DNA of 64,000 nucleotides from Acanthochlamys bracteata (taxonomy: Eukaryota > Streptophyta > Magnoliopsida > Pandanales > Velloziaceae), in contig CM034126.1 of assembly GCA_019914995.1 (NCBI GenBank), positions 10,173,001 through 10,237,000 of the forward strand. Reading direction: 5' to 3'. Below are positions 1 to 64,000 of this stretch, in pieces. The notes beneath the pieces are model-generated. The model saw nothing but the letters and a program-made list of their open reading frames with translations. It was not told where the DNA came from and did no database searches. How positions within the stretch are numbered: the stretch's first letter is position 1; each line of letters starts with the position of its first letter. The position numbers and the translations under genes were made by a program.

Positions 1-2013
1 GTTCAAAACCCCGTTTTTAAACGGGTGCACCATGGAGTTCTGTAGGGTATGTCCTGAGCATTGAACGAAGAATAATTTTCTGTTTTTCTTTTTGCTTTTT
101 TTTTTTTTATAAAAAAAATTCGCTCAAGAACAAGTCAATTACCAGTCATTTTTTATTCTGTTACAAAGGAGCACAACTTCATATATATAATATTTGACAA
201 TACTTATCATTATTTATTAAATATTTATTTTAATTTATTTTAATTTTTATCTTTAATATTTGACGATGCTTATCATTTTTTTTCAATTTCGTTTATATCT
301 TTAAATTAAAAAGGAAATAAGTATAGTAAGCATTGAAAGACAATCATATTTGTGAAGAACATATTTTAGTTCAAAAGTATATTTTAAATCATCTTTGATT
401 CTTTATCTTTAGCTAATTAGTAAATTGTAAATAGATCAAATGTGTATCTAAATCAGTAATGTCTTATCCATTTAATTAAAATAATTTATTCTAAGGATCG
501 TTTGGTTCTTCATCTCATTTTGTTATAATCTGCTTTTGTGTATTTGTTTTTCAAAAATCTTCTATAATAATTGAAAATTTTTTTAAATATAGATGAATTG
601 CAAGTCATTAAATTATATATATACATAAATTTAATATATAAAGATAAATTCGATCTAACAAGTTTCATCAAAATTTTTTATAAAAGTTTATTCTAAACAA
701 TCCAAACAACTTCTGAGAGAATATTTAGAATTGTATTTTCCAAACAGCCACCCACTGTCACAAATTTAATTGTTTTTATATTTAAAAATTATATTTTTAA
801 AATCTAGACCTTATAATTAATTTAATTTAAAAAATCTTATATATCATATTTTATTATTTTAATTAAAATTTTTTTAATTCGTTTACTAAAAATTTTCAAA
901 ATCAACCTAAATCAGGTGTGTAAACACGTGCCCAAATTGAAAACATAGCATGTAATTCTCACGTCGACAATTACTGTAATATAATTAAAAATATTTTGTC
1001 AGAAGTCATAAAAGAATCTTAAGAAGTAATTTTATTGAAAAGAAACTTTTTTTAAAAAAATATTATAAAAATTTTTGAAAAATGAAATTTATTTATTTTT
1101 TTAAAAACAATAATAGAATAATTAATTAAAAAAAATTATGACGTAAAATTTTTTATATTTTAAAAGTTTTAAAAAAATTCTGTAAAATATTTTTTAAAAA
1201 TATATTAAAAATAAAAAAAAAAACTGCTAAACATGCCCTTATTATTCTTATATACACTATTTATTCAATGACATTACTTTAGATTGATTATTCAAAAACT
1301 AAATTGTTGTTAAACCAATATTAAAATCCTTAAGAACTCCTAATTAGTCAAAAGAATTAAAATGTGTAAACAGCTAATTGCTCCTTATACTTTAATGTTT
1401 CGTAAATTTTCATCCTTCTAACTTTCTGATTATTTCTTTTGGTCCCTCTGCTGTATGCTATATTCACAAGCAAAACCATATGTATACAAACAATTATTCC
1501 ATCACAAAACTAAACAACCTGAATCAAAATAACCTTAACTAAAATTACACTAAACAATCTATAATATCAATAAAGAAACAAAAAATCGAAAATTCACTAA
1601 AATCGTTAACCAGAAAAATCCTAAAAACCAACAAAACTACAGATAAAGAAAACTACCCACAGATATTCGGGCGTTCCACGCGCTTCAGTTTCTCTTTTAC
1701 TTTTTCCGTCTCTGCATTGGAAGCGGATGTTCTCGTGATCCCCATTCACACGTGTATTCCTTATCCTCCACCCGCGAGACACTATACATCAACAGTTTCA
1801 CAATAAGAGGCTTCTAATTCGTAATTACTTCGGCCCAGCAGCGCGTTGACTCTTTCAGAAAATCAGACGAATCAGATGATCTCGATAGACCTGGTATTGC
1901 GAAAACAGAATGATAAAGAATCGGTCAAAACTCAAAATCAATTTATAGGCCCTGTATTGCAAACTAATAACTGATCACTGAGCTGAACTGAAGCTGAAGA
2001 ACTGAACCGTCGA
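1..2013. other. AT-rich intergenic DNA with GATL 3' flank
   Basis: No convincing coding sequence is seen. A perfect short palindrome (CCCGTTT..AAACGGG) lies at 12-27. A short direct repeat built on ATATTTGACrATrCTTATCATT occurs near 187-211 and 253-277. The stretch 1000-1240 is almost pure A/T and resembles the AT-rich MITE-like blocks near 35-37 kb. From about 1650 the base composition rises as the 3' end of the leftward GATL gene is approached. Confidence 0.5.
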
Positions 2014-3051
2014 TCAACAGTCCGCGAATAAGAAATCTTCATCGCCGGAATTATTTCGGCGAAGTAAATCATATGGTGCCCACAACGCATCCAACGGACA
2101 AGATTTACCCTTATCCAATCTCAACCACGGCTTTCCTTTCCCACTCCAGTGAAGTAAGCTCACCGGCCCGGGATGCAAATCACGGCACAACCCTTCCACG
2201 TTATCTCCACCGAGACCGTGTTGGTTCCATCTGTGCTCGATCGCCGCAACTTCTCCGGCGAACACTAACAAAAACGGCGGTAGCGATCCTAACTCGTAGA
2301 TCCTCGCCTTGTTCTTTTGTACTTCCATCCAGTATTCCAATTTCTTCGTGAACTTTCCGGTTCTCCATTTCTCTAAATCCATGACCATTACTCCGGTATT
2401 GAAGTAACAAGGCGAACGCCTGCGATTGGAGAACACCGATGAGTAATTTTCATCGAACCAAAATCTGTCGGTGAAGTAAGAAGTGAAGTTCGCGTGGCAG
2501 TATTCCGGTGCGCCGAGAACAGCGCCGGAGAGCTGTGTGTCCCAGAGCTTGGTCACGTCATCAACGACGACGAGATCGGAATCGAAGTAAACAACGCGGC
2601 GAACAGAGAGAGGGAGAACGTCAGCAAGATAGATACGCGCGTAGTTGAGTGGTTGATCGAGAGCTCGCCGGACAGAAGAAGAGATCTTACCGCGAACGAG
2701 TTCGGTATCGAACCTATAGATTCTAAACTTGAGAGAAGGGAAAACTTGAAGAACGGTGCGGCGGAGGCGGTGGGGACGAGTGGCGAGGAAATGGAATGTG
2801 AAGTCTTCAGGACAAGAAGCGTGCCGAAGAACGGAGAGAACTCCGGCGATGGATCCACGGAGGTAGTTTAAATCGAGAGTCATTGCTATGTGGATCGACG
2901 GTGAGTTACGGCATCCTTCGCCGTTGCGGAAAGCCGGAGCTTCTTTGAATGCAGTCAAATCTACTGAAGATTTCATTGAAATCGTTGTTAGTAGATTAAT
3001 AAGTAGAAGAACAAGAAGAAGCAATGCTGGTTTTGAAACTGAGCAAAACAT
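2014..3051 (-). CDS. Galacturonosyltransferase-like (GATL) family GT8 protein
   Basis: Intronless gene of 345 aa, the usual size and structure for the plant GATL clade of glycosyltransferase family 8. These enzymes act in the Golgi on pectin or xylan precursors. Residues 9-22 form a hydrophobic signal-anchor ([12 protein letters not shown]). The GT8 core starts near residue 54. The metal/sugar-nucleotide DxD motif is FDSDL at 156-160 (Asp157, Asp159), and the conserved HWSGKGKPW is at 301-309. [16 protein letters not shown] (215-230) and [11 protein letters not shown] (274-284) are family signatures. N-glycosylation sequons occur at NFT 188, NYS 202 and NNS 333. The ATG at 3051 gives the short cytosolic tail expected of a type II membrane protein. 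The family is certain. Which GATL paralogue it is (GATL1/PARVUS or others), and its donor sugar, cannot be settled from the sequence alone. Confidence 0.95.
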
Positions 3052-3150
3052 TTTAGTTTTGAGAGAGTGAAGAAGAGAAGGCGGCGGAGTGAAAGAGGAA
3101 GAAAGGATAATGGAAAGAGGCTAGAATAAATGTTTGTGATGAAGGAAGGA

Positions 3151-3160
3151 TTTTATAAAA
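3151..3160 (-). promoter_or_regulatory. TATA box of the GATL gene
   Basis: TTTTATAAAA lies about 100 bp upstream of the GATL start codon. On the minus strand it reads TATAAAA, which would put transcription start near 3125 and give a 5' leader of about 75 nt rich in GA/CT. The motif is nearly palindromic, so the strand is assigned from the gene context. Confidence 0.5.
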
Positions 3161-3982
3161 AAAGAAGGAGAATGAATGAACAGTTAGGTAGCAGGTTGTT
3201 ATCTGGGCTCTGAGTATTATCTCTATTGAATTACAGCAATTGCTTTGTTTATGTGTTTTTGTTGGTGAACATTGCTTTCTTTCTTCTTCTCATTTATTAT
3301 AAATGTTTTTTATTTTCTTTCTATAGATTAGTGGAATGTGACAATAATGTCAAGGTTAAAGCTGCATTTAAGATCATCCTCCCACAAACCGATTGGAATA
3401 ACTTATTGCCTTCTAGTGACAGATAGAGAATGTAAATATTGTTTTGCTAGTTTTGAAATAACAACAATGTCTAGTATTACTATTCTTTTTGCTATGATGA
3501 GAGAGTGATCTTCACTTCACCAATAGCAGAATGGGCATGAAGCGATCTCGAAATAAGACTCTCAAGTTAGAGTATTTCTTAAGATAATTCATCATATATA
3601 TCAACATCTATGACGAAATTTCAAGTAAAATCCCTAAAGTTTTTATTACTGAGTCAGGGAGTTGGTAGGTTTTGAGGTAGGTATATGGTGATGCAAGAAT
3701 GTTGCAAGAAATTTAACTACGGCCAAGTCCCAGTTTGAATTCCTCAAAACCACACTTAACAAATTCAGTTATAAGAGAAGTCTACTTCCACAGCAAAGTG
3801 GATAACATAGAAATTAATATGATTGACACATGATGTTGCCTTAGTCCACTGTTACAATAATCGCAGTCATAAACTTCCAGCAAGGAAGTGTTTGTTGCAC
3901 AAACACAGGTATATAACATGAATATATAGTCTCAAGTCTATGACGATGGTATTTGCACGAACACAGTCTTACCGACCAAAGT
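3161..3982. other. Spacer between GATL and FAAH
   Basis: This 0.8-kb stretch holds the distal GATL promoter and, towards 3982, the 3' untranslated region of the leftward FAAH gene. A frame at 3226-3426 on the plus strand is open for 66 codons but has low-complexity Leu/Phe content and no family resemblance. I see no RNA gene or repeat here. Confidence 0.5.
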
Positions 3983-6900
3983 TTAGACTGCTTTGAGGAT
4001 GTCATGAAATATGGAGGGTCGCCTCCTAGATCCTAAACAAAGTTTCTGCATGTATCACATAATAAAAAGGATCGACATCATGTAAATACCAAATGAACAA
4101 TGAAAATGCATATATACTAAAATGAAATCTCCCAGTTCCTATACAGAGAAAATCCCAGGATTTTGTCAATTTCAATTTGCAATCAGTTAATTAAGTATTT
4201 ATAGAACAAAGCAGTTTTGCTAATATTATTTTACAAATACAGACAACCTAATTGACTATTACAACCTAGGGCCACATAGTTTTCAAATAATGACTATTTC
4301 ATAAAAGTTTAAATTAGATCACCACTTCTTTTGCTAATACTATTTGCAAATATGGACCACTAATCGAGTATACAAAAGGATCACATAGTTTTTATATCAT
4401 ATTGTTTAACTAGACCACCAATCTTTAGGTTGAGGACCACCTAGTTGAGTATTTACAAAATAAAGCAAGGTTTTCCAAGTATGGACTATTTCATATCTTT
4501 TTAAATTACACCACTATTCTTACGTTTTAAATCAACCTATCAAAGTTCTACAAAATCGGACAGCTTAATAAAAACTTGCAAAATCAGAGTGTACTTGACT
4601 AGTTTGCACAATTTAGCTTCTCAAGTCTTACAAATTCAGTCCACCAATATTAAAATTGCAAAGAATAATAGTAATGTATATATTTTTAAATTTGAAATCA
4701 CACTACTGTTTAGATTTATAACTTTTAAGGTAAAAGATGATGCACATACCACAAACTCTATTCATATTCACTTTCCTTACAAATCAAAGTTTATGATTTA
4801 GGATATGTTTGGCTTTACTTAAAATTAAAAGCGTAATGAAATAAGGAGCTTACTATTAAAATAATGAGTTTATTTCTAAAATAAGAAGTTTATTTTATGA
4901 GTGTATTTGGATGAAATCAACTTATTATCAAATAAACTGAGGATAATATTTAGTAAAAAACTACTTACAAACTGAAGGGGCGTGAAGACAGAAATGCTCT
5001 TTAAGTATATAAAGATGATATACATATTAAATTTGTAGATTCCTTTTGAAAAATAACTTAATGTTTTACTTAATTTTTTTTCATACAATAAATTCCTGAC
5101 TATTTTCTCTAGTAATGATTAATATTTTATATTAACAATTAAATATACATTTTTTTCTTATAATTAGTTTAAATACATGAATAAATTATTATTTATTTAT
5201 ATAATAAATTAATAATTTGTGAATAATGAATAAATAGTACACACATATATTTAGTAATTTTAAACAAATGTCATGAACTACTCATTGTCTAGACATGCAC
5301 GGTTTATTTGAAGAAGCTATCATTTGTAACTTATCAAAAAACTAAAATAAAATGATTTATTTTGCTAAAAAAGCACCACATCTAAACATCTGAGACTGTG
5401 TTGCACTTATAAATGGCTTATTTGGCCAATCAAGCACACCCAAACATGCTCGCAATCTTATTACTCATCAAATCACAAATAAGCTACCAAAAAACTGGAC
5501 AGTTCTCTATCTTTCTTTTTTTTTTAGTAATACCGATTTACTAATACGGCACAAAACTCATCAACTAATATTTCAAATATTGTGTCTCAGTAACGCAGAA
5601 CCAATCCTTATTTGTGATAGGACTCCTATCATTAGGACCACCTGGCCTTGCTAGGTATTGAGGAGAATGTGTCAATACACGATTTGATGAAGAATTATTA
5701 AATTTAGAAAGCATTAGTTTTTTTCGAACTATGTAAACTAATCATATATAATACATCAATCCTGAATCATACCTCAAAACAAACATATGCATAGCAGTTT
5801 TCTTACTAAGATAGTCACATTCTTAGAAGTATTGTAATCAACTAATATTTAGGAGCAACTTCTAATATGGCAACTCATCTTGAAAAGATTGCAATTGGTT
5901 TAATGTGTTAACTCTAATCGGAAGACCCAACAAAATAAAACTGATCAAGCTGCAATGCAAACATAACTTCCAATTATAGCAAAATTTGACTAGGAACAAG
6001 CAAACTAATCTAGAATGTTCACCTTTTAAAACAGACTAAAAACCTTTTAGGAAACTTAATACAAAGGTAATGCTCATAATTTACCTCTATCTCTGAAGCC
6101 ACACGTAAGATGGTTGCCTCTCCCCATGGGCGACCTATTAGTTGCAAACCGATGGGTAGTCCATCTTCATCATGACCGACCTGGATGTGAAATTATTGGT
6201 ATCAGTGAGGATACAGAAACTACTATAAGCAATAGCATGCTACATGCAAAAAGATAAAACTACACTTCTACAAGCAATAGCAAGCTTAACTTCTTTTATT
6301 TGTCTTACACTTCTATCCATTAAAGCAATCCTAAACTGGAACGTAAGTTGAGGTATAGATATAACGCGATCTATATAATCTTGGAGAACAGTCCTATAAT
6401 GATGGTTACTATTAATGATTAAAGGGTTTGTCTGATTTTGTGGAAAATGTGGGAAAAGAAAATCCTAATTTTCTTTCCAAGTTTTATGGTTAGAGAATTT
6501 AGGTAGAAGAAACTGAAAGCAAGCAATTCTCTTCCCTTAATCAACATTCAAAGAGTTCTCTCCTCCCGAAAGTAGCAAAACAAGGAAATATCCACTTTAT
6601 ATGATATATAAAATCAAACTACTTATTTAACTTACTTTAAAAATTCCAAATTATTCAATCACCTAATTGGCTGAAACAAAAGTAAATTCCTGTCAACCTT
6701 CATCCCGAAACTTGTTCTTCGACTTTCCTTCAAGCAAAAATTAGTTCATTTCTAATATTTCATGCTTACTCTTCTCTCACTTTTGCTCAAACCAAACCGA
6801 GACAAAATTCAAGCTCAGATAATTTTTCAAAATAATATTCCAAAGACAAAACATGGTAATTCCAAAAAAAAAATCAACCACCACTCACCAATGCACAGGA

Positions 6901-9900
6901 CAAACAAGGCTATGACAGGAACAATGATGTTTTTAGGAACAAGAAAAGCTATTGATTATAGGCCAAAAATTGCAACCCAGATGGTGAACATGCCTATGTT
7001 TAAATAAATAGAGAAAACTTCCTTCCAAAAGACAAATCGCACATTCTGCTTTTCATTGGATTTTACAAAGACCTTATTATTCTCAATACTATTTTCAGCA
7101 TATATATGGTAACATAAGATGGATCAATGATAAACGGATGGACTAAAATGATTCCATGACGTACTAGACCACTACTGAAAGGAGAAACTGGAATAGCAGA
7201 CAGGGCGTCCATCTAGTGGAAGGACTGTCAAGGGGATTGGTATTGCGTTATAAAGAAGAAACACTACACCCATAGTAGAGACACCTACTTAGACAAATGT
7301 CTATAAGCTAATACATTAAATAGGACTAGCTGAAGATTACTTTTTGCATGCATGCCCCATATTGAGTAACATTAGATTGGACATGCTTTACAAGTAATAC
7401 CAATGAGTTCAGGTTGGGGCACGTTAAAAGTATGTTACTTCGTGAGAAGGGCCCAATGGAATGGTCAAATATTTGTTTCCATTCAAAGTGGCTATACAAG
7501 TTAGAAACAGTGCAAAGTCATGCCACAAGCACTCACTCATGCACACACACCCACACATGCACCTGCATTGCACACCCATGTATATTGTCACGGGTCTTGA
7601 GTTTCACTTTGGTCCGTGCGGCACTTAGTTACACTCTTTTGTGGCTAAATCAGTCTTTACCCAAATAAGCTATTAAAAATAGCTAACAAAACTTGAATGT
7701 ACTAGAGGGAAAGAAGGAAAGTAAGGAACACTTAAAAGAGAGCTTTTGGGAAGAAAGCTTTGTATTACTATGCTTGTATACAACTCTTACTTGATTTGCT
7801 TGATGCCATCAAATAAGAGCTCACCTCTCCTATTTATAACTTCTCCACCTCCTCAACGGACAGTGGAGATTATTTTGATCGGATGGTGGAGAATACATGG
7901 TCCGAAAAGTTCTTACATAATATCGCTTACAAAAATTTTCACCTTTCTAGAGTATTCCCTAACCTACTATAGATTTATGCCAACTATCTTATGTATAGAG
8001 TATTCTACCATACTCTAAATTTGGCTTATGTACAAGATATTTTATCTAGGTAAAAAGCATTTTACCACGGTAATTTCGATGGGGAGAATAGCCAAAATAG
8101 CCATACCGTGACAATATGTATACATTTTGCTATCTTGCTTTGTCATTGGTGATTTTACTTTTTATTGATTAGGAAAGTTAGTGAAGCTTACTTGGTGACT
8201 AAAGCTGGCTTACAGTATGGGCGTCAAAGCAAGATGTATTAAGTTCTGATCTTAGGAATTGCACAAAAGATCCATTAAGTTACTATAGGCATTAACATTT
8301 TCAACTCTAAAACCATAAGACCGGGATTTAAGTGTAAATATGACCAATGGACGCTTCTTGCATATAGTGTAAAACATATCTGAGGACAAGTGCATGCTCA
8401 TTGGTTCATGATTGCACCTAAGAGAACATAAAATGTTGTACATATGTATAGAATATTACTAGAACGTGCATAACCTCAACAGTTAAGACAACAATGCACT
8501 GAGAGAGCAAAGAAATTGATAGAGCTAAATCATATCAAGTACAAGATTAGAATATTTACTTACAGGTACAGAAATAGCTGGAAAACCTAGAAGATTTGCA
8601 GCTATGACGAATCTCATGAGATATCCTGTAAAATAGAAACGGTAGAGGCATTTTGATGTTTAGAAGGAAACAGGGAATACGTAGGGGAATGACTAGTTGC
8701 AGAGCAAACAACAGATAAAAGTATATGCAATGGCAAGAACAAAGACATCTTACTCCACTCCTGCATGCACTTAGCCTATTGGAACTTTATCAAGAAAAGA
8801 TTTCTCTCTTTAGTTAGCATTTGTATTCTGGACTTTTCTCAATAAGAGAATAGGATTCCAATATGACAAAGTTATATTTGTTCAGAATGCAAAAGCATTA
8901 GTACCTAATTACATGATATGCATGCCATTTATAGAGAAGAACAAAGAACATGCTCTCCTGGATATAATCACTTCAAGCTTAATTGGTTCTCTTTTTATCT
9001 TAAAAGATGAAAGGAAAACTATTCATCCTCACTTTACCTGAAACCTCATAATTGGACTCGCCATGCTTCAGAGAACTCGGAGGTATTTTTGGTGCAGTCA
9101 TTCTATCAAAAGAGAAGTTACCATTATGGTTGGAAGAACATAATTCATATAAATTAATAAATAAGTGGCACAAATGCACTTTATGAACATTCTAGGTATT
9201 TAACATCTAATAGCAATCAGATTCTGCAGCTAATAGTAGCTTATAGAGCTTATCAACATTACTTGAGAACTACAGGCCTTTAACATCTAACAGAAAAAGC
9301 TTTTGGTATTATTCATTTTTTGGTCTTGTTTTGGTTCATTGCAGTCCATCATAATCTAGACAAGAGAAATAACTTTTAAAAAAGCTACTTTTAAAGTTTA
9401 AACCACTAGTATTGCGGACTCCAAAATCATCAATAAAAGCTAAACTTGAGAATCTGGAAAGTCCCACCCACTTGAATTACTAATTTCACAAACATCCATA
9501 ATTGCTAGCTTGCATTCAAAATCACAAGATAGAAACATCGTAAACCTTAAGAACCTGTTACAACTCCTGGATCTCAGTACATGTTCAAGTTTGGGCCTCC
9601 CATTATCACTGTATGCAAGTTCAGGCACCAAGACCACAATCTCAATTTCTTATCAACAAGAGGCACCCACACAACTATGAGTTCCATGATTTTGAATTAT
9701 GGGGTTTCCTGCATGATGCAATTTGCAATCTTATTTGAAACTGCACAGACAAGTTTACATATTTATTTCATGCGAAAGTGTCGTACTTGGTTAGAACTTT
9801 GCAGACTCATTTAATAAGCTTGCACATTTGTTCCGAGACAGCGAAGAGCCACAAATGTATGCATATTTATTTCGTGCAAGACCCACAAAAGATTCATCTA

Positions 9901-12900
9901 ACGATACCCAACCCTGCATCCCTGTAAGGGTACTTGGACCCTGGAACTAGTACTCTGCCCAAGAATGTCTAAGACTGACCAGAAATCAAAATCATTTTTC
10001 AGATAAAATAGCAGGTTGCTCTGAAATGTAACCTTCAGGATAATAAACCAAATCTTTCCCTTAAAATGTGTGCACATTTATTCCGACAAGAGTATATTAT
10101 ATTCGAGAAATGTCCATAAAAGCGTGGACAACCTAACGAGTCCAAGAGAATATATGATTAACATGTAACAATGACTTAACAAGCTTGAAATAATACAAAG
10201 TGCAATCATGTAGGGCCCACGTCACAGAGAAATGCTTGTTCGTTGAAAGTGCCCTTGCAAAAAACGATCTAGAGGCCAAAACTTGAGACGTATTATTTTA
10301 GAGGATGGGTTGCAAAATGTGCAATATTATGTTTAATGGCATTGTTTAAGAGAAAATTTGCACGAAGATGCAAACAAAATGGACAAAACTTGCACACCTA
10401 GAAAACACTTTCGCTCATGTGTACCTCTAATATGATAATCTCATTCAGGTATTGCAATCAAAGTAATTACAGTGCTAACCTGGCTACTGTAAGACCTTCC
10501 AATCAAGCTTACAAGATGCCATGAACTTTTTTGGTAGTCACCAAAATTGATAAACATTGCTTATGTTAAAGTGGTTTATGCAAAATTGTATTACCCAACA
10601 GTAGGAGTGACTATCATATCAACTGTCTTGAATACCTCCATATAATAGTACATCAACCGTCTCCTGTCAAAACAGGGCAGACAATAACAGAAGACAGTAA
10701 ATAGCCAATTCCAGTAACAAAATTCCTAGTCGTTAGCTATTTGGCACTATTGTAATTCAGTGTTGGAAATTTATATAAGAGCTTATTTATTTGATCTTTA
10801 TTTAACATATACCTAGATTATTAATAGGGCTCCTTCTAAATAACAAACTAACTTAATACAAATCAACTTGTGTACGAAATCTCTAACTGAAATCAGCATA
10901 AGATAAGCATCCATTTTAGCTTTCTATTTAGCAAACAAATGACAAATCACATGGACTGTCATCTCGATACTTCCTGTATTTGATTTATATATTTGTCGCA
11001 AGCAGGCTCCCTTATAGAAATTCCATCCATGTAAGTGCAAAAATTTACTTTCTAAAAGAAAAAAAAGGATTCCAGTAAAATTACATCAACTGACCTAAGG
11101 CATTGGGCAGCAACATAATCTGCAGCAGAGAATGTCCCAAAAATTGCCAAACTAGCACGAGTATCAAGTGTTAATTGACTACCTTTCCTGCAAAAGATGG
11201 TAGAAATGGATGATTGAAAAGGCAAATGCAATCTTCAAAGCTTATGCAGTGATAGTTTGAGCATGCACAAGCTCCTATGTCCTAAGAAACAGGATCATTC
11301 AAACAATGTATCCGTGTTCGTGGTAATGGGTAGGAGGCCATTGCTTAAGGTGTGGGTTAATCTACAATTGCTGCCTCCTCTTCTGTCATTGCGAGGAATG
11401 ACTGCTGGGGAACTTGGGTTCTTAACAATAAAGATGCTTAATTGGACAAGGAAGCAACATTTTATCTCATCTAATTTACAATAAAGACTCCCAACAAGAA
11501 CATACAGTTCAACCGGAGCCTGGTGATAGGAATGATGCTCATCACACACAACTTGAAAAACTTCTTATCAGGACATACAGACAAGATCCCTAGCTGCATA
11601 ATATGCAAGTCTTCATAGTATAGCCTAGCAATCCACGTGTTTGAAAGCATCTCTACTAGCCAACACTATACAAGTTTTGTAATGTATATAACCATCTGTA
11701 TTGTAATGCCATTCTACAAGATGTACATGTATTTGTCAATAAATATTCAAATGGTATGGTAGTACCACAATGTCTGAGGGGCTAACTGCTCGATTCTGAC
11801 CTAGTAATACCTATTTCTGCTACAATTTGGCAATACCAGCAACAACACCTTTCAGTTATCTTTCATTATAATAAGGCACAAAGGAATTGTCTTATCCCCT
11901 TAGCGAACAAGGGATTCAAGCCTCACAGGTGCAAGTAGTCGTTACCATTCAGACTTTGATACATCGCTGCTGGTGGTACTACCATAAAATACTAGGATGT
12001 CACTGAGAAGTAGAAAAATATTGATTATCAATCAAGAGGAACTAAAAACTTAATGTATCAATGGTAGTTTAGCATTGCTTGATCATTCTATTGTAACCTG
12101 GACTAGTTCTTCATTAGAGGATAAAGTTACTATAATTCACATTCACCTTTATGTTCAACTAGAAATGTAGATTGACACATCATGGACAACAAGAAACTCT
12201 AATAACACTAGTACCAATTTAAAGGCAAAATGAAATAAACCAGACTTTCATACCCATCCTGGCAATCAGGGTTTAAGGAACACATGCTTTCAGAACCAAA
12301 CGAAACTAAATGAGCAGTGCGCATCTCTTCCATCTCAGGAAGTACTATGTCTGAGATCTTCAAACAATAAAGCTTAAACATTACTGTCATAATCCACAAT
12401 AATGTAGAAGTTATTGGATCACAATAATGTTGAAGTCTTACTTGACATCCAAATGTATCTGAAAGTTGGTTAAGGGCATTCTCACACTTTCTGGATATCT
12501 CAGTGGACAGTACATCACTGAACCACTGCAAAAAAAAATTCAAGGCAGTGTCAAGATGTAGTTCCATGTACAAAATTAAATCTTGAAGCTGGTACCTCCG
12601 TATATTTTCCCATTCGTATTGACCGTAAGATATCCAGATTTTGGGATGATGCTAGATTAGGCAGACAAAGAGGTGACTGCAAAAAGTTTAAGTGCATTAG
12701 AAAATTCTGCAGATAGATCAACAAAATGTTAAACCACAACATTAGACGAGAAGATATAAAAATTTTGCACAAAAAGGTGAGGTCCCAAGGAATTACAGGA
12801 TTCAAAGTGTGTCTATCAGAGGTCGAGGAACCGCTCAATGCTGCATACCTGTGAAAACGTTTAACTAGATCAGAGTGACAATTGACGAATCCAGGAATTT

Positions 12901-15900
12901 CTTAACAGACACACTCTTATTTATGGCAAATTCAAGAGTCTTACAACATAATTTAATCTGGATATACTATATTTCAACCTAAATATGGGGACAACATCTG
13001 AAGATACGCATTACTGGACAAAGTTTTGACTAAGCAAATCTGGATAAAGTGGCTTCAGATAAATATATGAAGGTCTTAACATGGTGATTATATGCCCAAA
13101 TGCAAGGGGCTATTAACCTAATTGTAATAGTGTAGACATACATCAACTTAACAATCTTAAGCATCATGTCTGTGAAAGCACACATGATTCTGCGAGCATT
13201 ATAGCTAGCTCCCTTAGCAAGTTAACAATGAGGAGCCCACAGATATATTGTCCCAAAGGCAATGATTCAAATAATTAAGCAAGTGAACATATGTATGTGA
13301 GTATACATACACATGTAAAAAATAGCTCCGAATGACTTCTGTATGCAGAAAGCATTTCACATTTTTTCACCTTCCTGTGCTTGTTTGTAGCCAAACTATC
13401 TAAGGTCAATATTAAAGAAGGTTTTGAACATGCACAGACAAACAAAGAAAGGTGAAAGAATGATCACTCAGATCATTCTTACATAGTAAAAGAATATCAT
13501 CTTCAGTTCACGATGAACTCAAATGCTGACTCTGCATGTTTTCCTGTTCAGTCTGTAGGTCTATTAGAAGAAGTGTATAACAAATCTACTGACAAGTGCA
13601 TACTACCCAATATCTACGTTCAATGTCTATAAACCCTACAAGTAGCATTCAACAAAGCTCCTTACACAAGCATGATATCTTCAACTGTAGCTGCAATTGG
13701 TGAAAGAACATCTACAGTCCCAGGTTCACATAATGATCTGCAAATACATATTAAGATTTAGAACAAAGAAGCTTGCAAATCGCAAACAATCCTAATAGTA
13801 TGCTGTTGGTTAAGCATTTTTAAGGACTGTCTAACTATTTAACTTAGTTAACTACACAAATCACAGCAAAATGAATCTAGACCCACCATCGCACATTTAG
13901 CATAATTACAATGTCCAGTATCATAGTAGTTGTTACTGTCTAAAAATTGCCACAAGTCTGAAGGGACTAGTGGCTTCCAATTAGCACTCAAAAAACAGTA
14001 ATGCTCTCCATAAAGATTCTAAGGAAAGCTGAACATCTACGCTAACTTAGGAGCCAACTTTGATTCTGCAAAATATTTGTGTGATGTAGAATTAGGAAAT
14101 AATTTTTCAAGATGGTTGTGTCTGCACATACGGCATACAATGCACAAGAATTCAAGCTTATAGTTCACATACTACTTTTCTTTATCTTTTAGCTCTTGTC
14201 TGAGAATGCTAAAAGTAACAAGAACAAACAAAAGGCATATTGCTAGCGTCCTCATTACTAACTTTCTAACAACCTAGCTTTCCCAGGGTTTATAAAAATG
14301 CAACCATTAGTGACACAAAGAAGTAATGTTATTCAAAAAGCTCAATATATAATAAGTCAAGGAAAAATCATAAAAGTTCTAGAATTTTTAAACTGGAAGA
14401 ATCCTGATGTAGATGTTTTAGATTCTACTTAATCTTAAAGTTTATGAGATGGTCACAGGCAGCCACTTGATTCAAGATATCTTTTGAAAGAGAGAGAGAA
14501 AGAGTCATTCCCCAAAACCACGTTCCTTTTGTCTTCCTCCTTTTCCTCTTATTCTCCGTCTACACCACCACAAATTGTTTGTGTTGGGTAACCCCTTCCA
14601 GTTTGAAAGCCAATCCCAGCATCTCTAGTTCATACAAATCATCCCACTTAACTTGTGTATGAGCGTAGAAATCAAGGTAGGCTCAATAGGACACTGGAAA
14701 CACTTCAAATCAGCAGATTTTTGCTTTCCTAGGCATTCTCTTAACATAAAAAATAATCAATTAAGCATGGAAATAACAAGCAACATAAAAAAGATTTTTG
14801 GAAAAGATGGATTCATTTGGAAACAAACAAAACAAGAACATTAAATACATATATAAGAACAATACGTACCCTTCCTTGTCAGTTCGCCCATAAGTGGTTT
14901 TTAGACCCACAATCCCACAAAGTGAGGAGGGAATTCTAACAGAACCTGCATTTATCAGAAAAGACACACGAACGAAAATTTAATTTTAAGAGGATAGAGT
15001 AAAATTTTTCAGAAAGGCTTTTACAACCTCCACCATCTGTTCCAACTGCTGCAGAACAAATTCCAGATGCTACAAGTGCTGCTGGACCAGATGAAGATCC
15101 ACCAGTATACCTTTCAGTAGAGTGTGGATTTCGTGTTGTTCTGTTAGAATACAAAATCTGTATAAGTTTACAAAAATATCCATGAATTCCAGCTAAATTT
15201 CTGAGAAGAGCTAAATTCTGAGAAGAAACAACATGCACATCACATCTATCAAATAGGTCAACATCCACACCCTTCATTAAAAAGTTAAGGTACTCAAAAC
15301 CCACATGAGACATGCAATTATCTGGGGATCCATGTTTGTTTCAGAATCTATGGAGTTCATAAGACATCCATAATTCAAGCAAATTGGACCATGGTAATTC
15401 AAGAACACTAATGTAGAATAAGGAAATCAAGGTACATCAATGGAACTTTTAACAAATGTCTAATATGAAACACACAAAAAGGTTGAAGTGAGAAGAATTT
15501 AAAATGAGTACTTAGTAGACACCCCCCTTTTTTTATTAACATTACTGATGGCTAACTAACGGAAAAGGGGCTATATCATTGACTAAAAAATGCAATATAT
15601 ACTCCTTACGATTGCTAACCACAATTACTATATCATTACTGACAGTAACAGCAATTGAAATAATAAATTCCACACCTATAGAATGTGTAACATGTGACAG
15701 AAACAATAAGGATATCCTACAGAAAACGATTCAATTGCTGTGATGATACAAATACTCCCATATCCAGAAGAAAATCAGCTACCTTTGTTGTTCTCCTAGC
15801 TTTGGGTGTACCTTCTTCCTTTAGAGGAAGAAACAATATAAATGGGTACTTTCTTGAGTAACTCCAATCAAAATGATTTTGAATTTCATCACTAACATCA

Positions 15901-18433
15901 TTAGAGACAGAGAAGTGTTTTCCACTAAAGAAAATCTTAATCATATATACTGCAAGATATGCAGGCGTAGAATCAATATGAAAGCAAATGGACGATGAAA
16001 TTCAGGGATGATGCATAATGAGGTGATGTAGTTGATGGGCAAACTTGAAGCCAGGTATATTGCTTTATTACCATTAAACTGAAAAGATTCAGACCAAGAT
16101 ATATTTACCACAACTTAAGGACTATGTAAGTGGTGAGAAGAAAAAAACTTCCTTTACTTGCTTACAACTTTAGCACATCGACCAACTTTGTCTATTTAAA
16201 TGCACTAGAGACTGCAAAATGTGAAAGAGACTGAGATTATGATAATTATGAACAGGAAACAATTGTCATAGCATCTCAATATAACAAGAAAAGTATTGGT
16301 ATACGGTGAGTGGAGTAACATACAAGTGGTGGCGAAGGATTTTGAGGAATCGGGTCTTACTGGATCTGGTTTATAATAGAACGGAATGGAGAAAACGGAT
16401 TCATGTAGCCACCGACCCCACGCAAGTGAGATAAAGGCTTAGTTTTGTTGTTGGTGAGTGGAGTAACATACAGGTGGTCTAGGGATGTCCAAAATTCTGC
16501 ATTCACATGCATATGCAACATGTTTCAAAACCTTTACTAGTTGAAAATGCTGAAATGCCAAACCGACTATTGCTGTCTACATATTGTTCCAGCAAATCTA
16601 ACCTCAAAGTCTGTGCTCCACTGCAGGAGCTTCTTTGCTAAAATATAAAATCTAAGACTGTGTCCTAATTGGACAAGTGAATAGGAAAAATAGAACCCTG
16701 AAGCTCTTACCAAAACCAACTAGAAAGGACGACGATGAGAAGATCAAATTGACATACAGCACATAGGTTAAATGAAGCATACCCATAGTTAGGATTGTTC
16801 CCAGTGGTCCCACACCCCAACTCGTGCATGTTTGCCTTCCCTATGAATATGGCGCCACATTTCCGCAATCTGGATACACATACTGCATCCTGTTGGACGG
16901 GCCGGACCTTGTCGTACCATGTTGTCCCACCTGAATTACAAATACAAGGAAAGAATCCAACACTCATGCTTTACCTTCATTTGTTAAGTTCGGTATCGAT
17001 AATAGCTATATCAGTCTATATTCCTGGTTGGATAAGGATAGCAGTCTATATCATCCTTAATAGCTACACAAATAGAACGAGAGATCCAATATTCTTACCC
17101 CTGGTTGGATAAGGATAGCAGTCTATATCATCCTTAATTGCTATAAAAATTCCATCTAAGATGGACAATTGGTTTCCTGCATGTGTCACATTCAGGCAAA
17201 AGAAGATTAGTTTTCTCGAGAAAGATTGCAAGCGATAAACAACTATAGAGGATTAAAAAGCTAATCTATTGAAGCCATGACATGCAGACCATGCTAGCGC
17301 TACCTTCTTGATATCTCTGTGTAGAAGCAGCGGCTAGCTTCCTTATTTCCTCTGGGTTGAAAGAAATTAATAGCTTCATTGGAGGCTCCATCCTTTCAGA
17401 TTCTTCAATAGCTGAAATTACATGCTCTGCAACCTAGAGGTCAATAAATCAATTCCTTGCTCTAAGCATTCAGCAATCTCACAGAAATGACTAGAAGCTC
17501 ACAGCTGATGGAGTAGTTATCTTTGACCAGTAAGCATGGGCATAGTCACGGATAGTCCAGTACAGAAATGGGGAATTAGAATCACTGTTCCAGTGCTTGG
17601 AAGAATCAAAAGGCTTAAGACACTGCAATGCTGATTCAGTTCGCTCTGGAGGGCTTCTGTCATCACCAAGCAACACAACTCCAGGTTCCTGTTCTGAAAT
17701 TCATTGCATCATCAAGCTCCACAGACTAACAGGTGACTTTTCAAAAGAGGGAAAAAGTAATAAGCGAAAAAGTGTATGCAGCGCATTAATCTCCAAGAAT
17801 GATTCTCCATTTAGGTTCTGAATAGAGAAAAAGACCACAAATAATCCAGCAAACAACAACGACATGATAGCAGAAACAATATTCAAGTGTTAAATTATCT
17901 CACCTATAATCAATAATTTGTTGTTTTTGGTATAATCTAAAGATTCTAAACATGGATAACACATAAGCAACCGATTAATGCATACCTTGTGGAGTAAATT
18001 CAGGCCTGAACATTGGTATTTCGGGAATCACGGTCTCCCTCAACATCTACCAATATAAAAAAATAAAAAATACTTACCATTATGTTTATTTAAAAAAAAA
18101 GAAAAAGGAAACAAAGCTAATAAAACGAAAAATCAGAGAGAAAAAATTCAGAAGAACAAACATTGATGTTGTTCTTCTTCTTTAGAAACGAGAGAATGAC
18201 CGGACCAAGAAGGCTCGATTCAACAGTCCAGACGAACAGTCGCAGAGCTAGACCAGTAAGATGTGGAGCTGCACAACAACCACAACAAAGGATCGTAAAT
18301 ATAGTTAAAAATTAAACTAAAAAAAATTTCTAGAATCTGGATTATGTAAACCTTCGATTTTCTCGATGCGGTACTCTACGGTGGAGAGATCAACCTGCTC
18401 CGCCGGTAACATCACACGCTTCTGCCCGCCCAT
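3983..18433 (-). CDS. FAAH: Fatty acid amide hydrolase (amidase-signature family)
   Basis: It hydrolyses N-acylethanolamines to ethanolamine and free fatty acid, and plant FAAH is membrane-associated. Twenty exons in transcript order: 18433-18352, 18268-18162, 18046-17986, 17693-17503, 17433-17304, 17176-17099, 16930-16783, 15140-15028, 14945-14870, 13737-13666, 12848-12797, 12676-12596, 12525-12442, 12357-12254, 11187-11095, 10663-10595, 9102-9038, 8625-8564, 6180-6085, 4045-3983. All introns are GT..AG and phases agree. The CDS is 1827 nt, 608 aa, against 607 aa remembered for Arabidopsis FAAH. The Ser-cisSer-Lys triad falls exactly at the Arabidopsis positions: Lys205 (AIKDDID), Ser281 (GGSSSG) and Ser305 (GGGSVRIPS). 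No in-frame ATG lies upstream of MGGQKRV, so that start is used. Introns carry a LINE tail, a solo LTR and a partial exon copy, described separately. Confidence 0.95.
4195..4520. repeat. Imperfect tandem repeat in FAAH intron 19
   Basis: About three diverged units of roughly 100 bp follow one another. Shared motifs are TTTGCTAATAyTATTT, ACAAATA/GCAAATATGGAC, GAGTAT and CACATAGTTTT. Unit starts are near 4210, 4325 and 4422. The origin is unknown. The array is diverged enough to be old. Confidence 0.45.
4800..5457. mobile_element. Possible hAT-like MITE in FAAH intron 19
   Basis: The block starts with GATATGTTTGGC and ends with an inverted relative, CCCAAACATGCTC. The interior is AT-rich with no coding potential. 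The terminal match is short and no clean target-site duplication is visible, so the ends and class are tentative. Confidence 0.35.
7586..8113. mobile_element. Solo LTR of an LTR retrotransposon
   Basis: A 528-bp block in FAAH intron 18 begins TGTCACGG and ends CCGTGACA, giving the TG..CA ends of an LTR with a longer imperfect terminal inversion. It is flanked on both sides by ATAT, a 4-bp target-site duplication (partly palindromic, so weak on its own). The opening sequence, including TTTCACTTTGGTCCGTGCGG, is the style of a common dicot LTR. There is no internal region, primer-binding site or gag-pol around it, so it is a solo LTR left by LTR-LTR recombination. Superfamily is not certain. Confidence 0.6.
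16305..16478 (+). mobile_element. 5'-truncated RTE-type LINE tail with target-site duplication
   Basis: A 122-bp LINE 3' end lies at 16331-16452 in FAAH intron 7. It contains the typical dicot RTE ending: AGAACGGAATGGAGAAAACG, then GATTCATGTAGCC, GACCCCAC, GATAAAGGCTTAG and a TTG-rich tail. It is flanked by a 26-bp direct repeat beginning GGTGAGTGGAGTAACATACA at 16305-16330 and 16453-16478 with one mismatch. That is a textbook LINE target-site duplication. Truncation at the 5' end is usual for target-primed reverse transcription. Confidence 0.8.
17023..17098 (-). repeat. 76-bp tandem duplication carrying part of FAAH exon 6
   Basis: The first 39 bp at 17023 are identical to 17099-17137, the 3' half of FAAH exon 6, and similarity continues for about ten bases more. 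The duplicated part lies inside the 168-bp intron 6. On the coding strand the copy ends in AACCAGGAATA and so lacks the GT donor present after the true exon (AACCAGGG|GTAAG). It is probably not used in splicing. Confidence 0.8.
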
Positions 18434-18713
18434 GTCTCCGGCGTCAACAACAACAAGAACAACACAGAGAGAGAAGAAGCAATGGAGATCGATGGGGCAG
18501 TTGAACGACAAGTCAGTCAATAAGAGAGAGAGCTTACGTTAGTTGCTCAGTAGAAGAAATGAATGATCAAAGTCAGAGTAGCGTTTGGAGTAGGAGAATA
18601 AATTAAAATTTAAAAAATAAAAAAGAATAATGACGGTTTGCATTATGGATCCTCAATTTTAACCCGAACCATCTTTGGTTCCTTTCCATTCGTCTGCAAC
18701 AACAACACAACGT

Positions 18714-18752
<39 letters not shown>

Positions 18753-18803
18753 CGAGCTTCTTTGTCCGTTTGTTTTCGTCGCGCCGGGCACGATCTTGCG
18801 CTG
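18434..18803. promoter_or_regulatory. Divergent FAAH / SPCS1 promoter and first leader
   Basis: FAAH runs left from 18433 and SPCS1 runs right, so this stretch holds both promoters. A (TC)n tract at 18716-18748 probably sits in or near the SPCS1 5' untranslated exon, as pyrimidine patches often do in plants. I see no strong TATA box, which fits two housekeeping-type promoters. GCGCTG|GTGAGC at 18803 is a good 5' splice donor for the SPCS1 leader intron. Confidence 0.55.
18716..18748. repeat. (TC)n microsatellite
   Basis: A pure 33-bp CT/TC dinucleotide run lies in the divergent FAAH/SPCS1 region, on the SPCS1 sense strand just ahead of its proposed leader-intron donor. It is probably polymorphic. 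Confidence 0.9.
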
Positions 18804-20346
18804 GTGAGCTCTTCTTCTTTGTATTTTCATTGTTAGATCTGTGAGTTGTGAAGAGGATCTGCTTGAAACTGAACTTGTTTTGGAATCAATTGAGTATTTT
18901 AGCATTTTTTTCAGTTAATTAGATGGATACATTTGCTGAAAATTTGTTTGCGTTAACTAACGGTGATTAAATATAGTGGTAGTGTGGGGTTTTTTTTGGA
19001 TTTTCTTGTGTTAATTTGAGGTTTTTGATTGGGTGGGTAGACCAAGAGTCTTAGATCTCTTCTCCTCTTAAAAGATTTAAGAGAAAGTGAAAAAGGATTC
19101 TGCAAGTAAATTGCAGAAGCTACTAAAGAGCTGCTGCACATATCTACAATAAATTATTTTTACTAATTGTTGAAATAAAAAACTTCTGGATTTCTAATTG
19201 TAACTATTGTATATAACCTGGCCGATTTCATTGTTTACTCGTTAAACTGGTAGTGAATTATCAGTGTCCCTTGTTCTTCACTGAATCTTGCCATTGCCTG
19301 TGATAAGTATGCAGGCTTCCAGACGATGGCTTATGTATAATTAAGTATTGGTAGAATTTAAAACTTTATAGCTTTGTCTAGTATACAAGCAGTCGATGCA
19401 ACAAACAATTCTTTCTAAGTCTTTCAAAGTTGATCACCATGCTAAAGTTCCTTATAAATGTCACTACTGCTACAATGCTCTTCACAGTGGTAATGTCACC
19501 ATACAGGGAAAGGTGCAACTTCTCCTGTAGGAGTGTGTTTGGTTAAATTTTTGTGAAAGTTTCTAGGTAAAGTGGTTACATGCGTATCACGGGCAGTGTC
19601 CATAAGTATGGATGACAAAGGTGTAGATTTACAAAGTGGTCTTCTGCATGAAAGCATTAGCTGACAAGCACCAAATGCAAGGATTCTTTTTGGCCTGTAG
19701 AGTGTAGATGTTTTGCAGCTTACCCTAGAAGCAAAACTGTCTTATTGCACATTATCTACCATCTGTCTTTGTCCGGTAACCGAGTCCATGCTTTTCTTCT
19801 TCCCAGTGACGAGAGACTATAGGTGCAGCTGTGTCATACATGGTTGGCACTTGGTAGGAAGATTTTTTTAGGATGAGCTAGTGTAGAATAGATTCTTTTT
19901 TTCTAATGGGAATCAACTAATACTGAAGATTTATCATAACACCTGGACTATCTCTAGCTCTGCTGAAGTCCAAATAAATAGTTATCTGCACATGTTTGTT
20001 GCTTTTGCGTAAGCTTAGCTTAGTAAAATCGTCAATCTAAATAGTTCTTATTGCACCCATTATTATATTTGAATGCTTACTTTAACCGTCACTGACAAAT
20101 CTAACAATTGGTGATCTTGCAAATGTTCCTCCCTTGTGCATACAGCTTGGCGAGTAAAGTCATGGTTGTATCTGATCGCTTGCTGCAACCATTATTTTCA
20201 TATGCTTACTTCAACCATTATTTTACATAATCCTACTGAGAAATATACCAGTCTGGCTTAGTCCATTATATCCTAGCTGATTGTATACTATGCACATTTT
20301 TGGTGTGAAAGATCAATTTGCAAAAAATCTTATCTTTTTTGTGCAG
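18804..20346 (+). other. Proposed 5' leader intron of SPCS1
   Basis: A donor (CTG|GTGAGC at 18803/18804) and an acceptor (TTTTTTGTGCAG at 20346), exactly abutting the start codon, bracket 1.5 kb with no coding sequence. An intron in the 5' untranslated region, ending immediately before ATG, is common in plants and explains the distance to the promoter. The acceptor is clear. The donor choice is an inference. Confidence 0.5.
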
Positions 20347-20631
20347 ATGGATTGGCAAGGGCAAAAGCGTATTGAGATGCTAATGCAAACCATGCTTGTG
20401 GTATTTGCCATTGTGGCCTTTGGGGTTGGCTATGCTATTGGTTCTTTCCAGATGATGCTGCTCATATATGCTGCTGGTGTGATCTTGACAGCATTGACCA
20501 GTGTCCCAAATTGGCCCTGGTTCAATCGGCACCCTCTAAACTGGCTGGACCCTGGTGAAGCTGAGCGCTACGCAAAGCCGCAGGTGTCTATTCCCCTGAA
20601 GAAGAAGGCATCCAAGCATCAGTCAAAATAG
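20347..20631 (+). CDS. SPCS1: Signal peptidase complex subunit 1 (SPC12 type)
   Basis: A 94-aa protein encoded in one exon. SPCS1 is a small non-catalytic subunit of the ER signal peptidase complex. It crosses the membrane twice with both ends in the cytosol. Here the family core MDWQGQK opens the protein. Two hydrophobic segments lie at about residues 12-32 and 35-53, joined by a short GSF turn. The conserved VPNWPWFNRHPLNWLDP is at 53-69, and a Lys-rich tail (KKKASKHQSK) ends it. It closely resembles the remembered Arabidopsis protein in length and sequence. The start is the ATG directly after a splice acceptor. The reading frame is open upstream only because the intron happens to be open. 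Confidence 0.93.
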   Translation: MDWQGQKRIEMLMQTMLVVFAIVAFGVGYAIGSFQMMLLIYAAGVILTALTSVPNWPWFNRHPLNWLDPGEAERYAKPQVSIPLKKKASKHQSK

Positions 20632-21195
20632 TGTGACTGCACTGGAGCAAGTCCATTGGATATCCTAGGCTCAGCTTCTATCACTAACAAAGTGCCTGAA
20701 AACCTAAGCTTCAAAGTACTGTGATTTCTGGTGTGATGGTTCATTGAATTGAAAGATATACAGGTCTATATATTTAAATGATAACTTAGAACATTTGGGA
20801 CCAAAATTTTGAAATGTTATGCATGTTTATGCATGCAAGATCAGTTTGAAATGGTAAATTAGTAGATTCATGGGTGTCCTGCTGCTGCTTTTTGTTTTAA
20901 GACGTACGAGCTGCTGCTAGATTAAATTATTTCATTGAATCTATTAGCTGATAGTCACCCCCTGCTAAATGTGTTACAAAAATTTCAAGTGGCTCCTCAG
21001 GCGATCAGCAGCATTTTCCTCCAAATATCTTCTTTATTTCTTCAAATTTCTGTCGAAGTTCTAATGTGTTGGTTTCTGCAGCGCACTTGATTTCAAGCAT
21101 GTATGTAGTATAAAGTGATATTTTCTTCTCTCTACGCAACAGTATGTAACCGGTTATTTGATTTGCTGGTAATATTATGATGCTGTGAAAAAAAT
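20632..21195. other. SPCS1 3' flank
   Basis: This holds the SPCS1 3' untranslated region (to perhaps 20,900) and a short spacer. No other gene is seen. A minus-strand open frame at 21005-21247 has no recognisable domain. Confidence 0.5.
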
Positions 21196-21980
21196 CATAG
21201 TTGTAAGAATTGGACCTGACGTAGAACCAGAAAACTGTCCGAATCACAGTTCTTATATTGACTTATCGGGTCAACTGGTCAAACCGTTGGGTCAAAAATA
21301 TTAAACTATTTTTGACAAATAATAATAATAATTACAGTGAAAAATTTACTAAATCATGGCAACATCAATAATAATAGCAGTAGCAATCACAGTAAAAAAT
21401 TAAAATATTATTACTATGTCATTATTACCAACAACAATAGCAACAATAATCATAGCAAAAATTAAAATATTGCCAGCATGGTATTACCACCACCATCAAC
21501 AACAATAATAGTAAAAATTTATAATAAAAACTTATTTAAATAAATTAGGCTATTAGAAGAAGAAGATAAAATTAAAAAAAACAACCAACTCTTTTAGTAA
21601 TACATATTTGAGTATGAATATTTTATAATATATAAATTAAAAAATCTCTAATAATTTATATTTATAAATGAGATATAACCAATTATATCTTTACATCTAA
21701 ATACAAAATTTAAGCTACATATTATTTTTTAATATAAGACTATTAAGAATTATTTTTACATTAAACATATCATCAATTAAAATTTTTTAATTAAAATTTT
21801 TTTAAATTTCATTCAATCTGGTTTAATCCGAACGGATAGATCGATCAGATTGAAACGGATCAAACGGATCAAAACGAATCGATTACACAAACAATTTTTT
21901 TACAAATTCAAACCGATTTATCGTCCGGTCGATGATTTTCGGATCGATCTGAATGGTCCAATCTAAATCTGACAACTATG
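21196..21980. mobile_element. MITE-like element, possibly Mutator-derived
   Basis: A 785-bp non-coding block has inverted ends beginning CATAGTTGTAAGAATTGGACC on the left and CATAGTTGTCAGATTTAGATTGGACC on the right (reverse complement). It is flanked by GAAAAAAAT and GAAGAAACT, a 9-bp direct repeat with two mismatches. That is the duplication length of Mutator-like elements. The interior contains AAT-rich trinucleotide runs and CCGGTC/GGGTCAACTGGTC-type motifs seen in many dicot MITEs. No transposase remains. Confidence 0.6.
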
Positions 21981-22500
21981 GAAGAAACTGAAGGCCTGTT
22001 TAAGCTTGAGGTGAGAAGAGAACATCAGCGCTTGGACAGTTAAAGGTTACATTTATTATATAAGGCAAACAACAATATGTAATTTTTCGTTGTTTGTAAC
22101 ATAGATGTTAACACTAGGTTTGAAAGGTCTTCAAATGAGCAAGAGCAGCCCTGTGCAAGATAGCTGGCAGGAGTTCTATCCGAAACTCAAACAAATTTCA
22201 ACCTACAGAAGCAAGACATATTTAAACAATCCTATCATTAGAATTCTCTAGCCTTCAAAATCAATAGAACTTCTGTAGCTTACAATCTGGCATCCTTGTG
22301 TACTCGAGAGAACTACAACACATGATCCAATAGAATCAACTGTTTCAGTGTTTTACATCCTTACATATTTTTTGTTGTAAATAACTCATAATTGTCATTT
22401 TAAGGAATGCATAGATTCAGAAAAATAATGGAAGCACATATAATCATCTGAGCAAATCATTCTATTGAAAATGGCATCCCTTGGTCGTCTCAACTTTGGT

Positions 22501-34399
<11,899 letters not shown>

Positions 34400-34453
34400 C
34401 CCGGCGATCGACCTCTTCAGCACGATTGCCGATGCAACGAATCCGACGGTTGA

Positions 34454-34461
34454 TATTTATA
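34454..34461 (-). promoter_or_regulatory. TATA box of NAD-ME2
   Basis: On the minus strand this reads TATAAATA, a perfect plant TATA box, in CTCTATAAATATC. It lies about 60 bp upstream of the ATG at 34399, so transcription should start near 34430 and leave a leader of only about 30 nt. That supports the MWRAV start over any upstream codon. Confidence 0.65.
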
Positions 34462-35160
34462 GAGATAGAGGAACAACAATGTCTGAAAATTTTCTAGTTA
34501 ATTCTTCAACTCATAAGCTTGGAAGGATATATTCTATTTATTTGCTAGAAAAAAAGGGAAGAGCTGCAGTGACTCGAGACCGAGCGTAGACTTTCTGCAA
34601 ACTTGTGTTCTGATAAAGAATAAAAACAAAGATAACGGTATTTCAAACCGCGGGGCAACTTAATATTATATGCTATTGATTTCTATTGGCTGTTATTTGT
34701 ATCCGTTGAGACTCGAGTGAGTTGTTTAAGTTGAACCGCGAGTGAGAGTGCACGTTAGAGAATGAATTTAGCCTATTCTGTCTCGCGGACCAATCTGATC
34801 TATCCGTGCCGTCGTTTTCTATTGGATATTTCTTACATAGTTGAAGAATCCACGCAGCTATACAATAACGTACCGCGGATGAGAATAATGTACGCGGAAG
34901 TAAAGCTGAGTGGACGGCAGTGGAAGAAAGTTATTGATGGAACGACTTCTTGTCCAAATTTTGATGCTTCTTTTTAACGATCCCTTCAGACTCAACTTTT
35001 TTAAAAAAATAAAATTTAAAATAAGTTTTTATTAAGTTTTTTAAAATTTAATTTTAGTATATATTTAATATAAAAATAATATAAAATTTTATTTTTTAAT
35101 AATTATTTTAAAATATTTTAAATTTATTTTTAAGAAATAAATTTAATTTAAAATAAATAC
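34462..35160. other. NAD-ME2 upstream region
   Basis: NAD-ME2 promoter DNA of near-average composition runs to about 34,980 (it includes short CGCGG/CCGCGG motifs) and then turns into AT-rich sequence. Open frames at 34308-34589 and 34762-34977 on the plus strand have no family resemblance. The first is antisense to NAD-ME exon 1. Confidence 0.4.
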
Positions 35161-35430
35161 ATCCTTGCTAGCACTGTATTTTAATAACATTTTAAAAACG
35201 TTTGAAAAAGAATTTTTCAAATACTTTTTATTTTTTTATTTTACATTTTTAATATATATTTTATAAATATTTAAAAATTTTATTTAAAAATTTAAAAAAT
35301 ATAAAAAAATTTTACATAATAAAATTATTTTATTATATATTTTTATTATTTTTTAAAAATAAAAAATAAAATTCATTTTTCAAAAAAATAAAAATATATT
35401 TTATTTCAAGAATTTTTATTTTATAATCAT
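35161..35430. mobile_element. AT-rich MITE-like block, copy A
   Basis: This AT-rich segment aligns by eye with 36590-36800. Both contain TATATTTTATAAATATTTA, then TTTATTTAAAA, then TATAAAAAAATTyTA and a TAATAAAATT/TAGTAAGATT core. They are two copies of one dispersed AT-rich repeat. No transposase is present and the termini are not resolved. Confidence 0.45.
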
Positions 35431-36589
35431 TTCTAAACAATCTCTCTGTCTCGATTCTCAATTCAAAATTCAAAATTTTTAATAAATTTTGAATAATACT
35501 CCGTCTCCTGAGAAATTAATAATCGTGGAATCATATTCTTGAAAAACAGTAGTTAACTATTAGAGATTGGAATTTGATTCTGTATTTATATATTTGTCTG
35601 CCATATATAAGTTATCAAATGGAGGAAAAAACGAATATGGCACAAAATCATCAATCTGTAAAATTCTCTGCAAAACAAAAATCAGATAGCAGTAGAAGTG
35701 ATATTATCAATCAAAATCAATCTCAAAGGGAAGTAGTTGCAACAGCGTCAGGGGTGACAGTGACTTACCAAATATTTAAAAGTATTTTTAAAATAAAATT
35801 TTTTTTAAATAGAAAATATTTTGTGGGATTGTAATGAATTTGGGGATTGTAATCAACATCAATCTCAAACGGAAAGTAGATGCCAAGATTTCTTATCTAT
35901 GTGTTTTGGGAATTGTAACGAATTTAGGGTTCTTTCCAAAACCATTCGCTTATAGAAAGAATAAATTCCAATATTTATTAAAATTATTTAAGAACTATTA
36001 ATAAGTAATACAAAATTAAAAATTTTTTAATGTCTGCTTTTTTACGGAGCAACTAATTTTTTGAAGTCGGCCAATATTCTGAAATAAGATAGTCTATTTA
36101 TATTAAATTAAAGAGGACTATTTATCCATAAGTAAAATGAAATATTTATTCTGAAATAAAGTAAACTATTTGTGTTAAAGTGATGTGAACTATTTGTTAT
36201 AAAACGAAACGAACTACTAGTCTGAAGTGAAGTAGGTTATATACTCTGAAATAAAATAGATTATTTATTTTAAAATAAATTAAACTATAAATAATAAATT
36301 TAGCTCAAAATTTAGACGAATTCATGTTAATCTGCTCTGACATTATATTACAAAATATGATTATTTTCAAAACTAATTGACCGTAAAAAAGTGAGCTCAC
36401 ATTTTATAACTATTATTTTATAACTATGGATAATAGTGTGATTGAATCTCTTTTAATACGGATGGTAGAAGAAATAAAATCTATAGGAGAGAAGAAGAGA
36501 GGTGGCTGAGATTTGTTGAAGTAGGAATGAGTAGTGTGCGAGTCTGTGACTATTTACTTACCATTTGTCAATAAGCCATGTTCTTAGAG
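35431..36589. other. AT-rich spacer between NAD-ME2 and TET10
   Basis: No gene is supported. An 86-codon plus-strand frame at 35574-35834 is Lys/Asn/Gln/Ser-rich and has no recognisable domain. A run of related short motifs (TGAAATAAA, AACTATTTA) at 36080-36300 suggests a degenerate local repeat. Confidence 0.4.
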
Positions 36590-37212
36590 AGCGTTTGGCA
36601 TTCCATTCAGAAAAATAGTTTTTAAATTTTTCTATTTACACTTTTCAGTATATATTTTATAAATATTTAGAAAATTTATTTAAAATTAGAAAGTATAAAA
36701 AAATTCTATATAGTAAGATTTTTTTATTACTTAATATTATTACTTTTAGGTCAAAAAAATAGAACTTATTTTTAAAATAAACGAAACTTTGTTTAAAAGT
36801 TTCGTTTCAAAAAGCACTCTAAAATAAATAAAAATATTTTACATCGTAAGATTTTATTATGCTTATTTTAATATTTTTAAGATAAAAAATAGAGATAATT
36901 TTAAAAATTTTCTAATATATTTTAAATTTTATTTTCAAAATTACTTTCAAATATTTTTTTATTTGACTATTTAGCAGTGTTTTTAAAAAGTATTTTTTAA
37001 AAAATGTTTTTATAGATGGAAAAGCTTTTTATTCTATTTCTATAAACGAGCTATACTATTTTGATTAAAAAATAATAAAATAATTTTATTACGTAAAATT
37101 TTTTATAATTCTGATTTTTAAGTAAATTTATAAAATATTATAATAAATTTATTGAAAAATTTAAAATAAAAAATTTATTTTTGTAAAATGCCTTACTAAA
37201 TGCGCACTAGCT
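36590..37212. mobile_element. AT-rich MITE-like block, copy B
   Basis: The left edge (GAGAGCGTTTGGCATT) and right edge (reverse complement GAGCTAGTGCGCATTTAGTAAGGCATTTT) show short imperfect inverted similarity. The inner left part is homologous to copy A at 35161-35430. It is probably a non-autonomous element with a palindromic AT-rich body. Confidence 0.4.
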
Positions 37213-37510
37213 CTTGATCCGTACAGATTGTGAGTAGGTAGAGTTGGCTTCGCTGTGCTATCAGGTATTCTAGCCTTTCGTGAGCTTTAATCGAAACAGG
37301 CTTTTAGTTTTATGGATACGGGCCACCTATGAAGAGGCCCTAAAAGCAACCGTCCATTTTTTCTTTACACAATTAATTTCCTTTTAATTTGTTAATGATT
37401 CCTGATTCCCCTATTTGCCTCTCGAAACTGAAATTAAATTGGTCAAAACCAATGTAATGACTGAGCAGGGTTTTAAGTAACACTTCACTCTCTTCTTCTC
37501 TCTCTCTCTC

Positions 37511-37534
37511 ATGGTGGAGTTCCACTGGAATTGA
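37511..37534 (+). promoter_or_regulatory. Short upstream open reading frame in TET10 leader
   Basis: An ATG after a (TC)n pyrimidine patch opens a 7-codon frame (MVEFHWN, then TGA) ending 86 nt before the TET10 start codon. No other ATG lies between. If transcription starts in or before the CT-rich stretch at 37480-37510, ribosomes would meet it first and it could lower TET10 translation. Confidence 0.4.
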
Positions 37535-37620
37535 AGGGTTTCTTTTCGGGAAAAGTTTGTTTCTTTGTTTTTGCTAATCTGTGAGAGCAGAGAGATCTCT
37601 GGACAGTTGAAGCCAACAAA

Positions 37621-40600
37621 ATGAGCAATGGAATGGGAGCAAGCACTTTTCTCCTCAGGTGGATAAATTTGATCACCATGGTCAGTAACTTCTCTCATAT
37701 TAACATCCCTCTTTTCTCGTCTCTTTCTTGAAAATTTTTGTCTCTTTTCAAAAAACTTTGCTCCATGAAGTTCGTTGTAAAATTCATCATTTTCCTTTAA
37801 ATCCGTCGTCCTTTAGTGTTTCTGGAGTGTAAAGGTATGATCTTGATTTGTTCTAAGTACTACATTGTTCCTTTTTGATAAAGGGAGGAAAGATAAAGCT
37901 ATATACTTTTGTTGTTGTTTTGAGAAGAACTCTTTTCATTGTGCAATTTAGTGGGTCTAGAACCAATTTGGAGCAAGAAAAAGAAAAAAAGCTAATTTTC
38001 ATTAGCTCATATGGATGAGACTTCATATACTAACAATGCAATCTTTGCTATTTTGTCATGCAGCTGGTAGCTGTAATGATTATTTGCTTTGGTGTGTGGA
38101 TGAGCACTCACCATGATCAATGCCGGAAGTCCTTAACCCTCCCTGTTATTGGTCTTGGTGCAGTTATTCTTCTAATGTAAGCTCACCATAGTCGAATTGC
38201 AGTAGGTCCGTCCTTAATGCCGTCGATAGTTTCTGCTGACTGTTTTCATTACATCCAAACACTTCAGGTCATTTGTGGGATTTCTCGGTGCAATGAAGAA
38301 TATTGCCTTACTACTGTGGATCGTATCCTTTTTCCTAGATAATTAGGCAGAATCAGTTATAATCTCTTGCTTAATTTTCTATTTGAATCTTTCGCCTTGA
38401 CATTATGATTGCAGTATTTGGTAATGCTTTGCTTGGTGCTTGTGGCAATTTTGGTGTTCACTGTACTGGCGTAAGTGTTTTACTTGTCATCTAAGATGTC
38501 TTTCTGCATCCTTGATGTGTTTTTATAGATTGCATCAATGCACAAGAATATTATGAAATTCCTTTCTTTTTAAAGGTTTGTACTCTTTTCCTTGATGAAT
38601 ATAAATATATTTTAGTTTAAAGAAGAAGCGACTGGTTACCTTGTATTGGTTTAACAAAAACTATGTCTCTACTGATTAAGAAGTATCTTTAACGAGGTAC
38701 TAATTTTAAAATCTGAAATTTAATCTTGATCTTCGCATGCTAGACAGCACAATGAGACTGAGTTTTTCGGATGGATAATCATGCAGAGTTCTGTATTGAG
38801 AATTTGCTTACTTTGAAGATCCCTTTGGATGAAATGAATCCCTAAATTACATGTTTAGATTTCTACACATGCAATCATTAAAGAACTAATAACAGGTTGC
38901 CACCACAAGTTTCTTATATTATTGTCATATGCCTTTTTAGGTTTGTTGTTTTAATCTTATAAAAAATTGGTTATCCTAGTGCTGAAATTATGTGCTGCTT
39001 TATTTTAATGGTGCGATGATATGAGACACTTGACATGATTCAGCTTTAAGGGTGTTGATCCAGAGTGCAAGACTTGACCTCCTCCATTCTCTTGCTATTA
39101 AGTGATGCTATTCAACACGGTAATAAGAATCATGCGTAGCATGCCTAGTTAAAGTGCCACATTTTGTGGGCCAAACATTAATCGGGTTGTTACTTGCAGT
39201 TTCAATCTACTGTGGCTTTACCTGTATGTCCTGGTTAGATCATTCATTTTTCTGTTGTTGTGGTAGGTTTGCTTAAATTTTAGAGGGACGTCATTATATA
39301 ATTTCTAAGTGTGATGAATTATTCAAAATCTAGTTCACTCATGAAAAGCCTACCAAAAAATCATGATTAATATGTAAGGGGCGGAATTTTTTAGACTAAC
39401 CATTCAAAACACACCATTTGAAATCAAGTGTAAATCGGTTCACTACAACAAAAAGCACAACTGAAAATGTAGTCTGCCAAAAGCGGTAGAGTAATTGTCT
39501 ATCCTAGAATCTCACCCTCATTCTTCCAGATTGACTATTGTCTGAAGGAAAAGGCACTTTCTTTTAGTTTAACTACTTTTTTCACCTAGATATTGCTTTA
39601 TCTTCTGCAGTTTCATTATAACAAATGCAGGCTCTGGCCATGTTGCGCCTGGATTGAGGTAAGGCTTTATTTGGTATATTTCAACTTGTATTAGCATACG
39701 CATTCTTGAGATGGTATTTTTTAGCACAAGCTACTATAGAATACCATTTGGACTATTATCCATAAAATCTAAGTTAAACTAAACTTCTTTGTTTCTGCAT
39801 AATGTTTGTAGCAAGTTTATGATGAAAAACCAGTTCTATTGAGGCTATTTTACTGATTCATACCTTGATATTTCCTCAGATACAAAGAGTATCATCTTCA
39901 AGATTATAGTTCATGGTTCACGAAAGAGGTGAATATTCTTTTCTGTCCTTCTTGTGTTTGTCTTCCTTTTGGTGATATCTAATACTAAGTATTGTATCCC
40001 AAGCTCAACGATACCAAGAACTGGCAACGGTTAAGGAGCTGCCTTGTCAAGTCTAATGATTGCAAGAATTTAGCGAAAACCTACAAGGTTTGTCTTAAAT
40101 TCCTCTTTATTTCGAGACTCTTCGTGGTCAAAACCTTCTTTTGACACAGCTGGATATTTCCAGATGCAAAAGGAATACAAAATAGCTGAACTCTCTCCAG
40201 TTGAGGCTGGTTGCTGTCGGCCACCATCACAGTAGGTTCCAATTGCTAGCATTATTGATAATGTGAACAAGATAGGTAGTTCTTTTCATGATTTTGAATA
40301 CACTCTCTATTTTGATAGTAACTATAAAACTAGGGTGTCAAAGGTTCTTCACTTTTAAATCTGACTGCTAAATTGATAGTTTGAAGTTCAGATAGGAGCG
40401 TTGTAATATGTTAACAAATCTCAGCAGTTTACTATCCATCTTCTGATACATATATTTTAGTGTAAATAGCAAGAACTACCACTCAACTTCTAGGTCTATT
40501 TAAAAAATACCATTAAGTTTCAAATCTTTCATTTCGATCAATCAACTTTGAGGTTCATTTCAAAACTACCCCTCAACCCATTTGTACCTCTGAACTTTCA

Positions 40601-42619
40601 CATATGTTTCAATATATCATTATTTTGTTCATTTATACCTATCTAGCATTATAAAACAATCAGGTTATGATAGTACAAATTAAACTTTATACTTGCTTTT
40701 ATTTCAATTTGTTTAAAAAAATATTTAATTTAAAAAATTCTCCTTATAGGAATACTTCTAAAAAAATATATCTTTATTAGTAATTTTTTTTAATAATTTC
40801 TACATGTGAAAATGACAAATAATTGGATAGGTGGAACTTGAATGAAAAACAAAAACAACAAATTTGAATTATGAGCTAATAAACTAAACAATTTTAAATT
40901 TTAAGTAATTATTCGTTGGGAGTTAAATTAAGTATTTGTATGTTATGAGATTAACTTTCGTAAATCCCCAAAAGGCAAAATTATTAGACAAACCGAGTTA
41001 AAATTATTTATCTTCTGCAACTTAATTGCATTTTCGTTTGGCTAATTCTTTTATATTATTATTATTTTGAATAATTCTTATATTCCAAACTCATTTTTTA
41101 AGCATTCTAAGAGAGGAGAAAATTTTATTCAAAATAATTAAAATCTCTTTAATTTTAAAATTGAAGAACTTTTATGATAATAAACATTTTGTCTTAATAA
41201 AACATTTTAAATTGTAATAGGAAATATTTAATAATACCAAACTTCATTAAAATGAAAAATTTTATTAAAGGCTTGTACGATTAAAATCAACTTGCATTAT
41301 TATAACCTAATTTTTTGTAATGCCACATTAATATAAATAAATAAAGCAATGATAGAGTTGTAGATATGGAAACGTGCATAAAAGTTCAGGGGTACAAATG
41401 AAGGATTTGAAAATTGAGTGTTAGTTTGAAGCAAACTCAAAGATCGAGTGCTAGAAGTAAATTATTTGAAACTTGGGGGGCACTTTTTAAGTGAATCTAA
41501 AAGTTGAGCGGTATTTGGGGGTATTTACCTTTATTTTGAGGAGTTCTAGCCTACATTATCGTGCTTTTTACGCCATAAATATTTTTAGCACCAAATGCAA
41601 GCCCGGTTTGTCATGGCTAGATGCATAGGTTTCTCCTTTACTCTGTTCCGCCACAGGCAATATCTTAGTTAATGCTTCATATAATTATATTTATCATGCT
41701 ATGGTTGTTGCCCTCTGTTATACATGAAATAGATAGCCATAGTTATATTCCTTCTTTTTTCTTGATACAGATGTGGTTATCCAGCGGTGAATGCTTCTTA
41801 CTATGATTTAAGCTATCATCCTGTTAGCAGAAATAGAGACTGCACCCTCTACAAAAATTCAAGAAGCGTGAAGTGTTACGACTGTGATTCTTGCAAGTAA
41901 GCCCACTGCATTGCTTATATTACTTCTAAATTTTCAATTATCCAAACCATGTCCTCAATGTTTGTGTATGGATGACTTTTTTTGGTTCATGTGAAGGGCT
42001 GGCGTAGCGCAATATATGAAAATGGAGTGGAGAGTGGTTGCTATTTTTAATGTGATCCTTTTTGTTGTCCTGGTAAGATTCTTGTTTCTTGAACTCCCGC
42101 ATTATCCTAACATGTTTGCTTGCATTGAAGCATTGAACTTAGGCTTCTCAGTAGTAATAAGGAAATAAATATCATAATCAACACACCAATCTTCTTATAG
42201 ATGAATATAGCCTTCAAATGTCTCGCTTCAACAGAAACACAGCTCATTTTTATTAAAAGAGTTTGTCTAGTTGCCATATACAACAGTGAAATTCATCTTA
42301 TGTAATCATATTCATGGTTGTATCAGTGCTTCAGAAATGCATGTATCTAGATCCTCTGTTAGTTCCCCGCAGAACTGGAATTTTGTTGAGTAAAATAGGT
42401 GTATAGTCATTTATTATTCAACCTTATAATGGTGCATATTGTTCCTTCCAGTCAGAATTTAACTTCAGACAGTAACGATATGCGTACAAAAGGAACAGTT
42501 TTTGGATATGTGCATTATTTGTCAGCTCATTGTGCTTTCTTTTGCTTCAGTTGATTGTATATTTTATGGCTTGCTGCGCGAGGAGAAATGCAGTGGAAAA
42601 GAAAGCTGACCGCAGATGA
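37621..42619 (+). CDS. TET10: Tetraspanin-10-type membrane protein
   Basis: Tetraspanins organise membrane microdomains at the plasma membrane. Eleven exons: 37621-37680, 38064-38176, 38268-38322, 38415-38470, 39611-39658, 39880-39928, 40004-40087, 40164-40231, 41771-41896, 41997-42072, 42551-42619. The CDS is 804 nt, 267 aa, with every intron GT..AG and phases consistent. Transmembrane helices are at about 13-33, 45-66, 71-98 and 232-253. The large loop (99-230) holds the plant signature GCCRPP (171-176) and further Cys at 179, 202, 213, 216 and 219. The C-terminal tail is short and basic. Sequence blocks such as VWMSTHHDQCRKSLTLPVIG and CGYPAVNASYYDLS match my memory of Arabidopsis TET10 far better than other tetraspanins. 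Intron 8 is long because of an inserted MITE. Confidence 0.92.
40462..41528. mobile_element. MITE with long terminal inverted repeats in TET10 intron 8
   Basis: A 1,067-bp element has inverted ends of about 150 bp: 40462-40610 pairs with 41369-41528. The left end reads GTAAATAGCAAGAACTACC and the right end, reverse-complemented, GTAAATACCCCCAAATACCG. Later shared blocks include CACTCAACTT, AAGTTTCAAAT and CATTTGTACC. The interior is AT-rich with no open frame. Flanking ATATTTTAG and TTATTTTGA may be a decayed 9-bp duplication. Long inverted repeats without coding capacity suggest a non-autonomous Mutator-like element. Confidence 0.7.
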
Positions 42620-44892
42620 TCCTTTTTTCTCATGCACCACTACTTCATGGTAATTTTGACCTACAAAAATGAAATGGAAGTTTGATTGTGCTTGTCGAGT
42701 AACTTAACAGAACATATTTGTTGACAAGAAAACAACTACTAAATATATTGCTAATGTAGAAACCTTGTCTGATAAGGACTAGCTGAAGCAGCTTAGCTTC
42801 ATTCCTAGCTGTTGAATATCGTAATCCTAAATGAAAAATTGTTATGTTTTTTGTCAGCTATTTGTTTGAAATATCTTTTATTCTTCCAATCTTTTAGCAA
42901 CTAAAGAATTGCATGTAGGATTTTGATGTATACTGAGTTTCGTTTTGGTAATTTGTTTCTTCTATAGCTGCTCTCCTTTGTTCAGTAAAACATTTTCATT
43001 AAAAATGGCTTGATTTTGTGCTGTGAATAACCTTGGAAGTGATTCCATTGTTGAGCTGATGGGGACATGGATAACGCTGGCAATTTGTCTATACTGACCT
43101 GTTTTAGTATATTTGTTGTTAGATCCCTAGCAACAATAAGATAATTATCAAAACATAATTCATTTATCCATTCTGAAATAACGAACTAATCATTAACAAC
43201 CTAATGAAAGAATAAACAAAAATTTAAATCCTGTAATCTGCAGCTTGTTCTCTTACATGTTTGGCTCTTGCTAGGTATGGGCATGTTTAGAATAAACTCG
43301 CTTTTTCGAAAGTGAGTTTAAAAGATAAATTAAAAATTAAAAATTAATTATTTTTTATTATAATTAAATTTTAAAATTAAATTTTTAATAAAAATAATTT
43401 ATTTAATTTTTTAATTTATTTTGTATTAAAAATAAGTTTAAAATAAGTGAGTTTGAAAGGTAATGTAAACAAACCCTATATGTTTCTGGACCTTGTGCTT
43501 ATATATGGAACTGAACATGTCTTTGTAGCTTACATTGAATTGCACTGAGCTCTCTTTTATGGTATGGATTCACCAATATTTTATTTTCCTTATCATGAAG
43601 ATGCTTTTCTATAAATTCTGGTACTGATTATTGAGAGGCTCCACAAGGATGTACTCAGATATTTAAGAACAAGGTCGCAAGTGTTACGTTGTAGTTTTTT
43701 GGTTTTCGTTTCTTAGAAACCCATCTTTAAAGCGTATCCTAACCAAAGTTTTTCCTTTTTTTACGAGTTTCCAAAACTTGTCTTCAAATAATTTACTCAA
43801 AATTATCAAAGCAAATCAATGAGAAATTACATCCAGTGGCCACAGAAATTTCGGCCAACTACCACCGCCGACGTCAAAGGAGTTCTGCCATCCGGAGATG
43901 CTCCGGTAGGTGATCACCGGCTAACCTACCCGTCGACAGCAGGATCTTACCGTCCACCGGCTTTGATGGCCGAGCTCCGGCGGGATTTGCTAGAGTTTTT
44001 GTTAATTTATTTTAAGATGAAATTTATTATTTTTATAATTCTTTTGCTAGAAACTTACATTTTAGCACCAAACAAAATTTATTTTTGTTTTTGATTTTTT
44101 GTTTTCTAGCTTTTACTTTTGGTTCTCATTTTTGGTTTCATATTTTAAAAAGTGTTAAGAGTAATGATTGGAACTTCCTTTAACATTGCATTAGGCATTA
44201 GTACACCAGCTTCAAACTTTGTAGTATATAAATCATTACGGTAATGTTTGCCGTGGTTATGAAACAAATTTTAAAAAATTTATGGACTTTTTGTTATCTC
44301 AAAAAATAATAATAATAAATAATAATAAAATTTTATGAATAATTTTTTATAAAATATTATAAAAACTTTTATTAAAAATATAATATAAAAATTAAATAAA
44401 AAATATTAAAAAATATTCTCAAATATCTCTAAGAAAGCGATCAATAGAAGATTAGGGTTCATACTGATTTACATGATATTCAAAATATTAACTATCATTT
44501 ATTGGTAACAACACTTGAGATTGCTAAAAAACATAAATTCTTGTACTTCTTATTCGACATTCATACAAAAAAAAAAAAAATTATACAACATCAAGGCCTT
44601 ACAGGATAATATGGTTGGTGAAGAACTGAAGATAACAGTATAATTCATCGCTGCAACTTCATTCTAGTCACGTTTTACTTAACAGCAACGGTGACCAGAG
44701 TGCCGCAGATAAGCCAGCTTCCCATGGTAAAAGGTATCCTCTACATCATCCTGTGCAGCTACTTAGAAAAAATGATATGCTACAAAACTTTTAACCAGTT
44801 GCCCCAACCAGATATCGAGAGATGACAATAATAAAAGTGATATGCTACAAACTTTTAACCAGTGCCGAAGATGCTAATTCTCAATCTAGCAA
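42620..44892. other. Convergent spacer between TET10 and SAC9
   Basis: The two genes point towards each other here. The left part (to about 43,050) should be TET10 3' untranslated sequence, and the right part from about 44,600 that of SAC9. In between lie a small inverted-repeat element (43279-43476), a GC-rich island (about 43,825-43,995) and AT-rich sequence. No gene is supported. Confidence 0.5.
43279..43476. mobile_element. Small AT-rich inverted-repeat element
   Basis: The ends GGGCATGTTTAGAATAA and (reverse complement) GGGTTTGTTTACATTACC are inverted relatives, followed on each side by copies of an AAACTC(G/A)CTT-type motif. The body is nearly pure A/T. TAT flanks both ends. A 198-bp MITE is the simplest reading. 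Confidence 0.5.
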
Positions 44893-47800
44893 TCAAACCA
44901 TTGATAGACTAGCTAGTTTCCCAAGATCATAGGGATCTGCATAATAGAACAATTTAATTCTATTTGATAAAGAGAGACCCAAAGCCAATGGAGATCTCAA
45001 TTCTGGGCGGTCATCCTGCTCAATTACATCATCTGCAAAGGCAGCAACATCTCCAAATAACCTAAAAACGAACCGTCCAGCTTGTATAGGCCGAGGAAAA
45101 TCAAAATAGAGAGCTGTTCCAGATTTAACTTCTGGTAAACGGTATTCCCCAATTGTAACATAATTTCTCGAGTCCTGTAAATAAGGCTCAATTTATGCGT
45201 ATCAGTTAAGAAAAATTAGGATAGAACATTCTTGATATTGCCAAAACAAAGGGCTTAAATTATTGAACCATCAAAAGGGAAGTTGAATAAGAGAGCAAAT
45301 AAGTAAACAATCCAATATCATGCAAATGTTAAAAGGAATAACTAAAAAATTCGATGTTCAAAATGGTTAGCACAAAAGTCTCAATGCCCATTGAATATAA
45401 AGAAAATTGGGCAGAGAGGAGAACGAGAGATAAATGACTACTAGAGCTATGAGCTGTTTCAGAAATCAGTTTGGAACTTGGTAATAAAACTAAAGGCATG
45501 TTCCCTAAGTAAAATGAACATGGAACATATTCATTAGCATGTATATACAAGATAGTGGAGAATCACCAAGTCAATGAAACTAAACTGATCAACTTTTTTA
45601 TATTAGGAGTTGAGTTGCATGTGGACTGCAGGCAACATGTTTTTTTCACATTAAGAGAACTAAAATAGCACCAATCCTCCAAACTTCAGAATATTAAGAA
45701 GAGAAATTGGTACATTGAATTGAAGCTGTTTCCGTCAGCTTGAATAGCATCTCACTTGCAATCAAGTTCAGTAAAATATGATATAGGCAACATGAAGATG
45801 CAGCCAGATGTTAGAAGGACACTATAACAAGTACCTGAACAACAGAAACTTGGATATGTAGAACTGCAGGCATAATGTGCCTGTCTTCTAAACATGTCAA
45901 CGAGGATTCCCATATACTTGTATCCAAGAAGGAGGGCAAGTGGGTAATCCGAGGTTTTATGATATTTAGTGCATCCAAACGAAATCCTGCTATGGGCACT
46001 GTGGGAGATAGATATTGCTCCAGAACTAGGTCATTATCGGTTAACCTCTCAGATTCAATTGGAACCTGGAAAAAAAAAAGTCACATGATGGTTTACGAAG
46101 GCAAAAGAAGATGACAATTCATTACCACAAAAGACAACAAGACAAGAGCATTTACTCTAAACCGACTGAGTTGAGGTGCTCTTTCCAAAAAGTTTCTCAT
46201 CTTCATTTTTTCTTGGCCTTGTACCAATGCGTCAGCGTTTACATCATTTCTCACGGATTTGCCAAACACCAAAAACCTTCTTGCATGTATGCAGGACTTC
46301 CTTATGGAACTTTTACTCAAAAAGGAGTGGCTGATCTCTGGCAAGGGGCTGTCATCGAAAGACAGAAGATCATATTCCTTCTTCCTGTTACTTTGTTCTA
46401 AACCCTCCTGTGGAATAGTTAGCGTTATCCATATGATCCTGCACCTGATTGGATTATGAAAGGAAAGTTTTATATGCCTCGGGGCATCATTGCCACCGGA
46501 AGATGTTTCAGGACCACAAAGATGCGGTGATGATGAGACTATTGACTGGACGTCCCATTTTCCCATGCATGAGCGTTGCTCAGTATTTATCTTATTGCTT
46601 GCCCAAATTTGGACCTACACGAGTTTGACGTTTGAATATCAAGAGCAAGGAATAAGCGAGAAAAAGTAAAATGATAGAAAAGAAGGAATCTGATAATAAG
46701 TTACAAACACTACAAATAGAATGCAACTTGTTGGAAACATGCAGAGGATATTTGTGAAGACTCCTAGTTCTATAATGATCATGTTTTATGACTTTAAGCT
46801 GGACATTCTAGTAAAAATTCTGTTTTTCCAAGAGATAGAAGTACCTTTTCCAAGATGAACTTTAGAGTGTCGCAATAGTACGAACTATGGAACTAGCAAA
46901 AGACAATGTGAGGCAAGCAGTTCATACTACAGTGTCGTTTCAGCAATTAATTGGTTATAAATGTATTTAGAAGCTCCATATCAGCTATTTTAAAGCTGTC
47001 AAGAAAATCTAGAGCATCATGCTAATGAAAGTATAATCATCAAAAACACCTCACATCAATTCTAATCAAAATCCATATTGCAGACACAAGAAAATGGGGA
47101 GGCATTCGCCACCTAACTCTTTATATTGCTTTTCGTACTCACCCTCCAAGGAATCGATCTAGCAATATCCATGAATCTAAGTTCAGCATATCCAGAAGAC
47201 CTTTGATATAAGATAGGGCATATCCAATTTGTTTTATTTCATGGAAACGAAGCACATAGTTTAACCTAGTGACACAATGCTCTACCTTTTATTATATGAG
47301 AAAATACGCTTTAATAAACAAATAAGTTCAGAAACTTACAACTGGGCAATCTAATGAGGAATAACCACATGAACTGACAAGCAAGACAACTCCAGAGACA
47401 TCCGAGAGACTCCCAAGAACAATAGAGAATTCTACAGTTGACATATCTGGAGGAGAATACCAGTATGAAGTTAGTGATTCCTACTCCAAGTGGTGCCAGC
47501 AATGAAAATGGTGGTTCTGAACCATTCCCTGTTTCAACCTACAAAACGAGATACTTTAGTTTTAAGATAGGGCTATCCCTGTCTTAGCTTGAACTAAAGC
47601 CATTTATCTAGAGGGGTAAGAATGACAAGCTAGTCAGCTTTCTATTGACATGCAACTCTAGATCAGAACTCAGGAAACTCCATGACTTCAAAACTTCAGA
47701 AGACGTCATAAGGCAGACGCTGTGAGACTGGGAGGAAGGAGTAAGTAACTAAACTAGAATAATATAAATATCATTTATCAGTCCACACTATTGAATAAAA

Positions 47801-50800
47801 TCTAGAAGACATGACCAAATCACCTACATGCTAGACAGAAATACCAAGATGCAAAAGTACTTGGAGAGATCAGGACAATAGCCAGCAATACTATACGCCC
47901 CACTAGAACAACAAAATAGCAGATAGGTCAACATAACTAGCTAATAAATCATTACAAAGCACAGCAAGTGGGCCGTTGAAATGGGACACAAGGTGGGATG
48001 CAAAATATTATTGCTTCTTTACAGAGTGGTCTCAAAGAGACCCCTTGCAGTTCGGCAATTGGAACTGTTTATGGATAAATGTCATTGCAGGCTTCAATAC
48101 AGAAAAATGCAAAAGATTAAGAGTGCCACAAAGTATTAACTTTTATTGATCACACAGTAGAAGCTTTTTGGTGATCCTTCAGAAGACATGCTCGCTAGGA
48201 AGTCATACAATGACATAAAATTTCTATATACCAATCAGATGCTAAAAAAGACAATGAGTATCTAGTGAGAAAATTTTTTTTGAGGCATACGTTTTGCAAG
48301 AAGCCTGCATATGGAAATTCAGCTAGAGATTCTTCTCTAACCAGCAACTTTTTCAGTAGCATGTTCCCATTCTCCAGGCCTTTCAAAGAGTCAGATGCAT
48401 TTTTCTTATAATGTCCCAGGACATCAGTCAGAGCCTTACATGCTGCATCATCTGCTCTGGTTCTTCTGCGTAAGCTACACAAAACTCTTACATAATCCAA
48501 ATGTAAAGCATCAATGATAATTTCAGCACAACATGACTTGCAAATAATTCCATCAGAATGGTCTGAGTGGTTGAGAGAAGAGATGTCTCTTTGAACTCCA
48601 AGATTGCTATTCGGCTTTCTTAAGTCTTTGTAATTATGGCTTTCTAGCAGAGTAGCACCTCTGCCAGCACAACAAACTTTGCATACTCTTTTTCTGCATT
48701 GGGAACACTGCAAAAGCATCATTGAGGATGTTGGAGTATTAGATAATGTTCTTGAAGGGGGTCGTACAGCTCGAACTTCACACATGTTTCCTGAGCAGAA
48801 TTCCCCAATTTGTACAATGTTCCAAAAATCAATACTGTCGCGTTCCTCACTTTCCAAACCGATAGAGGCATTGACCTTGTCTTCAAAAGCTTCCTGACCA
48901 AGAAGTGCCAAGCTAGTTGCATAGTTTCGAAGCCTTATCATATAAGACTCGTCAACTAAACGATTTGGATCAATAGTCACAGGACCTATACTGATTGAGA
49001 GCAGAGCTCTATCTCTTTCAGCAGCAGAAAGATCCAAATCAAGGCGATTGATTTCAAGCATAATGGCATCAGAGAAGTTTATGCTTTGCTGCAGAAATGG
49101 TCCAAGACAAGTCATTAGTTTCTAAAAGGTTATTCAGCACGATATGCCAGTAATATATTGCAGTAAGAGGAAATATTTTTTGAAACGATTAGGATCCATA
49201 AGGAAAACTACAACTTGAAAAATGTTCAACAAGAAAACCTATCATGAAGTTCACTTTCTACATGAAAGTCACAAACGAAACAATAGTTAAACAAATAAGT
49301 CAAAACATTAGACTTCAAAAAAAATATAGGAAGAATAACAAAGCCTCAGTGATTTGGTTAACTTAATGATTTGACCAAATGCCTACTTTAACAGAGCATG
49401 TTAGGAATCTTCAGATACCTTTCGAGAATCAAAAAGCGATCTGACAAAAGATAAGTATTGCTGCATGCCAGTTAGCTCATTACAGGACTCAGTTTTTGGA
49501 GGAGAAGGCATTTCAGGTTCAGATGGCAGAAGTGGATGAGATCCAACACTATCAAAAAAATTAATTACCCCTTCATTCAAAAAGCCAGAACTTCCAGACT
49601 TGCCTAAACCTTTCTGAGAACTTGATTCTGAAAACAAGAGATCTCCAGTAAGAAGGTCTATCTTGTGAGTAACTGCAATAGCTTGAGCTGATTGGATAAA
49701 GTTTTCATCATTGGAAGGAGCATCCTCATGCTTATCAGAAAATGAATCTCCAAGGAAAGGATTTGTGGAGTCTTCAGCTGGAAGCATGTTAATGTGGTTA
49801 ATTCTTTTCTCAGTAAGCTCAATAAATTTTGTGCTGGATCCTTCACCAGTAAATATCTCTGTCCAAGGAAGAGACATGCCAAGTATCTCGATCTGCAAGA
49901 AACTGGGGCCCTTAATATACGCATCAAGTAAAGCCTAAACAACAATTTTAAAGATGGCTCCCAACATAAGATAAAAATATCTTCTTGCAGCCTGCTTAAC
50001 ATTTTCTAGGAGCAAGTGCAAGATGAAAATTCATTACGATAACCATAACAACATGATACTATCTCCTCACAAGTTGCCTGGAAAGTACTCAACTCCACTT
50101 TTACCTCTCCAGCCAAACTACTTATGGCCAGAGTTTGGAGACAACTTCAAAGGACAAGATCTACCTGTGCTCTCCCCCCTCCCCCATCTATATGCTCTTG
50201 ATCTAACCAGCAATGCTTCTGCAATCAGATTCTCAAAGAATTGGGGATCTTTGATAACCAAGGTAATAACTAATTCGCTATTAATTAGCATTGACACATG
50301 CACAGTTCTTTATTCTCTATCACATGCAGGTAAGCTGCTCGAGGCTAAATGGCTGTCAGTCCTAGCCTCTCCATCATCTGATGGAGAGAATAGGGCAAGC
50401 AGAGAGCGCGTTCAGGTGAGGTGGTTGTCTCAGATCATCTAGTGTAGCACTCCAACTTCATCATTTTATTTGCTCCAATATGTTATTCTCTGTTATTTGT
50501 CTCTCTCTAAAATGGAGAAGCAGCAAGATAGAAAATAAAAAATTCAATTTGAAAGTTAAAAGAGTGTTAAAAATAGTAGCACCAAGAGAGGGGGGGGTGG
50601 GCTGGGGCACGAAGGAGAGGTTGGTGGTTTAAATCCTAGCATTGCTGGTTTATCTCAAAAGAAGTGCTAATAACAAATAATATTAATAATTTTCATCATC
50701 ACTCATAAGTGAAAAAAAATGTGATTCAACAAAGTGGTCACGTCTTATTGCCATAGCAACAGTAGTCGCCTAAAGAAACATTCTAAACATGAGCAGTCGA

Positions 50801-53800
50801 TTCCATAAATTGAAATGAGCCCAAATGGGCAACTTTATTACATAAGCTTAAAAACACTTGCATCAGCTTAGAAACATAAAAATACCAATGTGGGCAAGAC
50901 TACAGTTGTTAGCATGGTAAGGGTTGCAGGAAAACCAAAAGAAAAGCAAACAGGACGCAATCCAGTATGATGTACAGTAACCACTCATCTTGTCTTCTAA
51001 CAAGAGTTTGTGTAAACAAAATAGTAAGCCATCTCAAAGATTCAGATCACATTGTACTTTTCAATCAAATTTCTACCTCACCGAGAGTAAGAGGAGCTCT
51101 TCCTGCGACAGCTGGATAAAATGTAAGTGCAACCACTCTAGTAAGAAAGTTCAGTTCGCCTTCCAATTCTTCAAAATCATATAACAGTGGAGGATAGGAA
51201 TTGTCTTGACCATGAATTCGTGAATTGGTACCAGTAATAGCTAAATCTTCAGGATTTATTTTTCCTGCCAAAGGTATTGCAATATTTGTCCCTTGTGCAC
51301 ACCGAGGTATACAAGCACCCTGTAGTGATAAAAAAACAACGATGCATCTGATTAGAAGTTCACTAAAAATTTAACCCTAAACACGAAATACATGAATTGC
51401 AATCTGCACAGTATGAAACACGCTTAGTGCAGAACTAGAATTCATTCCCTATTTTCTCCAGTGTAAAATAAAGGCCACAGATTGCAACTCAGAAATTAAC
51501 AACTTTTTGTCAATCAGGATACAGAAGCTAGACCATGAAAAACTTAGATGCCAATGTCATAAGCACATGGCAAAGCATGTCTACAGATCAGCATTTTTAA
51601 TGTTTACAGAGATTTTAATGCTAAACACCTAATATGAGAAATCGTAATATGTGCAGTACAAAGCATACTTAGTTCACATAAAAATTGAATTTCCCATTTT
51701 TCAAGTATAAAATGGAGATCTCAAGATCATAAATCACAAGAATAACATTTTTTGTTTCTCAGGATCCAGAAGTTAAACCATAAAGTACTTAGATGGCAAT
51801 ATAATAAGTACATGACAAAGCATGTTTAGAGACTCCACAGTTTAATTAGAAAATTTTAAATTAACACTGCTCTCTAAGTAACTGTCAAAGAAAGGCCAGC
51901 AAAAGAAAACTCTTGAACCCCAATAATCTTGGCATTGCTTTTGCTAACTCTTCCATGAATATTTGCATAATCATACCTTTCCAACATAATTTCAATGCAG
52001 GACTGCTCTAACTATGTTCATTAGTTACAATCACCCTCCACACAAGAAGGTGACAGCTAACACCACAAGCTAGAATGGGCTTCATATCCCAAAAGGGTGG
52101 CACTAATGTGACCCTAAATAATTAGTTGCATAGCCATCCATACCTTTCCACATAGACATAATTTATCATGCAGTATTGCTCCAATCATGTCCATTACTTA
52201 CAATTACCCTCAAGTACAAGAAGGTGACAGCTAACACCACAAGCTAGAATGGCCTTGATATCCGGAAAAGGTGGAAGGTTATAACATCAACTTTCGCTTA
52301 TTATGATTCGATTGACTAGATTTTGGATATAGAAATTTCAGTTACAGATTTCTGATTTGCCCAAGTATCACCTTCATTAAAATTGTAAACCTAATTGCTA
52401 TTACAGATATTAAAAATATAAGAAAAAACATAATACTACATGATGATCATATCTTATGTCAGATGACATACTCCTCCAGCTCCTTTAATTGCATTTAAAA
52501 TCAATCTAATGATCCTTGGATGTAAGCAAAAGAAACATCATGTCATCATACTTATAAAAGCTATTAAAACACCCCAGATTGTTCTGATACTATCCTCAGT
52601 GATTTTTACAGAGCAACTTCAATTTTTCAATATAAATGTCAGATACATGCAGACTATACAAATAAAGAAATAACAAATGAGAGAAAAACATTTCTTCTGG
52701 CTAAGATCTAGTAAAACGACTTCTACACAGAATAAATTAAGATTAAAGATTAAACATGGTCTCAATTGTGGTAAAGAAATATACGATATCATAGTGAAAT
52801 TATAAGCAAACCTCGAGAATTAGTTTCAGCCGATCCAAACTGCACCCAGTTCTGACATCTACTGTTGCTGGAAATGAAGAGTCATCTGAACCATGTGAGA
52901 CAGTGAGAAGGAGCTGACAAACATGGCATGGCTCTCCAAGATATATAAAAAGTTCAATTACGTCTGCAGCTGGTGGACAAACCTGTGAAAGAGAGCAACA
53001 AAACTACTTCCTATACATGTACTCGAAATATAAAAAGAAAATATATTGAAAAGGATGAGAGTTCTTGTAATCTTTAGCATATGAAGAAAATAGTATTAAT
53101 AACTACAACAACCTACCCAAACTACGTCTTTCCTTTTATAGCTTAGAAGAGTTGAACCGGTATCAGCAATAGGGAACATATTTCCAATTGGTTTCAGTAA
53201 GCATCCAGATGGCCGTGATAATACCTGATACGTAAGTCTATAAGTGAAAAGACCCAGTTGCAGACATTCCAAGAAATATATCAAGTAATTTCAAAAACAT
53301 TATCGCCAACACTTGACATAATTCAGCAACAGAAACATCTTATGCAAATATTTAAGAAATACTGCATATCTGTGTTTAGAATAAGACGTGAATTCATCTC
53401 ATGAGAAAAGAAGAAGAAGAAGAATAGACATAAATCATAACTCATAAATAGTATTCCGAGGATTGTTAAAATATTTCCAACTGAATTAGGCATACTTGTA
53501 TACTCCACCCAAAAGTAGACGTTATGCTGAACAAGATAAACTTATGACATTTCACTAGACCTCATTACTGTAGTTAGGATCTTTCATGAGTAGCCTCAAC
53601 ATATGAAAGTAGAGTTACATAAGAGGATTAAAATTTGTAAACAAAGATGACCTTTGCTTACTAGGTGACAACTTCTGTAAATCTTCAATAAGGTCACATT
53701 CTGACCACCAAAGCCAATCTGCAAATAACTAATTCACTAGGCCTTGCTTTTAGACATACATTATCACGTGTTTTCTTCCATGTTGGAGACTCCCGTTTAT

Positions 53801-56800
53801 ATGAAATATGCAACATAAGTTACATAATAGAAAACCCCAGGTGTGATTAAATCTGTTCATGACCATGACCAGTTGCCTAATAAGCTTCCAGAACCAATGA
53901 GAAGTCGGTGCAGTGGTGACTTAGGCTCCCTTAGGTTCAGGATTTTAAGGCATCAAATATAAATATTTAAAAGAATAAAAAGGAAAACACAGATCAAATA
54001 TGTATTGGAGGGTGGTGACAGCTATAGCATGTGCTTGCTATACCTACTTTCAGAGGGTGTATTGGAACAGAAGGAAGATGCTTGAAGAGCCTTATTCCAA
54101 GGAACATTTCCAGCTGCTTCTGGCGGGAACTATCAACAAGAACATTTTTGTATCTTCTTTGCAATGTGATTTTCATATTTTGTGCTGCAGAGAACTGTCT
54201 AAATTTTCCAGAATCATCATTAAATATGTTCAATATCTGGCTGTGCATGGCTCTGGAACCAGTATATAATGTAGCATGAATATCACCTGCTAGCAAGAAC
54301 AGATCAGCAAGCTGAACTAGAGGAGCTAGCACGGTTGAACTTTTGAATTCTTCAAACGTCATATCAAATCTCTCCCAAGGCATGCCTTGAGACTCCTGAT
54401 ATGGACGTTCCCACATTGTAGTTCGTGTGTTATGGTCAATATAATAGGTCTTGCCTGTTACTGTATCTGAACGTTCCTCCCACCCTGGTGGCAAAGCACT
54501 ATATCTTCCAGCGCTACCCCAGTCACAAGATCTAGTAACTGAAGGAATCCTAAACAAGGCATCTCTATCGAGAGATATGCCTAGTCGTCTGCATTGTTCA
54601 ACAAAAACTTGAAGAGATCCAAAATAACTAGCAGCATTTGTTCTATCCAAAGAATCTGCACAATTAAATCGTATAACTCCACTTTGAATTGAACTTAGGC
54701 AGAACCCACCTTGCACGTTCTCGTTATAAAGTACTACTCCTTTACTATCTTTAAGTAGTTCAGTTGAAAGATAATAATTGCCTTCAGAGAACCCAATAGT
54801 TGCTGTGGGTGGTTTTAAAAGTTTCCAGAGCCCTTCTACTGTCTGTTGCTCACCTCTTGCTTTTACACTAGCATGCCAATCATAATTTATTAATTGAATC
54901 CAAGTATTACGTAGCTTTCCTGTTGCTTTAACATACTTAATTGACTCCTTAAAATGCTCCACTAATATAGTCTCTGCCTTCCCTTCTCCATTCCTCAGTA
55001 AGTTAATGCAAACAATTGGAACAAGGGGTTTTTTGTTTTGTTTGATAGCAGAAGAATCTGAATTCCTAGCTCCATATCTCTTGCTCAATCTTTTATAGTA
55101 TTGCAAGCTTCCCCTATATGGATCTTGAGCTGAAACATAAATTTCAGCTTCTGCAGCAGTTAATTTCAATTCAGCACCCCACCAGATGGGTATTGTTCCA
55201 CGGCGCCAGACATAAGTGCTGAATGGAACACTAGTTCTTCCCGACAACCAAACAATTTGCTCGCATTCTACCTCATTTCCTAGTAAAGGATCCAATTCCA
55301 GTAAGACAATTTGGAACTATGAATCATTCATCAGCGAGAGCTATTTATAGGAATAGAATCTCTAAAGAAACCCTTCACTTTAGGGTACTCTCACCTGTGC
55401 TTGAACAGGCATTCAGCCCTCTAGCCAAATAACGAGTGCCAGGATGCAATCTACTTCGACGTGCAATCAAAGCAACAATGCCTGCTTGCTGGCTGGAGCC
55501 ACCGAATCCTCGATACTCTGCAAATCCCTGAAATATAGAATCACTGAAAGTTCATTCTGAATATACAAAATGATATAAGAAACAATGATAACTGTAGGAA
55601 ACCTACTCATTACAACAGCTTGAGATTAGGCAAGCTATTGAACCCCAAGTCTGTGGAGTTGGCCATATTCCTGATTTTAGGACCTTATAGTAAGGAATAA
55701 TGGGCTTCAATTTTTGAAAAATTTTGTCTTACAATTTACTATACATGTTACATACTTTGGCATATACTGAAGTCCACTAATCCTACTAGCTGAAACCAAA
55801 TGTTATAAGAATTAATGTTCAACCATAATATCAAGTATTTACTATCAATGTTGATGTATGAATCAGTGTTGACGTATGAACTCTAGTAACAGAATCACTG
55901 CAAAAGAGTGTTCAATAAAAGATCAACTTAGGAAAAAAGTAAACATAGATCATTACTTGAAGAAGAGTCGCACAGTGTGTTGGCAAACCAATATCTTTAA
56001 AAGGCTTTGAGAACCAAGCATTCCATACAAATTCGTTATCTGGAGTCTGAATATTCATAGAGCTTGGAAATGGGTGGGTAATATCCCTCCTCTCACAAAA
56101 GTAGTGCTTTCCATCAATGTCAAGGTCAGCTAATTCGTGGATATTCTTTAGTTCACTTTTGCCTTGAGGTTGAGGGTTCTGGAGCTGAACCTTGATCCAC
56201 TGGCTTTCAGAAACTGTATATACACATCCACCTCCAGGTAGGCTTGGGATAGTAGCTGTCACTCTTGTTGCAACCAAGAGAAGACCAACACCTCCCAGAG
56301 CAGAATAACCAAGTATAGCTCTAGCATAAGTTGTGCTTTTACACAACCACCGCGAAGCATCTGTAATGAATCTCAACGCCTCTTCTTCAGCATGAAAGAG
56401 ATCAAATCCTAACTCGCCACGATAACACAATGACCCGGTTGTCGGATCAATGTATATAACTTGCGTATCATCCCTTGTCGACAAAGTCACGATGATATAA
56501 ACTTCGCTCGTTTCTAGCACAACAACAATAACAGACGTATCCCTTCCACCTAAAAACAAATTCATCCAGAGTAAATTACATACAAACTAATTTTCTCGAA
56601 TTCAACAATGACAAACTATCAAAAAGATCCAATCTTTCACCGATACCAATACTGATTCGATTAAATAGTACAAAATTCATCCTATTATTTCAAGGATGAA
56701 AACAATTTGAAGGAGAGAGAAATTATAGACAAGAGTCACAAAACCAACAGAGAAGTATCATATATATAGAAGTGCTAAAAAAACTCACCGGAATCTAGAG

Positions 56801-56825
56801 ATCTGGTGGAGAACGGAGTAGCCAT
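44893..56825 (-). CDS. SAC9: SAC9-type phosphoinositide phosphatase with WW domain (frameshifted in exon 10)
   Basis: SAC9 lowers PtdIns(4,5)P2 in plants, and Arabidopsis mutants show constitutive stress responses. Thirteen exons: 56825-56789, 56549-55957, 55527-55395, 55279-54048, 53224-53117, 52982-52812, 51319-51077, 49892-49419, 49088-48291, 47538-47340, 46614-46156, 46065-45835, 45174-44893. The Sac catalytic loop is RFNCADSLDRTN (C461-x5-R467), the variant typical of SAC9. A WW domain follows (LPPGW...TTMWERP, Trp521 and Trp544). A Cys-rich segment (CSQCRKRVCKVCC, then CKSCC) lies in exon 9. Intact length would be about 1652 aa, against 1646 in Arabidopsis. Exon 10 is 199 nt although both its ends are phase 0, and an extra A/T near 47468-47469 shifts the frame after residue 1286. 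Read literally, translation stops early in exon 11 at about 1336 aa. Homology resumes downstream in the other frame. Confidence 0.93.
51355..51840. repeat. Diverged tandem duplication in SAC9 intron 6
   Basis: Two units of roughly 240 bp, about 51355-51600 and 51608-51840, share an ordered series of blocks: TAAACAC..AATA, GTGCAGTA/GCACAGTATGAA, CTTAGT, AATTTCCCATTTT/ATTCCCTATTTT, CAGGATmCAGAAG, ACTTAGATG, AAGCATGT. They are diverged, so old. Confidence 0.6.
51972..52274. repeat. Second direct duplication in SAC9 intron 6
   Basis: The unit 51972-52100 is repeated at 52139-52274. Both contain CATACCTTTCC, TGTCCATTA/TGTTCATTA, CTTACAATTACCCT/GTTACAATCACCCT and a perfect stretch AAGAAGGTGACAGCTAACAC that runs on through CACAAGCTAGAATGG. 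It is separate from the 51.4-51.8 kb duplication but in the same intron. Confidence 0.75.
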
Positions 56826-57560
56826 AGATCAATTTCACGCGCGAAGAATTCGCCGGCGGAGAGAGAAAGCAAGCGAACTGCCAAAGAGAGAGTGAAGGTG
56901 AAGTAAACGAAGGAAAGATATGAACGAGAGAGCTTCAATATTCATAATAACCAGGTTCAATATTCATAATTACACAAAGTTGTAGGCTCATTCGTAAATG
57001 TAGTAATAAAGCTCCGTTGGTCTACGTTTAATTTATTGGACTTGATGCTTTTTGAAATTTTTTTTATAAAAAAAAGAGCTTTTACAAAGAAAAATGAACT
57101 TTTATTTATGTGATAGAAAAGAAGCTTTTGAAAAACAGTCTTTGGAATTGCTTTTTGTTAAAGAGTTTTCAGTTGAAGAAAATATAGAAATGATAAATTT
57201 GCCATTTAATGTATAAGAAATGAGGTATGCTTATCATGATATATATTTAATATAATTTTTCTAATAAATTATATACTAATCAAACCACTGAATTGTTTAA
57301 TTATCTATTTATTGAAAAATAAATACTCAACTGAATTTTTTTTAATATCAATATTGTTTAATGTATGTAACAAAAAATTTTTAAATTATTTTATTTTTGA
57401 AATCTATTATTTATATAATCGAATAATTGTTGAAAATTATTTAATATTGATTTGTATTGATCTAAATTGTTACTTTCGAATATATTTTTTCATTAAATAG
57501 ATACAAAAGTATGAACATATTATTATATGCATAGTCAAATATTGCTGAAAAATAATCATA
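56826..57560. other. SAC9 promoter and AT-rich flank
   Basis: The first 150 bp upstream of the SAC9 start are GA-rich on the plus strand (CT-rich on the coding strand) and probably hold its leader. No clear TATA box is seen. Beyond about 57,040 the DNA becomes AT-rich without features. Confidence 0.45.
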
Positions 57561-58760
57561 TATAGGGCGTTCTCATTGTAATTTCATTGCGATATGTATA
57601 CCAGTATGAAATGCTGTCTTCAGCATCTACCTGAATCGACTGAATATTCGACGTACTGCATGATTCATTCGTGTTTGATGGGACAAAACTTTACGTTCTA
57701 CAATACTGAAGACATCATTGTAAATATCTTGTCTTCTAATGAAGTTATGAATTATCATTGTGGCAATGACAATGTCACGTTGAATTTTAAATTTATATTT
57801 AGACTTATGATTCAAAATTACAAACCAAGTTTTCCACATATCAAAAGTGTGTTCGATAACACTTTTGCATGAAAAATGCAAACGATTAAACTTTTCTTTT
57901 AGACTTCTCGGAAGTCGATCAGATGATATCTGATACCTTCACCTCCATACGGAGTCATAAAAGTTTGTCTGTGTGGACCAGCATCTACCAAATAGAATAA
58001 CAAACATACAACAAGGTTAGTTAAAAATCATAAACCAAACACAACATTCACACTACAACAAGCATAATGCTTAACAAAATATGCAACAACTAATTATCTA
58101 GTGTTCGCATACATAAACCTACAAGTCAACTAGTTACTGAGAACAACAAACATATCGATACATAACATACACCATATCAAAAGAGCTCCACATAAACGAA
58201 TTTTCAGTTTGACAAATTACTACAACAGAGTGCATAAAGGGTTCTTTTTCGTGTGCTCCTCAAAGTTCTTCTTCATATGCTGCTTATAACTATACTTTAA
58301 CAATGACAATCGACATCCATCGTCTAACTGCTCTCTAAAAAATGATCCTATTATCTTGTTTTTTGAATAACATACAAGTATGTTTCCACAGAACGCCGCC
58401 ATGCTGGATTCCTTGAATCTACTTAAGTATTTGCATACACTTTGTCACGGAATGAATAAGTGGTTGTGTTTGAGATAGTATCTCTGCAAATACAAGAGCT
58501 ATTTTATATATATGGCTTTCTCAATTGAATCCAAACTCTACTAAAGTGACCTCTTTTTTTTTGGAGCTGTTTCTTCCAAATGGTGCTCTAGCAATAGGTC
58601 TAGAGTTGGATGCAGTAAACAAATCTTTCTCAATCATAACGGCATGTGATGAATCTCTAGAACCATTAGTTTTTTTGTGAACATCATCGCTATCCCCATT
58701 GTCGTCTTTGTCGCTTGGACCTTTGGGTTCATCTAGATAATTTTTGTCAGGTTATAATGC
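57560..58760 (-). pseudogene. PIF/Harbinger transposase and partner-protein fragments
   Basis: On the minus strand, 57990-57890 encodes YLVDAGPHRQTF...YHLIDFRE. The frame 57881-57627 encodes LHFSCKSVIEHTF, then VWKT-like WKTWFVI and ATMIIHNFIRR. Together these are the C-terminal third of a DDE_Tnp_4 (PIF/Harbinger) nuclease. Upstream on the same strand, 58740-58550 encodes an acidic then basic linker (DEPKGPSDKDDNGDSDD, later APFGRNSSKKK), like the Myb/SANT-type partner protein of this superfamily. A 60-codon frame at 58220-58402 between them is unassigned. A stop separates the two transposase pieces (after DFREV) and the catalytic N-terminal part is missing, so this is a dead remnant. Confidence 0.65.
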
Positions 58761-58869
58761 GGACTTTACTTTCTCAACTGTAAAAACAACCCCCTCAAAT
58801 AGACGAATGACATAATAAGATCTCTGACTTCATCTTTTCAATCTTTAAACTATCTACGGTCAACACTTA

Positions 58870-60290
58870 ATGTAACTTATTGAAAATTTTTAGCATCAAG
58901 TCCAAATAATACAACTGTCATCGCTTAGTACCATAACTAATTGTCTGCTTTATTTAGATGTCTTTAAACACACAATGTTCAAGCCAAAAGATCACTACAG
59001 GACAAATAATGTGTTGGTTATTTGGAAAACAAATAAAAAATTATTGCTCAAGGATGGAACAACTAAAACTGAATCTAAATTCAAAATAATTGTGAGGGTT
59101 GTAGGTCCTTCACCAACAACATAGTTCAGACTATCATTAACAGTTGAAATAAAATTTGTGAGGATACTTTAAGAGTTAAGACATCTGTAGAATCAAATAT
59201 CATATGATCTGTAGCACGATAATCAATTATCCATGTATTATTAGAAACACGTCTAGAATTTTTGAAAATCTTACTTCTCTTATGTCTAAGTGCTACCAAT
59301 GCTGATGACCTTTTTTTATTACCATCATCATCCTCTCTTTTTCTTTCAACAACTGCAGTAATATAATATTTTTTGAAACTTCGCTTATGTTGAATTTGAC
59401 TATGATTTCACAATTTTGAATACCAATAAGTTCAAAACACTTACTTTTACTATAACCAGATTGATTGTAATATATGAGTGCATTTATAGGTTGACTCTTA
59501 TGCTGTCTTAAAATGGACTTTGTTCAATCCTATCGATTCGGTACCATCATAGTAAAAAATTTAAAATTTCGAACTCACTTTTCAGAGTTGGGCGACGCAC
59601 CGCTTCATGACGAATCAAAAAATAGCATTATTTCAAATATGAAAATAGTTCTTTGCGAAGAATCTCTCCACGAATCTGTTCAAAATTACTATCTAATGCA
59701 GAAAAAAATATATGCACCCGCAATCGCTATGAATTTTTTGTACACCGTATCGTTAGGATCTTTCATGACCACCTTATCACGATGGTCTAATACATAAAAA
59801 AATTCAGTCAACTATCTATAATATTTAGAAAGAGATTTACCATCTTATTTGATAATGAATGTTTCTTTAGTTCAAAAAGAATATCTATAGTTCATCACTC
59901 CCATCGTGAAATGCATTTGACAAAACAGTCCAAATTTTTTCGAGCAGTGGGCAAACGCAGATGTCGTTTCATAATTCTGGAGTAATGGACAACAATCAAT
60001 AATTGTCCTGCAAGTAATGGTGGTATATCGATGGTAAAATCAATCTGACTCTGTTATCAAATTGAAAAATAAATTCACAAATTTATTTTTCTTGTTATTA
60101 TGTTTAGTGATAGATTCTAAATTTTTTGTGCAGACGATTGATTTGTGACAGTAATAACAATCACAGACAACAATCAATAATTGTCCGGTGATTAATGGTG
60201 GTATATCGATAGTAAAATCAATCTGGCTCTGTTACCAAATTGAAAGATAAATTCACAAGTTTATTTTTCTTGTTATTATTTTTAGTGATA
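58870..60290 (-). mobile_element. Decayed Copia-type LTR retroelement
   Basis: A fossil on the minus strand. Order from high to low coordinates: a primer-binding-site-like TGGTAACAGAGCC (around 60220-60235, complementary to initiator Met tRNA), a gag-like region (about 59,500-60,000), a zinc-knuckle-to-protease region (about 59,200-59,480) and a gag-pre-integrase-like segment (about 58,870-59,020). Integrase and reverse transcriptase are absent, so only the 5' part remains. It is broken by several changes and looks old. LTR sequence probably begins just above 60,236 but its far end is not resolved. Confidence 0.55.
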
Positions 60291-60291
60291 G
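59988..60291. repeat. 126-bp direct repeat around the Copia primer-binding region
   Basis: The unit 59988-60113, starting GACAACAATCAATAATTGTCC, is repeated at 60166-60291. The copies are the same length with about a dozen differences. The unit spans the primer-binding-like site and the adjacent LTR edge, so the leader region of the retroelement was duplicated, separated by a 52-bp spacer. Confidence 0.85.
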
Positions 60292-63200
60292 ACATATAAT
60301 ATATATAGAGTGCATGACTATCTAAGTTAAGAAACTATCTAGTTAGAGTAGAACTCTAATACATCTATTTCAATATTTAGAATGTACTCAAGCCTACAAT
60401 TGTGTTGATTTTTCTGCAATATCAACTCAAGATAGGAGGGGTGAATTGAGTTAACAAAATAAAAATTATCGTAAAAAAAATGTTACTACCGACAACATGT
60501 TTTCAGCCGGCTGTGAGTAAGCTTATATTCTGCAGACAGACAGTCACAATATATATATATATATATATTTGTTGTGACTATCTATGTTAAGATTAGAGTA
60601 CTCGGAGTATTTATGTGATTCGGCAACTCTTTTGTCTACATCAACGGGTGCTTTATCAAAAAAGTCAAAACTTCATTAGACTTTTAACAAGCTACGCAAA
60701 CAAAAAACAAAGTGTTTTAGCAGGCACACTTACTCTTAAGGGTTTCTTCACCAAAACAACCATTCCCAGCCTACTGGATAATCTAATCCCTCTGGCTGAC
60801 AACTTAGTCTTATTATAAAGTTTAAGAACTTTCTCCAAACTCCAACCGAGCTCCTTTACCAAGTTCACCTAGCACTCTAACACATGTTTACAAGTGACTT
60901 AAAAAAAATAAGTTTGAGCACAAGATCTATATAAAAAAAATGAGTAATTTTAAAATTTTCAGTTGAAAGATCAAATTTGTTGCTAAGGATGATGCTCAAT
61001 AAGTGACGGGCAGCAATATGAATTTCTTTTGCTTAAGAGAGTCGATGTAGTGCAATCTTATTTTTGAACTTTTGCTCATTGTGTGTCTCTCTATCTCTCT
61101 GAGTCTTTGTTCTTCGGCTTCTCTTCTTATAGAGTTTTCTTTTCTTATAGGTAGGTTCTTCCCGTTAGAAAAATATTCGCTAGTTTCTCTAACCAGTGGC
61201 AGACTTTTGAAGATATAGATGAATATTTGTGCAGTGGTTAATCAATTGCTTTACGACTTTATTTTGGCTATTCTAGTGCAAGTCTTTCCTTGTCATTAGA
61301 TGCAGCAAATAAAGTAATTCAAAAACTCCCGCATGCAGTCTTGAGTTATTTTAGCTGAATTGTGTTTTTCAAAATTCTCTAGCTGAGTTGGCTTCTCTTG
61401 GTTTGCTGCTTCTTATTAAGTTGACTAATTCAAATGAGGTGGACTTCAATAGCGTGACTCTGCTTCGTTACTTATTGCTGTGTTTAGTGGGTCTTCATGG
61501 TCATCTAGCAATCTGTATACTTAAACTTATTCTTCAATAGTATGATGGATCAATATAGTTCAGTTCTGTAATAGTAACAAGATAGTAGATTTGTTGAATG
61601 ATATCACTTTGTAATTAAATTCATGATTTCTTTTTAGAAGAAAATCGAAATCTGCATGTTGAAGCATTTCTATTGTTAGGAAAGCATGATTCTAATGATA
61701 CTTTGCATTATATTCTTTTTCTTCTCTTGTTATAATTTAATGATTCTTGATATAAACTTGTAGCTAATATGTTCCTCAGTGAGACTTCAAGATTTTGCTT
61801 CAAATAGATGATGAATTCTTGATTGAATTATATCTGAAAAGTTATTCCAACAATGGCTGATTCTGCTCCTTATTTACTGAATTTTCATCTATCATTTCAC
61901 GATTTTTTTAAGTTTATATTGATCGTCACTTGATGTGTTATTCAATCAATCTTATAGTATGCATATTGGTCTGTCTCTGATAAAAAGTTGAAGCTCAAAG
62001 GGAATCGGCATTATACTTGAAATTACTTTTGAAAATTGAACGATTATCACAATTTTCGAATTCTTTTCTATCTAGTGAGTAGTATGGAAGTAACCGACTA
62101 TCAAGTCCTCTGTATTCTGTTTACGATGCTCTGTTGTCATACTTAGCTATTTGATCTATGTAGCAGTGAGATATCAATCAAGTAGCCGGCTGTTTAGTAG
62201 CTGAAGTTTATAGTTGCTGTCTGTGCTATATTCTCTGGCTACTATTCATGAGCCTTTGAAGAAATTCTATATATAGATAGCAAGTAGGTAGCTGATTATT
62301 AAATGGCTATCTGTAAAAGTCCTATAAATATCTTATTGTCTTATAGATGAAATGATAAATCTTGTTTGTAAAGTCTTGCAGAACTTAATTCAAGTCATTA
62401 GTTTATCTAATTCATAAATTATAATTTTTAATCATTATTATCATCAAAATCAATATCGAGATTCTAACAAATGGGATCAATTAGAATGGATATTGTAAAC
62501 ATGCTTGTGAGTGGAGACACTAACAAATTTTTAAGCATGTTTATATGGACATTTTAACCATGTGGTTGTATTTAATTGAAGATGTGCCAGAGAATGTCTA
62601 TAATTAATAAACCTTTTCTAAGATTAAATTTTTTGTTGTACATACTTCTTATTTTAAACAGCAAGTTAATTTTTTATGAGGGCTTTAGTGGATGATGAAT
62701 CTTTCTTCCTTACGATTTTGTGGTAGTTCATAATGGATGGAAAGCCTTATCCTTTTAGAGGTGGAGAGAAGAGTTTGCATAATTACAAATATGGGTCTTG
62801 GTGAGAATATCTACACGCTTTCAAAAGGCATTCTTAGTAAGAAATTTCCATTTCCCTCTTGCTAACACCCATTAGTGATTTTTCTTTTATTTTCCTTCAA
62901 TTGACCTAAACTTGGTTCTGAGCAAGTAGTCCTACATGTCGTTAGCAGCTTGGGTCTATTAAGGAGAGAATATCGGAGAAGCTGATCAAGAAAAAATTTC
63001 ACTACAAAATTTGGCTCATACATTAGAAAGTCTAATCTAATAGATTTTAAAATTCTCTAATATAAGAATCCCATTTCATATTATTTTTATAAATATGTGT
63101 GACTGAGCTAACACATTTATAACTAACAAGGTCTGTTGTAACTGCAGGTGTTGAGCTCCATTGATGTTTACGAATATTCTTTTAGTTCTCTATCAACTTA

Positions 63201-63628
63201 GAAATGAAAATTCATCTTGCTACCGATATCTTTGGAGACTTAGGTTGTTTACTGTAGGATCGACTTTCTCATTTGTTTACTGGGTATGCCAACAAATTCC
63301 TTAAGTTACCAGTTTTCTTGTTCAATGCAACTCATTTTTTGGATTATCTCAACCATCTGGTGGAGCCAAACAATTGGAAGGGGTTAATTTAGAGCCTCCT
63401 TTTTGCACATGCTATGTCATATTGCATTAGGCATTTCGATCTTACTTGTACTGGACAAGAATTTAGTCATGCGTTGTTAACTCTTAGTGCACTATACGTA
63501 CATAGAATTTGCTTAGAAATACCAACTAATAGATTTCTGCTTGCAGGTACTCACGTGTATATGGATGTACATGTATAGACTTGCATATATAGATAGATAC
63601 ATATCTACATGCATCTAAGCTCATGTCA
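60292..63628. other. Gene-free repeat-like intergenic DNA
   Basis: No coding frame or RNA gene is supported over 3.3 kb. The part 60,290-61,150 contains phrases common in dicot dispersed repeats (AGGAGGGGTGAATTGAGTT, GTGATTCGGCAACTC) and an (AT)n run at about 60549-60570, so it is probably retroelement-derived. From 61,200 to 63,600 the DNA is AT-rich and unremarkable. Confidence 0.4.
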
Positions 63629-63941
63629 TTGAATTGTCCCAGATTATTTATTTGTTAAGTTGGATGGCGTTTGACATTCTAACCTCTTGAGTTAGCTTGT
63701 GGTATTAAGTTTACCTAAAACCTTTCTAATGTGGGATCAGAATGGACCTTACGTGAAAATTGGTCCATAATGGAGATGGTCCTATTGTTGAATTATGCCG
63801 GTCCCTATACGCTATGTATAAGGAGGGCGTTGAATTGTCCTAAATTGCTTATTTGCTAAGCTGGATGGTTGTGTATATGAATTTAGACTCTCACTTTTTG
63901 AGCTAGCTGTTGGAGTTGAGTTATGTCCAAGACCTTTCTAA
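63629..63941. repeat. Direct repeat near the right edge
   Basis: A unit of about 102 bp at 63629-63730 (TTGAATTGTCCCAGATTATT, then TTGTTAAGTTGGATGG, ending ACCTTTCTAAT) recurs at 63830-63941 (TTGAATTGTCCTAAATTGCT, then TTGCTAAGCTGGATGG, ending GACCTTTCTAAC). The motif style resembles LTR or TRIM sequence from dicots, but no element ends can be fixed inside the window. Confidence 0.65.
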
Positions 63942-64000
63942 CACATACATCATTCATGCATATAATAGAAGAGAATATTAGCAACATATTCAGGAACGTT

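Follow-up and report, generated by a model that had tools for sequence, protein, structure and literature searches.

The window analysed here is a stretch of 64,000 nucleotides (C1:10173001-10237000) of the genome assembly of Acanthochlamys bracteata (195.5 Mb in 557 contigs), and it carries a SAC9 gene whose reading frame is broken by one surplus base in exon 10. We consider this base to be probably a residual consensus error. The window holds one of two SAC9 genes situated in duplicated, collinear chromosome blocks, and the surplus base would have been left over when indel-prone long reads were assembled. The plant would then possess two working SAC9 genes, with the window one coding for 1652 residues. 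In proposing this, we infer both the kind of reads and that they lack support for the extra base.

Structure of the SAC9 gene

The gene model was rebuilt from conserved frames and from GT/AG borders common to both SAC9 copies. The gene is located on the minus strand (44893..56825) and comprises 13 exons, from the ATG at 56825 to the stop at 44893, as supported by the GT/AG borders, a frame conserved relative to the second copy and Pfam matches. Its spliced length is 4960 nt (3 x 1653, plus one), and one frame is kept across the 12 exons other than exon 10. Exon 4 (54048..55279, minus strand, 1232 nt) encodes part of the Sac domain and the WW domain, as seen from its translation and from Pfam. 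The C-x5-R-[TS] motif is present as CADSLDRT (C-x5-R-T), with Syja_N scoring 145.0 bits, and WW (PF00397, 45.7 bits) is found behind the Sac domain at residues 517-547. SAC9_GBDL_1st reached 312.1 bits and SAC9_C8D 58.4 bits. No tRNA genes were found in the window.

Exon 10 (47340..47538, minus strand) is entered in phase 0 and has 199 nt, one base more than its counterpart in the second copy, to which it is 89% identical. The native frame also exits in phase 0; because of the surplus base, exon 11 is read in phase 1 in the literal model, where a premature TAA is encountered within exon 11 (46592..46594, minus strand). In the native frame, exons 11-13 (44893..46614, minus strand) encode the remainder of SAC9_GBDL_2nd together with SAC9_C, as indicated by Pfam and by a dN/dS of 0.231 relative to the second copy. 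The 202 positions of the SAC9_GBDL_2nd profile are thus divided, with positions 1-36 in the literal frame and positions 38-202 encoded one frame over. SAC9_C is missing from the literal product of 1336 aa, and is encoded behind the break in the native frame. The window gene is a SAC9 gene, but its literal product is an incomplete SAC9.

Two further features flank the gene. About 450 bases downstream of the SAC9 stop, a repeat some 150 bases long (window 44257-44440) is dispersed in the genome, with at least 54 matches (38 of 790 candidates scored). Upstream of SAC9, a short open frame on the minus strand (window 57627-57938) is similar to the terminal part of a DDE transposase; its DDE_Tnp_4 match of 20.6 bits falls below the curated cut-off of 24.8, and the frame is probably a transposon remnant.

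Position and size of the frame break

The literal product consists of 1283 native residues followed by 53 out-of-frame ones, which stand in place of 369 lost native residues. The two native parts, each in its own frame, add up to 1652 residues. A first-pass annotation had described exon 10 as a 199-nt exon at 47340..47538 with phase-0 borders, the other exons as summing to an intact 1652-codon frame and the literal stop as falling at about 1336 aa; the rebuilt 13-exon model, the sum of 1283 and 369 residues and the spliced translation of 1336 aa agree with it on these three points. Its estimate of a C-terminal loss of roughly 320 residues was too low: the native loss is 369, and the 1336 residues of the product include 53 out-of-frame ones.

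To locate the break, we tried a one-base difference at every position of exon 10 and counted the mismatches to the 198-nt exon 10 of the second copy. The fewest mismatches (21) were obtained with the difference at 47478, 47479 or 47482, placing the change of reading frame at 47478..47482 (minus strand). The positions proposed previously for the extra base, 47468 and 47469, gave 27 mismatches and are about 10 bases off. Exon 10 of the second copy translates as VETGDGSEPLFSLLAPLGVGSQTAYWYSPPEVSTVEF, and that of the window as VETGNGSEPPFSLLAPLGVG and then, one frame over, as SLTSYWYSPPDMSTVEF. The match to SAC9, earlier taken to run up to GVGITN, holds as far as GVG, while ITN is not native: against GVGSQTAYWYSPPE in the second copy stands SLTSYWYSPPD in the window, read one frame over. 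The SAC9_GBDL_2nd profile, which makes no use of the second copy, agrees with this placement, since it sets the frame switch between its positions 36 and 38. As the homology continues across the switch, a chance match is not an issue. The site of the difference is a base doublet or a single base, not a long homopolymer. The frame break is present in the assembled sequence, and compared with the intact paralogue the window gene carries a disabling lesion, consisting of the one-base difference in exon 10 and the premature TAA.

A second, intact SAC9 gene in a collinear block

The second SAC9 gene lies at C2:9674490..9661390 and shares the 13 exons; it has a spliced length of 4971 nt, an open frame of 1656 aa and an exon 10 of 198 nt. 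It is matched by six Pfam families over nearly their full profiles: Syja_N, WW, SAC9_GBDL_1st, SAC9_C8D, SAC9_GBDL_2nd and SAC9_C. The window copy is matched likewise, in two pieces. In searches of the genome, exon 10 and the Sac-WW exon each matched only C1 and C2, with no third SAC9 copy and no alternative haplotype among the matches. A genome search with the whole 13.2-kb SAC9 gene was uninformative, since among the candidates scored it matched only the dispersed repeat, not even SAC9 itself.

Within the 25 kb compared, similarity between C1 and C2 follows the same order on both sides of SAC9. A pair of GT47 genes, at C1:10286529 (some 57 kb further) and at C2:9739295 (65 kb further), forms a second collinear pair. 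With a dS of 0.28, the SAC9 pair looks like the product of a whole-genome duplication, as judged from these two blocks rather than genome-wide. The GT47 neighbour had itself been a candidate for decay, the open frames on C1 and C2 having seemed different; upon alignment, the differences turned out to be ordinary-looking introns, with open exons. In the search for further frame breaks within the window, three other regions shared by C1 and C2 were compared; their matches were all short and for the most part looked non-coding.

The intact copy on C2 means that even a real break in the window gene would be buffered. The choices offered by the first-pass annotation, namely a consensus error, a truncating allele or a very recent loss, were the right set and all fit, but this second SAC9 was missing from it.

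Constraint and possible age of the break

We compared the window and C2 copies before and after the break. dN/dS was 0.227 before it (bootstrap 0.179-0.279; dS 0.276) and 0.231 after it (bootstrap 0.154-0.336; dS 0.278); the ranges are wide and overlapping, and with two sequences the changes cannot be assigned to either copy. The similarity of the two values argues that the part behind the stop evolved as working code. The downstream Pfam scores were alike as well, at 270.4 bits (window) and 276.9 bits (C2) for SAC9_C and at 236.9 and 232.2 bits in the two copies for GBDL_2nd. Besides exon 10, 5 of the 13 exons differ in length between the copies, all by multiples of three, leaving a single non-triplet lesion in the 4960 nt of the window gene. 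Neither dN/dS nor the exon lengths relative to C2 revealed relaxed constraint or more lesions, and the window copy thus shows no sign of decay over time by these comparisons.

The introns provided an estimate of how many lesions neutral sequence would have gathered. In the nine of 12 introns that are of similar length in both copies (introns 6, 7 and 8 were omitted because of their length or length difference), we counted 65 non-triplet gaps in 3678 aligned bases. At this rate, coding sequence evolving neutrally along one branch is predicted to have gathered about 44 non-triplet indels since the duplication, compared with the one observed. A real loss would therefore have to fall within roughly the final 11% of the time elapsed since duplication, and the break, if real, would be young.

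Quality of the assembly

The state of the assembly was assessed from two groups of contigs. PF00016 (rbcL) gave 44 matches on 16 contigs numbered C26 and up (C26, C62, C64, C134, C147, C180, C185, C201, C217, C221, C262, C263, C277, C324, C382 and C426); in many cases, a match was split across frames. Judging by their numbering and positions, these contigs are small and unplaced. In an alignment of four plastid stretches (3415 columns), private indels took up 89 columns, compared with 61 private substitutions; between pairs, 27-54 gap openings were found as against 15-36 mismatches, with the stretches about 2-3% different. In old nuclear copies of plastid DNA, substitutions would be expected to prevail. 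With indels at least as frequent as substitutions, the pattern points to an assembly from indel-prone reads, and the rbcL contigs have the look of plastid genome contigs built from long reads that were insufficiently corrected. A doublet, however, arose in 0 of the 25 columns with a private insertion in the four stretches, so that the exon 10 site is atypical even for these noisy contigs.

Contigs of the chromosomes appear much cleaner than the plastid ones. Long single-frame stretches without a frame break accounted for 30 of the 45 GRAS matches, 11 of the 36 FAE1_CUT1_RppA matches and 7 of the 84 HSP70 matches, totalling about 55 kb of matches that were chosen as unbroken; the PF03016 and tubulin matches, mostly multi-exon, were left out of this count. 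One of the 11 FAE1_CUT1_RppA matches contains a TAG, in a complete PF08392 exon of the fatty-acid elongase type (C9:2890066-2890935). Other matches consist of adjacent out-of-frame pieces, on C8, C19 and C4 for HSP70 and on C8 for PF08392. The HSP70 pieces on C8 and C19 and the PF08392 pieces on C8 also carry stops and look decayed, the case aligned being that on C4. There, the matches had suggested a one-base error in an HSP70-family gene, which was rejected when the alignment showed a 4-base deletion instead. Applied to these 55 kb, the rule of three sets a limit of at most about 0.27 one-base errors per 5-kb gene, a bound that does not imply the existence of any.

Error or recent loss

The strongest alternative to a consensus error is a real and very recent loss of function of one SAC9 duplicate, either fixed or segregating, with the C2 copy carrying the function. 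We regard this as a serious but less probable reading, at roughly one chance in three. Such a loss would be tolerable, given the intact 1656-aa SAC9 with the same 13 exons in a collinear block. The one lesion seen, against about 44 expected, would place it within roughly the final 11% of the time elapsed since duplication, and the about 55 kb of chromosome exons contain no frame break. Disabled duplicates do occur in this genome, as a duplicated HSP70-family gene on C4 has its own 4-base deletion. On the other hand, the window gene displays neither relaxed constraint nor a second non-triplet length difference, a true loss would look like this only for a short span of time, and the plastid stretches suggest indel-prone data. 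Since the limit of 0.27 leaves room for an error, and the time span for a single-lesion loss is short, we favour an error over a recent loss; this weighing is a judgement and not a computed posterior.

The HSP70-family duplicate in question (C4:9088050-9088750) has its frame broken by the deletion, which affects an exon that the relatives on C3 and C5 retain intact. Another HSP70 copy, at C8:905493-908318 between two intact HSP70 genes, looks decayed, with several frames and stops.

The premature TAA lies in exon 11 of the 13 exons, two exon junctions before the end, and 436 nt separate it from the exon 11/12 junction. Under the usual rule for nonsense-mediated decay, such a stop upstream of exon junctions is a classic decay target. 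If the break were real, a decayed message, and hence a null, would therefore be likelier than a stable truncated enzyme. The statement of the first-pass annotation that the product keeps the Sac and WW domains is correct for the literal translation, which has Syja_N, WW, GBDL_1st and C8D, but decay of the message is likelier than a stable protein.

Splicing and shortened products

A further explanation, which we consider improbable, is that a real extra base is circumvented during splicing, so that a nearly full-length SAC9 would still be made. Every bypass frame is open to the native stop without a base change. Skipping of exon 10 would yield 1586 aa. A candidate inner donor GT at exon position 54 (47483..47484, minus strand; score 4.7) would shorten exon 10 to 54 nt with exon 11 in frame (1604 aa), and another at position 78 (score 4.2) would give 1612 aa. 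A candidate weak inner acceptor AG at position 58 (47481..47482, minus strand; score 1.1) would leave a 141-nt exon in frame (1633 aa). The 24 real donors of both SAC9 copies score 4.0-8.3, the normal exon 10 donor 5.2 and the 24 real acceptors 6.9-15.3, with a small matrix trained on those same sites. Both inner donors thus fall at the low end of the real range, but the GT at position 54 is also found in the C2 copy with a score of 5.3, and is therefore not new in the window copy, and the inner acceptor lies far outside the range of the real ones. Moreover, each bypass form would drop part of GBDL_2nd, a constrained domain. A micro-intron restoring the frame within exon 10 was rejected: of the 21 inner donor-acceptor pairs (at least 20 nt apart) that keep the frame, none has both sites in the real score range. 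Use of the inner acceptors at positions 10 and 22 of the exon was discarded too, as the resulting frame meets a TAG just before the break, leaving position 58 as the only one that helps.

Slightly less probable still is that the break is real and that labour is shared with the sister gene, either by an in-frame SAC9 lacking all or part of exon 10 or by a stable C-terminally shortened Sac-WW enzyme. That such a stable shortened SAC9 (Sac, WW, GBDL_1st and C8D) has taken on a new or dominant role beside its full-length sister is the least credible reading of all, because although the literal product retains four of the six Pfam domains and the catalytic motif, its stop is a classic decay target, it would end in 53 out-of-frame residues, and the part lost is under the same constraint as the rest of SAC9.

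Discussion

Arabidopsis SAC9 (At3g59770) is a plant-specific Sac phosphatase. Among the papers searched, none joined SAC9 with GBDL or C8D. The Arabidopsis protein is described as having a Sac domain with C-x5-R-[TS], a WW domain directly behind it and a long C-terminal region, and as the single member of its clade (PMC9436410). According to the same description, loss of SAC9 leads to dwarf plants with about threefold PI(4,5)P2 (PMC9436410), and a review mentions about fourfold PI(4,5)P2 in roots (PMC8717918). The genes found here share the Sac motif, the WW domain and the long C-terminal region with that account (PMC9436410). Unlike in Arabidopsis, there are two copies in this genome, and the window copy is frame-broken in GBDL_2nd.

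The pair resembles fractionation after a whole-genome duplication, in that one copy is intact and the other carries a disabling indel, within collinear blocks. It differs from a typical fractionation pseudogene by having only one lesion and unrelaxed constraint, and an assembly error looks alike. Consensus indel errors of long reads that split genes have been described for small genomes (PMC12007338). The window gene, conserved apart from a frame break of one base, resembles such cases. It differs in that the site is a doublet or a single base instead of a long homopolymer, and in that the chromosome contigs appear largely clean.

Whether error or loss, the frame break is an ordinary finding. 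If it is an error, as we favour, it concerns annotation only: in gene prediction, a conserved gene would come out split or truncated, and the C2 copy shows the structure to be expected. If labour were truly shared between the two copies, the genome would be a natural test of the roles of the SAC9 C-terminal domains. If the break is a real loss, it would be a fresh loss in a duplicated gene, in which duplication relaxed a strong requirement for SAC9, an event of a well-known kind.
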